Below are positions 1-64,000 of a stretch of 64,000 nt of DNA, in pieces (positions within the stretch are counted from its first letter, which is position 1; the number at the start of each line of letters is the position of its first letter). Source of the DNA: Nautilia sp. PV-1 (GTDB lineage Bacteria; Campylobacterota; Campylobacteria; Campylobacterales; Nautiliaceae); contig NZ_CP026530.1 of assembly GCF_004006315.1 (NCBI RefSeq), positions 1,292,501 through 1,356,500 of the forward strand, in the 5' to 3' direction. A program made the translations under genes and the position numbers. The notes beneath the pieces were generated by a model. That model ran no database searches. It saw only the letters and a program-made list of their open reading frames with translations, and had not been told where the DNA came from.

Positions 1-592
1 GATGGTAAGGGATTTTCAAAGCGTTGTGGGATTTGAGGCAAAAGAACAGTTTACAGAAATGGTCGGTTTCCTGCCCGATAACGTTGTGGCATGTGTAGGG
101 GGCGGAAGCAACGCCATGGGAATTTTCAGCGGATTTATAGACGACGAAGTGGAGCTGTATGCGGTAGAGCCTCTTGGCAAAGGAACTAAACTCGGAGAAC
201 ACGCAGCAACTCTTATGTACGGTGACGAGGGAGTGATCCACGGATTTAACACTATAATGCTAAAAGATGAAAACGGAGAGCCTGCCCCTGTTTACTCAAT
301 CGCCAGCGGACTTGATTATCCGGGTGTTGGACCAGAACAGGCGTATCTGAAAGAAAGCGGCAGACTAAATATAGCGGCAATCACCGATGAAGAGACAATA
401 GACGCGTTTTATGCTCTCAGTCAGTATGAGGGAATAATTCCGGCACTTGAAAGCGCTCATGCGGTTGCATTTGCTATGAAACTGGCAAAAGAAAAACCAA
501 ATGACACAATTCTTGTTAATTTATCCGGAAGAGGAGACAAAGACATAGATTACGTGGTTGAAAATTACGGAGTCAGGGAAATTAAACTCTAA
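1..592 (+). CDS. trpB: Tryptophan synthase beta chain, C-terminal part (5' end outside window)
   Basis: This is the last ~196 residues of the PLP enzyme that condenses indole with serine in tryptophan synthesis. The visible part starts at the MVRDFQSV segment, matching the middle of other TrpB proteins, so the true start lies upstream of the window. The PLP phosphate-binding loop [10 protein letters not shown] is at about residues 31-40 of the visible part, followed by the conserved [26 protein letters not shown]-like and [10 protein letters not shown] segments. The end is intact. Its TAA overlaps the stop of the convergent rhomboid gene by a few bases. The family assignment is certain; the operon context cannot be seen. 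Confidence 0.97.
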
Positions 593-1161
593 CCGTTTTT
601 TTCTTCCGGTTCAATAATATTTTTCTTGACAAAACCTTTAAAAAAAATATAAAAAAGACCTGCGATAAAACCTGCTATTGCCCCGCCTAAATGCCCGAAC
701 CACGCAATATTCATATTAAACATAAATACGGCTCCGTTGTATATAACCGCAAAAATAATAAAATCTTTAAACTCTTTCGTAATTAACGAATAAAACGCAT
801 ACAGCCCGAATATAGCCCCCGAAGCGCCTATTACGTAAACATTCCAGTGGTTTTGAAGATAATAGTAATTAGCCAAATCGGCACCTAATATAGAAACAAG
901 ATAAACTATAAAAAACCAAAACGTATTAGTAACTTTTTCCGTTGCGAACCCTACTTCCAAAAGTGCCAGCATATTCATTGCTATATGCCCCCATCCCCCG
1001 TGAATAAAAGCGTTAGTAATCCATACGACGGGATCGTCCCTGTTTTGTGCAGTCATACCGTAATGAACCATATAATCAGCCGCATAAGAGCCGTTATGTA
1101 TATTGATATACCAAAATACGACAGCATTGATTAAAAAAATTAAAAGAGTCCCCATTTTCAT
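589..1161 (-). CDS. Rhomboid-family intramembrane serine protease
   Basis: This is a multi-pass membrane protease of 190 residues. The catalytic dyad is visible as Ser114 in GASGAIFG and His157 in [10 protein letters not shown]. The oxyanion-side motif [10 protein letters not shown] (His59, Asn63) precedes them. About six hydrophobic segments fit the minimal six-helix rhomboid core, with no extra domain. It lies 14 nt downstream of lepA on the same strand and is probably co-transcribed with it; its stop overlaps that of trpB from the other strand. The substrate is unknown. Confidence 0.92.
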
Positions 1162-1175
1162 CCTTAAAAAAAAGA

Positions 1176-2957
1176 TTAATCTATCTTCAGAACGCTTAAA
1201 AACGCCTCCTGAGGAATATTAACCTTTCCGATCGCTTTCATTCTTTTTTTACCTTTTTTCTGCTTTTCAAGAAGTTTTCTTTTTCTGCTTATATCTCCCC
1301 CGTAACATTTGGCGGTTACGTCTTTTCTTAGAGCTTTTACCGTTTCACGGGCGATAATTTTATTGCCTATACTTGCCTGGATTGCAACTTCGAAAAGCTG
1401 TCTTGGAATCAGCTCTTTCATAACCTTGATAAGCTCGCGCCCTCTTCTTTCGGCTTTATCTTTAGGAACGATTACGCTTAAAGCGTCTACAGGCTCTCCA
1501 GCAACCCTGATATCCATTTTTACAAGGTCTCCTTCCCTGTAGCCTATAGGTTCGTAATCGAAACTCGCGTATCCTTTGGTAAGCGTTTTAAGTTTATCGT
1601 AAAAATCCGTAACTATTTCATTCAGAGGTATTTCATATTCTAGCAGCACCCTCTCAGGAGAAAGATAGTCCATTTTTACCTGAACCCCTCTTTTTTCATT
1701 TAAAAACTGAATTAAATTTCCTACAAATTCATTCGGTGTTAAAATGGTGGCTTTTACGTAAGGTTCGTAAATTTTATCTATTTTATTCGGAGCCGGAAGC
1801 TCGCTCGGGTTGCTTATTTCCAGTTCGCTGCCGTCTGTAAGTTTAACTTTATAAGTAACGCTCGGAGCCGTTGCGATAAGTTCTATTCCAAACTCTCTTT
1901 CAAGTCTCTCTTTTACAACCTCCATATGAAGCATACCTAAAAATCCTACCCTGAAACCGAATCCCAAAGCCTGTGAAGTTTCAGGTTCGAACGTAATGGA
2001 AGCGTCGTTTAACTGAAGTTTTTCAAGAGCGTCTCTTAAATCGTCGTATTTATCGGTATCGATTGGATAAATACCTGCAAATACGAAACTTTTTGCCTCT
2101 TCAAACTCGTCCGCAGGTTCCTCTGCCGGATTCTTGGCATCTGTTATGGTATCGCCTACCCTGATATCGGCCACGTTTTTAAGCCCCATTACGACAACGC
2201 CTATTTCACCCGTTTTAATCTCGTCTGTTTTCAGTTTTTTAACGGGATGCGGATAATAAAGATCCAAAACTTTATGTTTTTTACCCGTTCCCATTACTAA
2301 AACTTCCTGGCCTTTTTTAATAGATCCGTCAAACATTCTGACTAAACATACAGCTCCTAAATAATTATCAAACCAGCTGTCGTATATAAGTGCTTTGGCA
2401 GGAGCTTCCGGGTCACCGTTCGGAGCCGGCACCCTTTCTACGATAGCGTCAAGAAGCTCTTCTATTCCTATTCCCGTTTTAGCGCTGACGAGTATTGCGT
2501 CGCTTGCGTCTATTCCTATAGTCTGTTCGATTTCTTCCGCAACTCTCTCAGGCTCTGCGCTTGGAAGGTCGATTTTGTTAATTACAGGAATAATCTCGAG
2601 ATCATTCTCAACGGCCATATAGACATTCGCCAGCGTCTGCGCCTCGACTCCCTGCGTAGCGTCCACCACCAAAAGAGCACCTTCACTGGATTTAAGAGAT
2701 TTGCTCACTTCATAAGAAAAGTCAACATGCCCCGGCGTGTCGATAAGGTTTAGGATATGCCCTTTATATTCAAGCCTTACGCTTTGGGCTTTAATGGTAA
2801 TACCTCTTTCTTTTTCGATATCCATACTGTCAAGCAGCTGGTCTTCTCTTTCTCTTTCGCTCACACCGCCCGTAAACTCTATAAGTCTGTCGGCAAGCGT
2901 ACTTTTGCCGTGGTCGATATGGGCTATGATAGAAAAGTTCCTGATTTTGTCCTGCAT
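1176..2957 (-). CDS. lepA: Elongation factor 4 (LepA), back-translocating ribosomal GTPase
   Basis: This 593-residue translational GTPase has the usual LepA length. The G1 loop AHIDHGKST is at residues 12-20. G2 (ERGITIKAQ), G3 (DTPGH) and G4 (NKIDLP) follow, and the LepA-specific C-terminal domain ends in [16 protein letters not shown] and the [13 protein letters not shown] tail. The ATG is close to the expected N-terminus ([11 protein letters not shown]). It acts on stalled or mistranslocated ribosomes at the membrane or in the cytoplasm. It is the first gene of a short unit with the rhomboid gene. Confidence 0.98.
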
Positions 2958-2986
2958 TCAAAGCCTTTTTTTAATGAAATTATACT

Positions 2987-3559
2987 TTATTTATATAATT
3001 TTGCGTTATGTTTAAGATTTTTGTTGATTATTTCAAGCTTTTTGATTGTTTTTTGATCAAAACCTAGTTTTGAAAGGTCACTGATATATTTTTCACTCAA
3101 AAATACAAAAGATTTTTCAATCTCTCCTATAGGCTTGACGTTATGCGAAGACTTTAATCTTGGAATAAAAGTAAAAGCATGCTGATAAAGTTCAAAAAAA
3201 CCGATAGAATTGACGCTTTTTAGAATTTTTTTTCTCAAATTACTGCTTAAATCCAGATACAGATATCCGTTTTTTGCATCAAGTTCTTTGAGTATTTGAG
3301 ATTTTTCCAGAACATTAAGATACTCTTTTAAAAGGGAAACTGAATAAACTTTTGCACGTCCGCTTTCAAAAAGTTCTGAAAAATTAGCAAATCTTTCATC
3401 CGCAACCGTTTTTCTTAATAAATTTATTAAAGCCTTGGTTTCCTGTTTTGTGCAAACATACCTGTAATATTTGACTGCTTCGTTTTTATTAAGCATAAAG
3501 TCTAAATCTGAAGCAAAAAGAGACAGCGTAACCGCAATAAGAAGAAAAAATTTTGACAT
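2987..3559 (-). CDS. Secreted protein of unknown function
   Basis: I do not recognise this 190-residue protein. It has a clear N-terminal signal peptide (MSKFFLLIAVTLSLFASD) and then a mostly helical, lysine-rich sequence with no obvious catalytic motif or cysteine cluster. A good ribosome binding site (AAGGAAAT) precedes the ATG. It lies upstream of lepA on the same strand with a 29-nt gap. A periplasmic location is inferred from the signal peptide only. Confidence 0.75.
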   Translation of the reverse strand: MSKFFLLIAVTLSLFASDLDFMLNKNEAVKYYRYVCTKQETKALINLLRKTVADERFANFSELFESGRAKVYSVSLLKEYLNVLEKSQILKELDAKNGYLYLDLSSNLRKKILKSVNSIGFFELYQHAFTFIPRLKSSHNVKPIGEIEKSFVFLSEKYISDLSKLGFDQKTIKKLEIINKNLKHNAKLYK

Positions 3560-3623
3560 ATAATTTCCTTTTTGATAATTATATAATATTCATTATGATA
3601 AAATTCGAAAAAAAAGGATTAAA

Positions 3624-3932
3624 ATGGACTTTTTTAAAATAATCCAGACAATTGAAAACGTTCAGCATCCCGCAATCGCTACAAGCCTGGTAAATCTGGG
3701 TATTTTACAGGATATCGACATCGACGGTAATAAAGTAACAGCGACGTTTGCATGGCCTTTTGCAAACATTCCTATAAAAGAGCAGCTTATAAATTCCGTT
3801 AAGCAACCTCTTAATCAGATGGGACTGGATTTTGAATACAGCGAAAGAATTATGGACGAAAGCGAAAAAGAAAAATTCCTTGAACTTGAAAAAAAATACT
3901 GGAAAGGCGGTCCTGCTGCCTGCGGCGCATAA
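3624..3932 (+). CDS. MIP18/DUF59-family Fe-S cluster assembly protein
   Basis: This 102-residue protein has the MIP18 (DUF59) fold pattern: an N-terminal helix with the HPAIATSLVNLGIL segment, then the strand pair IDIDGNKVTATFAWP and the PIKEQLINSVKQPL helix. The family helps load iron-sulfur clusters, often as the N-terminal part or partner of ApbC/Mrp ATPases. Here it stands alone with a cysteine near the C-terminus (PAACGA). It has a strong AAAAGGATTAAAATG start and sits 30 nt before dnaE, so the two are probably co-transcribed. The exact client is unknown. Confidence 0.8.
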   Translation: MDFFKIIQTIENVQHPAIATSLVNLGILQDIDIDGNKVTATFAWPFANIPIKEQLINSVKQPLNQMGLDFEYSERIMDESEKEKFLELEKKYWKGGPAACGA

Positions 3933-3962
3933 TATGCTAAAATTTCATTAAAAAGGACTGTC

Positions 3963-6900
3963 TTGACACCTTTCCATATCCACAGCGATTATTCGCTTCT
4001 TCATTCCACCGTTAAAATAAAAGATCTCGTTAAAAAAGCCAAAGAATACGGCTATAAAGCGCTCGCCATAACGGAACTCGACAATATGTTCAGCGCCATT
4101 GATTTCTATGAAACATGCAGGGCCAGTGAAATAAAACCTATAATCGGAAGCGATGTCAGCATTGTAAGAGACGGAAAAATATCAAGACTGATTCTAATAG
4201 CAAAAAACAAAACCGGATACGACAACCTTATGTATTTAAGCTCCATCTCATATCTTTACAACATGCGCGGAGATAAACCCTATCTGCCGTATGAAGAGAT
4301 TGTGAAAAACAAAGAAGGCCTTTGTTTTATCCTTCCGATGCTTGATTCCGAAATCGGATTTCATTTAAATATTTTTAACGAACAAAACGTATTAAACGGC
4401 GCCGAAGGAATAGAAAAGGCAAAAAAAATCCTTGAAGAATATAAAAAAGATTTAAATGAAATTTACCTTGAAATAACCAGGGACAGCGAAGAAGAAAGAC
4501 TGATTGAAAACGATTTGATCACCCTTTCAAAAGAAACGGACACACCTCTTCTTGCGTCATCAAACATATTTTTCCTTAACAAAATGGATTATATTTACAA
4601 AGACGCCCTTGAGTGTATAGAAAACAACAAAAGATTCGACGATCTGCACAGACGCCCGGTGGTAAAAGAAAATTATTTCAGAAGCGTTGAAGAGTTTGAA
4701 AATATTTTTTCGGATCTTCCCGAAGCAGTTGAAAACACAGATAAACTTGCGGAGTCCATAAACCTTGAAATACCTCTTGGTAACCCGACACCCCCTACTT
4801 TTAAATTTACAAAAGAGTATGCGGCGGCAGAGGGGCTTGATATCGATAACGATGTGGAATATTTCGAATACAAATGTAAAGAAGGGCTTGAAGAAAGACT
4901 GAAACACATCCCAGAAAATCTGCATGAAGAATACAGAAAAAGACTCGATTACGAAATAGACATTATCAAAAGAATGAAATTCCCTGGATACATGCTCATA
5001 GTGTGGGATTTTGTAAGAGAAGCCAAAAAAAGAAAAATTCCCGTAGGTCCCGGAAGGGGAAGTGCGGCCGGTGCGCTTGTGGCGTATTCTTTACAGATTA
5101 CTAATATCGACCCGTTAAGATACGGACTTCTTTTTGAGAGATTTTTGAATCCTGAGAGGGTGAGTATGCCCGATATCGATATGGACTTCTGTCAGGAAAG
5201 ACGGGGGGAAATTATCGAATACGTCCGTGAAAAATACGGAAAGGTAAACGTTGCACAGGTTATTACGTTCGGTTCCCTGCTTGCTAAGGGTGTATTAAGG
5301 GATGTGGCGAGAATATTTGAAATAGACTATTCCGAAGCCGACAGGTTTGTAAAGCTTATACCTGACCAGCTGGGAATAACGCTTCAAAAAGCAAAAGAAC
5401 TCGAGCCCAAAATAGTTGAAATCACGGAAGAAGACCCTCTGTACAACCGTCTGTATTCATTCGGAGAGCATTTAGAAGGCCTTAAAAGAAACACCGGAAT
5501 GCATGCCGCTGGTGTGGTTATAAGCGACGAGGAGCTGTGGAAAAAATCGCCTCTTTACAAACAGGATGAACACGACGATACGATTGTTACGCAGTATTCG
5601 CTAAACTACCTCGAACCTGTTGATTTGATTAAATTCGACTTTTTGGGTCTTAAAACGCTGACGGTAATAGACAGGGCCGTAAAAAACGTTAAAAACAACA
5701 AAAACGAAGACATAAATATAGATTTGCTTACGTTAGACGATCCGAAAGTGTTTGAACTTATACAGTCAGGCCATACGCTGGGACTGTTCCAGATAGAATC
5801 AGACGGTATGCAGGATCTAGCCAAAAGGCTAAAACCTACGAACTTCGAAGACATAATCGCTATGCTGGCCCTCTACCGCCCTGGACCGATGGACAGCGGA
5901 ATGCTTGACGACTACATAGACAGAAAGCACGGCAGAAAACCTATAAGCTACTTTTTTGACGAATTTGAAGAAGCCCTGAAACCGATATTAGAACCGACAT
6001 ACGGAGTTATCGTTTATCAGGAACAGGTTATGCAGATAGTTCAGGCGATAGGCGGATTCAGTCTCGGTGAATCAGATATTATCAGAAGGGCGATGGGTAA
6101 AAAGAAATTCGATTTAATGAAAAAATACGCCGAAGAATTCGCCCAGAGGGCCCAAAAAAGAGGCTTTTCTTATGATAACGCCAAATCGCTTTTCGAATTA
6201 ATCGAAAAATTCGCAGGCTACGGATTTAATAAATCGCACTCCGCCGCATATGCAATGATTACATATCAGACCGCATACCTCAAAACATATTATCCGACTG
6301 AATTTTTATCCGCACTTCTTACTTTCGAAGCTGAAAACACTGATAAAATAGCCAAATACATTGAAGAAGCTAAAGTTCTGGGAATCGAAGTCCTGCCTCC
6401 GAACGTCAATAAATCAAATGCAGAATTTACACCTATTGACGACAAAATTCTCTTCGGACTCAGTGCCATTAAAGGAGTCGGAAGCAAAGCGATTGAGAGC
6501 ATTGTAGCCAACAGACCTTATGAAAGCATCGAAGATTTTATTCTTAAAGTCGATACGAGCAAAGTTAATAAAAAAGTACTCGAACAGCTGATAAAAGCCG
6601 GGGCAATGGATGATTTCGATTTAAGCAGAAAAGCAATGCTCAGCCGTGTTGAAGAAATGCTTGAATTCAAAAAACGTATAGAAGAAAAGAAAAACGCAAT
6701 CAACCACGAATTTTCACTTTTTGCAGATATGGAGGAAAATGAAGAAATCGACGAACATCTGGACATTCCAAATACCGTTGAATTTGACATTAAAACGCTT
6801 CTTGAATATGAATATCAGACACTCGGATTTTACGTATCAGCCCATCCGTTAGATCCGTATAAAGACAAAATGCAGGGTATAAACTACAACCTATCAAGCG

Positions 6901-7361
6901 AAATAGAAGAGATAATTTCCCAGGAAGCGCTGTTTGTAGGAAAAATAGACGCAATGAAAGTGAGAATTTCCAAAAAAGGAAACAAATTTGCAATTGCAAC
7001 CCTTATGGATTTTCACGGCAAGCTTGATGTAATGATATTTGAGAGGGATCTGGAAAAACTAAACGAATTTAACCTCGACGAACCAATTGCCATAAAAGCA
7101 CAGGTGGACAAAGTCGGAGAATTTTTAAGAATTACATGCCGTAAACTTATGAGTCTGGAAGAAGCCAAAGAGGAAAAAGGCGCCGTTAAAGATGAAATTA
7201 CCGTAATTCAAAGACAAATAGGCGAAAACTATGAAGAAGATTTGCTGAAAATCTACTCCGAACTGACCAAAAATCCGGGAAATAAAAGAGCGGTTTTACT
7301 TTTAACCACGCCATTCGGATTCAGCTTAAGGATTAATACGAATATAAGGACATCTTTATAA
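3963..7361 (+). CDS. dnaE: DNA polymerase III alpha subunit
   Basis: This is the replicative polymerase catalytic subunit, 1132 residues, with a TTG start preceded by AAAAAGGAC. The N-terminal PHP domain begins TPFHIHSDYSLL, but its second motif reads AITELDN rather than a metal-binding TDHGN, so it is probably not an active nuclease. The polymerase catalytic aspartates are Asp404 and Asp406 in MPDIDMDF; GPGRGSAAGALVAY and ALYRPGPMDSG are also present. The helix-hairpin-helix and OB-fold regions (VGKIDAMKVRISKKG) follow. The 3' end overlaps the convergent DUF3137 gene by 6 nt. Confidence 0.98.
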   Translation: MTPFHIHSDYSLLHSTVKIKDLVKKAKEYGYKALAITELDNMFSAIDFYETCRASEIKPIIGSDVSIVRDGKISRLILIAKNKTGYDNLMYLSSISYLYNMRGDKPYLPYEEIVKNKEGLCFILPMLDSEIGFHLNIFNEQNVLNGAEGIEKAKKILEEYKKDLNEIYLEITRDSEEERLIENDLITLSKETDTPLLASSNIFFLNKMDYIYKDALECIENNKRFDDLHRRPVVKENYFRSVEEFENIFSDLPEAVENTDKLAESINLEIPLGNPTPPTFKFTKEYAAAEGLDIDNDVEYFEYKCKEGLEERLKHIPENLHEEYRKRLDYEIDIIKRMKFPGYMLIVWDFVREAKKRKIPVGPGRGSAAGALVAYSLQITNIDPLRYGLLFERFLNPERVSMPDIDMDFCQERRGEIIEYVREKYGKVNVAQVITFGSLLAKGVLRDVARIFEIDYSEADRFVKLIPDQLGITLQKAKELEPKIVEITEEDPLYNRLYSFGEHLEGLKRNTGMHAAGVVISDEELWKKSPLYKQDEHDDTIVTQYSLNYLEPVDLIKFDFLGLKTLTVIDRAVKNVKNNKNEDINIDLLTLDDPKVFELIQSGHTLGLFQIESDGMQDLAKRLKPTNFEDIIAMLALYRPGPMDSGMLDDYIDRKHGRKPISYFFDEFEEALKPILEPTYGVIVYQEQVMQIVQAIGGFSLGESDIIRRAMGKKKFDLMKKYAEEFAQRAQKRGFSYDNAKSLFELIEKFAGYGFNKSHSAAYAMITYQTAYLKTYYPTEFLSALLTFEAENTDKIAKYIEEAKVLGIEVLPPNVNKSNAEFTPIDDKILFGLSAIKGVGSKAIESIVANRPYESIEDFILKVDTSKVNKKVLEQLIKAGAMDDFDLSRKAMLSRVEEMLEFKKRIEEKKNAINHEFSLFADMEENEEIDEHLDIPNTVEFDIKTLLEYEYQTLGFYVSAHPLDPYKDKMQGINYNLSSEIEEIISQEALFVGKIDAMKVRISKKGNKFAIATLMDFHGKLDVMIFERDLEKLNEFNLDEPIAIKAQVDKVGEFLRITCRKLMSLEEAKEEKGAVKDEITVIQRQIGENYEEDLLKIYSELTKNPGNKRAVLLLTTPFGFSLRINTNIRTSL

Positions 7362-8294
7362 ATTTTTCCAAATTTTTCTTTCCAGTGAAAGCATTTCAAC
7401 AAGCTTCGCAATATAATAAAAGCTTTTAAGCATATTCTCCACATATCCGTAATCACTCAGCGATTTAAAAACGGGAGGTTCAAAATTATTATTTCCGCTT
7501 ATTGCCACAAACATCATATTATGTCTAAATGAAAGATAAATTGGCCTATTTACGGCTTTTTTAAATTTAAGAATTTTTTCCATAAGCGAAGTGCTCAGCA
7601 CATACCTAGCTAAAATCTGATCGTTTGAATATACTTTAAATTCTTTTTCAAATTCCGGGCTGTCCATTTTGACAAATTCAAGACCGTTGGAATTAAACTT
7701 TTGAAAAGTATTTGCGACAGATCCCAAAAATCTTTCGCTGTAATCAGGATAAACAAGTACTATACCTTTAAAAGACTTGTTAAATTCACTCAAAAAAAAC
7801 GTTCCTTTAAAAATCGTATGCCACTGTGTTCTTCCTTTGGAATCTGTCGTTTTATATTCAGTGTGTATATCGGAAAACTCAAATGCCACGTTTTTTAAGC
7901 TGCCTTTTACATAGTCTTCGCCTTCATATTTATCGTAAGGAATTAAAAAAAGTCCGCTTAAATCATATTTTACGCTGTTTATTTTATCTTCCGGAAAATA
8001 TTTGAAATTATCACCGAACAAAGACACCAGGGAATAAACAACTTTTTCTTTAAATTCCCGCCTGTAATTTTTAATTATCAGATAATACAAAACGGCAAAA
8101 ACACCGGCTTCAACCGCTACCAGCTGAATAATACCGACAAAATCCGGTTTAAGATAATAAATCAACACAAACAAAACCGCCGTTAATACAAACAAAAGAA
8201 TTTTTAAAATTAAAACAATACTTTTTCTTTTTTTATCAAGTTCTTGAATATACGGATTTTTATAATATTCTTCTATTAAACCTGATAGTGTCAT
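7356..8294 (-). CDS. DUF3137-family membrane protein
   Basis: This 312-residue protein has two transmembrane segments near the N-terminus (about residues 27-48 and 55-72) followed by a soluble domain of the DUF3137 type (FEFSDIHTEYKTTDSKGR; KGTFFLSEFNKSFKG). The ATG overlaps the LemA stop (ATGA), so translation is coupled. LemA plus DUF3137 is a frequently seen pair of unknown role at the cell envelope. No enzymatic motif is visible. Confidence 0.82.
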   Translation of the reverse strand: MTLSGLIEEYYKNPYIQELDKKRKSIVLILKILLFVLTAVLFVLIYYLKPDFVGIIQLVAVEAGVFAVLYYLIIKNYRREFKEKVVYSLVSLFGDNFKYFPEDKINSVKYDLSGLFLIPYDKYEGEDYVKGSLKNVAFEFSDIHTEYKTTDSKGRTQWHTIFKGTFFLSEFNKSFKGIVLVYPDYSERFLGSVANTFQKFNSNGLEFVKMDSPEFEKEFKVYSNDQILARYVLSTSLMEKILKFKKAVNRPIYLSFRHNMMFVAISGNNNFEPPVFKSLSDYGYVENMLKSFYYIAKLVEMLSLERKIWKNL

Positions 8295-8845
8295 TTATTA
8301 AAAAGATCGCCTACGTTGATGTTTTTTCTTTCTTCATCACTTATTTCAAACACGCTCTTTCTTTTGTATCCCATTATTTTAGCTATAAAATTAGTCGGAA
8401 TCATTTCTATTGCGTTGTTGTAATCAGTAACAGCCTGGTTGTAAGCCCTTCTTGCTGCGCTTATCTGTTCTTCTATTTCGGCTAATGTCATCTGCAGATG
8501 CATTACGTTTTCATTGGCTTTAAGTTCGGGATAATTTTCAACGTTTATCAAAATTTTACCGAGCATTGAAGAAATCTTGTTTTCATAATTCATACGTTCG
8601 TTTTCATCCGTAGCGTTTATTGCTTTGCTTCTGAGTTCTGTTATTTTTTCCAATACCTCTTTTTCGTGTTTCATATACGCTTTTACGCTTTCTACCAGAT
8701 TAGGAATCAGATCCCTTCTTTTTTTTAGCAAAGCGTCAATACTTCCGTATATATTTTCGACCTGGTTTTTCTTTGAAATTAAAGAGTTATACAGTAAAAC
8801 AGCTGCGACTATTATAACCCCTACAACGATATATCCGATATTCAT
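8291..8845 (-). CDS. lemA: LemA family protein
   Basis: This 184-residue protein has an N-terminal membrane anchor (MNIGYIVVGVIIVAAVLL) and the coiled-coil LemA core: KKNQVENIYGSIDALLKKRR, DLIPNLVESVKAYMKHE, then ARRAYNQAVTDYNNAIEMIP. I chose the ATG at 8845 rather than the in-frame one two codons upstream. The upstream ATG has its purine-rich ribosome binding site directly abutting, while the chosen one has AAGGA five bases away. The preceding gene's TGA lies just before it. The function of LemA is not established; here it is coupled to DUF3137 and a c-di-GMP protein. Confidence 0.9.
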   Translation of the reverse strand: MNIGYIVVGVIIVAAVLLYNSLISKKNQVENIYGSIDALLKKRRDLIPNLVESVKAYMKHEKEVLEKITELRSKAINATDENERMNYENKISSMLGKILINVENYPELKANENVMHLQMTLAEIEEQISAARRAYNQAVTDYNNAIEMIPTNFIAKIMGYKRKSVFEISDEERKNINVGDLFNK

Positions 8846-8847
8846 AA

Positions 8848-10506
8848 TCATCCTTTTACAATTTCCGGAGAAGGTTTGCCAAAATAAAATCCCTGGAAAT
8901 AATCAATGCCCAGATTTTTTATGGCATCAAACACTTCTTTGCAGCATACGAATTCCGCAACCGTTTTTGCACCTATTTTACTAGCAAAATTTATTATCGT
9001 TTCAACAACTATTAAATTCTTTTTTTGTTTATATACTTCTTTAATCAAAGAACCGTCTAATTTTATACAGTCAATGTTCAGTGAAAAAATATGTTTAAAA
9101 TTTGAATAACCGCTGCCGAAATCATCAATTGCTACTGTTGCTCCTAACGCTTTTACTTTATCGATAAATTTTTTTACTATGTCATAATTTTCTATACCTT
9201 CGGTTTCCAAAATTTCAAAACCGATTTTTTCTCCCGTTCCCGTTTTTTTTATCGTATTTATAATATATTCCACCAATTCGGGATTATTGATATCATCAAT
9301 CGATATATTTATATTAAAACTTTTATCTATACTCGCAAAACTGTTGCAGGCACACCTGACAACCTGTCTTGTAATCTGCGTATACAGTTTCGTGGTTTTT
9401 GCAATCGGCAAAAACTCTCCCGGCAAAATAATATTTCCTTTCTCGTCTCTCATTCTGACGAGTACTTCATATTTTACAATTTCTCCGTCTTTATTAAATA
9501 TAGGCTGATAATAACAGAGTATTCCGTTATTTTGCAAAGCTTTATGAATCGCAACGGTCATTTCGAGATTTTTTTTATATTTTTCTTCTATTTTCAGGGA
9601 CTCATCATAAATCTGATAAGGGATTTTTTTTCTTTTGGCTTCCCTTACCGCTATATCTGCGTGAGTAAGAAGCTTGTGTTTATTGATTGCCGCACCTGCT
9701 CTGATATGTATATGAAACGGTTCGTTGTCTGCAAGAAATTCCATTTTTTCTATTTTATCTATTATTTTTTCTATAAATAATTTTAAATCTTTATAAGTAA
9801 TACTGCTGTCAAATAGTATTGCGAATTCATCACCTCCGATTCTGTAAGGATGTGTGTTTTCATTTTTCAGCTCTTCAGCAAACTTAATTAAAAGCTTATC
9901 ACCGATTGCCGAACCGAAAAGATCGTTTATCTGTCCGAATTTATCAATATTAAAAATCACACATGAATGAAGACGGTCCATTTTATTCATATCTGAAATC
10001 ATTTTCTGTCTGTTAGGAAGACCTGTGAGTTTATCGTAGTAAGCTATAGTGTATATTTCCTCTTCTTTGGCTTTAAGTTCGCTTAAATCTATTATTGCAG
10101 AAATTCTGATTTTTTTGCCGTTAATCAATATGTCCCTGCCTCTGAGCATGGCGGGAAATTTAGTGCCGTCTTTTTTTACCATATAGGCTTCATAAGGAGA
10201 CTGGTCTTTTATTTTAATTCTGTTTTTCACAAGTTCTTTTGAGTCGTCGGCGACAAACTCAAAAGCAAATTTGCCTATCATCTCCTCCGGCGTGTATCCG
10301 AAAATATAACTGGCTGACTTATTGGCTCTTATGCATTTTTTATTCTCGTCAAAGACTATAAGACCTTCTATTGTTGAATTTATAATTTGATCGAGAAAAT
10401 TAATAATCTGCTCTTCGCTGTTAAATGAATTATTTAGATTATTAATAATTCCGGAATCTAACAATGATTGAAGCATTTTGTCCAGTTTATATTCAAAGTG
10501 TTCCAT
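8848..10506 (-). CDS. PAS-GGDEF-EAL cyclic-di-GMP signalling protein
   Basis: This 552-residue cytoplasmic protein has a PAS sensor (about residues 35-150), a GGDEF domain with the intact RIGGDEFAILF signature, and an EAL phosphodiesterase domain (about 320-550). The EAL signature reads YEVLVR, a common conservative change. Other active-site segments are present: NISIDDINN, FEILETEG, IDDFGSGYSNF, KLDGSLIK and YFQGFYFG. No RxxD inhibitory site precedes GGDEF. It may synthesise and degrade c-di-GMP or use GGDEF as a GTP-sensing regulator. It starts the unit that continues into LemA and DUF3137. Confidence 0.93.
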   Translation of the reverse strand: MEHFEYKLDKMLQSLLDSGIINNLNNSFNSEEQIINFLDQIINSTIEGLIVFDENKKCIRANKSASYIFGYTPEEMIGKFAFEFVADDSKELVKNRIKIKDQSPYEAYMVKKDGTKFPAMLRGRDILINGKKIRISAIIDLSELKAKEEEIYTIAYYDKLTGLPNRQKMISDMNKMDRLHSCVIFNIDKFGQINDLFGSAIGDKLLIKFAEELKNENTHPYRIGGDEFAILFDSSITYKDLKLFIEKIIDKIEKMEFLADNEPFHIHIRAGAAINKHKLLTHADIAVREAKRKKIPYQIYDESLKIEEKYKKNLEMTVAIHKALQNNGILCYYQPIFNKDGEIVKYEVLVRMRDEKGNIILPGEFLPIAKTTKLYTQITRQVVRCACNSFASIDKSFNINISIDDINNPELVEYIINTIKKTGTGEKIGFEILETEGIENYDIVKKFIDKVKALGATVAIDDFGSGYSNFKHIFSLNIDCIKLDGSLIKEVYKQKKNLIVVETIINFASKIGAKTVAEFVCCKEVFDAIKNLGIDYFQGFYFGKPSPEIVKG

Positions 10507-10571
10507 AAGCCGCTACTTTTTTAATTTTATATTAATATTATAACATAATAAAAAAAGAAAAAATTTAAATA

Positions 10572-11003
10572 TTATTTGATTAATTCCTTGATATTATCAT
10601 TGAAATTACATAAAAACTGAGGAAACTCTTCATCTACTTTGCTCAAATCCACATAATTTCTGAAGAAAGTATCAACGTCAATTCCCGACTGCATTCCAAG
10701 AGAATACCCTTTAAACATTTCTTTTAATTTCGGAGAATCAATCAAATCGATCATACTCTCACAAAAAGCCGTGCCTTCTTCTATCATTCCCTCTTTCCAA
10801 AATCCAATTGCGTTATCAACAAGCACCACCACCGCAAACAGTTCGTCTTCATCAAGTAAATTAAACTTTTCATTGTTGGTCAGTTTAATCTGATATAAAT
10901 CAAACGCTTCGTTAAAAGCTTTTTGAAAATACTCCTGTGCTTTTTGTGTATCACCTTTGGTTAAAGCGTTTCTAAATTCATAATAATTGTTTTTGATATC
11001 CAT
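10572..11003 (-). CDS. Helical protein of unknown function
   Basis: I do not recognise this 143-residue acidic, helical protein (MDIKNNYYEFRNALTKGD... to ...FNDNIKELIK). I chose the ATG at 11003, with AAAAAGGAAACTT before it, over an ATG ten codons upstream that lacks a ribosome binding site. The early DTQKAQEYFQKAFNEAF segment looks like one TPR-like helical hairpin. There is no signal peptide. It is probably transcribed alone. Confidence 0.65.
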   Translation of the reverse strand: MDIKNNYYEFRNALTKGDTQKAQEYFQKAFNEAFDLYQIKLTNNEKFNLLDEDELFAVVVLVDNAIGFWKEGMIEEGTAFCESMIDLIDSPKLKEMFKGYSLGMQSGIDVDTFFRNYVDLSKVDEEFPQFLCNFNDNIKELIK

Positions 11004-11099
11004 AAGTTTCCTTTTTTTTAGAAATTTTAACATTTATTTGCTTTTTTTACATAATGGTGTTACAATGTCGATGCAAAATTCACAATTAGGAAAGATCAC

Positions 11100-11354
11100 A
11101 TGAAAACAATTTACGTAGGAAACATTAACTATCAAGCAACTGAAGACGATTTAAGACCGGTATTCGCAGAATATGGAGAAGTAATCTCAGTAAAAATTAT
11201 AAATGATAGAGAAACAGGAAGAAGCAAAGGATTTGGATTCGTTGAAATGGAAAGCGGAGCTGATACAGCTATTGAAGAGCTAGACGGTAAAGACTTCCAA
11301 GGAAGAAGACTTAGAGTTAACGAAGCAAGACCAAGAGCTCCTAGAGGAGAATAA
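11100..11354 (+). CDS. RRM-domain RNA-binding protein
   Basis: This 84-residue single-RRM protein resembles the glycine-rich and cold-inducible RNA-binding proteins of cyanobacteria and Campylobacterota. RNP2 is TIYVGNINY at the N-terminus and RNP1 is SKGFGFVEM near residue 42. The short basic tail ends in RPRAPRGE. It acts in the cytoplasm, probably as an RNA chaperone. It is monocistronic: an intrinsic terminator overlaps its stop codon. Confidence 0.93.
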   Translation: MKTIYVGNINYQATEDDLRPVFAEYGEVISVKIINDRETGRSKGFGFVEMESGADTAIEELDGKDFQGRRLRVNEARPRAPRGE

Positions 11355-11369
11355 TTTCTTCCTCTTTTT
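11343..11369 (+). terminator. Intrinsic terminator overlapping the RRM gene stop
   Basis: AGAGGA pairs with TCCTCT across an 11-nt loop that contains the TAA stop, and a T-run follows directly. Strength is inferred from sequence only. Confidence 0.55.
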
Positions 11370-11385
11370 AATAATTCTTTTATTT

Positions 11386-11397
11386 AGTGTCTGTCAC
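11386..11397. repeat. AGTGTCTGTCAC motif, copy 1
   Basis: This 12-base motif recurs exactly at 12209-12220. Both copies lie just downstream of a plus-strand gene. AGTGTC also begins the sequence after the xseA array (about 30638-30650 on the minus strand). The pattern resembles short REP-like intergenic elements; no transposase is nearby. Confidence 0.4.
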
Positions 11398-11553
11398 TTT
11401 CTTATGTAAACAGAAAGCATTTTTATCATTTAATATTATTGATACATTAACTCAACCCGGGCAATTACTGTCAGTAATTTATTTATTAAATTTTCACCTC
11501 AGTAAAAAGAATATAAGTGAATATTTTAGTAACAGGTACTTAAATACTATTAA

Positions 11554-11652
11554 TGGCGGAAGGGGGAAGGAATCGAACCTTCCGGGCAGACAGTCACCTG
11601 CCGCCCCACCGGGTTTGAAGCCCGGGGTGTCCACCAGGATCACATCCCCTCC
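11554..11652 (-). tRNA. selC: tRNA-Sec (anticodon TCA)
   Basis: The sequence folds as a selenocysteine tRNA of 99 nt including an encoded CCA. The acceptor starts GGAGGGGA and pairs with CCCCTTCC over 7 of 8 positions. The anticodon stem-loop CCGGG-CTTCAAA-CCCGG carries TCA, which reads UGA. A long variable arm (GGGCGGCAGG...CTGCCC) and the T arm GAAGGTTCGATTCCTTC follow, and the discriminator is G. The long variable arm and extended acceptor are typical of selC. A -10-like TAAAAT lies about 18 nt upstream. It shows that the genome uses UGA for selenocysteine. Confidence 0.96.
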
Positions 11653-11833
11653 AAAGCAGGATTGTTATTTTACACAATAAATTTAAAAAATGCAAACATG
11701 AATAAACGGTCATGTTCCAAGATAGTAACAAAAATTATAACAACATTAAAATTTTTCTTATATTTTAACTTTTTTTTAATCATTGTGAAAATTATTTATT
11801 AGAATTTGATGAAAACAAAGAAAAGGAGCTTTT

Positions 11834-12178
11834 ATGAAAATTTCTAAAATCGCATTAGCGGCAGTATTAGCAGGCGGACTTTTTATTACTACTGCATCTG
11901 CAGATTACAACAAAGGGTTCAAATATTACAATAAATACGTAAAGAAAAAATCCGGAGTAAAATCTACTCAGTTAATCAAAATTCTGGGAGTAAAAAGTCT
12001 TAACGATTTAGACAAACTGTTTGAAAACAACGGTAAGCCTTTAATTGAAAAATTAAAAGCGGCTGGAGAGGAAAAAGCGGCAAAAGCAATGCAAAAAGTT
12101 ATAAAAAAAGGAAAATTAAAAGACGTTCATGACTTTTTAAGAGGAATTATGGAAGGAAAAATTCCGGCAGGATGTTAA
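11834..12178 (+). CDS. Small secreted protein with C-terminal cysteine (paralog of the predicted selenoprotein)
   Basis: This 114-residue protein has a signal peptide cleaved after ...TASA, giving a mature form starting DYNKGFKYYNKYVKKKSG. The rest is lysine-rich and helical and ends KLKDVHDFLRGIMEGKIPAGC. Its only cysteine is the last residue. The protein at 12271-12618 on the opposite strand is a paralog along its whole length. I do not recognise a named family; it resembles small periplasmic proteins of Campylobacterota that end in a conserved cysteine. The start has AAAGGAGC six bases upstream. Confidence 0.85.
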   Translation: MKISKIALAAVLAGGLFITTASADYNKGFKYYNKYVKKKSGVKSTQLIKILGVKSLNDLDKLFENNGKPLIEKLKAAGEEKAAKAMQKVIKKGKLKDVHDFLRGIMEGKIPAGC

Positions 12179-12193
12179 ATCCTGTTTCTTTTT
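12168..12193 (+). terminator. Intrinsic terminator spanning the stop codon
   Basis: CAGGAT and ATCCTG form a perfect 6-bp stem around the loop GTTAA, which contains the Cys codon end and the TAA stop. TTTCTTTTT follows. The gene therefore ends transcription at its own stop codon. Confidence 0.65.
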
Positions 12194-12208
12194 ATCTTTT
12201 GAGAGATA

Positions 12209-12220
12209 AGTGTCTGTCAC
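12209..12220. repeat. AGTGTCTGTCAC motif, copy 2
   Basis: This is an exact repeat of the motif at 11386-11397, in the same orientation. The two copies bracket selC and the secreted-protein gene. It lies about 30 nt after the stop codon of the gene at 11834-12178. Confidence 0.4.
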
Positions 12221-12242
12221 CAAAAATGCTAATTTAAAAATG

Positions 12243-12263
12243 TAAGGCACAACCTGTGCCCTA
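12243..12263 (-). promoter_or_regulatory. Candidate bacterial SECIS hairpin (or terminator)
   Basis: On the minus strand UAGGGCAC pairs with GUGCCUUA (8 bp, one G-U) around the 5-nt loop AGGUU. It begins about 11 nt after the in-frame UGA, and the loop GGU lies 19 nt after it. In E. coli fdhF the SelB-binding AGGU loop lies about 18 nt after UGA. The alternative is an intrinsic terminator, because CATTTTTAAA follows. The two roles are not exclusive. Confidence 0.55.
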
Positions 12264-12270
12264 TTAAGCG

Positions 12271-12618
12271 TTATCAGCCAGCAGGAATTTTACCATTGAG
12301 CATACCTACTAAGAAATCTTGTAAATCTTTAAGTTTATGTTTCTTAGCAATTTTCTCAATGGCTTTTGCAGCTTTCTTTTTACCAAGTTTTTCTAATTTT
12401 GCAATTAGAGGTTTAGCATCATCTTTAAGTAATGCTTTCATTTGGTCAGGTGTTTGTACTCCAATAATTTTTAAGAACTGAGTACCTTTAATGTGGCTCA
12501 TTCTTTTTACATATTTTTGGTAGTACTTAAACCCTTTGTTGTAGTCAGCGAAAGCTGCAGTCACGCTAACACTTGCAAGTAGCAAACCTGCTACAAAAAT
12601 CTTTGCAAAGCGTCTCAT
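12271..12618 (-). CDS. Predicted small secreted selenoprotein with C-terminal selenocysteine
   Basis: Read conventionally this is a 114-residue protein ending GKIPAG at a TGA (12274-12276). The TGA is directly followed by TAA, and the paralog at 11834 has TGT-TAA at the same place. I therefore extend it by one codon to Sec115. It has a signal peptide (ending ...VTAAFA) and a mature start DYNKGFKYYQKYVKRMSH, and like its paralog it would carry a single redox-active residue at the C-terminus. selC lies about 620 bp away and a SECIS-like hairpin follows the TGA. AAAGGAG precedes the ATG. Reading the TGA as Sec is an inference; the gene itself is secure. Confidence 0.75.
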
Positions 12619-12929
12619 AGTTTCTCCTTTTATGAATATAGGTTCAGTTTATTTTAAATAAACGAACCTTCATCGTAATTATAAACCTCAAAACTTAAAG
12701 AAAACTTAATATAAGTTCAAATTATAAAAAGGCCTATTTTATTCTTTTTCATTCCTATGCTGATACTTACAGAGATTATGTGTTGACATTAAATTTTTAT
12801 TAAGCTAAAATTCAACTAAAAAAGGAGAATGCAATAAATAAGGAGACTCTTGAATAATCTATTTTCTTCATATCTACAAATCAACAATCCTCATTTAATT
12901 AATTCTTCAATAAATAAAAAGGAATTTTA
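12619..12929. promoter_or_regulatory. Divergent intergenic region (selenoprotein gene / thrS)
   Basis: This 311-nt gap holds the leader of the minus-strand secreted-protein gene, including a hairpin in which GGTTC-A-GTTTATTT (12641-12654) pairs with AAATAAACGAACC up to 12668. It also holds a TATAAT-like -10 for that gene near 12677-12685, the strong thrS promoter and a short leader reading frame before thrS. Two direct copies of an AAGTTTT-type element lie near 12690-12710. No other gene is visible. Confidence 0.45.
12783..12811 (+). promoter_or_regulatory. Sigma-70 promoter of thrS-infC
   Basis: TTGACA and TAAAAT are separated by 17 bases, close to the housekeeping consensus. Transcription would start near 12818, leaving a leader of about 110 nt before thrS. 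Confidence 0.7.
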
Positions 12930-12930
12930 A
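12850..12930 (+). CDS. Possible 26-residue leader peptide upstream of thrS
   Basis: A TTG codon preceded by AAGGAG at an 8-base distance opens a 26-codon frame (starting MNNLFSSYLQINN) whose TAA overlaps the thrS ATG as TAATG. The spacing suggests coupled translation. It contains no threonine codon, so classical attenuation by threonine starvation is unlikely. It may be fortuitous. Confidence 0.25.
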   Translation: MNNLFSSYLQINNPHLINSSINKKEF

Positions 12931-14765
12931 TGCAACAAGATGTTATTGCTTTAAAAATTGACGATCAGGTAATTGATCTTCAAACAGCGGAAGCTAAAGG
13001 CATTGAAGGCGGAGAGCCTGTATATTTTGACAATTCGCCCGAAGCACTCGAAGTAATCAGACATTCTGCCGCTCATCTTATGGCTCAGGCTATAAAAGAA
13101 CTTTATCCGGAAGCTAAATTCTATGTCGGCCCTACAATCGAAAACGGATTTTATTACGACCTAAAAACAGACACTCCTATTACCGATAAAGATTTAAAAA
13201 ACATAGAAAAGAAAATGAAAGCCCTTGCCAAGAAAAAATTCGATATTACAAGATACGAAATTTCTAAAGAAGAAGCAAGGGAAAAATTTAAAAACGACGA
13301 ATTGAAACAGGCCGTTCTTGATATGATTCCGGGAGATACGGTATCCATTTACAAACAGGGAGATTTTGAAGATTTATGTAGAGGCCCTCACGTGCCGAAC
13401 ACTAAATACCTCCATAACGTAAAACTTCAAAAAGTATCCGGTGCATATTTAGGAGGCGATTCTAAAAATGAGATGCTAACCCGTGTATACGGAACAGCGT
13501 TTGCCACAAAAGAAGCACTTCAGGAATATCTCAAAATGCTTGAAGAAGCTGCAAAAAGGGATCACAGAAAACTTGGAACTGAATTAGATCTTTGGATGTT
13601 TGACGAAGAAGTCGGAGCAGGTATGCCTATATGGCTTCCAAACGGCGCCCTTCTTAGGGCAAACCTTGAAAAACTGCTCTATTCTGCACACATTAGACGC
13701 GAATATCTACCTGTAAGAGGTCCTGAGCTTCTTAGAAGCCATATGTGGAAAATTTCAGGACATTATTATAACTACAAAGAAAATATGTACTTTACTGAAA
13801 TTGAAAACGACGATCCTGAAAAACCTGCAGACGAATACGGAATTAAACCTATGAACTGTTTAGCCCACGTAAAAATTTTCGGTCATAAGGTAAGAAGCTA
13901 TAAAGAACTTCCTCTTAGACTTTTCGAATTCGGAACAGTACACAGACATGAAAAAAGCGGAGTGCTTCACGGACTGCTCAGAGTTAGGGAGTTTACTCAG
14001 GATGACGCACATATCTTCTGTAGACCAGACCAGATTGAAGAAGAAGTTATTAAGGTGCTTGAATTCGTCGACTCTATAATGGAAAGATTCGGATTTAACT
14101 ATGAAATGGAAATATCAACAAGACCAGAAAAATCAATCGGAAGCGACGAAATTTGGGAAAAAGCTACCGAATCACTTAAAAAAGCTCTTAATTCCCTAAA
14201 CAGAGAATACGGAATAGACGAAGGCGGTGGAGCGTTTTACGGACCGAAAATCGATATCAAAATCACAGACGCAATTGGCAGAAAATGGCAGTGCGGAACT
14301 ATACAGGTGGATTTTAACCTACCTGAAAGATTCGACATCACATACGTAGATGAAAACAACGAAAGAGTAAGACCTGTAATGATTCACAGAGCTATTATAG
14401 GAAGCTTTGAAAGATTTATAGCAATCCTTACAGAACATTATGCGGGTGAATTCCCTACATTCATAGCTCCTATAAAAGCTATATTCGTACCAATTTCAGA
14501 ATCGCACGTAGAATACGCGAAAAAGCTTCAAAAAGAGCTTCTTGAAGCCGATATTAATACTGAAATATTTGCAAGCAACGATTCACTTAATAAAAGAATC
14601 AGAAACGCAGAAAAAAGAAGAGTCGGTTATGTTGTAATAGTCGGTGATGAAGAGGTTGAAACTGAAACAGTTGCAATCAGAGACAGAAAAAAAAGAGAAC
14701 AATACAAAATGACAAAAGGAGAATTTGTGGAAATGATCAAAAACTTAAGCGAGGTTAAACTATGA
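12930..14765 (+). CDS. thrS: Threonyl-tRNA synthetase
   Basis: This class II synthetase of 611 residues charges tRNA-Thr. The N-terminal TGS region is short, as in other Campylobacterota. The editing domain has HSAAHLMAQA. The catalytic zinc ligands lie in KPMNCLAH, FGTVHRHEKSG and PVMIHRAIIGSFERF, and motif 2 continues as REFTQDDAHIFC. The C-terminal anticodon-binding domain ends KGEFVEMIKNLSEVKL. Its stop overlaps the infC start (ATGA). It is driven by the strong promoter at 12783. Confidence 0.98.
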   Translation: MQQDVIALKIDDQVIDLQTAEAKGIEGGEPVYFDNSPEALEVIRHSAAHLMAQAIKELYPEAKFYVGPTIENGFYYDLKTDTPITDKDLKNIEKKMKALAKKKFDITRYEISKEEAREKFKNDELKQAVLDMIPGDTVSIYKQGDFEDLCRGPHVPNTKYLHNVKLQKVSGAYLGGDSKNEMLTRVYGTAFATKEALQEYLKMLEEAAKRDHRKLGTELDLWMFDEEVGAGMPIWLPNGALLRANLEKLLYSAHIRREYLPVRGPELLRSHMWKISGHYYNYKENMYFTEIENDDPEKPADEYGIKPMNCLAHVKIFGHKVRSYKELPLRLFEFGTVHRHEKSGVLHGLLRVREFTQDDAHIFCRPDQIEEEVIKVLEFVDSIMERFGFNYEMEISTRPEKSIGSDEIWEKATESLKKALNSLNREYGIDEGGGAFYGPKIDIKITDAIGRKWQCGTIQVDFNLPERFDITYVDENNERVRPVMIHRAIIGSFERFIAILTEHYAGEFPTFIAPIKAIFVPISESHVEYAKKLQKELLEADINTEIFASNDSLNKRIRNAEKRRVGYVVIVGDEEVETETVAIRDRKKREQYKMTKGEFVEMIKNLSEVKL

Positions 14766-15298
14766 GTAAAAAAGAAGATAAAGTACTAATTAACGAAGAA
14801 ATTGTTGATTTAACAGACAGAGTAAGACTAGTTGACGGAGAAGGTGAGCCTAAAATCGTTGATTCAAACAAAGCTCTTGAAATTGCATATAATAAAGGAC
14901 TGGATTTAGTTTTAGTGGCACCTAATGCAAATCCTCCCGTAGCTAAAGTAATGGATTACGGAAAATACAAATACGAACAGGAAAAAAAGAAAAAAGAAGC
15001 TAAGAAAAAACAGGTTAAAATAGAAGTAAAAGAAATCAAATTCACTTCTAAAATCCAGGAAAACGATATAAATTATAAAGTAAAACATATAAAAGAATTT
15101 CTTGAAAAAGGAAAACACGTAAAACTGAGAGTTTTCTTAAGAGGTAGAGAACTTGCCACGCCTGAAAAAGGATTTGAAGTAATCAACAGAGTATGGGACA
15201 TGATAAGCGATGTAGCTGAAAAACAAAATGAGCCTAAACTTGAAGGAAACTATATAAACCTCCTAGTAACTCCAATTAAAAAGAAAACTAAAAAATAA
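14762..15298 (+). CDS. infC: Translation initiation factor IF-3
   Basis: This 178-residue factor blocks 50S joining and proofreads the start codon. The N-domain has the conserved LVLVAPNANPPVAKVMDYGK segment, then a lysine-rich linker and the C-domain with KLRVFLRGRE. It begins with ATG overlapping the thrS stop, not the rare AUU used for autoregulation in enterics. rpmI and rplT, which often follow infC, do not follow here. Confidence 0.97.
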   Translation: MSKKEDKVLINEEIVDLTDRVRLVDGEGEPKIVDSNKALEIAYNKGLDLVLVAPNANPPVAKVMDYGKYKYEQEKKKKEAKKKQVKIEVKEIKFTSKIQENDINYKVKHIKEFLEKGKHVKLRVFLRGRELATPEKGFEVINRVWDMISDVAEKQNEPKLEGNYINLLVTPIKKKTKK

Positions 15299-15372
15299 AA
15301 CTTCCTTCTTTCTTAACCCTCTTTTATTATAAATATGTTAATATATTGTATATATATCAATAAAGGAACTTT

Positions 15373-16608
15373 ATGCTCCCGCATAATAAAAAACTGCTTA
15401 TTTATATAGCCGTACTGTTTATATTTTTATATAGTGTTATTGTAGTTTCTTTTTATTACATTCTTAACGATATAGCCATTAATCAAAACAAACAAAAACT
15501 TCATAACATACTTTTATACGAACAGGCACAAAAAAATTACGTAGACAAATATCAAAAGAAATTTATTTATTCCCTACAGCATCAAAACATACTTTCAAAA
15601 GAATTTTTTTCACCGGTATTAATGTCTGCCACATTTATAACAAGGCATACGTTGGAAGAGTATAACAAACTAAGAAAAAAAGAACATCTTCCTGAAATAA
15701 AATACAAAATTGCTTCAGACAATCCAAGAAACCCTGTAAATAAGGCAAATAAAAAAGAATTAAAACTTTTAGAAAAGTTTAATAATAAAAAAATCGATAT
15801 TTATTCAAAAAAAATTAAAATTAACGGAAAAGATTATATATATTACGCAATCCCGGTAGTGCCCAACAACAAGTCTTGCATGAAATGCCACAGTAATCCT
15901 AATCTGGCTCCGGAAGATTTAATCAAAATGTATGGGGACAAAGCCGGTTTTCACGAAAAAATCGGTCATATCAGGGCATTGCTTTCATTAACTCTGCCTC
16001 TTGAAGAAGAGTATACTTTTATTAAAAAAATAAGTTTCATTTTTAATCTAATTCTTCTTGGACTGTTTATCTTTACATATATAATTATCTATTTTATAAT
16101 AAAAAAACTTGACAAAAAAGACAGACAGATCATCGAAAGTTCATATACGGATGAGCTGACCCAGATATTTAACAGAAAAAAATTCAATACCGATATCAAA
16201 AAAAACATGAAAAACTTTAATAAACTTTCACCATATCTGATGCTCATAGATATTGACCATTTTAAAAAAATAAATGATACTTACGGCCATCCGGTGGGAG
16301 ATTACGTGTTAGAAGAACTCACTAAACTAATATCTGAAAACATCAGAAGCAATGATAAATTCTATAGAATCGGAGGTGAAGAGTTTGCAATAATCTCCAC
16401 CCAGAAAAACAACGAAAATGAAAGAATCTTTGCTGAAAAAATTAAGAATCTGATAGAAAAACACTCTTTTGACAAAGTAGGCAATATAACGATAAGTATA
16501 GGCTTTACCAAATACCAGCCTGAAGAATCATATCACAACTGGTATAAAAGAGCGGATGAAGCTTTATATGAAGCAAAAAAAACAAGAAATACGATTATTG
16601 AAAAATAA
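15373..16608 (+). CDS. Membrane diguanylate cyclase with periplasmic DUF3365/heme-binding sensor
   Basis: This 411-residue protein has TM1 at about residues 8-30, a periplasmic Tll0287-like (DUF3365) sensor, TM2 at about 218-243 and a C-terminal GGDEF domain. The sensor contains CMKCH (Cys169, Cys172, His173), a c-type heme attachment motif. The cyclase signature is RIGGEEFAII, and the product-inhibition site RSND lies five residues before it. It probably makes c-di-GMP in response to a redox or gaseous signal sensed by heme. AAAGGAAC precedes the ATG. It is monocistronic, facing the convergent flagellar operon. Confidence 0.92.
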   Translation: MLPHNKKLLIYIAVLFIFLYSVIVVSFYYILNDIAINQNKQKLHNILLYEQAQKNYVDKYQKKFIYSLQHQNILSKEFFSPVLMSATFITRHTLEEYNKLRKKEHLPEIKYKIASDNPRNPVNKANKKELKLLEKFNNKKIDIYSKKIKINGKDYIYYAIPVVPNNKSCMKCHSNPNLAPEDLIKMYGDKAGFHEKIGHIRALLSLTLPLEEEYTFIKKISFIFNLILLGLFIFTYIIIYFIIKKLDKKDRQIIESSYTDELTQIFNRKKFNTDIKKNMKNFNKLSPYLMLIDIDHFKKINDTYGHPVGDYVLEELTKLISENIRSNDKFYRIGGEEFAIISTQKNNENERIFAEKIKNLIEKHSFDKVGNITISIGFTKYQPEESYHNWYKRADEALYEAKKTRNTIIEK

Positions 16609-17421
16609 CTACTTTTTAAGAGAGTTTAATCTTTCTTCCCTGCTGCCTATCGAAGTAATCTGAATACCGAAGTTTCCGTCAACTATCACCACTTCACCTT
16701 CACCTATTTTTTTATCTTCAATTAAAATATCAAGAGGCTCTTTTGCAAGCTGGTTAAGTTCTACGATACTTCCTATATCCATTCCTATCACGTCTTTTAA
16801 AAGCATAATTTTACTGCCTATTCTAACTCTCAGCTGCAGTTTAATATCCAGAAGCATTTCAAGATTTTTCATTTCACCTTTTAAATCCGGATGTTTAGCC
16901 TGATGCTGTGCTTCTGCAGCCGCTTTTGAAGGCATTAGTTCGTCATATACGTTTTCATCAAACACAACCTGACAAACTTTAACCACATCATTTACCTTAC
17001 ATTCCATATTTATGGCATATGCGTATTCGCTAAGGTCTTCTTCTTTGTCTACAAAAAACACATTTGTTATTTCAAAATCCAGATTCGGCATATTGTCCTG
17101 TGCGCCCAAAGTTGTTTTAAGCGCCCCGAACACATTTGAAATAATCTCTTTTATTGCGTCTAAATCATCATCGTTCATTTCAGTTTTCGGAGTACCCTCA
17201 CCCGCTAACATTAAATCACCGAGAGCAGTAGCAACTTCTGCGGGAACCAGGAACAGTATTTCCCCTTTAGGTTTTACTTTAATAACAATTTTTGCATAAG
17301 GAGGCTTTGTAGGACCTAAATCTTTAGTTTCGGACAACACCGAAACTTCAGGCGCTATTCCTATTAATCCTTCTATAGTGGATTTTATTTCGTTTATTAA
17401 CAGTTCTTTAAACTCATTCAC
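16609..17421 (-). CDS. fliY: Flagellar motor switch protein FliY (FliN-type)
   Basis: This 270-residue protein has an N-terminal CheC-like region (about 1-160) and a C-terminal SpoA/FliN domain (about 185-270; LRVRIGSKIMLLKDVIG and GEGEVVIVDGNFGIQI). It forms the C-ring with FliM and FliG and may dephosphorylate CheY-P. The start overlaps the fliM end by 8 nt. It ends the flhF-flhG-fliA-fliM operon. Confidence 0.93.
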   Translation of the reverse strand: MNEFKELLINEIKSTIEGLIGIAPEVSVLSETKDLGPTKPPYAKIVIKVKPKGEILFLVPAEVATALGDLMLAGEGTPKTEMNDDDLDAIKEIISNVFGALKTTLGAQDNMPNLDFEITNVFFVDKEEDLSEYAYAINMECKVNDVVKVCQVVFDENVYDELMPSKAAAEAQHQAKHPDLKGEMKNLEMLLDIKLQLRVRIGSKIMLLKDVIGMDIGSIVELNQLAKEPLDILIEDKKIGEGEVVIVDGNFGIQITSIGSREERLNSLKK

Positions 17422-18484
17422 TTTCTTCTCCTGTTATCTGTTCAAGTCTTTCTTTACGTTTTTGTTCCAGTTTTTGTAAAATTTCTTTTATTTCGTCATG
17501 TTCGGTTTTTAGGATTTCTTTTATTTTTATACTTCTTCTGTATCTTCTGACTCCAAATTCCGCCACAAATTTTTCTCTGCCGTCAACTTTTACAATAACG
17601 GTATCGTCTGCTGGCCTGTTCAGTTTGATTATATCACCGACTTCAAGATCCAAAACCTGATTCATATTAAGCTCAGCATATCCCAGAACTGCCTCAAGCT
17701 CTATTTTAGCACCTCTTAACAGAGCTCTTAATTCTTTATTTCTTGATTTTCTTCCGCTTGTTTCGTTAAGCATCAAATCTCTGTTTGCAAGTCTAGGAAG
17801 CAAAGATTCTATAGTGATTACTGGATAACATATATTCATCATACCACTGGTCTGTCCTATTATAATTTCCATAATAACCATAATAACGATTTCGTTTTGA
17901 GCAACAATCTGTACTACGTTAGGAGAAGACTCTTTTGCTTCAACAATAGGATACAAATCCATAATAGGAGACCAAACTTCTTTCATATTCTGTGTTACTA
18001 CTTTTAAAATCTGATCAAGCAGATTCAGTTCTATATCGGTAAATTCCCTTGTCGTATCAAAAGGGGCTCCGCTGCCTCCTAAAAGTCTGTCAATCATAGG
18101 AAAAACAATTGAAGGGTTAAGTTCTATAACACCTTTACCGTCCAGAGGTTTCAAAGAAAAAACGTTAAATGACGTAGGACTCGGAAGACTCATCAAAAAT
18201 TCGCCGTAAGTCATCTGGTCTACCGAATGCAGTTGTATTTCAACTATACTTCTCATTAAAGAAGAAATATCGCTTGCCAGACTTCTTGCCATTTTATCAT
18301 GTATGGCTCTAATTGAGCGAAGCTGTTCTTTGCTTACACGGTTAGGTCTTTTAAAATCGTATAGCGTTATCTGTCTGTTATCAAGTATATCGGACGCTTT
18401 ATCAAGCTCGTCCGGTGCTATATCTTCTTCTTCAACAACTTCAAGTAGAGCGTCTATTTCTTCTTGTGATAGAATATCAGCCAT
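17414..18484 (-). CDS. fliM: Flagellar motor switch protein FliM
   Basis: This is a standard-length FliM (356 residues). It opens with the CheY-P-binding segment LSQEEIDALLEVV, followed by the middle domain with PSPTSFNVFSLKPLDGKGV and GGSGAPFD, and a C-terminal SpoA domain (VLDLEVGDIIKLNRPADD). It links chemotaxis signalling to rotor reversal. Its ATG overlaps the fliA end. Confidence 0.97.
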   Translation of the reverse strand: MADILSQEEIDALLEVVEEEDIAPDELDKASDILDNRQITLYDFKRPNRVSKEQLRSIRAIHDKMARSLASDISSLMRSIVEIQLHSVDQMTYGEFLMSLPSPTSFNVFSLKPLDGKGVIELNPSIVFPMIDRLLGGSGAPFDTTREFTDIELNLLDQILKVVTQNMKEVWSPIMDLYPIVEAKESSPNVVQIVAQNEIVIMVIMEIIIGQTSGMMNICYPVITIESLLPRLANRDLMLNETSGRKSRNKELRALLRGAKIELEAVLGYAELNMNQVLDLEVGDIIKLNRPADDTVIVKVDGREKFVAEFGVRRYRRSIKIKEILKTEHDEIKEILQKLEQKRKERLEQITGEESE

Positions 18485-19166
18485 TTAACTCTTTCCTTAA
18501 TTTTTTAATTACGTTTTTATGAATTTGAGAGATTCTGCTTTCGGTAACACCTAAAATTTCGCTTATTTCTTTTAAAGAAAGCTCTTCGAAATAATAAAGC
18601 TGTATAATGAGCTGTTCTTTTTCACTCATTTTTTTTAAAACCTTTTTAATTGTTTCAATCAGCTCTTCTTCTTCTATTTTCATACTTACGTTTTCAAAAA
18701 AATTCATTTGCTCTTCAATAGGCATCACATTGTATATTTCACTGGCGTTTTTAGCCCGCCTTACTTTTTCAACATCAATGCCAAGCTGCTGCGCAATATA
18801 TTCGTCATCAGGCTCAACATCATATTCAGCCTGATAACTTTCCACTATTTTTTCAATATCTTTTATAATCTTTCTGTCGCTTCTGCTGACCGTATCCAGA
18901 CTTCTAAGAAAATCAAGCATGCTTCCGTATATTCTTTTTTGGGCATATCCCCAGAAATTATCGTTTTGCTTCGGATCATATCTTCTTGCAAGCTTTACAA
19001 GCTCTTCAAGTCCGATAGACACAAGATCGTTAAACTCCACACTGCTAGGAAGCCTTTCTTTAAGTCTGGCCGCCATTGCTTTTACGGCAGGCATATAATC
19101 CACCGCCAGTTCGTCTTTATATGTTTTTAAATTTTCCTCATAAGGATTATTCATTACCTGCGTCAT
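18477..19166 (-). CDS. fliA: Flagellar sigma factor sigma-28
   Basis: This 229-residue sigma-70-family factor of the FliA group has region 2 (DLVSIGLEELVKLARRYDP, FWGYAQKRIYGSMLDFLRSL), region 3 (DDEYIAQQLGIDVEKVRRA) and region 4 (LSLKEISEILGVTESRISQIHK). It transcribes late flagellar genes. An in-frame ATG four codons in is an alternative start. The upstream membrane-protein gene overlaps it by 4 nt. Confidence 0.96.
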   Translation of the reverse strand: MTQVMNNPYEENLKTYKDELAVDYMPAVKAMAARLKERLPSSVEFNDLVSIGLEELVKLARRYDPKQNDNFWGYAQKRIYGSMLDFLRSLDTVSRSDRKIIKDIEKIVESYQAEYDVEPDDEYIAQQLGIDVEKVRRAKNASEIYNVMPIEEQMNFFENVSMKIEEEELIETIKKVLKKMSEKEQLIIQLYYFEELSLKEISEILGVTESRISQIHKNVIKKLRKELNG

Positions 19167-19498
19167 GATTTATTCTTTATGATTTGTAATTCTTCTTCTT
19201 CAATCTGCTTAATAAACTCATAACTTTCAAGAATAAAATCTTCTTTTTTCTCTAATTCTTTTATCTGAACATCCAATATTTCGTCTATTTCGTGTTTGTT
19301 AAAATATATTACTTTTTTAATATCAAGATATTTAATAAAAAACGTTACACTGGCAAGTCCCAGTAAATAAAACAATGCGGTAATCAGTACAGTTGCGTAT
19401 AAAAAATGTTCGAAATCGAATTCATGCAGTATAGAAAATATGACACCTATAAAAAATCCGCAAGAAGCTAAAAAAAAGATAAAGTTTTCTCCTCTCAT
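19163..19498 (-). CDS. Small membrane protein in the flagellar operon
   Basis: This 111-residue protein has two transmembrane helices (about residues 5-24 and 32-58) and a charged, coiled C-terminal part. Campylobacterota carry a similar two-TM gene between flhG and fliA, so the position is conserved, but its role is not known to me. AAAGGTG precedes the ATG. Confidence 0.75.
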   Translation of the reverse strand: MRGENFIFFLASCGFFIGVIFSILHEFDFEHFLYATVLITALFYLLGLASVTFFIKYLDIKKVIYFNKHEIDEILDVQIKELEKKEDFILESYEFIKQIEEEELQIIKNKS

Positions 19499-19507
19499 TT
19501 TTCACCT

Positions 19508-20374
19508 TTAAAATCCTGAAAATATTTTTCTGAAAAAGCGAGTAATGCCCTTTTCTTCTTCTAGCACTTTTCGTTCCGAAATTTTTGCTATCTTTCTTGC
19601 CACTTTAAAAATCTGCTCGCTTGGAGCCGAGAGAGGATCTTCTTTTACAAACAAAACTCTTTTAATAGACGAGTTTGTAACAAGTTTGTCCTTTTTAAGA
19701 TATCCGATCATCTGCAGCCTGAAATCGCTGTTGAGATTACTATTTGCAACATTTTTTATTTTTGTAAAAATATTAATAGCCTCTTTTTCACTTGAAACTT
19801 CATTTAAAAGCATAAACGCAAGTTCTTTCTTTTCACTGATAATTTTAATCATTGCATACGCATCCGTAATTGCGGCCGGCTCCGGAACCGTTACAACGAT
19901 TATATCATCTGCGGCATCAAGCCACATCTGTACTTTTTTATCAATACCGGCTCCAGTGTCTATAATGAAAAAGTCGTAATCATTTAAAAATTCCAGTTCG
20001 TTAAAAAAACGGCTTAAACTTACCTCATCGGCAAAATCCATAATTTCATCCCCGCTCTTACCCGGAATCAACACAAAGTCTTTTTCTATCTCAACGACTA
20101 TATCTTTTAAAGAACATTCGTTTTTCAATACGTTATAAATATTTTTTTTAGCGTTAACCTTTAAAATAACATCTAAATTCGCAAGACCAATGTCAGCGTC
20201 AAAAAGAGCCACTTTAAATCCTAATTTATGAAGCGCGTATCCAAGGTTAGCGGTAACTGTGGTTTTACCAACCCCACCCTTACCGCTTGTTATCGCTATA
20301 AAACGTGTATTCTTAGGGCGTTTAATATTATCTGTCTGTAATAATTCTTTTAGTTTGTCCGCTTGAGTTTTCAA
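19508..20374 (-). CDS. flhG: MinD-like ATPase FlhG (flagellar number control)
   Basis: This 288-residue ATPase carries the deviant Walker A GKGGVGKTT at about residues 31-39 and the DIGLANLDV and IDTGAGID segments of the MinD/ParA group. The N-terminal QADKLKEL resembles the motif by which FlhG activates FlhF. It starts with TTG after AAGGAGT, overlapping the flhF stop. It restricts flagellar number and, in Campylobacter relatives, also division placement. Confidence 0.95.
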   Translation of the reverse strand: MKTQADKLKELLQTDNIKRPKNTRFIAITSGKGGVGKTTVTANLGYALHKLGFKVALFDADIGLANLDVILKVNAKKNIYNVLKNECSLKDIVVEIEKDFVLIPGKSGDEIMDFADEVSLSRFFNELEFLNDYDFFIIDTGAGIDKKVQMWLDAADDIIVVTVPEPAAITDAYAMIKIISEKKELAFMLLNEVSSEKEAINIFTKIKNVANSNLNSDFRLQMIGYLKKDKLVTNSSIKRVLFVKEDPLSAPSEQIFKVARKIAKISERKVLEEEKGITRFFRKIFSGF

Positions 20375-21627
20375 TTAAACTCCTTATTTAATATACCTTT
20401 TAGTAAATAATCCGCCCCCGCCTCCATCAAATCATCCGGCACTTCCTGACCTATTGAAAAATAGCTCACAGGTTTTTTGGTGTCAAGAAGCAGCGAAAAT
20501 ATATTACCGTATGTTTTTGTTTCGTCAAGTTTTGTAAAAACAAACGTATCTATCGGCAATATTGAAAAGTTTTTATAAATATCAACTAAATCTTCATATT
20601 TTGTAACCGCCGATAACACAAGATTGATATTTATTTCGGCAAATGTATCCACTTTCAAAAAACTCTTAAGTTTTTCAATTTTTTCTTTGTCGTGCTGAGA
20701 GCTCCCGACTGTGTCTATAAGAATATAATCATTGTGTCTGAGAGAATTCAGCGCATCTCCAAAATCGCTAGGATCAACCACTGTTTCAATAGGCAGCCTC
20801 ATCATCTTGGCATAAGTCATAAGCTGTTCTACCGCACCTATTCTGTATGTGTCAAGGGTAATAATTCCGACTTTATGTCTTTGAGAAAGTTTATATGCAT
20901 ATCTGGCCGCAAGTTTTGCGATAGTAGTCGTTTTACCTACCCCAGTAGGCCCTACAAACATCATTATTTTTTTATGCGGCGGTCTTACTTCCCTTTCTAC
21001 CCTTATCGGAACCATTTTTTTTAGAAGCGTATGAAAATATCTTTTTATTGTTTCTCTGTTTTTTCTCATTTTAAGAGGCATATATTTGATAGTGAGTTTC
21101 ATTATTTCGTCAAGATGTTTTTCGCTCATTCCGCTTGCTCGTGAAAGAGCATATATTTCACTAAATTCTGGAGGCAGTTCCAATTCGTTATTGTTTACCA
21201 TATCCCATACAGTTGCCTGTAAAAATTTAAGCGTATCGGCTATTTGCGATATCTGGTTTTTAAGAGCTATAATATCTTCGCTCTTTTGAGGTCCTAAAGG
21301 ATTTGAATGTACAGCTGCTGCCGTATTTTGTGTATGTGAAGCGTATTCATAACTTTTTTCGTCATCGGAAAGAGAAGAAATCTCTTTTGCCGCACTGCTG
21401 AGTTTAAGCATAACTTCTTTTACATGTTCTTCGTCACTCGTAACGTTTTTGCGTGGTTTAATATTTTCTTCTTCTATTGCAACCACTATTTCATACAGCC
21501 CTTGAGAAGTTAAAGTTTTTTTCTTTATTTCCTTGCTTGAGACAATAACAACGTCATCTCCAAGTTCTTCTTTAACTTTATTCAATGCTTCTGTATATGT
21601 CGGTGCGGTAAAAGTTTTTAGTTTCAA
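20371..21627 (-). CDS. flhF: SRP-like GTPase FlhF (flagellar placement)
   Basis: This 418-residue protein has an N-terminal B domain (MKLKTFTAPTYTEALNKVKE) and the NG GTPase domain with G1 GPTGVGKTTTIAKLA, DTYRIGAVEQL and TKLDET. It determines polar flagellar assembly. It starts with TTG after AAGGATTAAA. It is co-transcribed with folK upstream and flhG downstream. Confidence 0.96.
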   Translation of the reverse strand: MKLKTFTAPTYTEALNKVKEELGDDVVIVSSKEIKKKTLTSQGLYEIVVAIEEENIKPRKNVTSDEEHVKEVMLKLSSAAKEISSLSDDEKSYEYASHTQNTAAAVHSNPLGPQKSEDIIALKNQISQIADTLKFLQATVWDMVNNNELELPPEFSEIYALSRASGMSEKHLDEIMKLTIKYMPLKMRKNRETIKRYFHTLLKKMVPIRVEREVRPPHKKIMMFVGPTGVGKTTTIAKLAARYAYKLSQRHKVGIITLDTYRIGAVEQLMTYAKMMRLPIETVVDPSDFGDALNSLRHNDYILIDTVGSSQHDKEKIEKLKSFLKVDTFAEININLVLSAVTKYEDLVDIYKNFSILPIDTFVFTKLDETKTYGNIFSLLLDTKKPVSYFSIGQEVPDDLMEAGADYLLKGILNKEFN

Positions 21628-21628
21628 T

Positions 21629-22129
21629 TTAATCCTTTAATGCAAGTGGTACTAAAACTGAATCCCTTTTTTTGTAATACGGGTGCGGCAAAATTAATCT
21701 TTTTTTGTTTATTTTAACATTATTATACAATATTATATCTAAATCTAGCGTTCTTGGCGCATTTTTAAAGCTTCTTTTCCTTCCGAATTTCTTTTCTGTA
21801 TACAATAAAAACCTTAAAAGCTCGCAAGGTGAAAAATCTGTTTTTATTACCATCACGGAATTATAAAAATCCGGCTGGTTTAAATACCCGAAAGGCGGGT
21901 TTTTATAAATAATTGAAGTCTGAACAATATCTATTTTAGGATGTTGCCGTAAAAAAATATACAGTTTTTTAAACCTTCTTATACAGTTGCCTAGATTACA
22001 GCCTATTCCGATTAAAGCCGCATTTTTTTTCCTGCTTTTTTTGATTTTTGCCGGGAAAAACACGGTTTTGATTATTTTTATATTTTTGTTGTTCCGGTTT
22101 TTTTCAGTTGCCAACTTTCCACACTCCAT
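21629..22129 (-). CDS. folK: 2-amino-4-hydroxy-6-hydroxymethyldihydropteridine pyrophosphokinase
   Basis: This 166-residue HPPK transfers pyrophosphate from ATP in folate synthesis. The signature is intact: IGIGCNLGNC, IIYKNPPFGYLNQPDFYN, FGRKRSFKNAPRTLDLDIIL, and LILPHP near the end. The first ~35 residues (MECGKLATEKNRNNKNIK...) are a basic extension before the enzyme fold, and the true start might be further in. It sits between a 54-residue peptide gene (3-nt gap) and flhF (1-nt gap). Confidence 0.93.
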   Translation of the reverse strand: MECGKLATEKNRNNKNIKIIKTVFFPAKIKKSRKKNAALIGIGCNLGNCIRRFKKLYIFLRQHPKIDIVQTSIIYKNPPFGYLNQPDFYNSVMVIKTDFSPCELLRFLLYTEKKFGRKRSFKNAPRTLDLDIILYNNVKINKKRLILPHPYYKKRDSVLVPLALKD

Positions 22130-22132
22130 TTT

Positions 22133-22297
22133 TTATTTAGGCATGCCTCTTCCGGCTATATATCCGTAAATTCTTCTTATTATTCTTTTTATGATAGGAG
22201 TGAAATCGCCTTTTTTTATTGCTCTTTTTATAGCATTCACATCCCCTAAATATTTTGCCGTTTTATAAAGTACCGTTCTGATTTTGCTTATACTCAT
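22133..22297 (-). CDS. Short basic protein of unknown function (54 aa)
   Basis: An ATG at 22297 opens a 54-codon frame (MSISKIRTVLYKTAKYLGDV ... to ...IAGRGMPK) ending three bases before folK. The protein is strongly basic, with a KRAIKKGDF segment and a KRIIRRIYGY segment, and has no signal peptide. AGGGGGAT lies before the start. The gap between pepQ and folK in this conserved operon would otherwise be empty, and the tight spacing supports a real gene. The role is unknown; nucleic-acid or membrane binding is a guess from its charge. Confidence 0.7.
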   Translation of the reverse strand: MSISKIRTVLYKTAKYLGDVNAIKRAIKKGDFTPIIKRIIRRIYGYIAGRGMPK

Positions 22298-22313
22298 AAT
22301 ATCCCCCTGTTTT

Positions 22314-23327
22314 TTACCACTCGCTTAATACTTCTACTTTACCGTCATGCGTAATCATAACCATATCTTCAATTCTTACTCCGAATTCTCCCGGAAGATA
22401 AATGCCCGGTTCGATAGTAAACACCATACCCTCTTGTATTTTTATTCTGTTTTTTGAATTTACGTAAGGCCATTCATGTATATCCAGCCCAACTCCGTGC
22501 CCGAGTGAATGAACAAAATAATCACCGAACCCTTCTTTTGCGATAACATCTCTTGCTATTTTATCAAGTTCGCATATTTCCATGCCTATTTTTATACTTT
22601 CTATGGCTTTTAACTGCGCTTTTAATACGGTGTCGTATACTCTTTGTATTTTTTTATCTTTAAATTTCTGATATTTACTCATGGAGATATGTTTACCGAT
22701 ATGTACCGTTCTTGTTCTGTCCGAACAGTATCTTTTATATTTAATACCCGCATCAAGCAGCAAAAGATCATTTTTCTTAAGCTTTTTATTACTTACTTTT
22801 GCATGGGGCTTAGCTGCATTTTCGTTTACTGCCACTATAGGTTCGAAACTCAGCTCTCTTCTTCCTCTTTTTGTCAGAAACTCTTTAAACCTGTAAGAAA
22901 GTTCGTATTCGTCAATACCAGTATCTATAGCCGAAATAAAGTCATCAAAAGCTTTTGCGCCTTTTTTAACAGCTTTTTTTATAATATGAAGCTCCTGATC
23001 GGTTTTAATCATTCTTTTTTTATGGGAAAAATATTTTTCTTCTTTTATATTTGCAACTTTAGAAAGTTTTCTGTAGGAATCAATATCCCAGTTTAAAGGG
23101 TCAAGCACTATTCTTTTAATTTTGTGTTTTAAAATAAGCTCTTTTGCCTTTTTTAATAAATCTCTGGCTTCAATAACCTCGGCCTGGGCTTCTTCTTTTG
23201 CTTCTAATGTATATCTACCGTCGGTTATTACATATCTGTAATCGCCCAACTTTAAAAAAACGGCATTATCGCTGCTCCATCCGCATTCATAATAAATTTC
23301 ATTTTCTTTATTTACAATATAATCCAT
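22314..23327 (-). CDS. pepQ: M24-family Xaa-Pro peptidase
   Basis: This 337-residue metallopeptidase cleaves X-Pro bonds. The creatinase-like N-domain is short. The dimetal ligands are visible: the two Asp in LLLDAGIKYKRYCSDRTR, His in HSLGHGVGLDIHEWP, Glu in FTIEPGIYLP and Glu in GVRIEDMVMI. It is cytoplasmic. It starts 24 nt after aroQ, behind a terminator hairpin, so its expression may depend on readthrough. PepP and PepQ cannot be told apart from the sequence. Confidence 0.93.
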   Translation of the reverse strand: MDYIVNKENEIYYECGWSSDNAVFLKLGDYRYVITDGRYTLEAKEEAQAEVIEARDLLKKAKELILKHKIKRIVLDPLNWDIDSYRKLSKVANIKEEKYFSHKKRMIKTDQELHIIKKAVKKGAKAFDDFISAIDTGIDEYELSYRFKEFLTKRGRRELSFEPIVAVNENAAKPHAKVSNKKLKKNDLLLLDAGIKYKRYCSDRTRTVHIGKHISMSKYQKFKDKKIQRVYDTVLKAQLKAIESIKIGMEICELDKIARDVIAKEGFGDYFVHSLGHGVGLDIHEWPYVNSKNRIKIQEGMVFTIEPGIYLPGEFGVRIEDMVMITHDGKVEVLSEW

Positions 23328-23337
23328 TATATGGCCT

Positions 23338-23367
23338 TAAAAAACGGCGGCTTATTGTTTAGCCGCC
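23338..23367 (-). terminator. Intrinsic terminator spanning the aroQ stop
   Basis: GGCGGC and GCCGCC form a perfect 6-bp GC stem around the aroQ stop codon, and GTTTTTTAAGG follows on the minus strand. It lies between aroQ and pepQ and probably attenuates the downstream operon. Confidence 0.7.
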
Positions 23368-23843
23368 TCTGCCTGGGCTTTAGCCTGAGCTTCTTTAGCC
23401 ATTTTTATTTCATTTAAAATTTGAATCATTGCAATTAGACCCAAATGATAGCTAAACGGACCGAATCCGCTGATTGTTCCTCCGACGATATCAGAAATTA
23501 AAGATTTTTGTCTAAACTCTTCTCTTGCCGCAATATTTGAAAGATGAACTTCTATTGTAGGTAGATTTACAGCTTTAATCGCATCTCTTACAGCTATAGA
23601 ATAATGTGTAAGCGCCGCAGGATTTATAATAATTCCATCAACGTTTTCATTCACGCTTTCCTGAATTGCGTCAACTATGTCACCTTCATGATTTGACTGA
23701 TAAAATTCTATTTCAAAACCGTTTTGTTTAGCAAACGCTTCCATGTTTTTATTTATATCTTCCAATTTCATTGGACCGTATATATTCACTTCTCTTACAC
23801 CTAACATGTTTAAATTTGGACCGTGTATAACTTTTATTTTCAT
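23352..23843 (-). CDS. aroQ: 3-dehydroquinate dehydratase, type II
   Basis: This 163-residue shikimate-pathway enzyme converts 3-dehydroquinate to 3-dehydroshikimate. Active-site segments are present: [17 protein letters not shown] (Tyr of the lid loop), [30 protein letters not shown] and VEVHLSN-like [15 protein letters not shown]. The C-terminus is an alanine/glutamine-rich tail. AAAGGAG precedes the ATG. It leads the pepQ-folK-flagellar gene series, as in other Campylobacterota. Confidence 0.97.
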
Positions 23844-23917
23844 AAAATCTCCTTTTTTTATGTTATTTTACTATAATTTGGCACAAGTTTTGCTACAAAT
23901 TTAAAAAAGGACCGATT

Positions 23918-25132
23918 TTGATTAAATTAAAAGCCGATTACGTTCTGACTTTAAATGAAAAATATGAAATTATTAAAAACGGAGAAGTGGTCTTTGATGA
24001 TAAGATCATAGACGTAGGAACCGATCTTGAATACGATTTAAAAGAAATCTACCTTGGAAAAAACTCAGTAATTATGCCTGCACTTATTAACACACATACC
24101 CATTTAGAATTCAGTTCTAATTATACACATTTGGAATACGGGGATTTTATGAGCTGGCTCAATTCAGTTTTAGAACACCGAGAAGATCTTTTTCACGGAT
24201 GTAAAAGCGAATGTTACAAATCGGCAATAAAAGAGATGAAAAAAAGCGGAATATGCGCATTCGGTCAGATAAGCTCCACTGGCAACGATCTTAAATACCT
24301 TAAACACTCTCCGTTAAAAGTCGTGTATTTTAATGAAATAATCGGTTCAAATCCTGCTGCCGTCGATATGATTTACCAGGATTTTCTGGCAAGAATAGAA
24401 CAGTCAAAAGAAGTTAAAAACGATAAATTTAAAATCGGCCTTTCAATACATTCACCATATTCGGTTCATCCTATACTGATGAAAAAGGTTATTGAAATTG
24501 CAAAATCTGAAGATCTGCCTATACAGACGCATTTCATGGAAAGCAAGGCTGAGAGAAAATGGCTTGAAAACGGAGAAGGAGAATTTAAAATATTTTTTGA
24601 AAAACATTTCAAAAACGCCAAACCTTTAATAACTCCTCAAGAATTCATTGAACAGTTTGAAAACACCAAAACAACATTCATCCACTGTGTACACGCCAAT
24701 GAAAAAGAACTTCAGAAAATAAACGAAATAGGAGGCTATATCAGCCACTGCCCTATCTCAAACAGACTTTTAAACGTAGGACTGTTAAATTTAGAAAGTG
24801 TAAAAAACTTCTCCATTCCTTATAATGTTGCAACAGACGGTAAAAGTTCAAACTTTTCTTTAAATCTGTTTAAAGAAATCAGGGCGGCTCTGCTTATGCA
24901 TACCGACCTGCATCCTAAATACCTTGCAAAAGACTTGTTAAAATCAGTCACTATAAACGCGGCTAAAGCTTTAAATCTAAACAACGGATCTTTAGAGAAA
25001 GACAAAGAGGCTGATATTATTACATTCAGACTGCCTAATAAAGTAGAAGATGAAGAACTGCTTCCGTTACAGATAATTCTCCATACTAATAAAATAGATA
25101 ATTTATATATAAACGGAAAAGAGGTAAAATAG
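23918..25132 (+). CDS. Amidohydrolase, probable aminodeoxyfutalosine deaminase
   Basis: This 404-residue metal-dependent hydrolase is of the cytosine/SAH deaminase type. Metal ligands are visible: His-x-His in NTHTHLEFS, HSPYSVHP, QTHFMES, FIHCVHANEKE and Asp in VATDGKSSN. Campylobacterota carry this gene beside aroQ, and the family includes deaminases of 6-aminodeoxyfutalosine in the alternative menaquinone pathway; the substrate is inferred from that. It starts with TTG after AAAAAAGGACC. Its stop abuts the convergent OmpA-type gene. Confidence 0.8.
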   Translation: MIKLKADYVLTLNEKYEIIKNGEVVFDDKIIDVGTDLEYDLKEIYLGKNSVIMPALINTHTHLEFSSNYTHLEYGDFMSWLNSVLEHREDLFHGCKSECYKSAIKEMKKSGICAFGQISSTGNDLKYLKHSPLKVVYFNEIIGSNPAAVDMIYQDFLARIEQSKEVKNDKFKIGLSIHSPYSVHPILMKKVIEIAKSEDLPIQTHFMESKAERKWLENGEGEFKIFFEKHFKNAKPLITPQEFIEQFENTKTTFIHCVHANEKELQKINEIGGYISHCPISNRLLNVGLLNLESVKNFSIPYNVATDGKSSNFSLNLFKEIRAALLMHTDLHPKYLAKDLLKSVTINAAKALNLNNGSLEKDKEADIITFRLPNKVEDEELLPLQIILHTNKIDNLYINGKEVK

Positions 25133-25750
25133 TTATTTTTGATTTGTAATATTAACTATTTCCACCCTTCTGTTTAACGCTCTGTTTGTTTCTGTGGTAT
25201 TAGGTACAAGAGGATATGCTTCTCCGTATCCTTTAGCAACAATTCTTTGAGGATTTATACCATAAACATTTACTAAAATCTTTTTAACAGCTTCCGCCCT
25301 TTTTTGAGAAAGTTTTAAATTATATTCTGCGGATCCGATATTATCCGTATAACCGGCAACTTCAATTTTTAAACTAGGATTGTTTTTTAAAATTTCCGCA
25401 ACTTTTTTTAATTCGGGATAATATATTTTTTTAACTACGGCTTTATTAAAATCAAAATTTAATCTTAGCGTAGTAATTATAGGACATCCGTTATGGTCTA
25501 CCAGCATATTAGCAGGCGTATTCGGACATTTATCAAAATTATCAGGCACTCCGTCTTTATCGCTGTCTTTAACAGGTTTACATTTTACAATTTTTATTAC
25601 CGGTTTAGGCTTTGTATTATTATTTTCTCCCCATCCGGCAACTTTCTTATTCCCGGCCATATCTATTACTGAAGTAGCCATAGGTGTTTCCGCACATCCG
25701 GCTATAAATATTCCCGCTACGGCGGCAGTCGCGATGATTACTTTTTTCAT
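25133..25750 (-). CDS. OmpA-family outer-membrane lipoprotein
   Basis: This 205-residue protein has a lipoprotein signal with lipobox FIAGC (Cys19). One thrombospondin type-3-like calcium repeat follows (DSDKDGVPDNFDKCPNTP). The C-terminal OmpA peptidoglycan-binding domain has GYTDNIGSAEYNLKLSQKRA, KGYGEAYPLVPN and NRRVEI. It tethers the outer membrane to peptidoglycan, similar to Pal. AAAGGATTAAAATG gives a clear start. ftsK lies just upstream. Confidence 0.93.
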   Translation of the reverse strand: MKKVIIATAAVAGIFIAGCAETPMATSVIDMAGNKKVAGWGENNNTKPKPVIKIVKCKPVKDSDKDGVPDNFDKCPNTPANMLVDHNGCPIITTLRLNFDFNKAVVKKIYYPELKKVAEILKNNPSLKIEVAGYTDNIGSAEYNLKLSQKRAEAVKKILVNVYGINPQRIVAKGYGEAYPLVPNTTETNRALNRRVEIVNITNQK

Positions 25751-25760
25751 TTTAATCCTT

Positions 25761-27920
25761 TCATATTAATATCTCTCTTTGACCTTTTGCGTTAGGAGAA
25801 GAGAGGATTCCCATTCTTTCCATCTGCTCTATAATATTAGCTGCCCTATTATACCCAATATTTAATCTTCTTTGAAGATATGAAATACTTGTTCTTTTCT
25901 CTTTAAGGATAATTTCTTTAGCTTCTTCGAACAGTTCGTCAAGTCCGTCTATTTCTTCAAGCATTTCGGTATCCTGCAAAGTGTTTACTATCATTGTATC
26001 ATAATCGGCAATTCTCTGAGATTTTAAATACTCCACAACTTTTTCAATTTCCTCTTCACTGGTAAAAGGAGCGTGAAGCCTTATCAGACCCGTAATTCCC
26101 GGAGGAGTAAAAAGCATATCTCCGCGACCGAGAAGACTTTCAGCTCCAAACTGGTCAAGGATAACTTTAGAATCTATTTTCTGTCCGACTTTAAAACTTA
26201 TACGGCTAGGAAGGTTGGCTTTAATAAGCCCTGTCACTACATCGACACTAGGTCTTTGCGTCGCAACAATAAGATGTATACCGCTGGCCCTTGCCATCTG
26301 TGCCAGTCTGGCTATGGAATATTCCACATCTTTACCGCTTGTCATCATTAAATCCGCAAGCTCGTCTATGATAATAACAATATAAGGCATTTTTTCGTTC
26401 TGAGAAACTTTTGCATTATAACCTTCTATGTTTTTAACTCTGGCGTTAGCCATCAGCTTATATCTTCTTTCCATCTCTTTTACCATTGAATTCAGAGCCA
26501 TTATAGCCTTTTTAGGCTCGGTAATAACGGGGGTCAGCAGATGAGGGATATCGTTAAAAATTGAAAATTCAAGCATTTTCGGATCAATCATTAAAAACTT
26601 AAGCTCATCCGGAGAATTTCTGTATAACAATGAAAGAATCATTGCGTTTATTCCGACACTTTTACCGCTTCCGGTAGTTCCGGCTATTAAAAGATGCGGA
26701 AGCTTTTTCAGATCCGTTACAAAAGGTGCCCCAACTATATCTTTACCAAGCGCAAGCGTTAAAGGCGATTTGGCTTTTTTAAATATATCGCTTTCAAGTA
26801 TTTCTCTTAAATATATCGTTTCCACTTTTTCATTTGGAATTTCTATCCCTACAACGTCTTTTCCGGGAATCGGCGCCTGAATACGGATAGACTGGGCTTT
26901 AAGAGCCATTGCAAGATCATCCTGAAGAGCCAGTATTTTAGATACTTTAATATGAGGAAGAGGTTTAAATTCAAACGTGGTAACTACCGGTCCAACATAA
27001 TATCTTACCACGTCTCCTTCTATTTTAAACTGTTTTAACTTTTCTATTAAAATTTTTATTTTTTTATCTATTTCGGCTTCGTTTATCTCTTTTTCCCCCG
27101 ACTTAGGTTTGCTTAAAAAATTCAAAGGAGGAAATTTCCAGTTTTTAGGTTTTTCTCTCTCCCCTGTTTCAATTTCGGAAAGAAGCTTTTTGGTATCCTC
27201 AAGCTCCTGAACATGCGTCACGTGGCGGGCTTCTTCATTTTTCACGTCGGCAGTATTTTCGTTATTTGAAACAGCCTCATTATTTTTTTCCTGAACTATT
27301 TCATTATCTTTTGTTTCTTCTACCCTCAACACTTCTTCGTCGTCAAGTTCTATATTGCTTACATCGTTGTCAAAAGCAATCTCTTCCATTTCAGTTTTAG
27401 CATTATCACCGTTTTGAACAGTGTCTTTTTCGTAAACATCGCTTTCATATGTATCAGTATCCGAAACGGCACTCTTTTGAGCTTCTTTTTTTACATGTCT
27501 TTTTTGATAAAAATTCAATATTTTATCTTCAAAAAGCAAAAAGAGACTCCACAAAAATATTACAAATATAAGCAGCCCGACACCGGCAACGCCTATATAT
27601 GCTTTTAACGTGTCTACAAAAAGATTTCCCAAAATACCTTTTGAAAACAGTGCTGACTGTAAAAACAGCAAATCAAAAAACAAAAATATACCGCCTAAAA
27701 CCTTAATACTGACAGTCGCGTCAAATTTTTTCTTATAACCAAGATAAAGCAGTACAGCCAGTAAAAAAGGAAAGACATAAGAAAGATAACCAAAAAGTTT
27801 AAAATCAGCATTTCCTAAAAACTCCCCAACTTTTCCGACTATATGAGGTTGAGGAATAATTGTAGCTATTAATAAATAAACAGCAAAAGCAAAAAAGAAA
27901 ATATAGATACTTTTACGCAA
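25761..27920 (-). CDS. ftsK: DNA translocase FtsK/SpoIIIE
   Basis: This 719-residue septal DNA pump has four N-terminal membrane helices (about residues 5-135), an acidic linker of about 140 residues, the motor domain with Walker A AGTTGSGKSVG, Walker B IVIIIDELADLMM and RMAQMARASGIHLIVATQRP, and the winged-helix gamma domain (RTSISYLQRRLNIGYNRAA). The linker is much shorter than in E. coli. It starts with TTG. It acts in chromosome segregation at division. Confidence 0.97.
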   Translation of the reverse strand: MRKSIYIFFFAFAVYLLIATIIPQPHIVGKVGEFLGNADFKLFGYLSYVFPFLLAVLLYLGYKKKFDATVSIKVLGGIFLFFDLLFLQSALFSKGILGNLFVDTLKAYIGVAGVGLLIFVIFLWSLFLLFEDKILNFYQKRHVKKEAQKSAVSDTDTYESDVYEKDTVQNGDNAKTEMEEIAFDNDVSNIELDDEEVLRVEETKDNEIVQEKNNEAVSNNENTADVKNEEARHVTHVQELEDTKKLLSEIETGEREKPKNWKFPPLNFLSKPKSGEKEINEAEIDKKIKILIEKLKQFKIEGDVVRYYVGPVVTTFEFKPLPHIKVSKILALQDDLAMALKAQSIRIQAPIPGKDVVGIEIPNEKVETIYLREILESDIFKKAKSPLTLALGKDIVGAPFVTDLKKLPHLLIAGTTGSGKSVGINAMILSLLYRNSPDELKFLMIDPKMLEFSIFNDIPHLLTPVITEPKKAIMALNSMVKEMERRYKLMANARVKNIEGYNAKVSQNEKMPYIVIIIDELADLMMTSGKDVEYSIARLAQMARASGIHLIVATQRPSVDVVTGLIKANLPSRISFKVGQKIDSKVILDQFGAESLLGRGDMLFTPPGITGLIRLHAPFTSEEEIEKVVEYLKSQRIADYDTMIVNTLQDTEMLEEIDGLDELFEEAKEIILKEKRTSISYLQRRLNIGYNRAANIIEQMERMGILSSPNAKGQREILI

Positions 27921-27948
27921 AATCAGACCTTTTTTAATCGTAATTTTA

Positions 27949-30558
27949 TCACAAATAATTGAGTAGCGTTAAATTATTAATTTTAGCTACCGAAGCAAGC
28001 AGGGCCTGATAGGAAGTCTGAAGCGAGTTGAGTTTCATTGTTGCTTCGCCTATATCGGTATCTATATTGTCTGACTGAAGCTGCTGAACATTTAATTTCA
28101 GCATATCCGTTCTTTCTATTGTTAATTTAAATTCATTGCTTACAGCACCTATTTTGGCGTGGCTTCTTCTGACGTGGTCTGTTACATGGTCTATCGCCTC
28201 AATGGCTCCTTCAATACCGAAACTCCTCGGATCCTTATCCCCGTCCGGATAAAAATTCCCGTTTTCCACAGCGTCTATGGCTTTTTGAAGCGTTCCGAAA
28301 AAGTCAACCTGAGGTTCATCTACGGTAACAGCATTATTCGCCTGAAAATAAAGAGAATTATTATCCGTATACATACTTAAATCGATACTGCTCGGATTGT
28401 TTGAATTGTCTTTTAAATAAAATTTGCCATTTTTATCCATACCTACAGACACTTCCTGTTTTGCGGTATTTAAAGCTTTATTATAATCCTCGGCTGAATT
28501 GGAAGCCGGCAGATTGTCTGAAGTAATCATAGATATTACGTCAGCAAGCTGCTGATAAGTCATTCCCTTGTCAAGTTTCTCTTTTGTACACACTTTACAT
28601 GTATTTGTATCCATTTCCGTTGTGGTTGTAATTTTATCGTGGGCCGGAGTCAAACTTCCGTCTGGTTCATATATATCGAAAACCTCGTTAGAATCCCTTA
28701 CACCGTCATTATTCAGATCTATCCAAAAGTTGCTTAAATGCCCGTCCGCATCGGGAGTATTCCTTAAAGTTATAACCGCTGTTTTAAGGTCTCCGTTTTT
28801 ATCTTTGAATTTTACTTTAATCTCCTGCGGCATACTGTCTGTACCCATAGTATCAGCTATTACCGTATCTTTAGTAGCATATGTCTGAGCGTCCGGATTT
28901 TTTTCTATTATTTTTTCACCGTTTTTAAAAATCGTTTTATAATCTTTAACTATCTGGGATACATTGGAAGTTATTTCATTTCCGTTTTTATCCATGTAAA
29001 TTTTGTCAAAATTAGAAACGTCGCTGCTTGAAAACACTTCTAAAGAGTTATTATTAAAATCAAACGCATTAATATTTAAACTTAATTTTGAACTGTCTGT
29101 CTGATTTATAGAATTGTCGGTAACCGTTAATTTCCCATCTTCCAGACTTACACTTACATCGCCGAAATTATTTTTTATCTGATCCATTAAATCCTGCATT
29201 GTCGTAGTTGAATCAACATTTAAAGTAACATTTACACTGTTTCCGTCTGTATCCGTACCGCTTAACGTCAAGTGGTCCAGCGTCTGAATAGTACCGTCAG
29301 AATCCCTAACGCCTTTTTCTCCCAACACCTTATAAAGCGTATCGCTCGGAAGTGCGTCTCTTTTTGTATCTGTTGTTTTAAAATCGCTTCCGAATTTAAA
29401 AATCCTGTTGTCAAAATAACCGTTATTCGCGCTGATTGAAGACAGGTTTCTGATAGTATTAAATCCGCTTTTTTGGAAAGCCACGGTATAATCACCGTTT
29501 TTGGCCAAATCGTCTATACTCGGTTCATCTTTATCGCTTGCAACCATATAAAAATCAGTAAGCATTTTACCGCTCTGTACGTCTTTAACCTGAATTTCGC
29601 CCTGATCGTTCAGACTTACGTCGACTACTTTAGTAGTAGCCGTATTTCCGTAAAGCTCTCCTATTTTATTTAATAAATCGTTTACCGTATCCGAATTGGA
29701 CATTGAAAATTTAATATCTATTGTAGTTCCGTCCGGTTTTTTCCCTTTTATATAAAAATAACTGGTCCCGTCTTTATATGTATCGGTAGCAGGATCGTAA
29801 ATATCCGAAACTCCTGTAAGCATTCTTATCTGAGAATTACCGGTCACGGGTGTGTTGATAGGGTTATCCTGAGAATCGGGCTCTTTTCCGTGTGCTTTTA
29901 TATCTTTATCAATATAAAGTTTACCGTCGCTTCCTCTTACAACAAACTGAGGATTTGCCTTCATTTTATCATACTGGGGCATATTGGTTGAAATATGTTT
30001 TGAATAATCGTTATCCCTTCCTAAAAATAAAGATGCACCGTCAATATTATATTCTCTCTCAATTCCGGCACCCAAATAAGCTTTTACTTTCGCATCGTTT
30101 CCCTGATACTGATAATTATCATCAATCGGCTTGGTATTAAATTTACTGCCGCTGAAAAGATATTTTCCGTCTATAGATGTATTGGCCAAATCTTTTAAAT
30201 GTTCCAGTTCACCCTTTAACTCACTGACAATAGCTTCCCTGCTCGTATCATCATTTGTATCGTTTGCGGCTTTTAAAAGATTTGTTTTAAAACTTCCCAA
30301 TGTCGTAACAAAATCATTAAGGGTGGTGTCAGTCTCATTTGCAAACGTTTCAGCAAAATTAGCCGAAGATTTTATCTGGGTAAATGAATTAAGTTCTTCA
30401 TTTAATTTCAGATATTTTGTATACACTACGGGATCTTCATACATATTCTGAATTTTTTCCCCGGTAGATATCTGTGTTTGAACATTATTAAGAGCGCTCA
30501 ACGTTCTTTGCTGGTATAAAACAAAATTATTATATTGTATAAATTGTGTAACTCTCAT
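27949..30558 (-). CDS. flgL: Flagellar hook-filament junction protein FlgL
   Basis: This 869-residue protein has flagellin-like ends: MRVTQFIQYNNFVLYQQRTL with NVQTQISTGEKI at the N-terminus, and LNSLQTSYQALLASVAKINNLTLLNYL-type residues at the C-terminus. A large variable middle contains repeated low-similarity strands such as SGTDTDGNSVNVTLNVDSTT. The size is usual for Campylobacterota and far above the enteric ~317. I chose the ATG at 30558 (AGGAAGGATT before it) over an upstream in-frame codon. A sigma-54 promoter lies just upstream. Confidence 0.93.
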   Translation of the reverse strand: MRVTQFIQYNNFVLYQQRTLSALNNVQTQISTGEKIQNMYEDPVVYTKYLKLNEELNSFTQIKSSANFAETFANETDTTLNDFVTTLGSFKTNLLKAANDTNDDTSREAIVSELKGELEHLKDLANTSIDGKYLFSGSKFNTKPIDDNYQYQGNDAKVKAYLGAGIEREYNIDGASLFLGRDNDYSKHISTNMPQYDKMKANPQFVVRGSDGKLYIDKDIKAHGKEPDSQDNPINTPVTGNSQIRMLTGVSDIYDPATDTYKDGTSYFYIKGKKPDGTTIDIKFSMSNSDTVNDLLNKIGELYGNTATTKVVDVSLNDQGEIQVKDVQSGKMLTDFYMVASDKDEPSIDDLAKNGDYTVAFQKSGFNTIRNLSSISANNGYFDNRIFKFGSDFKTTDTKRDALPSDTLYKVLGEKGVRDSDGTIQTLDHLTLSGTDTDGNSVNVTLNVDSTTTMQDLMDQIKNNFGDVSVSLEDGKLTVTDNSINQTDSSKLSLNINAFDFNNNSLEVFSSSDVSNFDKIYMDKNGNEITSNVSQIVKDYKTIFKNGEKIIEKNPDAQTYATKDTVIADTMGTDSMPQEIKVKFKDKNGDLKTAVITLRNTPDADGHLSNFWIDLNNDGVRDSNEVFDIYEPDGSLTPAHDKITTTTEMDTNTCKVCTKEKLDKGMTYQQLADVISMITSDNLPASNSAEDYNKALNTAKQEVSVGMDKNGKFYLKDNSNNPSSIDLSMYTDNNSLYFQANNAVTVDEPQVDFFGTLQKAIDAVENGNFYPDGDKDPRSFGIEGAIEAIDHVTDHVRRSHAKIGAVSNEFKLTIERTDMLKLNVQQLQSDNIDTDIGEATMKLNSLQTSYQALLASVAKINNLTLLNYL

Positions 30559-30584
30559 AATCCTTCCTTGGACTTTTTTGAAAT

Positions 30585-30604
30585 AAAGCAATTTCTATTC
30601 CTAA
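30585..30604 (-). promoter_or_regulatory. Sigma-54 promoter of flgL
   Basis: On the minus strand TTTAGGAATAGAAATTGCTT carries GG and GC exactly 10 bases apart (at 30601-30600 and 30589-30588). It matches the Campylobacterota sigma-54 pattern GGAA...TTGCTT. The GC lies about 30 nt before the flgL ATG. Confidence 0.6.
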
Positions 30605-30653
30605 ATCGGCAAAAAAAGTTTAAAATTTACATACTAAAGGCGTCTGACACTAA

Positions 30654-30681
30654 CTCAATTCTCAATTCTCAATTCTCTCTC
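30654..30681. repeat. Heptamer array, unit CTCAATT
   Basis: Three exact CTCAATT units and a degenerate fourth. In the xseA sense direction the unit reads AATTGAG. It follows xseA behind a hairpin, and a partner array overlaps the xseA stop at 30727-30743. Confidence 0.85.
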
Positions 30682-30686
30682 TTCAC

Positions 30687-30713
30687 CCCAAAAAGTCTTA
30701 CGACTTTTCAGGG
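30687..30713 (-). terminator. Hairpin downstream of xseA, possible terminator
   Basis: AAAAGTC and GACTTTT pair perfectly around a 4-nt loop, extended by flanking CCC/GGG. On the minus strand TTTTTGGGG follows. It lies between two heptamer arrays of the same orientation. Confidence 0.5.
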
Positions 30714-30724
30714 AGCCCGTTTTT

Positions 30725-32062
30725 TTAATTCTCAATTCTCTCAAGCGCTTTTGATTTTATCAAAATTTCCGAATTGCTTACTTCAAAAATATCTCCGGCA
30801 TTAATGTTTTTTAAATCAGCCCTTTTACCGTTTACCGTAACTTCGGCAAAACCTTTTTTTTCTCTCTTTTTAGGATTTAACGTATCATATGCGCTTTTAA
30901 GATTTTCAAGCTCTTTTTCTTTGGAATAGACAATCTGGGCGGTCTTTTTCTGAAAAGTCTCTTTTAAAAGCGTTATTTCATTTTGTAGAGTGTTTATTTT
31001 CATAATAGGCGAATGAATATTAAAACCGTTTTTCAGTTCATTCAGTTCTTTTTCTTTTCTTTGAATGACGGAAAGATAAAAATGGTTAAATTTTTTTAAC
31101 AGAAATTCACATTCTTCCAATTTAATTTCAAGTTTCCTTAAAGGCGAATTAACGCTTAAAAGCTCTTTTAAATGCAAAAGCTCTTTTTCTTTTTTTTGCA
31201 GCAGATGCGAGATTTTATAAATAAACGTATTTTTCATCTCATCAAGCATCAGCAAAATTTCATTCTTATCCGGAAGGGCGATTTCCATGGCGTTTGAAGG
31301 CGTTGCGGCTCTTTTGTCCGCTACAAAATCACTTATCAAATAATCTATTTCATGCCCTACGGCCGAAATTACAGGCGTTTTAGCCTCAAAAATCGCATCG
31401 GCTACCGCTCTTTCGTTAAATGCCCACAAATCTTCTTTACTGCCCCCACCCCTTCCGACTATTATCAAATCAAAACCTTCACCGTCTTCAAAAAGATACT
31501 CATCCGCAAGTTTTATTTTATAAGCTATATCTTCCGCCGCACCGTCTCCCTGAACCAAAGCGTTAAAAAGATAAAATTCGCTCAGCAGCCATCTTTTCTG
31601 GGCGATTCTTAACATATCCTGCAGCGCCGCTCCCGTAGCGGATGTAACAATGGCAATTCTTTTAGGAAATCTCGGAATCGGCTTTTTTTTGTCTTCGTCA
31701 AAATATCCGAGGCGGCTCAGCTCTTCTTTTAACTGTTCAAAAGCTTTTTGCAGTGCGCCTATTCCGCTCGGTTCAATACTCTGTGCTATGATTTTATACT
31801 CGCCTCTTGGCACATAAACACTTAAAGCTCCGTAAACATATACTTTTTCGCCTTCTGTAAGTTTAAATTTCATACGCGCAAGATTACTTCTCCACATTGC
31901 ACAGTTTATTGATGAATTTTCATCTTTAAGGGTAAAATAAAGATGTCCCGAAGAGTGATACACAACCTTACTGACCTCTCCTTCCACCAATACTATTTCG
32001 AAATGCGACTCAACAATGCTTTTAATCTGATTATTAAGTTCTGTTACGCTGATTGCTCTCAA
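30725..32062 (-). CDS. xseA: Exodeoxyribonuclease VII large subunit
   Basis: This 445-residue nuclease subunit has an N-terminal OB fold (VVYHSSGHLYFTLKDENSS), the catalytic core (RIAIVTSATGAALQDML, IIVGRGGGSKEDLWAFN, VISAVGHEIDYLISDFVADKR, RAATPSNAMEIALP) and a long coiled coil. The TTG start follows TAAGGTAAAAA. The last six residues (LERIEN) and the stop are encoded by a heptamer repeat, so the C-terminus has apparently been replaced or extended by repeat sequence. xseB is not adjacent. Confidence 0.95.
   Translation of the reverse strand: MRAISVTELNNQIKSIVESHFEIVLVEGEVSKVVYHSSGHLYFTLKDENSSINCAMWRSNLARMKFKLTEGEKVYVYGALSVYVPRGEYKIIAQSIEPSGIGALQKAFEQLKEELSRLGYFDEDKKKPIPRFPKRIAIVTSATGAALQDMLRIAQKRWLLSEFYLFNALVQGDGAAEDIAYKIKLADEYLFEDGEGFDLIIVGRGGGSKEDLWAFNERAVADAIFEAKTPVISAVGHEIDYLISDFVADKRAATPSNAMEIALPDKNEILLMLDEMKNTFIYKISHLLQKKEKELLHLKELLSVNSPLRKLEIKLEECEFLLKKFNHFYLSVIQRKEKELNELKNGFNIHSPIMKINTLQNEITLLKETFQKKTAQIVYSKEKELENLKSAYDTLNPKKREKKGFAEVTVNGKRADLKNINAGDIFEVSNSEILIKSKALERIEN
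30727..30743. repeat. Heptamer array inside the xseA 3' end
   Basis: Two units of AATTCTC (sense GAGAATT) encode the C-terminal residues RIEN and the TAA stop of xseA. Confidence 0.7.
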
Positions 32063-32070
32063 TTTTTACC

Positions 32071-33048
32071 TTAATCTACTATTTTTCTCGGGATTCTCGG
32101 AGATATTTTTACAAGTATGTCATACGTGATGGTATCAAAATTTTTTACGAATTCCTTTACGTCGTCAAAAACAACCACTTCTTTTTCAAAATCACCTTCC
32201 ACAATCATAGAATCCATTGATATTTTACCAAGCGCGTTTGTATTTTTTAATCTGCATCCGTTTTTAAAATACGGCAGCCCGTCTCCGTAACCCATATCTA
32301 CAGTCGTAACGCTTATATCTTTTTGAGACATAAATTTTTTATTATAGCCGCATCCCTGTCTGTTTTTTAAAATTCTGTTCGATATCACACCGGCAACAGC
32401 TTCCATAACCGGTTTATACCCTTCTATTCCTCCGTAAAGCGCAATACCCGGTCTTACATAATCAAAAGTATCGGGAAGTTTATCTAATGCATATGAATTT
32501 GATATATGAAAATACGGTACACTAAAAGAGTTTTGCCTGCAAAAAGCCTCTGTTTGAGATTTTATCTCTTTAAATCTTTCATACTGTATAAAAACATCGT
32601 TTCCTGTCTCGTCTGCACAGCAAAAATGCGTAAAGACACCTCTTAGTTCAAAATTTTTTTCTTTAATTATTTCAAGCGCGGTTTTTAATTCGCTCATGAG
32701 AATTCCGTTACGGTGCATTCCCGTATCTATTTTCAGATGAATATACGGATGTCTGTTTTTTTTGAGCTGTTTTAATGAATTTATACAATATGAAATATTT
32801 TTTGCATTTCTTCCCGTTTTGGGGAAAAATACGATTATTTCCTCAAAAAAAGGTTTTACCATTTCAGCCTCATCCGTGTTTTTTACACAAACTTTTTTAA
32901 TACCCCATTCGCTGAGCATTTTTGAAAAACTTATAATACCGTGCCCGTATGCGTTGTCTTTAATAACGGCAAGAATATTGGGATTTATTTGAGAGATTTT
33001 GTTTAAATTGTAAAAAAGGTTTTGTTTATGTAGTAAAATTTTAGCCAA
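32071..33048 (-). CDS. alr: Alanine racemase
   Basis: This 325-residue PLP enzyme makes D-alanine for peptidoglycan. The PLP lysine lies in LAVIKDNAYGHG near residue 30, the catalytic Tyr in VDMGYGDGLPY, and KISMDSMIVE and ISPRIPRKI close the C-terminal domain. It is shorter than the usual ~360 residues but no motif is missing. The TTG start lies 9 codons before the conserved NLNKI segment. It lies 8 nt upstream of xseA. Confidence 0.93.
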   Translation of the reverse strand: MAKILLHKQNLFYNLNKISQINPNILAVIKDNAYGHGIISFSKMLSEWGIKKVCVKNTDEAEMVKPFFEEIIVFFPKTGRNAKNISYCINSLKQLKKNRHPYIHLKIDTGMHRNGILMSELKTALEIIKEKNFELRGVFTHFCCADETGNDVFIQYERFKEIKSQTEAFCRQNSFSVPYFHISNSYALDKLPDTFDYVRPGIALYGGIEGYKPVMEAVAGVISNRILKNRQGCGYNKKFMSQKDISVTTVDMGYGDGLPYFKNGCRLKNTNALGKISMDSMIVEGDFEKEVVVFDDVKEFVKNFDTITYDILVKISPRIPRKIVD

Positions 33049-33063
33049 CTGAAGCCTTTAATA

Positions 33064-33080
33064 TTGGGGACAATCCCCAA
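33064..33080 (-). terminator. Hairpin between rpsR and alr
   Basis: TTGGGGA and TCCCCAA pair perfectly around a 3-nt loop. There is no clear T-run after it, so it may be a processing or weak termination site. Confidence 0.35.
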
Positions 33081-33087
33081 AAGGGAA

Positions 33088-33372
33088 TTATTTGCTTTTT
33101 AGAGGTTTGATTGCTTCGAAAGGATTTTCTACAACTTTGTGTCTGTCAACTACGTAAGGTATTAATGCAACCTGTCTAGCTCTTTTAATAGCTTTTGTAA
33201 CCATATCCTGGTGTTTTTTACAAGTACCAGTAAGTCTTCTTGGCATAATTTTATATCTTTCTGATAAAGAATATTTAATTAAATCAAGATCTTTGTATCC
33301 GATGAAATCAACTTTCATTTCACAGTATTTACATCTTTTTTTTCCGTATTTTTTCTTTGGATCTGCTGCCAT
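33088..33372 (-). CDS. rpsR: 30S ribosomal protein S18
   Basis: This 94-residue bS18 is of the cysteine-containing type (KRCKYCEMK and GTCKKHQ), which may bind zinc. The rRNA-binding helix is [22 protein letters not shown]. It ends the rpsF-ssb-rpsR operon, 10 nt after ssb. Confidence 0.97.
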
Positions 33373-33382
33373 TATTTATCCT

Positions 33383-33868
33383 TTAAAATGGTATTTCTTC
33401 GTCATCTATATCGATTGACGGAATATTATTGTTTTGATTTTGTTTCTGCTGCATCTGAGGCTGCTGCGGAGCCGGCTGCTGATAAGCATTTTGCTGATTA
33501 TAGTTATTAGTCTGATAACCGCCGGTTTCGTCACCGCTTGATTTGTTCTCCATAAACTGCACTTTTTCGGCAACTATAGAATGTTTGCTGCGTTTTTGCC
33601 CAGTCTGGTCAACCCACTGGTCTAAAACCAGTCTGCCCTCAATAAGAACGCGTCTGCCTTTTCTGAGATACTGATTGGCAATTTCCGCGCTTCTTCCAAA
33701 TACCGTAATGTCAATAAACATTACTTCCTGTTTGTTTTCACCTGTAACATTGTCTTTGTATGTTCTGTTAGTAGCTAAGCCGAATTTGGCAATAGCGGTT
33801 CCCGTAGGAGTATATTTAAGTTCAACATCGCGTGTTAAATTTCCTACGAGAATAACTTTATTATACAT
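33383..33868 (-). CDS. ssb: Single-stranded DNA-binding protein
   Basis: This 161-residue protein has the OB fold (MYNKVILVGNLTRDVELKY, FIDITVFGRSAEIANQYLRKG, EGRLVLDQWVD), a Gln/Asn-rich linker and the acidic partner-binding tip DIDDEEIPF. It overlaps the rpsF end by 8 nt. It protects ssDNA in replication and repair. Confidence 0.98.
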   Translation of the reverse strand: MYNKVILVGNLTRDVELKYTPTGTAIAKFGLATNRTYKDNVTGENKQEVMFIDITVFGRSAEIANQYLRKGRRVLIEGRLVLDQWVDQTGQKRSKHSIVAEKVQFMENKSSGDETGGYQTNNYNQQNAYQQPAPQQPQMQQKQNQNNNIPSIDIDDEEIPF

Positions 33869-34196
33869 TTTTTACCATCTCTTCCCAGCGTTTAATTTCT
33901 TTTTTGTTTTCATATTTAACAGTCATGAATCTTAATAAATCTTCGTTATATCTCATCTGTCTTTCAAGCTCAAGAACTGCGCTTGCAGGTGCCTTATAAT
34001 AAACTATACTGTAATCACCTCTTTCGAATTTATTAATCGGATATGCTAGTTCTCTTACACCGATTTTATCTAATGCTGCTACTTCTCCACCGTTTTCTTT
34101 GATGGCGTTTTGAATGTTTTCGATGTTTTTAGCCTTTTCTTCGTCTGTAAGTGTAGGCTTAAGAATGAACATCGTTTCGTAATGTCTTAAACTCAT
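33861..34196 (-). CDS. rpsF: 30S ribosomal protein S6
   Basis: This 111-residue bS6 (MSLRHYETMFILKPTLTDEE) pairs with S18 on the 30S platform. It leads the rpsF-ssb-rpsR operon. AAGGAGAATTA precedes the ATG and can pair with an upstream CTCCTT, suggesting leader control. Confidence 0.97.
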   Translation of the reverse strand: MSLRHYETMFILKPTLTDEEKAKNIENIQNAIKENGGEVAALDKIGVRELAYPINKFERGDYSIVYYKAPASAVLELERQMRYNEDLLRFMTVKYENKKEIKRWEEMVKNV

Positions 34197-34201
34197 TAAT
34201 T

Positions 34202-34260
34202 CTCCTTATGGCTTTTTAGCCCCTGCTTTTTGGAGCAAGGAGGCGTTTTTAAATTTTGAG
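34202..34260 (-). promoter_or_regulatory. rpsF leader hairpin, candidate S6:S18 autoregulatory site
   Basis: In the rpsF leader the ribosome binding site AAGGAG (34207-34202) is complementary to CTCCTT (34242-34237). Inner pairings are GCUCC with GGGGC and GGC with GCC. S6:S18 complexes are known to bind a structure in their own mRNA leader in many bacteria. I infer this site from the sequestered ribosome binding site; I did not match a consensus. Confidence 0.4.
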
Positions 34261-34306
34261 GCGTAATTATACTATATTTTTCACTAAAAGTAAAATTTTA
34301 GTAAAA

Positions 34307-34338
34307 GTGGGTAGTATGTAGTAAGTAGTAAGTAGTTA
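34307..34338. repeat. Heptamer array, left inverted copy
   Basis: About four units of the GTAGTGG/GTAAGTA type read on the plus strand. The array at 34703-34735 is the inverted partner. Together they bracket the decayed four-helix-bundle gene. Confidence 0.8.
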
Positions 34339-34380
34339 AATGTTTTTATTTAATATTTTTAACATTTTTATATTTATAAG

Positions 34381-34677
34381 CTAATTTAACTCTTTTACCC
34401 ATTCAAAACCGTTTTTTTTATCTATATATTTAACATCAATTCCAATATATATCTGTGTTATAAGCTCTGCACATGAGCTTATGGAATATACCAAAAACCT
34501 TTTTTTATCTTTTTTACTACCTCTCTCAAAACCTTCTGCAATATTACTCGGAATTGAAAGGGCGATTCTTGTGATTTGGTCTTTAAAGCCAAAATCCCGG
34601 CATTGCGAAAAATATTTATATATACCCGCAGCCAATCTACAGCTTCTTTTTCAAACTTCCAATGTTTCATATTTCAT
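34381..34677 (-). pseudogene. Decayed four-helix-bundle protein gene (TIGR02436/S23-like)
   Basis: Reading from the ATG at 34677, the frame gives MKYETLEV, then TGA, then KRSCRLAAGIYKYFSQCRDF and GFKDQITRIALSIPSNIAEG. This matches the four-helix-bundle family (…LEVWKRS…IPSNIAEGF…). The TGA at 34651-34653 stands where the family has tryptophan. The frame ends early at KELN-TAG, with family-like but degraded sequence after it. Family members are ~115 residues. Such genes occur in 23S rRNA intervening sequences and beside diversity-generating retroelements. It is probably a pseudogene, bracketed by inverted heptamer arrays; UGA readthrough is less likely. Confidence 0.7.
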
Positions 34678-34702
34678 AAAATCACTTTTCTGTTTATTTT
34701 AT

Positions 34703-34735
34703 TACTACCCACTACCCACTACTCACTACCAACTT
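34703..34735. repeat. Heptamer array, right inverted copy
   Basis: On the minus strand the units read GGTAGTG, AGTAGTG, GGTAGTG, GGTAGTA. The array begins directly after the TAA of the acyl-CoA synthetase gene. Confidence 0.85.
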
Positions 34736-36284
34736 ATTTTATATATTCATCTATTTTATCCCTTAACACCCTTTTTAAAACTTTACCCGTTGCGTTTTTA
34801 GGAAGTTCTTCCACAAAATAGATGTGTTTAGGCACTTTATAATTTGCAAGCTGTGATTTTAAAAATTTCTTAAGTTCGCTTTCTTTTATTTCAGCGTCTT
34901 CTTCAAGTTCAATAAACGCCACCGGAATTTCGCCGCTTTGTTCATCTTTCATTCCAACAACCGCACACTCTTTTACTCCGTTAAATTTAAGACAGATTTC
35001 TTCTATTTCCCTTGGATAAATATTTACCCCTTTGCTGATAATAAGGTCTTTTTTTCTGTCAAGAATATATAAGTATCCGTCTTCGTCAAGTTTTCCTATA
35101 TCACCCGTTAGCAGCCATCCGTTTATAATAGTCTCTTCAGTAGCGTCTTCCCTTTTATAATATCCCTGCATTACATTGTCACCTTTGACAATAATCTCTC
35201 CGGCTTCTCCTACAGGCACTTCCATCAAATCGTCATTTACTATTTTAACTTTTACACCGGGTATTGCAGGACCTACCGAATAAGGTTTTTGAAGTTCAGG
35301 TCTGTTTACTGCGACAACCGGAGATGTTTCACTTAGCCCGTACCCTTCAAGAAGTTTTCCTTTTTTAAATTTTTTTGAAAATCTTTCAAGTACCTCCCCA
35401 GGCAGCGCCGCAGCACCGGAAATATAAAATCTTACTTTATTAAACCAGTGAAAATAAAAAGGAAGTTTCGCACGGCTGAGAGCTGAATAAACATCAGGCA
35501 CACCAGTAAAAATAGTAACTTTTTTAAGGAGTGTCTGTTTGATGATATTGCTAAAAGGCATTATCGACTTTATAATCACTACCGGAGCTCCGTAAAACAT
35601 AGGCAGCATAATATTAACAGTCAGAGTAAAAGAGTGAAACATAGGAAGATATGCAATGAATCTGTCTTTATGATTCAGCTTTATAAGCTCGTTGACTCCG
35701 TATATGTTTGAAAAAATATTTTTATAGCTAAGCATTGCCCCTTTAGGCTTTCCGGTTGTTCCCGATGTATAAATAATAAAAGCCAAATCGTCTATTTTAG
35801 GAAGCTCTGCTACTTCGTGAGATTCAAAATTTGAAAGAATTTCACTAAAAGAAATATTTTCGCTGTCTACGTTTTTAACATCCCCTTCCCATATTATTTT
35901 TTTAATATTTGTTTTATTTCTTATGTTCTTTAAATTATTTTCAAATTTGGCACTTGCAACCATCAGTTGAGCTTCAACATCGTTTACAATATATGCTATT
36001 TCATCTTCTTTTAAGAAAGTATTTATCGGTACAGGTACCGCGCCTATTTTTTGTATTCCCAAAAGAGCAACAATATATTCAATAGAATTTCCTACAAGAA
36101 CAGGAACCTTGTCATATTTTTTAACGTCTAAAAATTCCAGTGTTCTTGCGAAAGTATCAACTTTCTTTTTTACCCTGCCCCAGCTGATTTTTCTGTCATC
36201 AATAAAATACGCCGTTTTCTTTGGAAATTTTTTTGCATTTTTTTCCAACACTTCGTAAAAATTATTAAATTCGTAATTAAACAT
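34734..36284 (-). CDS. AMP-forming acyl-CoA synthetase (FadD-like)
   Basis: This 516-residue adenylating enzyme activates a carboxylic acid, probably a long-chain fatty acid, to its CoA thioester. The P-loop is IIYTSGTTGKPKGAML, followed by GYGLSETSPVVAVN, GWLLTGDIGKLDEDGYLYI, DRKKDLIISKGVNIYPREIE and the catalytic lysine region PKNATGKVLKRVLR. Substrate specificity cannot be read from the sequence. It is monocistronic, and its stop adjoins a heptamer array. Confidence 0.92.
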   Translation of the reverse strand: MFNYEFNNFYEVLEKNAKKFPKKTAYFIDDRKISWGRVKKKVDTFARTLEFLDVKKYDKVPVLVGNSIEYIVALLGIQKIGAVPVPINTFLKEDEIAYIVNDVEAQLMVASAKFENNLKNIRNKTNIKKIIWEGDVKNVDSENISFSEILSNFESHEVAELPKIDDLAFIIYTSGTTGKPKGAMLSYKNIFSNIYGVNELIKLNHKDRFIAYLPMFHSFTLTVNIMLPMFYGAPVVIIKSIMPFSNIIKQTLLKKVTIFTGVPDVYSALSRAKLPFYFHWFNKVRFYISGAAALPGEVLERFSKKFKKGKLLEGYGLSETSPVVAVNRPELQKPYSVGPAIPGVKVKIVNDDLMEVPVGEAGEIIVKGDNVMQGYYKREDATEETIINGWLLTGDIGKLDEDGYLYILDRKKDLIISKGVNIYPREIEEICLKFNGVKECAVVGMKDEQSGEIPVAFIELEEDAEIKESELKKFLKSQLANYKVPKHIYFVEELPKNATGKVLKRVLRDKIDEYIK

Positions 36285-36380
36285 ACCATTCCTTTAATAT
36301 ATACTATCTTTTATTTCCCGCCGATTTATTATGCTACAATTTTAGCAAATTTAATATTAAAATCCCAAAAAAGGGAAACG

Positions 36381-37340
36381 ATGGATTTACCTAAAGACCA
36401 AAAAGAACTTTTAAGCAATCTTGAAACGCTTATCGAAAAAACATACGAAATTGAAAAAGAGTTTATAGAACTCAAAAACATATTAAACGGTGTAATAGAA
36501 TTCCTTCCTCAAGCACTTTGGGTAAAAGACGGCAGCGGTGAAATAATAGCCCAGAACTCCAAAAGCAAAAAGTTTAAAACAATCCCCAATATCGGAGAAA
36601 TAGAAATTGACAACAGAGTATATCTTATTCAATCGTCAATAATAAAAGACAAAACAATCATAAGCGCCACCGATATCACCGAACAAAAACGCAATGAAAG
36701 ATTAATAGCAATGGGACAGATGGCCGCACATCTTGCACACGAAATAAGAAATCCTATCGGCTCAATTTCTATTCTTATCTCCCTTCTTAAAAAACAGTGC
36801 CCAAACAGTGAACTGCTGGATGAAATGAAAAGCTCCGTTTTCAGAATAGAAAGAATTATTAAATCAACTCTTCTTTTTTCAAAAGGATTAAAACCGAAAA
36901 TAAGGTCTTTTCTTTTAAGTGAACTTAAAAACGAACTTGAAATTTCAATAAAATATTATTCATACTCCAAAGAAATAAATTTTTTGTTTTTTATGCCGGA
37001 CATGGAAATAAAAGCCGATTTCGACCTGCTGCTTTTAGTTTTACAAAACATGTTGTTTAATGCGATAGACGCCATAGAGGAAGATGAAACCGAAGAAGGC
37101 CTTATAGAAATTTTATATGAAAGCACAGACAATTACCATGTTATAAATATATATGACAACGGAAAAGAATTTGAAAACGAAGATATACTTTTTGAACCGT
37201 TTAAATCAACCAAAACAAAAGGAAACGGCCTAGGACTTGCGCTAAGCCTGGAAATAATCAATGCTCATAACGGAAAAATAGAAGTTTCTAAACAGAAAAA
37301 AGGATTTAAAATTTATCTTCCGAAAGCATGTGATGATTGA
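36381..37340 (+). CDS. flgS: Two-component sensor histidine kinase, FlgS-like
   Basis: This 319-residue soluble kinase has an N-terminal coiled-coil and PAS-like region (about 1-105), a HisKA domain with LAHEIRNPIGSISIL (phospho-His near residue 122) and an HATPase domain with N-box QNMLFNAIDAIEE, YDNGKEFE, FEPFKSTKTKGNGLGLAL. It has no membrane segment, like FlgS, which senses the flagellar export state and phosphorylates the sigma-54 activator FlgR. The sigma-54 flgL promoter in this window fits that role. FlgR is not in the window. Confidence 0.85.
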   Translation: MDLPKDQKELLSNLETLIEKTYEIEKEFIELKNILNGVIEFLPQALWVKDGSGEIIAQNSKSKKFKTIPNIGEIEIDNRVYLIQSSIIKDKTIISATDITEQKRNERLIAMGQMAAHLAHEIRNPIGSISILISLLKKQCPNSELLDEMKSSVFRIERIIKSTLLFSKGLKPKIRSFLLSELKNELEISIKYYSYSKEINFLFFMPDMEIKADFDLLLLVLQNMLFNAIDAIEEDETEEGLIEILYESTDNYHVINIYDNGKEFENEDILFEPFKSTKTKGNGLGLALSLEIINAHNGKIEVSKQKKGFKIYLPKACDD

Positions 37341-37350
37341 TAGAAAATAA

Positions 37351-37392
37351 TTGATGGTTGATGGTTAATAGTAAACGGTTAATGGTTGGGTG
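37351..37392. repeat. Heptamer array, unit TTGATGG/TTAATGG
   Basis: Six in-phase units begin about 11 nt after the flgS stop and reach the 5' limit of the convergent prepilin's 3' region. The sense strand contains only one C. Confidence 0.85.
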
Positions 37393-37403
37393 CAGCTTAT
37401 CTC

Positions 37404-37889
37404 TCAGTATATGGTCTGTTCACATTCTTCTTTTGTTACATTTACCCCGTCAATACATTCCAGTGTTCCGGATGTTGCATTGTAATCGATTTTCAGGATT
37501 TTTGAAGGATTGTAAATATATTCGTATTCATTGTCATTATACTCTTTCCAGCAGCTTTGCGTTCTGTTTCCGCAGCTTGGTACCGGAATTTTCAACACAT
37601 ATTTAAACAATGACGTTTCACCTTTCCCGCTGTCAAGTGAAGTAGGATAACCTTCTGTATTTAAGTCGCTTGTACCGTCTCCGTCAGGATCCCAGACATA
37701 ATTGTCGTTTATTATCCATTTACCGTGAATATTGTCAATTGAAGACTGAACTGTTGTGACAACAGATTTTATACTCGAAGATTTTGCGTGAGTTGTTAGA
37801 TTTTTAAATTTCGGAATGGCGAAAGAGGCCAAAAGGCCTATTATAACAATTACGAAAATAAGTTCTATTAACGTAAACGCTTTTTTCAT
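37404..37889 (-). CDS. Type IV pilus prepilin (MSHA type)
   Basis: This 161-residue prepilin has the class III signal KKAFTLIELIFVIVIIGLL with the cleavage site before Phe and Glu at mature position +5. The C-terminal part has four cysteines that could form pilin disulfides (PSCGNRTQSCW; LECIDGVNVTKEEC). It overlaps the neighbouring prepilin gene as TGATG. It is the last gene of the pilus operon and probably a minor or second major pilin. Confidence 0.9.
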   Translation of the reverse strand: MKKAFTLIELIFVIVIIGLLASFAIPKFKNLTTHAKSSSIKSVVTTVQSSIDNIHGKWIINDNYVWDPDGDGTSDLNTEGYPTSLDSGKGETSLFKYVLKIPVPSCGNRTQSCWKEYNDNEYEYIYNPSKILKIDYNATSGTLECIDGVNVTKEECEQTIY

Positions 37890-38335
37890 CAGTAAGTAAG
37901 ATTTACATCCACAGACGTTTTATCACCGAGTAATGTTTTACATTTCTCCTGTGTTGTTGTATCGTTAAATTCATCACAGTTAATTTTATATTCTACTTTA
38001 TCGTTTGCTTTATCCAATATAATTGATGCAACCTCATTATTATTAATCGGTTCGTCATAATAGTATTTTCCGTCATTTACGGTACTATCATATTTCCAAC
38101 CTTTACCTTTTAAAGAAATTAAATCTTCTAAAGTATAAGAGGTGTTATTTTCCAAATCTCTTTGGTTAATTGCAGCTTCAACAGCCTGTTGAGCACCGTC
38201 AACCGTAGTTTTTACAACAGTGCTTGCTTCTGCGTTTTGCTTAAGATTTACAAACTTTGGTACGGCAACTGCAGCTAAAAGTCCGATAATAACGATAACA
38301 AAAATCAGTTCTATAAGCGTAAAAGCTTTTCTCAT
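37889..38335 (-). CDS. Type IV pilus prepilin (MSHA type, probable major pilin)
   Basis: This 148-residue prepilin begins MRKAFTLIELIFVIVIIGLL, followed by AAVAVPKFVNLKQNAEASTV. A C-terminal disulfide could join the Cys in EYKINCDEF and the one in EKCKTLLG. AAGGAGTAGAA gives a strong start, consistent with high expression. Its order after the MshG-like gene matches mshA/mshB of MSHA loci. Confidence 0.9.
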   Translation of the reverse strand: MRKAFTLIELIFVIVIIGLLAAVAVPKFVNLKQNAEASTVVKTTVDGAQQAVEAAINQRDLENNTSYTLEDLISLKGKGWKYDSTVNDGKYYYDEPINNNEVASIILDKANDKVEYKINCDEFNDTTTQEKCKTLLGDKTSVDVNLTY

Positions 38336-38390
38336 TTCTACTCCTTGTCATATTTTTGTATTATTATAACACAAAATCGGCATTTGAAGC

Positions 38391-38486
38391 TTATACATTA
38401 GATATTTTGTGAACAATCCAAAGTACAAATCCAAGTATAAACATACTTATAACGGCCGTAACTATACTTCCTGTTTCAACTCCCAC
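38391..38486 (-). CDS. 31-residue single-TM peptide
   Basis: A GTG at 38486, with GGAG five bases upstream overlapping the MshG-like gene's TAG, opens a 31-codon frame. It starts MGVETGSIVTAVISMFILGF and ends VHKISNV. One transmembrane helix fills most of it. I do not recognise it with confidence; the size and hydrophobic pattern resemble DUF3149 peptides. It sits between the MshG-like platform gene and the pilin genes, so a pilus role is plausible. Confidence 0.55.
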   Translation of the reverse strand: MGVETGSIVTAVISMFILGFVLWIVHKISNV

Positions 38487-38494
38487 ATTTTCTC

Positions 38495-39712
38495 CTATTT
38501 TACGACTTCTGTAAGATTCCACATCGGAAGGAATATTCCAAGAGCCAGTGTTAATACAAATCCGGCAATTGCCGCAATAAGAATCGGTTCTATAAGAACT
38601 GCTATATTATCGACAATATACCTGTATTTTTCAAGATAATAATTACTTACTTTTTGAAGCATCAATACCAGAGATCCGCTCTCTTCACCTGCGGCAATCA
38701 TCTGTACTGTCATATTTTCAAACATACCGCTTTCTTTAAAACCCTGTGTTATAGTTCCCCCGGTAACAATAGAATTCCTGATATTTTCAAACTGTTTTTT
38801 CATATAGGTATTGTCGATAATATTAAGAGCAATATCAACCGCATCCAAAATCGGAATACCAGAATCAATAAGTCTTTGCAAAACGTAAACAAATCTTCCA
38901 GTCATTGCAAGCTTAATTACCGGCCCTACTATATATATTTTTAGAAGCATCTTATCCATAAGAAGTCTTATTTTAGGATTGGTGTTGTATAAAAACGTAA
39001 TAACGCCGAAAATAACAACTGCTCCCGCTAATATATACATCCCGTAATGCTGCAGCGACGCTTCAATCCATAATAAGAATCTTGTTGGCAAAGGAAGCTG
39101 TGCTCCTAACTGGGCAAAAATTGATTTAAACGGAGGAATTACGAATAAAATCACAATTACAAACGCATTACTCATGGCAAAAACTATAAACATAGGATAC
39201 CTGGTTGCTTTTTTAAGTCTTTTTCTGTTATCAAGAATTTCATGTAAAATTACGGAAAGATCTTTAACCGCTCTAGCCAAATCACCGGTTTCTTCTCCTA
39301 GTTTTATCATTGATATAGTAAGCGTACCAAGTTCTTTTTCAAATTTCTCAAAAGCGGCGGTTAAAGAAAGCCCGGCTTTTATATCGTTTTCCAGAGAATA
39401 AAAAATTTTTTTTAATTTTTTATTTTTTATACTTTCTTTTATGTTTCCGACAACCATATCAATTGCCAAACCGGCATCAAGCATTACATACATCTGCTCC
39501 AAAACGGCAATATATTCTTCAAGATCAATTTTGCTTAGATCAAGTTTTTTTTCTATTTCTTCCCAGATGGAAGGTTTTTTTATTTCTTCAATATTTTTAA
39601 TAATACCTAATTTTTTTTCTCTAAATTTTTTAATAGCGTCCTTAGGGGAAGGAGCGGATATTATTATTTCTTTAATTTTCCCTTTTTGTATATACTCAAC
39701 TTTAAAGTACAT
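38495..39712 (-). CDS. mshG: Type IV pilus inner-membrane platform protein (MshG/PilC/GspF)
   Basis: This 405-residue GspF-family protein has two homologous cytoplasmic domains (LEQMYVMLDAGLAIDMVVGN and LQRLIDSGIPILDAVDIALN) and three TM helices, the last ending LTLALGIFLPMWNLTEVVK. The platform is rotated by the extension ATPase to add pilins. Its start overlaps the mshE end by 11 nt. The gene symbol follows synteny with MSHA loci. Confidence 0.92.
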   Translation of the reverse strand: MYFKVEYIQKGKIKEIIISAPSPKDAIKKFREKKLGIIKNIEEIKKPSIWEEIEKKLDLSKIDLEEYIAVLEQMYVMLDAGLAIDMVVGNIKESIKNKKLKKIFYSLENDIKAGLSLTAAFEKFEKELGTLTISMIKLGEETGDLARAVKDLSVILHEILDNRKRLKKATRYPMFIVFAMSNAFVIVILFVIPPFKSIFAQLGAQLPLPTRFLLWIEASLQHYGMYILAGAVVIFGVITFLYNTNPKIRLLMDKMLLKIYIVGPVIKLAMTGRFVYVLQRLIDSGIPILDAVDIALNIIDNTYMKKQFENIRNSIVTGGTITQGFKESGMFENMTVQMIAAGEESGSLVLMLQKVSNYYLEKYRYIVDNIAVLIEPILIAAIAGFVLTLALGIFLPMWNLTEVVK

Positions 39713-41375
39713 CTACTTTAACCACCCTTAGAATTTCTTCTAAAGTCGTTACCCCGGCTTTTATTTTATTAATACCGTCTTCAACCATAGATACGAATCC
39801 GTATTCTTTTGCCGCTTTTAAAATTTCTGTTTTATCTTTATTCGTCGCAATTAAATGGGATATTTCATCATTTACAACCAAAACTTCGCTTATCATTTCT
39901 CTCCCGATATATCCAGTAAATCCGCACTCTTTGCATCCGGAGCCTTTATAAAACTCTATTTCTTCTTTTAAAAAAGGTTTAATCATTTCAAGTTCTTCTT
40001 TAGCCGGTACATATTTTGTTTTACAGTAAGGACATATTTTTCTTACCAGTCTCTGAGCAACCACCCCTATAAGAGAATCCGCCACCATATAATTTTGTGC
40101 GCCCATCTGTATCATTCTGGTTACAGCGCTTGAAGCATCGTTTGTATGAAGCGTTGCAAGCACCAAATGCCCCGTTAAAGAAGCCTGAATAGCCGCTTCT
40201 AAAGTTTCTCTGTCTCTGACTTCACCTATCATAATAATATCCGGATCCTGTCTTAAAATACTTCTCAGAACCGTGGCGAATGTTAGTCCTATTTTAGAAT
40301 TTACAGGAATCTGCTGTATCAAAGGTATTTCATATTCTACCGGGTCTTCAACGGTGATAATCTTTTTATCCACTCCTTTTATTTCATTTAAAGCCGCATA
40401 AAGCGTTGTGGTTTTACCGCTTCCTGTAGGCCCTGTTACGAATACAATCCCGTAAGGAGAGTGTATAAGCATTTCAAAACGTTTCAGATTATATTCGCTC
40501 ATTCCGAGTTCTGTCATACGTAAAAGTATTTTTTCCTGGTCAAGAATTCTTAAAACAACACTTTCACCGTGAAGCGTAGGAGTGGTAGACACCCTAAAAT
40601 CATATATATTGGAATTGTAGTTTTTAGTAAATCTTCCGTCCTGCGGCTTTCTTTTTTCACTGATGTCCATATTTGAAAGAAGTTTTATTTTTGATACAAG
40701 AGGAAAATATATTTCTTTTTCAAAAGAAAACAGTTCTTTTAAAACACCGTCGGTTCTGGCTCTAACTGAAAAGTTATATCTTAGAGGCTCGATATGCACA
40801 TCCGTTGCCCTGTCTTTTATAGCTTTTTCCAAAATCAGATCCAACAGTTCGTCTATTGCGCTTATATTTTCCGTTCCTCCGCTTTTAAGCTCTTTTTTAA
40901 CCTTGTTAATAAGCTCCTGAGTGGAAATATTGATTTTTAAACGCTCAATAATTATCTGGATGTCTTTGCTTAAGGCAATAAACACTTTAAGAGGTTTAGG
41001 AGAAAATTTTTCTATAAGTTCCAGAGCGTCATAATCCAAAGGATCTGCCGTTGCTACATAAATATATTCGTCATCTTTTTTAAAAGGTATTACAAAATGT
41101 TTTTCAATTAAACTGATAGGAAAAGACGATAACAGATCATAATCTATTTTCTCCCCGTATAAATCTACAAAAGGGAAATTAAGCTGTTTTGAAAGAGCTT
41201 CAAGTATCTGTTTTTCAGTAGCAAAACCGAGTTCGATTAATATTTCACCAAGCTTTTTATAAACACCCTGGGCTTTATATTCCTGCTGTTTGGCAAGAGC
41301 TTTATTCAGCTCTTCTTCGGTGATTATATTTTCATGTAATAACAAATCCCCTAATCTTACTTTTTGTTTAATCAT
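39702..41375 (-). CDS. mshE: Type IV pilus extension ATPase (MshE/PilB/GspE)
   Basis: This 557-residue hexameric ATPase has an N-terminal MshEN-type domain (KVRLGDLLLHENIITEEELN), Walker A TGPTGSGKTTTLYAAL, the Asp box ITVEDPVEY, Walker B QDPDIIMIGEVRDRE, the His box SLTGHLVLATLHTNDA, and a tetracysteine zinc motif (CPYCKTKY...CKECG). MshE domains can bind c-di-GMP, which would tie the pilus to the cyclases in this window; this is inferred from the family. Confidence 0.95.
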   Translation of the reverse strand: MIKQKVRLGDLLLHENIITEEELNKALAKQQEYKAQGVYKKLGEILIELGFATEKQILEALSKQLNFPFVDLYGEKIDYDLLSSFPISLIEKHFVIPFKKDDEYIYVATADPLDYDALELIEKFSPKPLKVFIALSKDIQIIIERLKINISTQELINKVKKELKSGGTENISAIDELLDLILEKAIKDRATDVHIEPLRYNFSVRARTDGVLKELFSFEKEIYFPLVSKIKLLSNMDISEKRKPQDGRFTKNYNSNIYDFRVSTTPTLHGESVVLRILDQEKILLRMTELGMSEYNLKRFEMLIHSPYGIVFVTGPTGSGKTTTLYAALNEIKGVDKKIITVEDPVEYEIPLIQQIPVNSKIGLTFATVLRSILRQDPDIIMIGEVRDRETLEAAIQASLTGHLVLATLHTNDASSAVTRMIQMGAQNYMVADSLIGVVAQRLVRKICPYCKTKYVPAKEELEMIKPFLKEEIEFYKGSGCKECGFTGYIGREMISEVLVVNDEISHLIATNKDKTEILKAAKEYGFVSMVEDGINKIKAGVTTLEEILRVVKVDVL

Positions 41376-41896
41376 CTATACCATCGCCTTTTTATTAATT
41401 TTCCGTTTTTAAATTCATCTATATACATTCTATCTCCTCTTTTGTATACGTTGTATGTTAGGTTTTTGTCTTTATTTTCTATAATAATAAGATCTCCCAC
41501 TTTCTTATAATTGCCGTATTTAATTGCTTCAAAAATATAAGAAAGTATATAATCCGTCATCGGAAACGAAAACGAATCAAGAGAAATATTGTCAAACAGA
41601 TATGAATACAAAAGTTTTTTTTCCATTAAAATCGTTAAGAAATATATAGCGTTTTTTCTTCCGTAATTTGTATGCTTAAGTGAATTGATAATATACGGAA
41701 GCAGATACAGACTGTCAACTTTTATACATGACACGCCTATAATACTTAACGCCTTTTCATTGTTTGTATATTTTTTTATATTTTTAAACGAACATATCTG
41801 CGCATATTTTTTGTTTAAATAATCCTGGACTATATCCGCTTTTAATACACTCAGTCCTAAAAATAGCATTAAAAAAGTTTTATTTATCCCCTTCAT
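41372..41896 (-). CDS. Secreted protein of unknown function in pilus operon
   Basis: This 174-residue protein has a signal peptide (MKGINKTFLMLFLGLSVLKA). It is helical with a short beta C-terminus (NLTYNVYKRGDRMYIDEFKN). I do not recognise a family. It overlaps mshN- and mshE-like neighbours by 17 and 4 nt, so it belongs to the pilus operon; its position has no counterpart in the classic MSHA order. Confidence 0.7.
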   Translation of the reverse strand: MKGINKTFLMLFLGLSVLKADIVQDYLNKKYAQICSFKNIKKYTNNEKALSIIGVSCIKVDSLYLLPYIINSLKHTNYGRKNAIYFLTILMEKKLLYSYLFDNISLDSFSFPMTDYILSYIFEAIKYGNYKKVGDLIIIENKDKNLTYNVYKRGDRMYIDEFKNGKLIKRRWYR

Positions 41897-42536
41897 TAAA
41901 TTCCCCCAACAGTTTTTTTACTTTTTCATCCTTGTGATAATTATAATATATTTTTAATATTTTTACCGCTTCTTCCTTTTTTCCGAGTTTATAAAGAGCT
42001 TTTGCGCTCATAATCCATGATTCCGGTTTTTTATTATTTTGTATGTTTGCATTTTTTGCCCATTTTAACGCATCCGTATAATCACCTTCATTATAATATT
42101 TTTCAGACAGCGCAATACATGTTTCATATGACGGAAGCGTCTGGGTCTGGAGTAAAGCAGTATTATTCTGATCTGCTGTTTTCATTACCGGTTTTTTTTC
42201 TTTGTCTTTCTTTACGACTTTAGGCTGTTTTGATTTTTCGGGTTTAGACTCTGATATATTAAGGTCAATTATAAGCTTAAGCCTGTTTTTTTCTGTTTTT
42301 TTATTTTCGATTGTTTTATTTATTTCTTTTTTAATGTTTTTTTTGACGTTTTTTTCAGGTTTTTTTATTATGGTTTTAAACTCTGTTTTTTTGTTCTTTT
42401 GTGTGTCAGATGTTTTATAAAAAAAGTAATACCCCGATATACCGGCTCCGCATAATAACAAAACAAATATAAAATATTTAATTCTTCTAAAAAATCTTCT
42501 CTGTTTGCATTTTTTTTCCAGTTCTAAAAAAGTCAT
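41880..42536 (-). CDS. TPR membrane protein, MshN-like
   Basis: This 218-residue protein has one TM helix near residues 20-37, a long lysine-rich linker and two to three TPR-like units at the C-terminus (ALSEKYYNEGDYTDALKWAK; ESWIMSAKALYKLGKKEEAV). The place between the MshM ATPase and MshE matches mshN. It probably acts in periplasmic pilus assembly. Confidence 0.75.
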   Translation of the reverse strand: MTFLELEKKCKQRRFFRRIKYFIFVLLLCGAGISGYYFFYKTSDTQKNKKTEFKTIIKKPEKNVKKNIKKEINKTIENKKTEKNRLKLIIDLNISESKPEKSKQPKVVKKDKEKKPVMKTADQNNTALLQTQTLPSYETCIALSEKYYNEGDYTDALKWAKNANIQNNKKPESWIMSAKALYKLGKKEEAVKILKIYYNYHKDEKVKKLLGEFNEGDK

Positions 42537-43216
42537 TTTACCAGTCCTAACTCTATCGCGCTCATTTCCAGTATACAGTCGTCGATTTTATTATATTTAA
42601 GAGAATTCCTTAGTGAATAATCAAGCAGAGTAAGCGCCGTAAAAATAAATTTTTTGGAAAGTCTGAAATTACCTTTTGTAAGTTTATATATTTTTTTTAA
42701 TCTTTTTTTATCAATCAGATCATATCTGTTGTTTTTAATAAATTTCGACATTACGTATTTTTCGAATTCATCAAAACTTAGAGGCTTCATAAAAATTTTC
42801 TGGGTATATCTTGAAGCAAACTGAGGCAGCGAAGCTATCTTTTCACCCTCTTTTTTATGCATACTTAAAACCACCTGGTTTCCGCTGTCGCTTAACAGTC
42901 TTAAAAACTCGATCATTTCTATAGACAAAAGCTGCGCCTCATCAATTAATATAACTTTGTCTTTTAAATCATTATGAAGATTTAAAAACTCTTCTTTAGT
43001 CAAAAACGGCTCTTTTTGCAAAATATATTTTTCAGGATATTTGTGTTTTAAAAGTGAAAGCATATAACTTTTGCCGCTTCCGGGTTTTCCGAGCAGAAAT
43101 ACGATATTGGACTTAGTAGAAAGAAGTTCTTCTTTTACAAGTTCAAAATTGATATAACTGAAAAAATCATTTATATCTATCTTGTCCCTGAACTCTTCAA
43201 TAAGCTCACTTAACAT
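42533..43216 (-). CDS. mshM: AAA ATPase, MshM/ExeA-like
   Basis: This 227-residue ATPase has Walker A LLGKPGSGKSYM and Walker B KVILIDEAQLLS, then the sensor segment QVVLSMHKKEGEK and the helical lid. It resembles ExeA/MshM, which help assemble the secretin. It overlaps the neighbouring genes by 4-11 nt. Confidence 0.85.
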   Translation of the reverse strand: MLSELIEEFRDKIDINDFFSYINFELVKEELLSTKSNIVFLLGKPGSGKSYMLSLLKHKYPEKYILQKEPFLTKEEFLNLHNDLKDKVILIDEAQLLSIEMIEFLRLLSDSGNQVVLSMHKKEGEKIASLPQFASRYTQKIFMKPLSFDEFEKYVMSKFIKNNRYDLIDKKRLKKIYKLTKGNFRLSKKFIFTALTLLDYSLRNSLKYNKIDDCILEMSAIELGLVK

Positions 43217-44555
43217 TTAATTCCTCTAAATTAGGAAGCTTTTTATATCCGTAATCTTTTAACGTCTTTTTATCGTTTAAATTAATAATATGCGGAGTGA
43301 TTATAAATACCAGCTCTTTTTTATTCGTAATTTCTTCCCTTGAAGAAAAAAGATATTTAAGTATCGGAATTTCTTTTAATACAGGTACACCGTTAACTTT
43401 GAGCTGTTTATCATCAGTAATAAGCCCTCCTAAAACAAGTGTATCGTTGTTTTGCAGTTTCACTACGCTTATCATAGTGTTATCCTGTGTATCAGGAGGC
43501 ATTTCCCTGCTGCTGTTTGTAAGCTGTGTAGGGTCTTTAAATGAACTGATTCTCGGGTTTATACTTAATATTATCTGATTATTGTCGCTTATCTGAGGCG
43601 TAATATCAAGCAAAACTCCTACAAACTTGGAATCTATCGTATACTGAGTAGTAGGATTGCCGTTATTATCTGTAGTAATTTCAGACGCATATTTGTAATA
43701 AATGGTATCTCCGACTTTAATCAGGGCTTTTTGATTGTTTAAAGTAACTATTTTAGGATTGGAAATCGAATTAACATTCCCGTTTTGAGCCAAAAAGTCT
43801 AAAAGCCCGCCTATATTAAAAGTAGCGCTTTTAAATACCGCATTGTCACCTATAATGTTTGATGCCGTAATAGGTACGCTTTTATTGGCCAAAGACAGTG
43901 AAAGCTGCGACCAGTCGATACCGGTTTTGTGTGAGCTTGAAAGTGTTACGCTGTATATCTTAACGTCTATAAGCACTTCTTTGTGAAGCCTTTTATTTAA
44001 ATCGTTTATGTATTTTGCAATTTCCTCAATCTGGTTTTTATTTCCGGTTACCGTTACTAAACCTGAGTTTTTATCGATTATAGGATCTTTATATTCAGCA
44101 TTGGTGTTTTTTAGTATCTGTATAATGTTGTTTTTCAGATTATCCCAGAAATCAAACTTATAATCGGTTTTTATTGTATTGTCGTTGGAATCTATATTGG
44201 TTATACCGCTTATAGAATTAGGAATAAAATCAACCCTGAATGTTTTAGTCTGATTATATGAAACCGTTATAGTATTGTTTTTAATTTTATAAAAAAGGTT
44301 TGCATGTTCAAAAAGAATTTTGAGCAGATCATTAAGCGGCACGTGTTCTACATTAATAAACTCTATATTTTTGTTGATAAGCTTTTTTGCTTTTTGATCT
44401 TTTAAAACAATATTCAAATTACATTCGTCAACCAAATCTGAAAGCACCGTTTTCAGTTTTATAGGATTTGCTATATGCAGCGAAAACAGTTTTTTATTGC
44501 AGTTTGCCGCAAACACAGCCGTTACTGTTAAAACTAAAAATATAATTCTTTTCAT
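43206..44555 (-). CDS. mshL: Secretin, MshL-like
   Basis: This 449-residue protein has a signal peptide ending ...VFAANC, an STN/N0 domain (PLNDLLKILFEHANLFYKI), an N1-type domain and the secretin domain (NSISNPKIVTLNNQKALIKVG, DNTMISVVKLQNNDTLVLGG, TDDKQLKVNGVPVLKEIPIL, KKELVFIITPHII). It forms the outer-membrane pore for the pilus. Confidence 0.93.
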   Translation of the reverse strand: MKRIIFLVLTVTAVFAANCNKKLFSLHIANPIKLKTVLSDLVDECNLNIVLKDQKAKKLINKNIEFINVEHVPLNDLLKILFEHANLFYKIKNNTITVSYNQTKTFRVDFIPNSISGITNIDSNDNTIKTDYKFDFWDNLKNNIIQILKNTNAEYKDPIIDKNSGLVTVTGNKNQIEEIAKYINDLNKRLHKEVLIDVKIYSVTLSSSHKTGIDWSQLSLSLANKSVPITASNIIGDNAVFKSATFNIGGLLDFLAQNGNVNSISNPKIVTLNNQKALIKVGDTIYYKYASEITTDNNGNPTTQYTIDSKFVGVLLDITPQISDNNQIILSINPRISSFKDPTQLTNSSREMPPDTQDNTMISVVKLQNNDTLVLGGLITDDKQLKVNGVPVLKEIPILKYLFSSREEITNKKELVFIITPHIINLNDKKTLKDYGYKKLPNLEELNVK

Positions 44556-44920
44556 TTTGCAACCTTTAAAACTTTTGGGGTTAACGATAATTTTTTATAT
44601 ATGTTATCCTTTTTCAAGACAACCTCTTTATCCGTTATTTTAACTACAACATAGCCTTCTATATTATCACCTCTTTTAACCCAGATACCGTTAATATTGG
44701 CTTTATTCTGAAAAATCGCGTTTAATACAAGACTATTTTGCTTAGGCACCGCGGTAATTTTGCTTTTATTGATTTCAATATCTTTAGTAAAAATATTATA
44801 TGCCGGCACCGTTTTAAATACCGGTTTATATTTTTCCATTTGCTTTATTTTGGTTATTATAGTCAAAACATCGGCAAAAACAAACGATCCGATAAAAATC
44901 AGTAAAAAAATCTTTCTCAT
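44552..44920 (-). CDS. MshK/GspC-like pilus assembly protein
   Basis: This 122-residue protein has a signal anchor (MRKIFLLIFIGSFVFADVL) and a C-terminal strand-rich HR-like domain (INGIWVKRGDNIEGYVVVKI). I chose the ATG at 44920, which gives an ATGA overlap with the upstream gene, rather than one four codons earlier. It lies between MshJ- and MshL-like genes, so MshK is the probable role. Sequence identity is weak. Confidence 0.7.
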   Translation of the reverse strand: MRKIFLLIFIGSFVFADVLTIITKIKQMEKYKPVFKTVPAYNIFTKDIEINKSKITAVPKQNSLVLNAIFQNKANINGIWVKRGDNIEGYVVVKITDKEVVLKKDNIYKKLSLTPKVLKVAK

Positions 44921-45504
44921 AAAATACCCCATATTAAAAGCTGAATATTAAAATTAACATCTTTTTTCTTTTCAAAAGTTAAATTTTTAATTTCTTTAAC
45001 AGCTCTGATTTTCTCCAAATCCCGGATAAATTTATAAAAATTTCTATATTCTTCCGGTGAAAACTTTCCGTTGATATCAATCTGATAAACTACATAGTCT
45101 TTAATGCTTTTATTAATCGTATACGAAGCTTCAATATTGTTATTAGTGGCATTTTGCAAAACATCTTTCAATACGTTTAAAAAGCTTTTTTCATCAACAT
45201 GCAGAATTGAAGACGTTTTAATTAAAAGATTTAAATATTTCAAGTCTTCGTTCAGAGAAAGGTTTTGTTTTTTTAATTTATTTAATTGAGCTTTTATATT
45301 GTTGAGTTTTTCCTGCAGACTGGATACTTTTTTAACTTTGCTTTGTAAAAAGGATATTTTTTCACCGTTTGTGTTTATCTGCTTTGATAAAACTCCGTAA
45401 TTGAAATTGTAATAAACAATAACGGCAATTATTATTATAGAAAGGTATAACAGTATAATGTTTTTTTTATCCAGTGAATTTAAATAAGTTTCAAATTTAT
45501 TCAT
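44917..45504 (-). CDS. mshJ: PilO/MshJ-like pilus alignment protein
   Basis: This 195-residue bitopic protein has one TM helix (IILLYLSIIIIAVIVYYNF), a coiled coil and a ferredoxin-like periplasmic domain (SPEEYRNFYKFIRDLEKIRA), as in PilO. It joins the inner-membrane and secretin parts. It overlaps the MshI-like gene by 8 nt. Confidence 0.8.
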   Translation of the reverse strand: MNKFETYLNSLDKKNIILLYLSIIIIAVIVYYNFNYGVLSKQINTNGEKISFLQSKVKKVSSLQEKLNNIKAQLNKLKKQNLSLNEDLKYLNLLIKTSSILHVDEKSFLNVLKDVLQNATNNNIEASYTINKSIKDYVVYQIDINGKFSPEEYRNFYKFIRDLEKIRAVKEIKNLTFEKKKDVNFNIQLLIWGIL

Positions 45505-46930
45505 CGTAACTCACTTTTGCAATGTAAATTCCCAAATTGTTTTTTATTTCGCTTGAAGTTACGTTTTTATATCCCATTGAATTTAAATCTTTCATAAGCC
45601 TTGCTATATCCGAAGAATTATCAAACGTACTAGTAAGAATAAGCTGTGTATGAGTCCCTTCTTTGTCAAATGATATAAGTTTAAGACTGTATTTTTTTAA
45701 TTCTTTTACCAAATCCGCCAACTGGTTTGTAACAGGCTCCTGTTTTTGAATATTATCCAGATAAAGCACTTTTCCGGAAATATCCGATATCTGTTTTTGC
45801 AAATCAATATTCTGTTCGTGCAGTTTGACCGCTTCATTTTGAAACTTGGCAATTGCTGTTTTTAAAAGCTTCTCTTCCCTTTGTATTCTTTGAACTTTTC
45901 TTTTTAAAACTAGTATTTTATTTTCCTGCTGTTTTAGAGTCTGATATTTTATAAAAGCATCTGCAGCCACAAACCCGAAACAAACGACAGCCAGCAAAGA
46001 CAAAGTGCCTGTTTTAGTTTTATAAAAAGGCACGGGTTTAGGAAAAATAGAAAAGTTTTCTTCCTCATTTAAATAATGTCTGCTGTTATATACGGCAGCC
46101 GTATAATCAAAAGAATCATAATCGGTATTATCCAGGGAATACTTTTTAAATTCTATACCGCTGAGATTCCAAAAATTTTCATAATTTTCAATCAAACCTT
46201 TTATTTCAAAAGGAGAATATAAAAAAATTCTTTCTATTTTAGAAAGGGAGTAATAACTGACCGAATAATTGATTAAATTGTTGACTTTCATAAAAAACTG
46301 TGAAAAAAAGTTCTCAATTGCGCTATATGTTTCTTTGTCTTCATAATTTTCTTCATTAAAGCCTTTGGTTTTAAGTATTTCTATAACTTCTTTTAGGCTT
46401 TTATCAAGCTGTTTTGCAAGAGAAGAAAGTTTAGAAATACTTTTAACAAACACAAATTCTCCGTTTTCAAAACAGCTTAAAAAGGCCTCTTCCTCATCCA
46501 AATAGATAAAGGCGTCATTTTTAGGAGCAGCTCCCGTTATATCGTAATATGATTTAAATATTCTGGGTTTGAGAGAAATAAAATCGATATATTTAAAAAC
46601 CTTGAGATATTTTTCAAATTCTTTTTTTAAAACTTCCGTATCAACCACAAAAGCTTCAACATTATAAAACTCTTCAAACTCTCTGAAAACATAACTTATT
46701 TTATATTCTTTGTTGTAATCTAAAGACCCTTCGGTAAAAACATACTTCTCAGCCTCAATTTCAAGCATATCTTTATCAATGTTTTTTGGAAGTTTAAAAG
46801 TAATGTTTAAAACATTTTTATATCCGATTGAAGATGTAATAATACCTTTTTCATATGAAAGTTCTTTTCTGATTATTCTGTCATTTTCGTTAATATAAAT
46901 ATAATTTTCAGATAAATAGATTACTTTCAA
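45497..46930 (-). CDS. mshI: MshI-like (PilM-PilN fusion) pilus assembly protein
   Basis: This 477-residue protein has an actin-like PilM-type cytoplasmic domain (about 1-310; NDAFIYLDEEEAFLSCFENG), one TM helix (TGTLSLLAVVCFGFVAADAF), a long coiled coil and a PilN-like periplasmic end (LADLVKELKKYSLKLISFDK; SSDIARLMKDLNSMGYKNV). A fused layout is usual for MshI. It starts with TTG after AAGGTGATACA. Confidence 0.82.
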   Translation of the reverse strand: MKVIYLSENYIYINENDRIIRKELSYEKGIITSSIGYKNVLNITFKLPKNIDKDMLEIEAEKYVFTEGSLDYNKEYKISYVFREFEEFYNVEAFVVDTEVLKKEFEKYLKVFKYIDFISLKPRIFKSYYDITGAAPKNDAFIYLDEEEAFLSCFENGEFVFVKSISKLSSLAKQLDKSLKEVIEILKTKGFNEENYEDKETYSAIENFFSQFFMKVNNLINYSVSYYSLSKIERIFLYSPFEIKGLIENYENFWNLSGIEFKKYSLDNTDYDSFDYTAAVYNSRHYLNEEENFSIFPKPVPFYKTKTGTLSLLAVVCFGFVAADAFIKYQTLKQQENKILVLKRKVQRIQREEKLLKTAIAKFQNEAVKLHEQNIDLQKQISDISGKVLYLDNIQKQEPVTNQLADLVKELKKYSLKLISFDKEGTHTQLILTSTFDNSSDIARLMKDLNSMGYKNVTSSEIKNNLGIYIAKVSYDE

Positions 46931-46934
46931 TGTA

Positions 46935-47384
46935 TCACCTTATAGCTCCGGTTATCGGATATATCGTTATATTCTGTTCTTTATTCCTGTATTTTAGCGA
47001 AATAATTATATTAGTATGTACCATTTTTGTCAAATCAGTATCTATTTCCCCGTCAAAAGGTCTTCCTAAATAGTCAAAGCAAAGAGTGTTCCCGTTTAAA
47101 CCCTGCAATACACTTATATCAGATTTAAACGTATAATGAACTTTTTCGCTTGAATTTTTATCCTCGCTGTTTAACCAGTCTTTATTAAAAGTAATACACA
47201 CATAATCATCTGTTCCTGTTGTTTTGTAACCTAACGCATTTGATTTTGTCTGCAGTATTTTTTCTTTAAGCATTTGTGTATCCACCGTAAGTGTTTCATC
47301 CGGTATAAACTGCATTCCCACAAAAGTAAGAATACCCATAATAACAATTACAAAAATCAGTTCTATTAAACTAAACGCTTTCAT
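46935..47384 (-). CDS. Minor pseudopilin-like prepilin (MSHA type)
   Basis: This 149-residue prepilin starts MKAFSLIELIFVIVIMGIL, then has an all-beta C-terminal domain with two cysteines (DDYVCITFN, NTLCFDYLG). Its Cys-containing DYLGRPF strand recalls MshC/MshD-type minor pilins. The start overlaps the stop of the preceding prepilin-like gene by one base. Confidence 0.85.
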   Translation of the reverse strand: MKAFSLIELIFVIVIMGILTFVGMQFIPDETLTVDTQMLKEKILQTKSNALGYKTTGTDDYVCITFNKDWLNSEDKNSSEKVHYTFKSDISVLQGLNGNTLCFDYLGRPFDGEIDTDLTKMVHTNIIISLKYRNKEQNITIYPITGAIR

Positions 47385-47830
47385 TACGGCCTTTGCAGTG
47401 TGATTTTTTCTAATTTTATTTTTTTATCGTTGTTTTTAGGATTGCTTGTATTACTCTCAACTGTTACTTTTAACAACACATATCCGTGCGATTCCGGTGT
47501 GGATATTTTTACGGCATTTCCACACGGACAGTCGTTTAAATCATAACAGTAATACCTTAAAACATCTACATTAGCTGTAAATCTTTTATCTTCGTCTTCA
47601 AAAGTCATATGTTCCAAACATCCGTTATTCGCTTTTCTGTCATATCCTTCTATAGCCTGAATAGAATTTTCTATAGCGCTTTGCATAAAAAGCTGAGCCC
47701 TTTGCTGAAGATAAGAATCTCCGGTATGTTTAACCGTAACAAATGAAAATTTTACTACGATAACCATTAATGTCGCAACAAGCAGCATTATAATCAAAGC
47801 GCTTATTACCCCGAAACCTTTTCTCTGCAT
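47384..47830 (-). CDS. MshP/PilX-like minor prepilin
   Basis: This 148-residue protein has MQRKGFGVISALIIMLLVAT, a prepilin-like N-terminus without the Glu+5, as in MshP/PilX proteins. Four cysteines follow (GCLEH, YCYDLNDCPCG). It lies between other minor pilin genes. A role in pilus tip assembly is inferred from the synteny. Confidence 0.75.
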   Translation of the reverse strand: MQRKGFGVISALIIMLLVATLMVIVVKFSFVTVKHTGDSYLQQRAQLFMQSAIENSIQAIEGYDRKANNGCLEHMTFEDEDKRFTANVDVLRYYCYDLNDCPCGNAVKISTPESHGYVLLKVTVESNTSNPKNNDKKIKLEKITLQRP

Positions 47831-47831
47831 T

Positions 47832-48788
47832 TTAAAAAGCCACCTTCTGTTTTGATACCGATATATTTATATCGGCTCTGCTTTTAAAAAGCTCCAGTTT
47901 AAGCATAAGATGATAATTGATTTTTTTCACCCTGAATGATTTTACATTTGAAGCCAGCAAAGTAACGTTTCCGTCTCCGCCGTCACCGCAAAATGTCTCA
48001 CCCAGCCACGGTCTGTAATTATAAAACAAAAGCAGATCGTCGTTTTTAAACTTGTCAAAACTTACGCCGCAGTTCCATTTTGAGATATTTAAATCTTTTT
48101 TTAAAGCTATGGCATAGGCGCTGTCTGCCAGATAAAACTTTTCATATATTTTAATTCCGGACACATCACTTCCGTCATACCTTGTGAGATTAAGATCACA
48201 GTCGCTGCCGTTTTGGGTATAACTGCTTATACGAAAAACATAATCGGCTCTGTTTCCGTGCCAGCCGAAAGCGTTTTTATATTTATACAAAGCGGCTTCG
48301 CTTCCCCTGTCAAAACTTCCGGCAAATATCACTGACGTCAAATCCTTAAGCGTTTTTGCAGTACTGTATTTATTCTGCAGTATTGTATTTATAAAACTGC
48401 TGTTGAAATCAACGGCTTTTAAAACAGGCTTTTTACTTGCATAAAGATCCGCAAATCCGCTGAGATTCGCATCCACCATCGCATCATTCAGATAACCTAT
48501 CCATTCCAAAACAGGAAAATCGTCAGTGTCAGTTATATTTCCGATGTATTTAAAATTCCCGGTAGACTGATTATAGCCTATTACACTTAAAGGAACCCTG
48601 TAATATATGAGAGACGCCACCTGGTCTAAAACCTGCTGGGAAACAAATTCAAATTTAGAAGTCTGTTTTGCGATGTAGTTTCTTACATACAGCTTGCTGA
48701 TAATCTGAAAACCGCCTATTAAAATAAAAGCCAGTATTACAATTACAAAAATCGCTTCTATTAAAGTAAAACTCTTTTTAATTCTCAA
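47832..48788 (-). CDS. MshO-like large minor prepilin
   Basis: This 318-residue prepilin begins MRIKKSFTLIEAIFVIVILA. The TTG start and the GGAG-containing ribosome binding site both lie inside a heptamer array (48780-48812). The long C-terminal domain has a paired-cysteine region (WNCGVSFDKF, GETFCGDGGDG). Size and position match MshO. Confidence 0.82.
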   Translation of the reverse strand: MRIKKSFTLIEAIFVIVILAFILIGGFQIISKLYVRNYIAKQTSKFEFVSQQVLDQVASLIYYRVPLSVIGYNQSTGNFKYIGNITDTDDFPVLEWIGYLNDAMVDANLSGFADLYASKKPVLKAVDFNSSFINTILQNKYSTAKTLKDLTSVIFAGSFDRGSEAALYKYKNAFGWHGNRADYVFRISSYTQNGSDCDLNLTRYDGSDVSGIKIYEKFYLADSAYAIALKKDLNISKWNCGVSFDKFKNDDLLLFYNYRPWLGETFCGDGGDGNVTLLASNVKSFRVKKINYHLMLKLELFKSRADINISVSKQKVAF

Positions 48789-48812
48789 TTCTCAATTCTC
48801 CATTCTCAATTT
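48780..48812. repeat. Heptamer array, unit AATTCTC
   Basis: Three exact AATTCTC units and one CATTCTC. In the gene direction (GAGAATT) the array begins within 7 nt of the TGA of the upstream prepilin gene and runs into the next gene's start codon. Confidence 0.9.
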
Positions 48813-48814
48813 AT

Positions 48815-49444
48815 TCACCACTGTACGCTGTTTATTTTAATATGCCCGATATTGGCGCTGTAATAACTGACTGAAGATATTGTCTGATTATTAAAAGAAA
48901 CGGTTACATTTATTCTTTTGATATTTGTTTTGGTGTTGTCGCTGGTTTTGGTAAAGTGAAAAGACAGACTGCCGTTTGAATAATCGCTTTTATTCCATTC
49001 ATCCGTATAGCCTGCAGTAATTTTTAGCGTATATACCACTCTTCCGTCTTTTGTGGTATTCTCTTCTATTCCGTTGTAATCGTCTACGTCGTCATAAGGA
49101 GGTTCGTTTGCGTCCTTGCCTATACTGCTCTCGAAAATTCCGTCTTTACAGTTTCTGCTTCCCGCGAACCCTCCTAATCTGTATCCGCTGCTTGCATTAC
49201 AGTCCAAAACGTTTTTAGGCGGGTCGTTTACAAGAAGTATATCGTCGTAATTTGTGTTTTGCTCGTCATATTCCTTTAACGAAATATCCATTATTTTAGA
49301 CATCATATTAAATATCGCGTCCTCTTTTTTAGAAAATTCCAAAGATTTATTGCTTATATATATTATTTTAGGAATCACCGTAAAAACAGCGGCAATTATT
49401 ACAATCGTAAATATAAGCTCAATTAAAGTTAAAGATTTCCTCAA
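48815..49444 (-). CDS. MshD-like minor prepilin
   Basis: This 209-residue prepilin begins [20 protein letters not shown]. The C-terminal domain has two cysteines ([18 protein letters not shown]) and an all-beta tail. It starts with TTG overlapping the prfB stop (TTGA). A heptamer array follows its TGA. Confidence 0.82.
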
Positions 49445-50544
49445 TCCTCTTTTTCCTTTTCAGAAATTAAAACATCCTCAATTACTTCGTCCAAATCGCC
49501 GTCAAGTATGTCGTCTACCCTTGAATAAGCTTTATTGCTTCTGTTGTCTTTAACCTGCTGATAAGGGAATAGAACGTAACTTCTTATCTGATGTCCCCAT
49601 CCCATCTCGTCTTTAGGTTTGCCTTCCTCTTCGGCTTTTCTTTTTTCAAGTTCAAGTTCGTACAGCTTTGATTTAAGCATTTTAAAAGCCATCTCTTTAT
49701 TTTTATGCTGGCTTCTGTCAGTCTGACATCCTACAACTATACCTGTAGGAATATGCGTAATCCTTACGGCACTTTCGGTTTTGTTTACGTGCTGGCCTCC
49801 GGCTCCGCTTGCGCGGAAAACGTCTATTCTTATATCTTTAGGATCAATTTCTATTTCAATATCATCGTCAATTTCCGGAGAAACCTGAACAGACGCAAAT
49901 GAAGTATGTCTTCTTCCGCCGCTGTCAAAAGGAGACACCCTCACAAGTCTGTGAATACCGTTCTCAGCTTTCAGATATCCGTAAGCGTTTTCCCCTTTTA
50001 CAAGAAAACTCACATCTTTTATTCCGGCCTCGTCTCCGGCCTGATAATCAAGAACGTCAACTTTCCATCCTCTTCTTTCGGCATATCTCAGATACATTCT
50101 GTAAAGAATCGAAGCCCAGTCGTGGGATTCTGTCCCCCCGGCTCCCGGATGTATTGAAATAATTGCGTTTTTAGAATCGTTTTCATCACTTAACATCACT
50201 TCAATTTCCAAATCCCTTATGGCTTTTTTCAGCTCTTTTACGTCTTCAAATACTTCGTTAAGGGTTTCTTCATCTTCTTCCATGCTTGCAAGCTCGAACA
50301 TGTCTTTATTATCCTGAAGGGCTCTTTTGGCTTTTTCGTATTTTTCAAGTTTTCTCATTATCGCATTTTTTTCTTTTTGCACTTTTGCGCTTGTTTTAGG
50401 GTCGTTCCAAAAATCGGGATCGTTTTCCATTTCCTGAATTTCTTTTAACCTTTTATTTAAATTATCGGGTTTTAAAATAGATTCTATATTCTCAATTTTA
50501 TTCTCCAGCTCTTTTATTAACTCGCTGTATTCATAAGCATCCAT
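49441..50544 (-). CDS. prfB: Peptide chain release factor 2
   Basis: This 367-residue RF2 reads UGA and UAA. It has the SPF recognition tripeptide in [15 protein letters not shown] and the GGQ catalytic loop [14 protein letters not shown]. The frame is continuous from ATG, so the programmed +1 frameshift found in many prfB genes is absent. It lies upstream of the pilus genes and overlaps the first by 4 nt. RF2 would compete with Sec-tRNA at the UGA codon in this window. Confidence 0.97.
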
Positions 50545-50602
50545 TGCCGTCCTTTTATAACGTATTAAAATTTATATATAATTCTACCAAAAAAGGCGGC
50601 TT

Positions 50603-51421
50603 ATGAAAATTTTAAATTCCCCAAAAGAAGCCATCGAATTCAGAAAAGCCCTAAACGGAAGTATCGGATTCGTTCCTACGATGGGAGCGCTTCACGAAGG
50701 ACATTTAAGTTTAATAGAAAAAGCAATAAGTGAAAACGATTTTGTAGTAGTTTCCATTTTCGTAAACCCCACCCAGTTTTTACCCGGAGAAGACTTGGAC
50801 AAATATCCAAGACGCCTGGAAGCGGATTTTGAAATATGCAAACGCGCGGGAGTCGACGCAGTTTTCACGCCTACAGCCGAAAACATGTATACTAAAGATG
50901 AAGTTTTAATAAAAGCCCCTAAAATCAAAGGTTATATACTCGAAGGTTTTAACCGTCCGGGACATTTTGACGGAGTTTTGCAGGTTGTAAACAAACTTTT
51001 CAATATTATAAAACCTGCAAAAGCTTATTTCGGCAAAAAAGACGCCCAGCAGCTGTATCTGATAAAACAGATGGTTAAAAATTTTTTCTTTGATATAGAA
51101 ATAGTTGAATGCGAAACCAAAAGGGAAAAAGACGGACTGGCGCTTTCAAGCAGAAACGTTTATTTAAGCGATGAAGAGAGAAAAAGGGCGCTTAGCATCA
51201 GCAAAGCACTTAAAAGAGCCGCCAAACTTTCGTCAAAGACAAAAAACATTGAAGAAATCAAAAAAGAAATGCTTGATATTCTAGATGTGGACGAACTTCA
51301 GTATATCGCATTTGTCGACAGGGATTTCAATTATATTAATAAAATAAAACCGGGAGATACTATTATTTTAATTGCGGCAAAAGTCGGAAACACAAGGCTT
51401 ATCGATAATATATGGATATAA
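50603..51421 (+). CDS. panC: Pantoate-beta-alanine ligase
   Basis: This 272-residue enzyme makes pantothenate from pantoate, beta-alanine and ATP. The HIGH-type motif is [14 protein letters not shown], then [18 protein letters not shown], the GRPGHFDGV-like [24 protein letters not shown] and [18 protein letters not shown] precedes the ATG. Its 3' end meets the MshQ-like gene head to head. Confidence 0.97.
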
Positions 51422-54127
51422 TTATCTAAATATCTTCACTCCTCTTTTGGTTGAATTGGTATCCGTTACATTGGCTTCAGTACCGTTAAATTCTCCGCTT
51501 CCGACTTCTCCTTCATTATTTGTATTCTGCCATGAAACGGCAAAACAGAAATGGTTTAAACAGCTGGAATTATTTGAAATATCATATTTTTCATAAAATT
51601 TGGAATACCAGAGCCACTTGAGATTCGGGCTTAACAGATGAATAACCGCATAATTGATATTGCTGTTTGTTCTGTCTATTTTAAACGTAATTTTCCCGCC
51701 GTTTATGGAAACAACACTGACCGTTACGCCGTTTAAGGTATTTGATGCGTTAAAATCTTTTGAAACGACAATTTCCGAATCTGTAACATTGCCGTCTATT
51801 ACGGAATGTTTATCATTTAAATACCAGTTGTAAACAAGCTCTTTTGTGCCGGGATTAAGAACTCCGTTTCCGTCATATACGATAAAAGGATACGTTTTGT
51901 TAAAATCGTTTTCCACAGCCAGAACATCGCTTAAAAGCAGATTGCCGTAATAATATCTGGCGGTTTCATTTAAATTCAATGTTCCGTTTGCATCGGTATC
52001 GTTAACGTCAATGTCTGTAATATTAAATTCAAAAGGATTTAAAACAACCGATGAGTTTCTGTCAAAATTGAAATATACATTTACGCTGGTTGATCCGTTA
52101 TTATCGGTAGTAAAATTATTTTTATTATATACAAACGTAACATTTTCATCTTTTGAAACGTTGCCGTCATATTCCGTGCCGTTGGTATCTATATATTTAT
52201 ACAGTATCTGAGACACATTAACTTCGACATTGTTATGTGCTATATCCACGGTAATGTTTTTAGCATAACAGTCTTTATTGTAATTGCTTAGCACATTTCC
52301 GTTTTTATCAACTGCCGTAATATTCAGCTCCAGTTTAGAAGCGATATTCAAATCTCTGTCATAATAGGTAAAATTGCCGTCTTTATCATAATTTTCAAAA
52401 AGCGCACTGAGTTTAAAATGATCCACACTAAAATCCAGCACATCCGAAACACTTTGTATAAACCTCTGAGTATCATTTGTATCGTCACTGTCTACTAAAG
52501 CATATTCACTACTGTTTACTTCTTTTACCGTTAAATTCAAATCTCCTACTTCATTGTAATTAAGCGTTAAATTGGCTTCACCGTTAACGAAATTCCCTCC
52601 TGAAACTTTATTTAAAATTCCGGTTTTACATCCGCTTTTTGTTTCGTTATACTCTAAATCCACACTTTGTCCGTTAACATATACCGTCTCGTTATAATCT
52701 TTAACTGGATTTCCGTTTTCATCGACGGCTTTTATCGTAATATTAAAATCATTCCCGGCCTTCACCGCATTAGGAATATTAGTAATTATAAACTTATAAG
52801 GCCTGACGGCAAAATTATCGGTTGAATTTGATTCGTTTACATCGGTAGAAGTATTGCTTAAAGCCCTCCCCTGAATATTTACCTCAACACATTTTACGGC
52901 TCTGTCGACATTAAGAGTGTTTTCATCAAGTGTCATACATCCGTTAGCGTTTGTCTGTCCGCAGTTATTACATATAACTTTGCTTCCGATCAAATTACCG
53001 CTGCACTGACCGTTACTTGAAGAATCGTAATAATACAATGTGACTTTCGTAATATTAGCTTCCAAAGGAGTATCGGTATCAGGATCTTTTGCAAGAAGCG
53101 TCAAATTAAATTCTTTATCGGCAAGTTTTGTAGTAATATTATCATCCCAGTCGTTTACTGCATTACACTGTGTAATATCCGATATATAATCCACTGCATT
53201 GAATGTAGTGTTTGTCTGTTGAGGATTATTTACACAATGAGGAACAACTATAAACTCATCCCAAGAAAAGTCATCGTAATCACCCCACCAGTTGCTATTG
53301 GAAATTATTTTAACTTTTCCGTTAAAAGGACCTTTAATCAAATTTTGATAAACATAATGCAGATCGTAAACACCGTCATCATTTGTATTTATATATGCAT
53401 ATCCTGCAAAATTACCATTTACATAAAACTGTATTTGATTTTTATTCTTATAATCAATATCTCTTACTCTATATAAATAAAAATCCACAGAACTTACACT
53501 GCAGCTTACATTAAAGTCATATGTAATTTCTGTACCCTCGTTATCATCTGGATACCAAAACGGCTTATTCCAATCATCACTTAAATCATCATACCAGTCA
53601 TTATTATTATCTTCATCATCACCTATATGATGTCTTTGAACAAAATTTTTAATATTTTCATCATTATCGGAGGTTAATAATTTATAACCTTCAAAATAAA
53701 AATCATCAATATCATCTACATCACTTTTATTACAATTTTCTTTTTTACCATCTGCATAACAGACACCTTTTACCGCAATTGTATGAAAACCTGCTTTTAA
53801 TGTTAAATTAAAGTAAATAATATTACTTCCCTTTGTACCTCTTCCTACTCTCTTTCCATCAATATATACCTTTATTCTGTCATCAGATTCAATACCTATT
53901 GCATTTACCAATTCTACACCGGTAATAGTTATATCTTTTGATATGTAAAAGTTTGTAGGATTGTTTAGATAATAATTATAAGTATGCTCTCCATCAAAAG
54001 TTATTGGTTCTTTAGGAATATATCCACTAAAATCATCGTTATCCCCTATATGTAAATAACCGTTTAAATAAATATCTGCTCTTACAATACCAATTAACAA
54101 AAAAAATAAAACAATTATCTTACGCAA
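51422..54127 (-). CDS. Large secreted MshQ-like protein (DUF6701-like)
   Basis: This 901-residue exported protein starts with a signal peptide (MRKIIVLFFLLIGIVRA). It is rich in Asp, Asn and Thr with many beta strands, including Ig-like segments of the form ITIKAVDENGNPVKDYNET and LNITAVDKNGNVLSNYN. Such repeats and the FAVRPYKF segment resemble MshQ/DUF6701 proteins of MSHA loci. The C-terminus includes LKWLWYSKFYEKYDIS. It probably sits at the pilus tip or cell surface. It starts with TTG overlapping a small membrane gene. Confidence 0.75.
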   Translation of the reverse strand: MRKIIVLFFLLIGIVRADIYLNGYLHIGDNDDFSGYIPKEPITFDGEHTYNYYLNNPTNFYISKDITITGVELVNAIGIESDDRIKVYIDGKRVGRGTKGSNIIYFNLTLKAGFHTIAVKGVCYADGKKENCNKSDVDDIDDFYFEGYKLLTSDNDENIKNFVQRHHIGDDEDNNNDWYDDLSDDWNKPFWYPDDNEGTEITYDFNVSCSVSSVDFYLYRVRDIDYKNKNQIQFYVNGNFAGYAYINTNDDGVYDLHYVYQNLIKGPFNGKVKIISNSNWWGDYDDFSWDEFIVVPHCVNNPQQTNTTFNAVDYISDITQCNAVNDWDDNITTKLADKEFNLTLLAKDPDTDTPLEANITKVTLYYYDSSSNGQCSGNLIGSKVICNNCGQTNANGCMTLDENTLNVDRAVKCVEVNIQGRALSNTSTDVNESNSTDNFAVRPYKFIITNIPNAVKAGNDFNITIKAVDENGNPVKDYNETVYVNGQSVDLEYNETKSGCKTGILNKVSGGNFVNGEANLTLNYNEVGDLNLTVKEVNSSEYALVDSDDTNDTQRFIQSVSDVLDFSVDHFKLSALFENYDKDGNFTYYDRDLNIASKLELNITAVDKNGNVLSNYNKDCYAKNITVDIAHNNVEVNVSQILYKYIDTNGTEYDGNVSKDENVTFVYNKNNFTTDNNGSTSVNVYFNFDRNSSVVLNPFEFNITDIDVNDTDANGTLNLNETARYYYGNLLLSDVLAVENDFNKTYPFIVYDGNGVLNPGTKELVYNWYLNDKHSVIDGNVTDSEIVVSKDFNASNTLNGVTVSVVSINGGKITFKIDRTNSNINYAVIHLLSPNLKWLWYSKFYEKYDISNNSSCLNHFCFAVSWQNTNNEGEVGSGEFNGTEANVTDTNSTKRGVKIFR

Positions 54128-54359
54128 ATTTAACTCCGATCAGCAGTATTATTAATCCAAAAACTGCAGGCATAATTATTTTCATCAAACCTCCGAATTT
54201 CTTATAAAAGACCCATTCCACCCAAAAAACAAAAATATTAAAAGCCGCAAAAAAAACATATTTCCCAAAATAATTTAAAGTAGGAATTAAAAACATATCT
54301 ATCTTAACTATTCCTATAATCGTCAAAACAAGCCCTACAATTAACCCGATTTTTTCCAT
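54120..54359 (-). CDS. Small membrane protein of unknown function
   Basis: This 79-residue protein has about three hydrophobic helices (MEKIGLIVGLVLTIIGIVKI; YVFFAAFNIFVFWVEWVFYK; IIMPAVFGLIILLIGVKFA). I chose ATG 54359 (AAAAGG six bases before) over an in-frame GTG five codons upstream. It overlaps the MshQ-like gene. No family is recognised. Confidence 0.65.
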   Translation of the reverse strand: MEKIGLIVGLVLTIIGIVKIDMFLIPTLNYFGKYVFFAAFNIFVFWVEWVFYKKFGGLMKIIMPAVFGLIILLIGVKFA

Positions 54360-54424
54360 CAGCAGCCTTTTCACATTTTACATAATTATAACACTTTTGA
54401 TAAAATTTTAAAAAAAGGATTTTC

Positions 54425-55723
54425 TTGAAAAAACTTTATTTAGCATCGTTAGGATGTGTTAAAAACCTTATAGACAGCGAAGTAATGCTTGGCCGTCTCA
54501 AAGACGGATACACTCTTACCGACAATCCTGACGAAGCGGATCTGCTTATAGTAAACACCTGCGGATTTATTAATCCTGCAAAAGAGGAATCGATTCAGAC
54601 AATACTTGAACTGGCTGATGCTAAAAAAGACAATGCGGTTCTTGCTGTTACGGGATGTCTTAGTGAAAGATATAAAGACATCCTTCCAAAAGAGATTCCG
54701 GAAGTAGACATATGGACGGGAGTCGGAGATTTTGATAAAATAGACAAACTTGTAAAAGAAAAAAAATCCGAATTTTCCCCAAAAGTTTATTTGATTCACA
54801 ACGACGAAAGAATAATAACGGGCAGCAGCTACCACGCATACATCAAACTCTCTGAAGGCTGCAACCAAAAATGCGCATTTTGCGCCATTCCGAATTTCAA
54901 AGGCAGACTAAATTCAAGAGAAATTCCCGAAATCATCGGTGAAATTAAAAGATTAAAAGATAAAGGTTTTAAAGATTTCTCACTTGCTTCTCAGGATTCC
55001 AGCTCATATTTAAGGGATAAAGGCATTAAAGACGGGCTTGAACGATTAATTGACGAAATTGATAAAATCGAAGATATTACCGTTAGAATCTTATATCTAT
55101 ATCCGGCGACAACAACCAAAAAACTGATAAGAAGAATATTCGCTTCCGAAGTTGTAGAAAACTATTTCGATATGCCTATACAGCATATAAACGAAAAAAT
55201 GCTGAAAATAATGAAAAGACCCGGAAGCGTTGAAAAACTTAAATCACTTCTGTATGAAATGAAAAAAGAGTTCAGTTTCATAAGGACATCCGTAATAGTA
55301 GGTCATCCTGGAGAAAGCGAAGAAGACTTTGAAGAGCTTAAAAATTTCATAAAAGAGTTTGAATTCGACAGGGTAAACGTATTTGCATATTCCGACGAAG
55401 AAGATACCGCAGCTTTCAAAAGAAAAGACAAACTTCCTCAAAATACAATTGATAAAAGAGCGAAAGAAATGGGAAAAATAGTAAAACAGACAACTAAAAA
55501 CGCCCTTAAAAAATATCTGAACAAAACCTGCAGATGTTATCTTGACGGACTGACGGAAGACGAACTGTTTTACAGCGTCCGCCCTAAACTCTGGGCTCCA
55601 GAAATAGACGGAGATATTTTAATTAATGACAGCGAAATAGAAAATCTTGAAATAGGCGGTTTATATAACGTAAAAATAGAAAATCAGGCAGGAGAACAGT
55701 TAATTGGAAAAATCATCAAATAA
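54425..55723 (+). CDS. rimO: Ribosomal protein uS12 methylthiotransferase
   Basis: This 432-residue radical-SAM enzyme thiomethylates Asp88 of uS12. The UPF0004 cysteines lie in LASLGCVKN, VNTCGF and VTGCLSERY, the radical-SAM cluster in GCNQKCAFCAIP, and a TRAM domain closes the protein. The TTG start follows AAAAAAGGAT. It overlaps tilS by 20 nt. Confidence 0.96.
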   Translation: MKKLYLASLGCVKNLIDSEVMLGRLKDGYTLTDNPDEADLLIVNTCGFINPAKEESIQTILELADAKKDNAVLAVTGCLSERYKDILPKEIPEVDIWTGVGDFDKIDKLVKEKKSEFSPKVYLIHNDERIITGSSYHAYIKLSEGCNQKCAFCAIPNFKGRLNSREIPEIIGEIKRLKDKGFKDFSLASQDSSSYLRDKGIKDGLERLIDEIDKIEDITVRILYLYPATTTKKLIRRIFASEVVENYFDMPIQHINEKMLKIMKRPGSVEKLKSLLYEMKKEFSFIRTSVIVGHPGESEEDFEELKNFIKEFEFDRVNVFAYSDEEDTAAFKRKDKLPQNTIDKRAKEMGKIVKQTTKNALKKYLNKTCRCYLDGLTEDELFYSVRPKLWAPEIDGDILINDSEIENLEIGGLYNVKIENQAGEQLIGKIIK

Positions 55724-56633
55724 CCTACTTGCATTTTCAGCGGGAGTGGATTCAACTGCCCTTTTTTTCCGGCTTATGGAAAATAATATATCTTTTGATA
55801 TGGCCATTGTCAATTACCATACCAGAGAAACCAGTAATGAAGAAGTCGAATATGCCAAAGAGCTTGCACGCAAATATAATAAAAAAATTTATATTAAAGA
55901 CTGTTATTTAGAAAAATTTTCTGAAAAATCGGCAAGGGAATGCAGATACAGATTTTTTGAAGAAATTATAAAAAATCACGGCTATGATACACTCATTACA
56001 GCCCATCAGTTAAACGACAGATTCGAATGGCTTTTGATGCAGCTTGGAAAAGGCGCAGGTCTTAAAGAAATAATAGCAATGGGTGAATGGGAGGAGAGAG
56101 AGGGTTATAAAATATACAGACCTTTTTATAATGTATCTCGTAAAGAAATTGTAGCTTTTTTAAATGAAAAGGGAATTAAATATTTTATAGACCGCAGTAA
56201 TTTTGACAAAAAATATAAAAGAAATTTTATAAGAGACGAATTTGCGAATAAATTCATCGATCTGTATGCCGAAGGAGTAAAAAAAAGTTTTGAATATCTT
56301 GAAAATGATTTAAACCTGCTCTTTCAGAAAAACTGGAAAAAAAAAGAAAAACTCTACAGATTTCAAAAAACATCGCCAGAAATAGACATTAAAAAAACAG
56401 ACCTTATTTTAAAAGAACTGGGAGTCATAATGAGCAAAGCTCAAAGGGATGAGGTAATAAAAACTGGTTTTTCATGTGTAATACAGGGCAAAATCGCAAT
56501 AGACAGCAATGAAAAACATATCTATATAGCACCTTATATAAAAACCGCAATGGATAAAGAATTCAAAGAAAAAATGAGAAAAGAAAAAATACCTCCAAAA
56601 GTCAGAGGATATATTTATAAATTTGACAGTTGA
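55704..56633 (+). CDS. tilS: tRNA(Ile)-lysidine synthase
   Basis: This 309-residue ATPase adds lysine to C34 of tRNA-Ile(CAU). The PP-loop is LAFSAGVDSTALFF, and ITAHQLNDRFEWLLMQLGKG and RKEIVAFLNEKGIKYFIDRS follow; a basic linker region continues to the end. The C-terminal domain is short, as in Campylobacterota. The TTG start lies inside rimO. Its TGA stop lies in the first unit of a heptamer array. Confidence 0.92.
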   Translation: MEKSSNNLLAFSAGVDSTALFFRLMENNISFDMAIVNYHTRETSNEEVEYAKELARKYNKKIYIKDCYLEKFSEKSARECRYRFFEEIIKNHGYDTLITAHQLNDRFEWLLMQLGKGAGLKEIIAMGEWEEREGYKIYRPFYNVSRKEIVAFLNEKGIKYFIDRSNFDKKYKRNFIRDEFANKFIDLYAEGVKKSFEYLENDLNLLFQKNWKKKEKLYRFQKTSPEIDIKKTDLILKELGVIMSKAQRDEVIKTGFSCVIQGKIAIDSNEKHIYIAPYIKTAMDKEFKEKMRKEKIPPKVRGYIYKFDS

Positions 56634-56677
56634 CTGTTGATAGTTAATAGTTGATGGTTAATGGTTTATAGTTGATG
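56629..56677. repeat. Heptamer array, unit GTTGATG/GTTAATA
   Basis: Seven in-phase units (GTTGACT, GTTGATA, GTTAATA, GTTGATG, GTTAATG, GTTTATA, GTTGATG). The first contains the tilS stop codon. Confidence 0.92.
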
Positions 56678-56742
56678 ACATAACGTTTATATAAAATGAA
56701 CTACCAACACAAACAACAAATACACCAATCAGCTCAAACGCC

Positions 56743-57204
56743 TCATTCACGGAGAGTTGCAATGATTCTTTTCGGTTTTATCAAAAGCTCAAATGCATTT
56801 TCAATACTTTTACATACAATATCAGCATTCAAAACACTTTTTACGCTTGCCCCTTCGTCTTCAATTACGCATACGCCTATATCCGCCGCTTTAAGCATAA
56901 GAGAATCGTTGCTTCCGTTACCGATAGCAAAAACATTTTTCAGCTCTTTTACAAAACTTTCTTTTTCTTCTGTATGATTAGAACTTGTTAATATTTTAAG
57001 CTTAACATCTGTTCCTTCAAGATTTTTGGCCGCGCTGCCGTGAGTGTCGGAAGTAATCACATATATATCGAATTCGCTTTGAAGCTCTTTAATATATCTT
57101 TTTACGCTTTCTTTTACAATCCCGTCTTCCGCTATCGTACCGTTATAATCCAAAACAATATTTTCAATTTCTATTTCACCCACATTCTGAATTAAAAGTT
57201 TCAC
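56743..57204 (-). CDS. HAD-family hydrolase
   Basis: This 153-residue soluble HAD-superfamily protein lacks a cap domain. Motif I is VLDYNGTI, motif II VITSDTHG and motif IV IGNGSNDSLML, so the phosphatase site is complete. It resembles the P-type-ATPase-like soluble HAD proteins of Campylobacterota. The substrate is unknown. It is transcribed alone. Confidence 0.85.
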   Translation of the reverse strand: MKLLIQNVGEIEIENIVLDYNGTIAEDGIVKESVKRYIKELQSEFDIYVITSDTHGSAAKNLEGTDVKLKILTSSNHTEEKESFVKELKNVFAIGNGSNDSLMLKAADIGVCVIEDEGASVKSVLNADIVCKSIENAFELLIKPKRIIATLRE

Positions 57205-57254
57205 TTAAATCCTTTTTTGATAATTATACAAAGAAATAAGATTTTTTTATATAC

Positions 57255-57282
57255 TTGACATAAATATTACAAACATTATAAA
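57255..57282 (+). promoter_or_regulatory. Sigma-70 promoter of the CsgG-like gene
   Basis: TTGACA and TATAAA are separated by 16 bases, 32 nt before the ATG at 57314. AAAGGAG lies 7 bases before that ATG. Confidence 0.7.
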
Positions 57283-57313
57283 ATAATTAACAATACATTA
57301 AAAGGAGATTAAT

Positions 57314-58639
57314 ATGAAAATCAAAACCTTATTAGTACTGCTGTTAGGAATTTTCTTTATAAGCGGCTGTATGCAAACGACAGCAAATGTCACTGCTTCA
57401 AAGGAAAATGTAAACAGTATAACCGAGTACAACGGTCCAAAAGCCAGAATAGCCGTAGCGTCGTTCAAATGCAAAGCTGCAAAATGTAACGGTCAGATAG
57501 GCAGCGGTATTGCGGATATGCTTACAACCGAACTAGTAAAAACCGGAAAATTTATAGTTCTTGAAAGAGGTGAAGGCTTAAATGCTGTTGAAAAAGAATA
57601 TGCATTAAATACAAATATAAATAAACCTATAAGAAATCTGGAAGGGGCTGATATATTGATTGTAGGCGCTATTACGGCTTTTGAGCCTAAAGCCGGAGGT
57701 ATTGCTGCCGGAGGTTTTGTAATTCCTAAAGGTATCCCGTTTATAGGCGGAGTAAAATTAGGTAAAAATGAAGCATATATAGCTGCAGATCTAAGACTTA
57801 TAGACGTCAGAACCGGAAGAATAATAGCAGTAGCCACTGTAGAAGGAAAAACAAGCGACTGGAAAGTAGGAGGTCTTGGCGGAGGTGTAAGCGGCATAGG
57901 AATCGTGGGAGGAGGATTAAGCGTATATAAAAATACGCCTATGGAAAAAGCAATAAGGGTCATGATAGCAAAAGCCGTAAACAAAATAGAAACACTGATA
58001 CCTGAAACCTATTACAGATACAACGCTAATAATACGTTAAATAATAACCAACAAACGACAATCAATACTAATCATAACAGTATTAATCATGAAAAACGTA
58101 TATTATTATTTAAAGAAAATTTTGAAAAATACGGAATCGGACAGACTACCCCGTTCGGTAACTGGAAAGGCAATAAATTTGAAATCCAAATGGGTGTACA
58201 AAGTAATGGGAAAATAGGCAAACTGCTTAAAGCGCATGAATGGAGAAAAATATGTTTGGAAAATTTCAGAGCCAAAAACATTATATTAACTGCTGATGTA
58301 AACGGAAACGGAACTTTTTATTTCAGGGTTGTTAATAAAAAACCTTTTATCGGCTATGAAGCACATATTTCAAAAGACGGAAATATAAAACTGGACAAAA
58401 TTGCAGGCCAGACGGTAATGACAATTGCCAAAAACAAAATCAACATACCAAAATCAAAATGGCATAAAATCAAAATCATCGCAAAAAATTCCCATATTTC
58501 AATATATGTCGACGGAGTACTTGGTATTGATATTAATGACCGTGACAAAACCCTAAATCAAGCAGGCAGCATATGTGTCGGGGCAGATTGCTGCGATGCT
58601 TTTATCGATAATATTTATATATATAAAATAAAGGATTAA
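57314..58639 (+). CDS. CsgG-family lipoprotein with C-terminal lectin-like domain
   Basis: This 441-residue lipoprotein has the lipobox IISGC near residue 19 and a CsgG/HfaB domain (about 40-240; GSGIADMLTTELVKTGKFIV, LEGADILIVGAI, ADLRLIDVRTGRIIA). After a Thr/Asn-rich linker, a C-terminal LamG/DUF1080-like jelly-roll follows (KWHKIKIIAKNSHISIYVDG). CsgG forms outer-membrane pores for curli; other homologs have different roles. No curlin gene is visible, so the exported substrate is unknown. A clear promoter and the next gene suggest a two-gene unit. Confidence 0.87.
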   Translation: MKIKTLLVLLLGIFFISGCMQTTANVTASKENVNSITEYNGPKARIAVASFKCKAAKCNGQIGSGIADMLTTELVKTGKFIVLERGEGLNAVEKEYALNTNINKPIRNLEGADILIVGAITAFEPKAGGIAAGGFVIPKGIPFIGGVKLGKNEAYIAADLRLIDVRTGRIIAVATVEGKTSDWKVGGLGGGVSGIGIVGGGLSVYKNTPMEKAIRVMIAKAVNKIETLIPETYYRYNANNTLNNNQQTTINTNHNSINHEKRILLFKENFEKYGIGQTTPFGNWKGNKFEIQMGVQSNGKIGKLLKAHEWRKICLENFRAKNIILTADVNGNGTFYFRVVNKKPFIGYEAHISKDGNIKLDKIAGQTVMTIAKNKINIPKSKWHKIKIIAKNSHISIYVDGVLGIDINDRDKTLNQAGSICVGADCCDAFIDNIYIYKIKD

Positions 58640-58640
58640 A

Positions 58641-59108
58641 ATGAAAAAAATCTTATTGTTTATTTCATTTTCTCTTTTGTTTGCGGAAGGAAATCTTTGC
58701 AGTTTGCTCCCCGATAATATAGGAAATTACTCCTCTTATGAAAAATGCAAATCCGTAAATATTCAAACAGACACTGTAAAAGGAGAACAGGCTTACAAAG
58801 AATATAAAAAAAATAACAAAAATATTTCTTTACAAATTTTAAAAGGCGGACCTTCTTATCAGTTTATATCCGTGTTTTCAATGCCTTTAACAGTTAATAC
58901 TGACGAAACATTCATATCGACGACTACATGTAAGAAACTCAAATGCGCCGTTACTTACGCAAAAAAAGAACATAACGGTATTATTGTTGTAATGTTAGAT
59001 AAAAAAATACCTGCTGTTTTGGTTTTTACATTTGAAAACATGAAGCCGGATGAAGTAGTAAAAATATTAAATAAAGTAGATATTCAAAAAATTAAAAATA
59101 ATCTTTAA
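58641..59108 (+). CDS. Secreted protein of unknown function next to CsgG-like gene
   Basis: This 155-residue protein has a signal peptide (MKKILLFISFSLLFAEGNLC). It has four more cysteines, including the CKKLKC pair. It starts one base after the CsgG-like stop, so co-translation with it is likely. I do not recognise the family; it may be a periplasmic partner. Confidence 0.75.
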   Translation: MKKILLFISFSLLFAEGNLCSLLPDNIGNYSSYEKCKSVNIQTDTVKGEQAYKEYKKNNKNISLQILKGGPSYQFISVFSMPLTVNTDETFISTTTCKKLKCAVTYAKKEHNGIIVVMLDKKIPAVLVFTFENMKPDEVVKILNKVDIQKIKNNL

Positions 59109-59185
59109 TGGTGGTCGCGACAGGATTCGAACCTGTGACCCCTACCATGTCAAGGTAGTACTCTAACCAACTGAGCTACGCGACC
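59109..59185 (-). tRNA. tRNA-Val (anticodon GAC)
   Basis: The cloverleaf is complete with an encoded CCA. The acceptor GGTCGCG pairs with CGCGACC. The anticodon stem CTACC-TTGACAT-GGTAG carries GAC (reads GUC/GUU), and the T arm CAGGTTCGAATCCTG is intact. The lspA stop codon lies within its first ten bases. Confidence 0.96.
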
Positions 59186-59652
59186 TTCTTTGGAATTTTA
59201 CCAAAAAAGTAATAATAAGCAAACATAATTATTGAAAAATCTATACAAACATCAGCAAAATTAAATATTGCAAAATCAAATCCGCAGTGCCAGTATACAT
59301 AATCAACAACACCGCCTCTTATAAATCTGTCAGAAAGATTGGATAAAGCTGCTGCAAACAGTATACCGCTTATTACAGGATGAGTGAAAATAAGCTTTTC
59401 TTTATAAAACACATAAATAAGCACTCCTATTAAAATCAGCTGAATATATTTTAAATATGCGCCCAAAAAAGCAAACATGGAAAAAGCCACACCTTTATTA
59501 AACGTAAGAACTAAAGAAATGCACCTGCTGTTAAATTCAAAACCTTGTAAAAAAACATATTTTATCAATTGGTCTATAATAAATATTAAAAAAAACGCAC
59601 TTAAAAACTTAACCGCTAACTTTTTCTCAATTCTCAATTCTCCATTCCCCAT
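59176..59652 (-). CDS. lspA: Lipoprotein signal peptidase (signal peptidase II)
   Basis: This 158-residue aspartic protease has four TM helices. The catalytic segments are ALSNLSDRFIRGGVVDYV and FAIFNFADVCIDFSI (two Asp). It cleaves the lipobox of the prolipoproteins in this window. The first ~8 residues (MGNGELRIEKK) are coded by a heptamer array directly after the glmM stop. The last residues and TAG lie inside the tRNA-Val gene. Confidence 0.95.
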   Translation of the reverse strand: MGNGELRIEKKLAVKFLSAFFLIFIIDQLIKYVFLQGFEFNSRCISLVLTFNKGVAFSMFAFLGAYLKYIQLILIGVLIYVFYKEKLIFTHPVISGILFAAALSNLSDRFIRGGVVDYVYWHCGFDFAIFNFADVCIDFSIIMFAYYYFFGKIPKKVA

Positions 59653-59653
59653 T
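59626..59653. repeat. Heptamer array, unit CTCAATT
   Basis: Two exact CTCAATT units, then CTCCATT and CCCCATT. In sense direction the array starts 2-4 nt after the glmM TAA and includes the lspA start codon. Confidence 0.88.
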
Positions 59654-59655
59654 CT

Positions 59656-60978
59656 TTATGAAAGCCTGCTTTTAAAAAATTCTTTTAATTTAACCAGCAG
59701 TTCTTTTGCTTTTTTTTCGTTTTCACCTTCTATCAGCAGTCTTAGTTTATTTTCCGTACCTGAATATCTTACTAGATGTCTGTACCCTTCACTCTCAACC
59801 GATTTCAGGATTTCCTCAGCACCTTCTATTTGTTTAATAGGAGTCTTTGTAGAAACGTTAATATTATCCTGTACCTGAGGGTAAAGTTCAAACAGATCAA
59901 ATGCCTCACTGGCTTTTTTACCGCTTTCAATAAGATATGCAACAGCCTTAAGAGCACTCACAAGCCCGTCACCTGTTTTTGCATAATCGCTGAATATTAT
60001 ATGGCCTGACTGTTCTCCTCCGAAATTCAGTCCTTTTTCTTTCATAACTTCCAAGACATATTTATCCCCTACGGCGCTTCTGTATACCTTTATGCCGTAG
60101 CCGCTTAAAAAATCTTCAAGCGCGCCGTTACTCATAACCGTTACCGCTACACCGTTGTTTTTTAATTTGCCACTTTTATGAAGGTAATATGCCAAAGAGC
60201 CTAAAAGTTTGTCTCCGTCTACAACCTCTCCTCTCTCATCCACAACTACAAGCCTGTCTGCATCTCCGTCAAGGGCAAACCCGATGTCAGCCCTGTATTC
60301 AAGCACTTTTTTAGCCAAATATTCCGGATGCATTGCTCCCGCATTCTGATTTATGTTAAACCCGTCAGGCTCATCGTTAATGGTGATAACATCGGCACCT
60401 AGTTCTGTAAAAATAGTAGGCGCCACTTTATACGCCGCACCGTTTGCTGTATCAAGAACTATCCTCATTCCGTTTAAATTCACATGTTTTGGAAACGATG
60501 ATTTTATATGAACGATATACCTTCCTATTACGTCGTCAATTCTTTTACTTTTTCCAATATCTTTTTCCGTTTTTAAATCAAAATTATTTTCAAAATACCT
60601 TTTTTCTATTTTTTCTTCACTATCCGTAGAAAGTTTATTTCCTTCACTGTCAAAAAATTTTATTCCGTTGTCATAATAAGGATTATGCGATGCGCTTATC
60701 ATTATTCCGCCGTCGCATCTCATATCTTCCGTTAAAAAAGCTATAGCCGGTGTAGGCATAGGACCTATTTGTATCACATCATACCCTATTGCTGTAAGTC
60801 CGCTTACAAGGGCGTTTTCTATCATATATCCGCTTCTTCTGGTATCTTTTCCGACTAAAATCTTCCCCGTTTTCTTCTCCATACTTTCCCCAAAAGCCAT
60901 TGCAAGCTTCATTGCTAAAAAAGGAGTTATCACCTCCCCCGCCTTGCCTCTTACACCATCAGTTCCAAAAAGTTTCAT
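59656..60978 (-). CDS. glmM: Phosphoglucosamine mutase
   Basis: This 440-residue enzyme converts glucosamine-6-P to glucosamine-1-P for cell-wall precursors. It has the catalytic serine loop [15 protein letters not shown], the Mg loop [10 protein letters not shown], the sugar loop GGEQSGHII and the phosphate loop [11 protein letters not shown] chose ATG 60978 ([21 protein letters not shown] before it) over one 15 codons upstream. Confidence 0.97.
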
Positions 60979-61057
60979 CCGTTTCCTTTTAAAAATGAAA
61001 TATTTATTTGCAAATTTTACCAAATTTTTATAAAATACGCTTCAAAAAAGGACATAA

Positions 61058-61330
61058 ATGGCAAACGTTAAATCTGCTGAGAAAAGAATCAGACAAACAA
61101 GAAAAAGAACAGAGAGAAATAGATACTACAGAACAAGAATCAAAACAATCACTAAGAATGTTGAAACTGCGGTAGCTGAAGGAAATTACGAAGCTGCATT
61201 AAATGCATGGAAAGTAGCAAACAAAAAATTCCAAAGCTTTATCAACAAAGGGATTTTAAAGAAAAACACAGCAAGAAGAAAAATTTCTAGACTTCATAAT
61301 TTAGTAAAATCAATCGAACCGTCAGCATAA
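61058..61330 (+). CDS. rpsT: 30S ribosomal protein S20
   Basis: This 90-residue basic helical protein ([20 protein letters not shown]) is bS20. AAAAAAGGAC precedes the ATG. It is transcribed divergently from glmM and lies before prfA, as in other Campylobacterota. Confidence 0.98.
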
Positions 61331-61426
61331 TTTTTATATTTCCCCCTCTTTCCACCCCACTTTTTAATAATTTGGAACTGTAAATGTTATAATTCCAAAA
61401 AATTATATAATCTTTAAAGGATTAAA

Positions 61427-62494
61427 ATGCTGCTTGATAAATTAAAACCGTTCGTAAACAAATATAACGATATAAATCAAATGTTAAGTTCTCCGGAAAT
61501 TACACAGGATATTAAAAGAATGACAAAACTTTCGCGTGAGGCCAGAAGTCTAGAACCGATTGTAGAAAAAGCTAAAGAGTATGAAAGTATAATCCAGACA
61601 ATAGAAGAAGCAAAAATGATGCTTGACGATCCTGAAATGGCCGAACTGGCAAAAGAGGAATTAAAAGAAGCAGAAGAAAAACTTCCTAAACTTGAAGAAG
61701 AAATAAAAATACTGCTTCTTCCGAAAGATCCAAACGACGATAAAAATATTTTCCTTGAAATAAGAGCCGGAACGGGAGGTGACGAAGCCGCACTGTTTGT
61801 AGGAGATTTGGTAAAAGCATATCTGCGCTACGCCGATAATAAAGGATGGAAAGTAGAAATAGTCAGCGAAAGCAAAAGTGATATGGGAGGATATAAAGAA
61901 ATTATTCTTTTAATCAAAGGTGAAAGCGTTTATTCCAGACTTAAATACGAAGGCGGCACACACAGGGTTCAAAGAATTCCTGCAACAGAATCACAGGGCA
62001 GAATACACACTTCTGCCGTTACGGTGGCAGTAATGCCAGAAGTTGACGATGTTGATATAGAACTGGACCCTAAAGATATTAAAATAGAAGTAATGCGTGC
62101 CGGAGGAGCCGGAGGACAGCACGTAAACAAAACGGAAAGTGCGGTAAGAATGACTCATATACCGACAGGTATCACTGTATCAATGCAGGATGAAAGAAGT
62201 CAGCAGAGAAACAAAGAAAAAGCAATGCAAATATTAAAAGCCAGAGTTTTTGAAAAACTTGAAAACGAAAGACTTGCGGCAATAGGGGAAGCACGTAAAA
62301 GCCAGGTGGGAAGCGGTGACAGGAGTGAAAGGATCAGAACATACAACTACCCTCAAAACAGAATAACGGACCACAGAATCGGCCTGACACTGTACAGACT
62401 CGAACAAATTATGAGCGAAGGGCTTTTTGATGAAATTATAGATCCTCTTATTGCATATTATCAGGCCGAGGCACTGAAAGAGGCAGGCCTTTAA
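61427..62494 (+). CDS. prfA: Peptide chain release factor 1
   Basis: This 355-residue RF1 reads UAA and UAG. It has the PAT recognition motif in [11 protein letters not shown] and the GGQ loop [15 protein letters not shown]. The start is an ATG after AAAGGATTAAA. It follows rpsT with a ~95-nt gap. Confidence 0.98.
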
Positions 62495-63936
62495 TTTTTA
62501 GTGTCTTTATTGCTTTCTTTTTCTTCCTGTTTTTCTTTTAATTCTTTTTCTAAAACAATCAGTGCGTTTTTAGGCTGTTCGTATTTAGGATTTAATTCCA
62601 GTGCTTTTTCAAAATTTTCTTTAGCCCTTTTGTAATCACCCATTTTATAATACACATAACCGAGCGAATTGTATGCTTCCGCTATTGAAGCGTCTTTTTC
62701 AATCACATCCATAAGTATTTTTTCAGCTTCTTCAAATCTGCCCAAATCACCGAGCGATATAGCTATATTAAAAGTTGCTGGAAGGAAATCAGGCTGTATT
62801 TTCAGAGCTTTTTTAAATTCTTCAATAGCCTCTTCTTTTTTATTCATGTTATACAATTCGTTACCCTTGTCAAAATGAGGAGCTGCAAGTTCTATTTCAG
62901 TCTGGGGCATTTTTACCATGTCCGCATATTCCGGATTAATAAGATAATTCACATGTGAATATTCGTTGTTCGCATCATATATATCAACATGTGCATGCGG
63001 CAGCACGGAAACCGAAAAAATCTCATCCACACCTTCTGTAAATTCAAAAAACGAAATAATTTTTTTGCTCGCAGTATCTACAAGCCATACACCACAGACC
63101 CTTTTTGGCAGTTTTGTTATCGGCAGGCCGCTGAAAGTGGCGCTTTCTCTTACTTTTGAAACACCGATAAAAGCTAAATTACCCAGAAAATGCAGTCCTC
63201 TTGTAAAACCAGGCACTTCAATTACCTTTGTTATTCTTTTACTTTTAAGGTTAATATATGAAAGTGTCCCTTTTCCTGATTCCAAAAACCAAAGTTTTTC
63301 CTGATGCCATCTCGGAGAATGAGGCATGGAAAGACCTTTTGCCAAAACTTTATCGGTTTTGATATCAATTAACAAACCGCCCTTCGCTTTATTTTTCCTC
63401 CATCCCAAAGGTTCGTCACTTGAACCTAATGTAGTTACATATCTCGGTTCTCCGTCTTTTATACACAGCCCGTTTAAATGGCATTTATCGGTAGGCTGTA
63501 AATCGGTGATAAATTTAGGTTTCCAGATCGGTTTGAAACTGCAGGTGGGATCATATTCGCACAGACATGAAAATTTTGTATTTATAAAATAAAGTTTGTT
63601 TTCATACGCTTCCATTTCATGTATGTCTATATCGCCTGTATAATGTATGTTAAGAGGCAGATAACATGCATCATTTTTTGAATATTTTTTTATTTTGTCG
63701 AAATTATGAAATTCCCATATCGAATGACCAAGGCCCGCCCATAGTTTTACACCGTTGCCATACATACCCATCGGACGCGGCAGATTTATGTATTTAATCT
63801 CAAGATCCCCGTCTTTTTCGGAGATCATAATGATTTTACCGGTCTGATAAGTACTAATTACAATAGTTCTTTTTAACTGTTTTAATATATCTATTAAATT
63901 AACTGAATAATTAAAACTGATTTTTCTCTCGTTCAT
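62491..63936 (-). CDS. TIGR03032-family protein with C-terminal TPR domain
   Basis: This 481-residue cytoplasmic protein has an N-terminal TIGR03032/DUF4915-type beta-propeller-like domain (about 1-340; [46 protein letters not shown]-like [20 protein letters not shown]). Four TPR units follow ([58 protein letters not shown]). AAAGGATATAG precedes the ATG, which overlaps an upstream partial frame by 26 nt. The function of the family is unknown. Confidence 0.82.
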
Positions 63937-64000
63937 CTATATCCTTTAAAATTTTTTTCCACTGTTTTACCCAACAGCAGTGATGATTAAAATCTTTAAA
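63911..64000 (-). CDS. 3' end of an upstream gene (partial)
   Basis: A frame open from the window edge reads FKDFNHHCCWVKQWKKILKD ... NQF and stops at TAA (63911). It overlaps the TIGR03032 start by 26 nt, a spacing typical of this genome. Twenty-nine codons are too few to assign a family. Confidence 0.4.
   Translation of the reverse strand, partial: FKDFNHHCCWVKQWKKILKDIDEREKNQF

Follow-up and report, generated by a model that had tools for sequence, protein, structure and literature searches.

In the complete 1.79-Mb genome of the Nautilia, a deep-sea vent bacterium, from which it derives (G000), the stretch analysed here (the window; 64,000 nt, G000:C1:1292501-1356500) carries, beside the selenocysteine tRNA gene selC, two small related genes with reading frames ending in TGT-TAA and TGA-TAA, raising the question of whether the TGA is a stop codon or encodes selenocysteine (Sec). 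The minus-strand frame concerned (12618–12274) specifies 114 aa up to GKIPAG, followed by TGA (12274–12276) and, directly 3′ of it, TAA (12271–12273). With the TGA read as Sec, as its alignment with Cys and the existence of homologous TGA genes suggest, the predicted selenoprotein gene spans 12271–12618 (minus strand; 115 residues, Sec (U) last). Its paralog (11834–12178, plus strand; 114 aa) ends in Cys (GKIPAG-TGT-TAA) and lacks a hairpin where a SECIS would lie. The two genes converge, encode ~52% identical proteins, each with a signal-peptide-like N-terminal segment (called by eye, without a predictor), and adjoin selC (11558–11652, minus strand; anticodon UCA) and thrS, not psr genes. The original prediction had described this inverted pair of secreted paralogs and their differing ends, and the arrangement is confirmed by the ORFs, ARAGORN and Rfam (RF01852, 67 bits).

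Decoding of the terminal TGA

The TGA aligns with TGT or TGC in homologs, in a column that is invariantly Cys across 40 Cys members. On the minus strand past the TGA lies an element absent from the original prediction, a putative bSECIS hairpin, UAGGGCACA-GGU-UGUGCCUUA (12243–12263, loop start 19 nt past the TGA), identified by fold, geometry and covariation and also scored as terminator-like. The sequence here folds into GGGCACA-GGU-UGUGCCU (fold z = -3.36), and none of 2000 shuffles was as good as the 9-bp hairpin with its GGU loop. Because translation stops at TAA, this bSECIS would lie entirely within the 3′ UTR and Sec would therefore be the C-terminal residue.

Two known Sec genes of the same genome, fdhA and selD (loci L106 and L108), both with an in-frame TGA, have hairpins of matching geometry, 19 nt past the TGA with a GGG loop in fdhA and 17 nt past it with a GGA loop in selD. 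selA (G000:C1:1287222) and selB (1288601) lie ~14–18 kb from the window gene, and the genome carries the complete set of selA, selB, selC and selD. Cys-aligned UGA, bSECIS and selA/selB/selC/selD, the features of bacterial UGA-decoded selenoproteins, are thus all found here. Within the 64-kb window, this gene is the sole sense-strand TGA-ended frame of ≥60 aa with such a hairpin, the same scan giving one extra match, antisense to dnaE; an Rfam scan of the window found selC and no match to a SECIS family. From these sequence features the UGA is very probably decoded as Sec, placed at the extreme C-terminus. The placement of Sec at the paralog's Cys position, as first proposed, agrees with the invariant Cys column, the bSECIS and 13 other such genes, and the expectation of a full selenocysteine pathway is borne out by the four sel genes and the TGA-containing fdhA and selD.

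Five family members are present in this genome. A second paralog with a putative C-terminal Sec (L005/L046; G000:C1:751278-751619, plus strand) ends GKIPPG-TGA-ATG-TAA, giving a Sec-Met terminus, and has its own SECIS hairpin (GUGCACA-GGC-UGUGCAU), and a third member (L004), ending GEIPAG-TGT-ATG-TAA, is the Cys counterpart of this terminus.

The hairpin could also be an intrinsic terminator behind an ordinary TGA stop, in which case the protein would end at GKIPAG, having lost its terminal Cys. A T-run begins shortly past the 9-bp stem, the scan scored the site in the window as terminator-like, and some relatives have an outer stem enclosing the hairpin, with a T-run after it. Several properties of the homologous genes, set out below, point the other way.

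Sec and Cys forms across Campylobacterota

Fourteen TGA genes of the family were identified, in 10 genomes from three taxonomic families. Eleven are in seven genomes of Nautiliaceae, where every fetched relative was inspected, and the remaining three (G294, G306 and G307; two other taxonomic families) end GNVPS-TGA-TAA and were found by pattern searches, then checked at the sequence level, that of G306 being a contig-end fragment. Most of the inspected GNVPS-TGA pattern matches (L148–L153) were due to chance, and a stricter pattern, DSG.VP.-TGA, gave none in 397 phylum-level genomes, a draw that excludes the three non-Nautiliaceae Sec genomes.

In all 14 genes the hairpin loop starts 17–20 nt past the TGA, a near-constant distance that argues against a plain terminator, as does the loop itself, which nearly always begins with GG, like those of fdhA and selD (of 13 distinct hairpins, 12 have a GGN loop and one has GTG). 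A second in-frame stop, found directly after each TGA or one codon later, likewise speaks against the TGA being an ordinary stop. With scoring over a range of 15–21 nt, hairpins reaching the threshold follow 11/11 Nautiliaceae Sec genes and 0/46 Cys members, compared with 19/533 ORF ends in the loci (family members are among these). The stem also covaries: with two identical genes counted once, the 13 hairpins have standard pairs in 75 of the 78 cells for the six inner stem pairs, against 43 on average and never more than 62 when the arms were re-dealt 10,000 times. Stem pairs 2 to 6 are present in every Sec gene, with two or three pair types each; 13 genes besides that of the window show the arrangement, with compensatory changes among them.

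TGA forms are also restricted to genomes with selA, which again disfavours a plain stop. selA is present in 10 of 21 Nautiliaceae genomes, including all seven with a Sec form (hypergeometric p about 0.001 assuming independence, which these genomes do not have), and G294, G306 and G307 carry it too (10/10 Sec genomes). Two selA-positive genomes, G015 and G136, have Cys forms only. No Sec form was found in the 11 selA-less Nautiliaceae genomes, including by a search for the pattern GKIP[AP]G-TGA. In selA-less genomes (loci L019, L020 and L025) the sequence at the end of the Cys form, TGT-GGT-TGA-TACCAC, spans the stop codon as a near-perfect inverted repeat.

An ordinary terminator is rejected as the sole explanation of the hairpin, and a plain stop at this TGA appears highly improbable. 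Where the hairpin is nested in an outer stem with a T-run, it may additionally terminate transcription. In several Sec genes (L014, L145 and 12243–12275 of the window) it is either nested in this way or has a T-run behind it, so that a single element of the 3′ UTR may act in Sec insertion and in transcription termination alike.

The ortholog of the window gene adjoins selC in 7/7 genomes that have it (six besides the window). N. profundicola has this ortholog (L024) as well as the Cys paralog. With the terminal residue left out, the protein tree implies about six Cys/Sec changes across the family, at least three of them forced by well-supported (starred) branches.

Gene context, structure and possible function

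In Nautiliaceae, one or two family members lie immediately 5′ of genes for a DUF3373 outer-membrane protein (porin), psrA, psrB and psrC, an operon that usually continues with SQR, thioredoxin and thioredoxin reductase genes; its leader is a Sec form in G033 and G088. Outside Nautiliaceae the Sec gene follows psrABC directly in G294, follows psrABC and a gene for a secreted rhodanese in G307 and is directly 5′ of psrA in G306, so that 5 of the 14 Sec genes are at psr operons. G155 has a Cys form next to genes for an SQR-like flavoprotein and a rhodanese. In several other genomes the Cys form is 5′ of the DUF3373 gene alone. DUF3373 (L077, 7342–8883, and homologs) is the commonest direct neighbour and the most constant one, even where no psr gene is nearby (L092, L093, L099, L100, L157 and L174). 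The DUF3373 protein is a candidate polysulfide or sulfur channel; among the papers searched, none joins DUF3373 and polysulfide. Within 9 kb of many distant Cys members there is no scored sulfur gene, so the link to sulfur, strong in Nautiliaceae and for the Sec genes outside it, is unproven in other members of the family.

The family extends well beyond the Sec forms. Of 200 genomes sampled in the order, 150 have a match to a profile built from distant members, in a family that the scanned protein libraries leave uncovered; the profile also recovers the Nautiliaceae proteins (E about 1e-9 to 1e-18). The alignment defines a signature of signal peptide, helical domain and flexible tail ending G[KN][IV]P..C/U, and the C-terminal Cys/Sec is present in every distant member with a cleanly read end. 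The residue before the lone Sec is Gly or Ser, and the Nautiliaceae Sec proteins have no partner Cys. Modelling of the window protein gave an all-helical domain (pLDDT about 95 in the core) with a looser C-terminal tail, and the gene product is best explained as a secreted, all-helical protein of ~90 mature residues. A PDB fold search with this model gave no match at E ≤ 0.001, and Pfam and NCBIfam scans of the window proteins returned sub-threshold noise only, including a chance match to a toxin subunit (14.7 bits vs a cut-off of 201 bits). In some longer family members (L003, 1495–2019, minus strand; L051, L061, L062 and L063) the Cys-terminal domain is fused to an additional domain of ~75 aa at its N-terminal side, and the end is GK[IV]P.CS or CG; the L003 member has one Mrp/ApbC-like and one cation-efflux-like gene beside it.

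Four distant members (L033, L104, L163 and L164) keep a CxxCH haem site alongside a C-terminal VP[SA]C(G), and cytochrome c models are matched by 4 of 28 members. The closest PDB sequence match to the family profile is cytochrome c-552 (E = 0.001), and the best structure matches of the L104 model are mostly c-type cytochromes, none of them significant. Descent of the family from a monohaem cytochrome c by haem loss is thus weakly supported, with these four members as possible living intermediates between cytochrome c and the haem-less family.

The original prediction had suggested a redox or metal-binding role in the periplasm; this was a guess, and gene context more specifically indicates handling of sulfane sulfur in polysulfide respiration. 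As the closest members sit with sulfur-respiration genes, the protein may pass sulfur to the sulfur-respiring enzyme. Taken as a whole, the explanation that we somewhat favour is a Sec-ended periplasmic protein acting as a sulfur carrier to PsrABC. SelB would decode UGA at the bSECIS in the 3′ UTR, placing Sec at the C-terminus of a protein presumably located in the periplasm. Its lone terminal thiol or selenol could take sulfane sulfur from polysulfide, for which the DUF3373 outer-membrane protein is a possible entry route, to form a persulfide or selenopersulfide; the tail might then swing into PsrA, the molybdoenzyme of PsrABC, which would reduce the sulfur to H2S. Sec may offer a higher rate or easier release under high polysulfide flux. 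We infer this carrier role of the terminal residue partly by analogy with SoxY and Sud, which likewise present sulfur on a single Cys, and the swinging-arm step itself, presentation of sulfane sulfur on the terminal thiol/selenol to polysulfide reductase, seems to us evenly balanced.

Rather than carrying respiratory sulfur, the protein could be a redox or detoxification selenoprotein acting on peroxide, reactive sulfur or oxygen species, Hg/As or other soft metals. A redox function is assumed for most selenoproteins (PMC13188914), thioredoxin and thioredoxin reductase genes lie downstream in the psr operons, and a lone selenol is also a good ligand for soft metals; the Nautiliaceae Sec proteins, however, have no resolving Cys and neither a thioredoxin nor a peroxidase fold, and the scored loci place the family with psr, SQR and rhodanese genes, making this role rather unlikely. 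Another reading is that the terminal Cys/Sec is an attachment point, forming a mixed disulfide or selenylsulfide with the DUF3373 protein or PsrA, in a structural or targeting factor. The frequency of DUF3373 as direct neighbour, also away from psr genes, and the position of the residue at the extreme C-terminus of a flexible tail would fit this, but Cys would suffice for attachment and the repeated exchange of Cys and Sec favours chemistry at this very atom, so that an anchoring function looks distinctly improbable.

Combining the carrier reading with the proposed ancestry, a small cytochrome c that lost its haem might have become, across Campylobacterota, a terminal-thiol sulfur carrier, into which a selenol was swapped repeatedly in sulfur-respiring lineages to give a selenopersulfide carrier dedicated to polysulfide reductase. 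We put this forward tentatively, as possible rather than probable; if true, the terminal-thiol/selenol carrier would be the missing step from outside sulfur to PsrA. The family would connect selenium use with sulfur respiration. How polysulfide reaches PsrABC in vent Campylobacterota is poorly understood, and the family offers a candidate for this step. In N. profundicola, according to the passages on sulfur respiration in PMC2628731, elemental sulfur/polysulfide is the only sulfur acceptor respired, via PsrABC, and a Sud homolog is encoded elsewhere. Such passages in PMC2628731 and PMC10092268 name PsrABC, SQR and the Sud homolog for Nautilia and make no mention of the family protein; the Sud homolog could perform the same carrier job.

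Comparison with known systems

Novelty was raised in the original prediction as a possibility and holds in part. None of the 119 prokaryotic selenoprotein families of a May 2026 inventory (PMC13188914) is the window family, neither NCBIfam (June 2026) nor Pfam has a model for it, and a literature search found no described selenoprotein of the lone C-terminal-Sec, secreted form. Its absence from the inventory and from NCBIfam makes it a new selenoprotein family, though of a known kind, as C-terminal Sec has a precedent in DUF466/KCU-star (NF033934; PMC4607533). Like the window family, those proteins are small and end in Sec, with a stop codon immediately after the UGA and the SECIS beyond it; they were first found in Campylobacterales and have homologs with Cys. 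They differ in ending with a vicinal Cys-Sec pair, in contrast to the lone Sec after Gly or Ser here; the window family also has a signal peptide, and neither NCBIfam nor Pfam showed any similarity. The window protein, with its Gly-Sec terminus, gave no NCBIfam match to NF033934. The family has presumably been overlooked because gene callers take the TGA of a terminal Sec as the end of the gene, and a Sec codon that looks like a stop, with its SECIS in the 3′ UTR, is a route by which a selenoprotein family escapes notice.

Among sulfur-handling proteins, Sud, the polysulfide-sulfur transferase of Wolinella succinogenes, is similarly periplasmic, with a single reactive Cys and PsrABC as proposed partner. 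Sud is a rhodanese, whereas the window family has no rhodanese similarity (no match of the window proteins to PF00581) and G307 encodes a separate secreted rhodanese. SoxY is a periplasmic carrier with its Cys on a flexible C-terminal arm, and SoxY of SoxYZ resembles the window family in this respect. It differs in its GGCGG tail and in working in oxidation with SoxZ, against an all-helical model, a GKIPAG[C/U] terminus and a psr rather than sox context here; the window proteins gave no match to the SoxY domain. Monohaem c-type cytochromes (PF13442, PF00034) share CxxCH and model matches with some distant members; the window proteins, by contrast, have neither, and only the terminal Cys/Sec is kept throughout. 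Set beside these systems, the build of the family is unusual: the scaffold is helical and not of the thioredoxin type, it carries a single Sec, at the terminus, and it is linked to sulfur respiration.

What the first reader, a model, noticed from the sequence alone, without database searches (positions are those of the whole stretch)
34307..34735. Inverted heptamer arrays bracket a degraded four-helix-bundle gene: candidate mobile cassette
The GTAGTGG-type arrays form inverted ends of a ~430-bp unit holding a TIGR02436/S23-like gene. That family is found in 23S rRNA insertions and beside diversity-generating retroelements, so its members move or associate with moving DNA. This unit may be the parent form, and solo arrays elsewhere its footprints.
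Basis: partly seen in the sequence, partly recalled or inferred. Interest (0 to 1): 0.7.

Follow-up and report, generated by a model that had tools for sequence, protein, structure and literature searches.

The report
Insertion cassette with paired heptamer arms
A broken copy of a small bacterial gene of unknown function sits between two mirror-image runs of a 7-letter repeat, and the same arrangement surrounds intact copies of this gene family across many phyla, each copy with its own 7-letter word, which ties the unexplained 7-base repeats of bacterial genomes to a specific, apparently inserting gene cassette.

Summary
A degraded S23/IVP four-helix-bundle gene (PF05635/TIGR02436; 34381-34677, minus strand) lies between inverted GTAGTGG-type heptamer arrays (34307-34336, 34704-34734). 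It is general: all five PF05635 copies in this genome, 49 of 57 loci in the order, 53 of 80 loci from other phyla and 24 of 33 viral contigs have mutually complementary flanks, mostly with period 7. ParE controls show neither (0 of 27). Nearly every copy has its own heptamer (68 units in 73 elements), yet its two arms match. Units sit at stop/start junctions in operons. At hldD-hldE arrays and gene arrived together: three relatives have the intact overlap. Unrelated subfamilies occupy the same junctions, and copies inside 23S rRNA carry the same arms. "Cassette" is supported; "parent of the solo arrays" is not: GTAGTGG arrays occur nowhere else in the genome, and the window's strong solo arrays are GAATTGA-type, matching another copy. 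Pairing in RNA is strong, but arm mismatches show no excess of G-U wobbles, which argues against selection on an RNA stem. No recombinase, reverse transcriptase or target duplication was found; how it moves is unknown.

The parts
34704..34734 (-). 5' arm of the cassette (gene orientation): G-rich heptamer array GTAGTGAGTAGTGGGTAGTGGGTAGT, directly after the stop codon of the upstream AMP-ligase gene
34381..34677 (-). degraded S23/IVP four-helix-bundle gene (PF05635, TIGR02436); in-frame TGA near codon 9 and early TAG
34307..34336 (-). 3' arm: C-rich array on the gene strand, inverted complement of the 5' arm
   Evidence: closes a roughly 30-bp RNA stem with the 5' arm (z -6.0)
34734..36284 (-). 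upstream neighbour: acyl-CoA/AMP ligase; its orthologue is next to rpsF in the same-genus genome G048, without the gene between
33861..34196 (-). downstream neighbour: rpsF (then ssb, rpsR)
30654..30677 (-). related solo GAATTGA-type array after the xseA stop codon, G-rich on the coding strand
48780..48807 (-). related solo GAATTGA-type array at a gene junction, forming the start of the next prepilin-like gene
59624..59654 (-). related solo GAATTGA-type array at the glmM stop / lspA start junction
56628..56677 (+). weaker solo array (GTTGATGGTTAATAG) after the tilS stop codon
37354..37387 (+). weaker solo array (ATGGTTA) after a sensor-kinase stop codon

Best explanation
The finding is a decayed copy of a widespread minimal insertion cassette. 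The cassette is 430-500 bp: one S23/IVP four-helix-bundle gene with its ribosome-binding site, between two inverted arms of about 3-5 heptamers, with the G-rich strand reading inward at both ends. Shown by sequence: arms match within a copy but differ between copies; cassettes sit at stop/start junctions inside operons (and inside 23S rRNA genes in one relative) without breaking the flanking genes; the whole unit, arms plus gene, was gained at hldD-hldE in this lineage; different subfamilies occupy the same junctions; solo arrays of the same units occur elsewhere in the same genomes. Inferred: the pentameric S23 protein recognises the 7-base period rather than a fixed sequence, binding the arms (arm length 28-35 nt would be about one heptamer per protomer) and helping the ends to synapse or anneal, while cell enzymes or an unknown factor do the cutting and joining. 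The two arms are made or re-matched together, which would explain why every copy has its own word. The cassette is tolerated because the 5' arm tends to carry stop codons and the 3' arm can often be read through as a harmless N-terminal extension of the next protein.
For: Five of five copies in the genome are bracketed by inverted arms. Order set: period-7 signal in 41/57 against 1-6/57 further out; own-arm complementarity 19.0 against 8.0 for swapped arms, 7.7 for far flanks and 9.1 direct. Other phyla 53/80 and viral contigs 24/33 above the 99th percentile of far flanks. ParE control 0/27 for both measures, p 3e-15 and 4e-11. 68 distinct units in 73 elements. Gain of the whole unit at hldD-hldE against G048, G088, G033. 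Same junction, different subfamilies: emrA-emrB, hldD-hldE, ugd. 23S rRNA copies with arms. Solo arrays match their own genome's arms (16.7 against 7.4; 0 of 2,000 permutations) and were found in 6/10 gene-positive against 1/12 gene-negative sampled genomes.
Against: No recombinase, transposase or reverse transcriptase in the unit; RVT_1 is absent from this genome and its congener. No target-site duplication. Within-genome copies are at most 68% identical, apart from the rRNA copies, so no recent burst of copying was seen. G033 has arrays but no PF05635 gene. Some junctions hold solo arrays in relatives that lack the gene there (uvrD-truB). Protein-arm binding is untested.
Confidence: 0.6

Rival explanations
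1. RNA-level intervening sequence: the two arms are kept complementary because the transcript must form a long stem around the gene, cut by RNase III as in 23S rRNA IVS elements; the S23 protein binds that RNA.
For: The element folds with the arms as the closing stem (-106 kcal/mol, z -6.0). Copies with arms lie inside 23S rRNA. The Coxiella IVS has a 28-bp inverted stem, an S23p ORF and tandem GACAGAT heptamers, and RNase III cuts it (PMC4990558). At same-junction sites own-arm pairs score 17.7 against 12.8 crosswise.
Against: Across 121 elements, arm mismatches that keep a G-U pair (87) are fewer than the mirror-image transitions that break it (121), p 0.02; selection on an RNA stem predicts the opposite. 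Many copies sit between protein genes where excision would cut the mRNA.
Confidence: 0.2
2. The arrays are independent genomic heptamer repeats (slippage products or regulator sites, as proposed for other bacteria); the gene merely tends to land in or near them.
For: Solo arrays outnumber cassettes, with dozens of GAATTGA sites. At uvrD-truB four relatives have solo arrays of different units and only this genome has the gene. Heptamers are the commonest intergenic tandem repeats in prokaryotes, of unknown function (PMC6344855).
Against: At hldD-hldE the relatives have no array, so gene and arms came together. GTAGTGG arrays exist only around this gene. Arms are inverted and matched, not merely nearby. 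Another small mobile gene family, ParE, has none.
Confidence: 0.12
3. Operon regulator: the S23 protein binds its own arms in mRNA to control translation of the flanking genes, and the unit is kept as a useful regulatory insertion rather than a selfish one.
For: Arms overlap stop and start codons of operon genes, and 3' arms are often the N-terminus of the next protein. Some junction groups are one clade (tpi-fabI, murC).
Against: The same junctions are filled by unrelated subfamilies or empty in near relatives; only 34 of 100 genomes of the order have the gene.
Confidence: 0.08

Closest known systems
23S rRNA intervening sequences (IVS) with S23p ORF (Leptospira, Coxiella)
   Same: Same protein family; 430-nt scale; terminal inverted repeats of about 28 bp; Coxiella has tandem heptamers in the IVS 5' region (PMC4990558); rRNA copies in this order have the same kind of arms (L035).
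   Different: This copy and nearly all others found lie between protein genes; each has its own heptamer; RNA excision not shown.
Dispersed heptamer arrays: TAACTGA of Beggiatoaceae (PMC4679880), GGGAATC of Xanthomonas (PMC4692102), GGACCGG of Geobacter (PMC2700814), STRR of cyanobacteria (own knowledge)
   Same: Period 7, junction positions; inverted pairs are common in Xanthomonas; Geobacter arrays also lie within genes.
   Different: Those reports, in the passages read, do not connect the arrays to a gene family; here the arms bracket PF05635 genes and the words vary by copy.
Miniature inverted-repeat elements / insertion sequences
   Same: Inverted ends around a short body, inserted between and inside genes.
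   Different: Ends are not conserved between copies, no target duplication seen, no transposase.
Diversity-generating retroelement Avd
   Same: Distant relative of the protein (four-helix-bundle fold; PMC10053308).
   Different: No reverse transcriptase here; the two Avd-like loci tested have no heptamer arms.

Membership tests
PF05635 / TIGR02436 (23S rRNA-intervening sequence protein, four helix bundle) | profile match over the curated cut-off | tested here: met
   84.7 bits against 33.8; 79.4 against 24
PF05635 / TIGR02436 (23S rRNA-intervening sequence protein, four helix bundle) | intact reading frame (a working member) | tested here: not met
   1 TGA and 1 TAG inside; the other four copies in the genome are open
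23S rRNA intervening sequence (IVS) | located inside a 23S rRNA gene | tested here: not met
   between an AMP ligase and rpsF; met for relatives L035/L057/L058
23S rRNA intervening sequence (IVS) | terminal inverted repeats closing a stem around an S23p ORF | tested here: met
23S rRNA intervening sequence (IVS) | excision from RNA by RNase III | not testable with these tools
   needs RNA data; wobble test does not support selection on the stem
Insertion sequence / MITE | terminal inverted repeats shared between copies | tested here: not met
   68 different units in 73 elements
Insertion sequence / MITE | target-site duplication | tested here: inconclusive
   none of more than about 2 bp at hldD-hldE; only one clean site
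Diversity-generating retroelement | reverse transcriptase beside the gene or in the genome | tested here: not met
   no RVT_1 in G000 or G048
Bacterial heptamer repeat arrays | tandem period of 7 bp | tested here: met

The most novel reading that the evidence does not exclude
A new class of mobile element whose ends are defined by a 7-base period and mutual complementarity rather than by any sequence, with a pentameric four-helix-bundle protein as the only encoded factor; its gene-less products would be at least part of the heptamer arrays that pervade bacterial genomes, and 23S rRNA IVSs would be its rRNA-inserted form.
Probability: 0.3. Interest if true: 0.93.

Novelty: new variant of a known kind. 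Interest (0 to 1): 0.77.

Why it matters
Heptamer arrays are reported as the most abundant tandem repeats between prokaryotic genes, with 'no clear clue' to their function (PMC6344855). Separately, the S23/IVP proteins, known for decades from 23S rRNA insertions, have no known function. These data tie the two together across phyla, with controls, and show whole-unit gain at an operon junction. That makes both open questions testable with one protein and one DNA substrate. It may also help explain why '23S rRNA IVP' was scored as CRISPR-associated (PMC10910872): on one plasmid the cassette sits between cas6 and cas4.

Tried and rejected
Reverse-transcriptase-driven movement: no RVT_1 in this genome or its congener. 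DGR origin of the arms: two Avd-like loci have none. Wobble-conserving RNA stem: not supported. The 3' arms being enriched for stop-free frames: not so (39 of 98 fully open against 47 expected), while 5' arms are moderately enriched for stops in all three frames (42 against 25). Recent copy bursts: none outside rRNA. Target-site duplication: none seen. First genome-contig scan failed for lack of conserved columns. No match in the phage collection with this query. The rpsF junction in G048 is not a clean empty site: it lacks the gene but holds about 130 bp with a different, non-heptamer inverted repeat. Literature searches found no paper linking PF05635 genes to heptamer arrays beyond the Coxiella note; most subscription papers are missing from the library.

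Full report
What was claimed. A degraded four-helix-bundle gene bracketed by inverted GTAGTGG-type heptamer arrays at 34307-34735, proposed as a mobile cassette and the parent of solo arrays elsewhere.

What is there. The arrays are present at those coordinates and form an inverted pair that only 1 of 1,546 same-geometry pairs in the window equals. The gene matches PF05635 and TIGR02436 well above cut-off and is broken by a TGA and a TAG. It lies between an AMP-ligase gene and rpsF. In the same-genus genome G048 these two genes are also adjacent, without the gene, though that junction holds another short inverted repeat.

Is it general? The genome has five PF05635 genes; the other four are intact. 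All five have inverted arms built of short repeats, each with a different word: TTGAGAA, GTAGTGG, AAGGTTG, an 8-mer ACTTATCT, and a degenerate GTTATTTGTTATTGG. In the order, 34 of 100 genomes have the family. Over 57 loci, the period-7 signal next to the gene was found in 41, against 1-6 at 200-1200 bp away, with no comparable signal at other periods except the double period 14. The arms of one locus match each other as reverse complements (mean score 19.0), but not arms of other loci (8.0), far flanks (7.7) or in direct orientation (9.1); 49 of 57 exceed the 99th percentile of far flanks. The same holds for 80 loci from other phyla (53 above that mark) and 33 viral contigs (24), some of which are near-copies of each other, and for four named plasmids. 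ParE toxin genes from the same genomes show none of it (0 of 27). Sixty-eight different words occur in 73 elements.

Where it sits. The units lie at gene junctions in operons; the 3' arm is often read as the first residues of the next protein. At hldD-hldE three relatives have the overlapping ATGA stop/start, while this genome has a roughly 480-bp unit of arm-gene-arm inserted there, with no target duplication beyond about 2 bp. At uvrD-truB one relative is empty, four have solo arrays of different words, and this genome has the whole unit. A tree shows that emrA-emrB, hldD-hldE and ugd junctions were each filled by more than one subfamily (quick method, SH-aLRT support only). In G085 three identical copies lie in 23S rRNA genes, with the same kind of arms.

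Solo arrays. In 464 kb of this genome, 19 strong period-7 arrays were found against 0-1 for other periods, apart from the double period 14. The G-rich strand is the coding strand for the unpaired arrays. C-rich-sense arrays were seen only downstream of a G-rich partner: in hypF, in murE (160 bp of native gene between), and after a tRNA gene. Arrays inside truB, hypF and murE are in frame; the truB one is absent from four relatives. Solo arrays match arms from their own genome far better than others' (16.7 against 7.4, 0 of 2,000 permutations; some of these lie within 1.5 kb of a cassette), and were found in 6 of 10 gene-positive against 1 of 12 gene-negative sampled genomes. However, GTAGTGG itself has no solo copies, so this copy is not the parent of the window's solo arrays, whose strong members carry the word of L006.

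RNA or DNA? The transcript of the unit folds into a stem made by the arms (z -6.0). But if that stem were under selection, mismatches that keep a G-U pair should exceed their mirror images; they do not (87 against 121). Complementarity therefore looks like shared origin or re-matching of the arms rather than RNA selection. At shared junctions, arms still match their own partner better than other species' (17.7 against 12.8), so both arms change together.

Mechanism. Shown: insertion of the whole unit at one site, arm matching within and not between copies, junction preference, association with solo arrays. Inferred: that the S23 protein (solved relatives 2gsc and 2rld; 2gsc a homopentamer per PMC4990558) recognises the 7-base period. 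The modal arm length of 28-35 nt would give about one heptamer per protomer; this is a numerical hint only. No enzyme for cutting or joining has been found. RVT_1 is absent from this genome and G048, which excludes a resident reverse transcriptase of that family.

Known or new. The protein family and the rRNA IVS are known; dispersed heptamer arrays are known and unexplained (PMC4679880, PMC4692102, PMC2700814, PMC6344855). The Coxiella IVS paper notes heptamers beside the S23p ORF. I found no report that S23/IVP genes in general are bracketed by inverted, copy-specific heptamer arms; the library lacks most subscription papers, so prior mention cannot be excluded. Confidence: that the unit is a real, general, inserted structure about 0.85; the protein-driven mechanism proposed for it about 0.3; the overall statement 0.6.

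Noticed in passing
G048:C1:725818-726174: A run of about 50 perfect GAATTGA heptamers in the same-genus genome.
   Followed up: no
L258:17820-18044 (murE), L246:3447-4188 (hypF), L245:7720-7745 (truB): Heptamer arrays inserted in frame inside conserved genes; murE has a G-rich array followed, after 160 bp of native gene, by its C-rich complement.
   Followed up: partly
L343 (Pseudanabaena galeata plasmid pPg_01): S23/IVP gene with long AAAGCTA arrays on both sides between cas6 and cas4; much of the two sides is in direct orientation there.
   Followed up: partly
L035, L057, L058 (G085): Three identical S23/IVP genes with heptamer arms inside 23S rRNA genes.
   Followed up: partly
G002:C37, G034:C18, G011:C145 and C182: Weak PF05635 hits beside reverse transcriptases, probably Avd genes of diversity-generating retroelements; the two loci examined (L067, L068) have no heptamer arms.
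   Followed up: partly
window 37404-38335 and 47384-49444: Clusters of prepilin-like genes; one begins inside a heptamer array.
   Followed up: no
L081:1930-2070 (G048, ligase-rpsF junction): A different, non-heptamer inverted repeat at the junction where this genome has the cassette.
   Followed up: no
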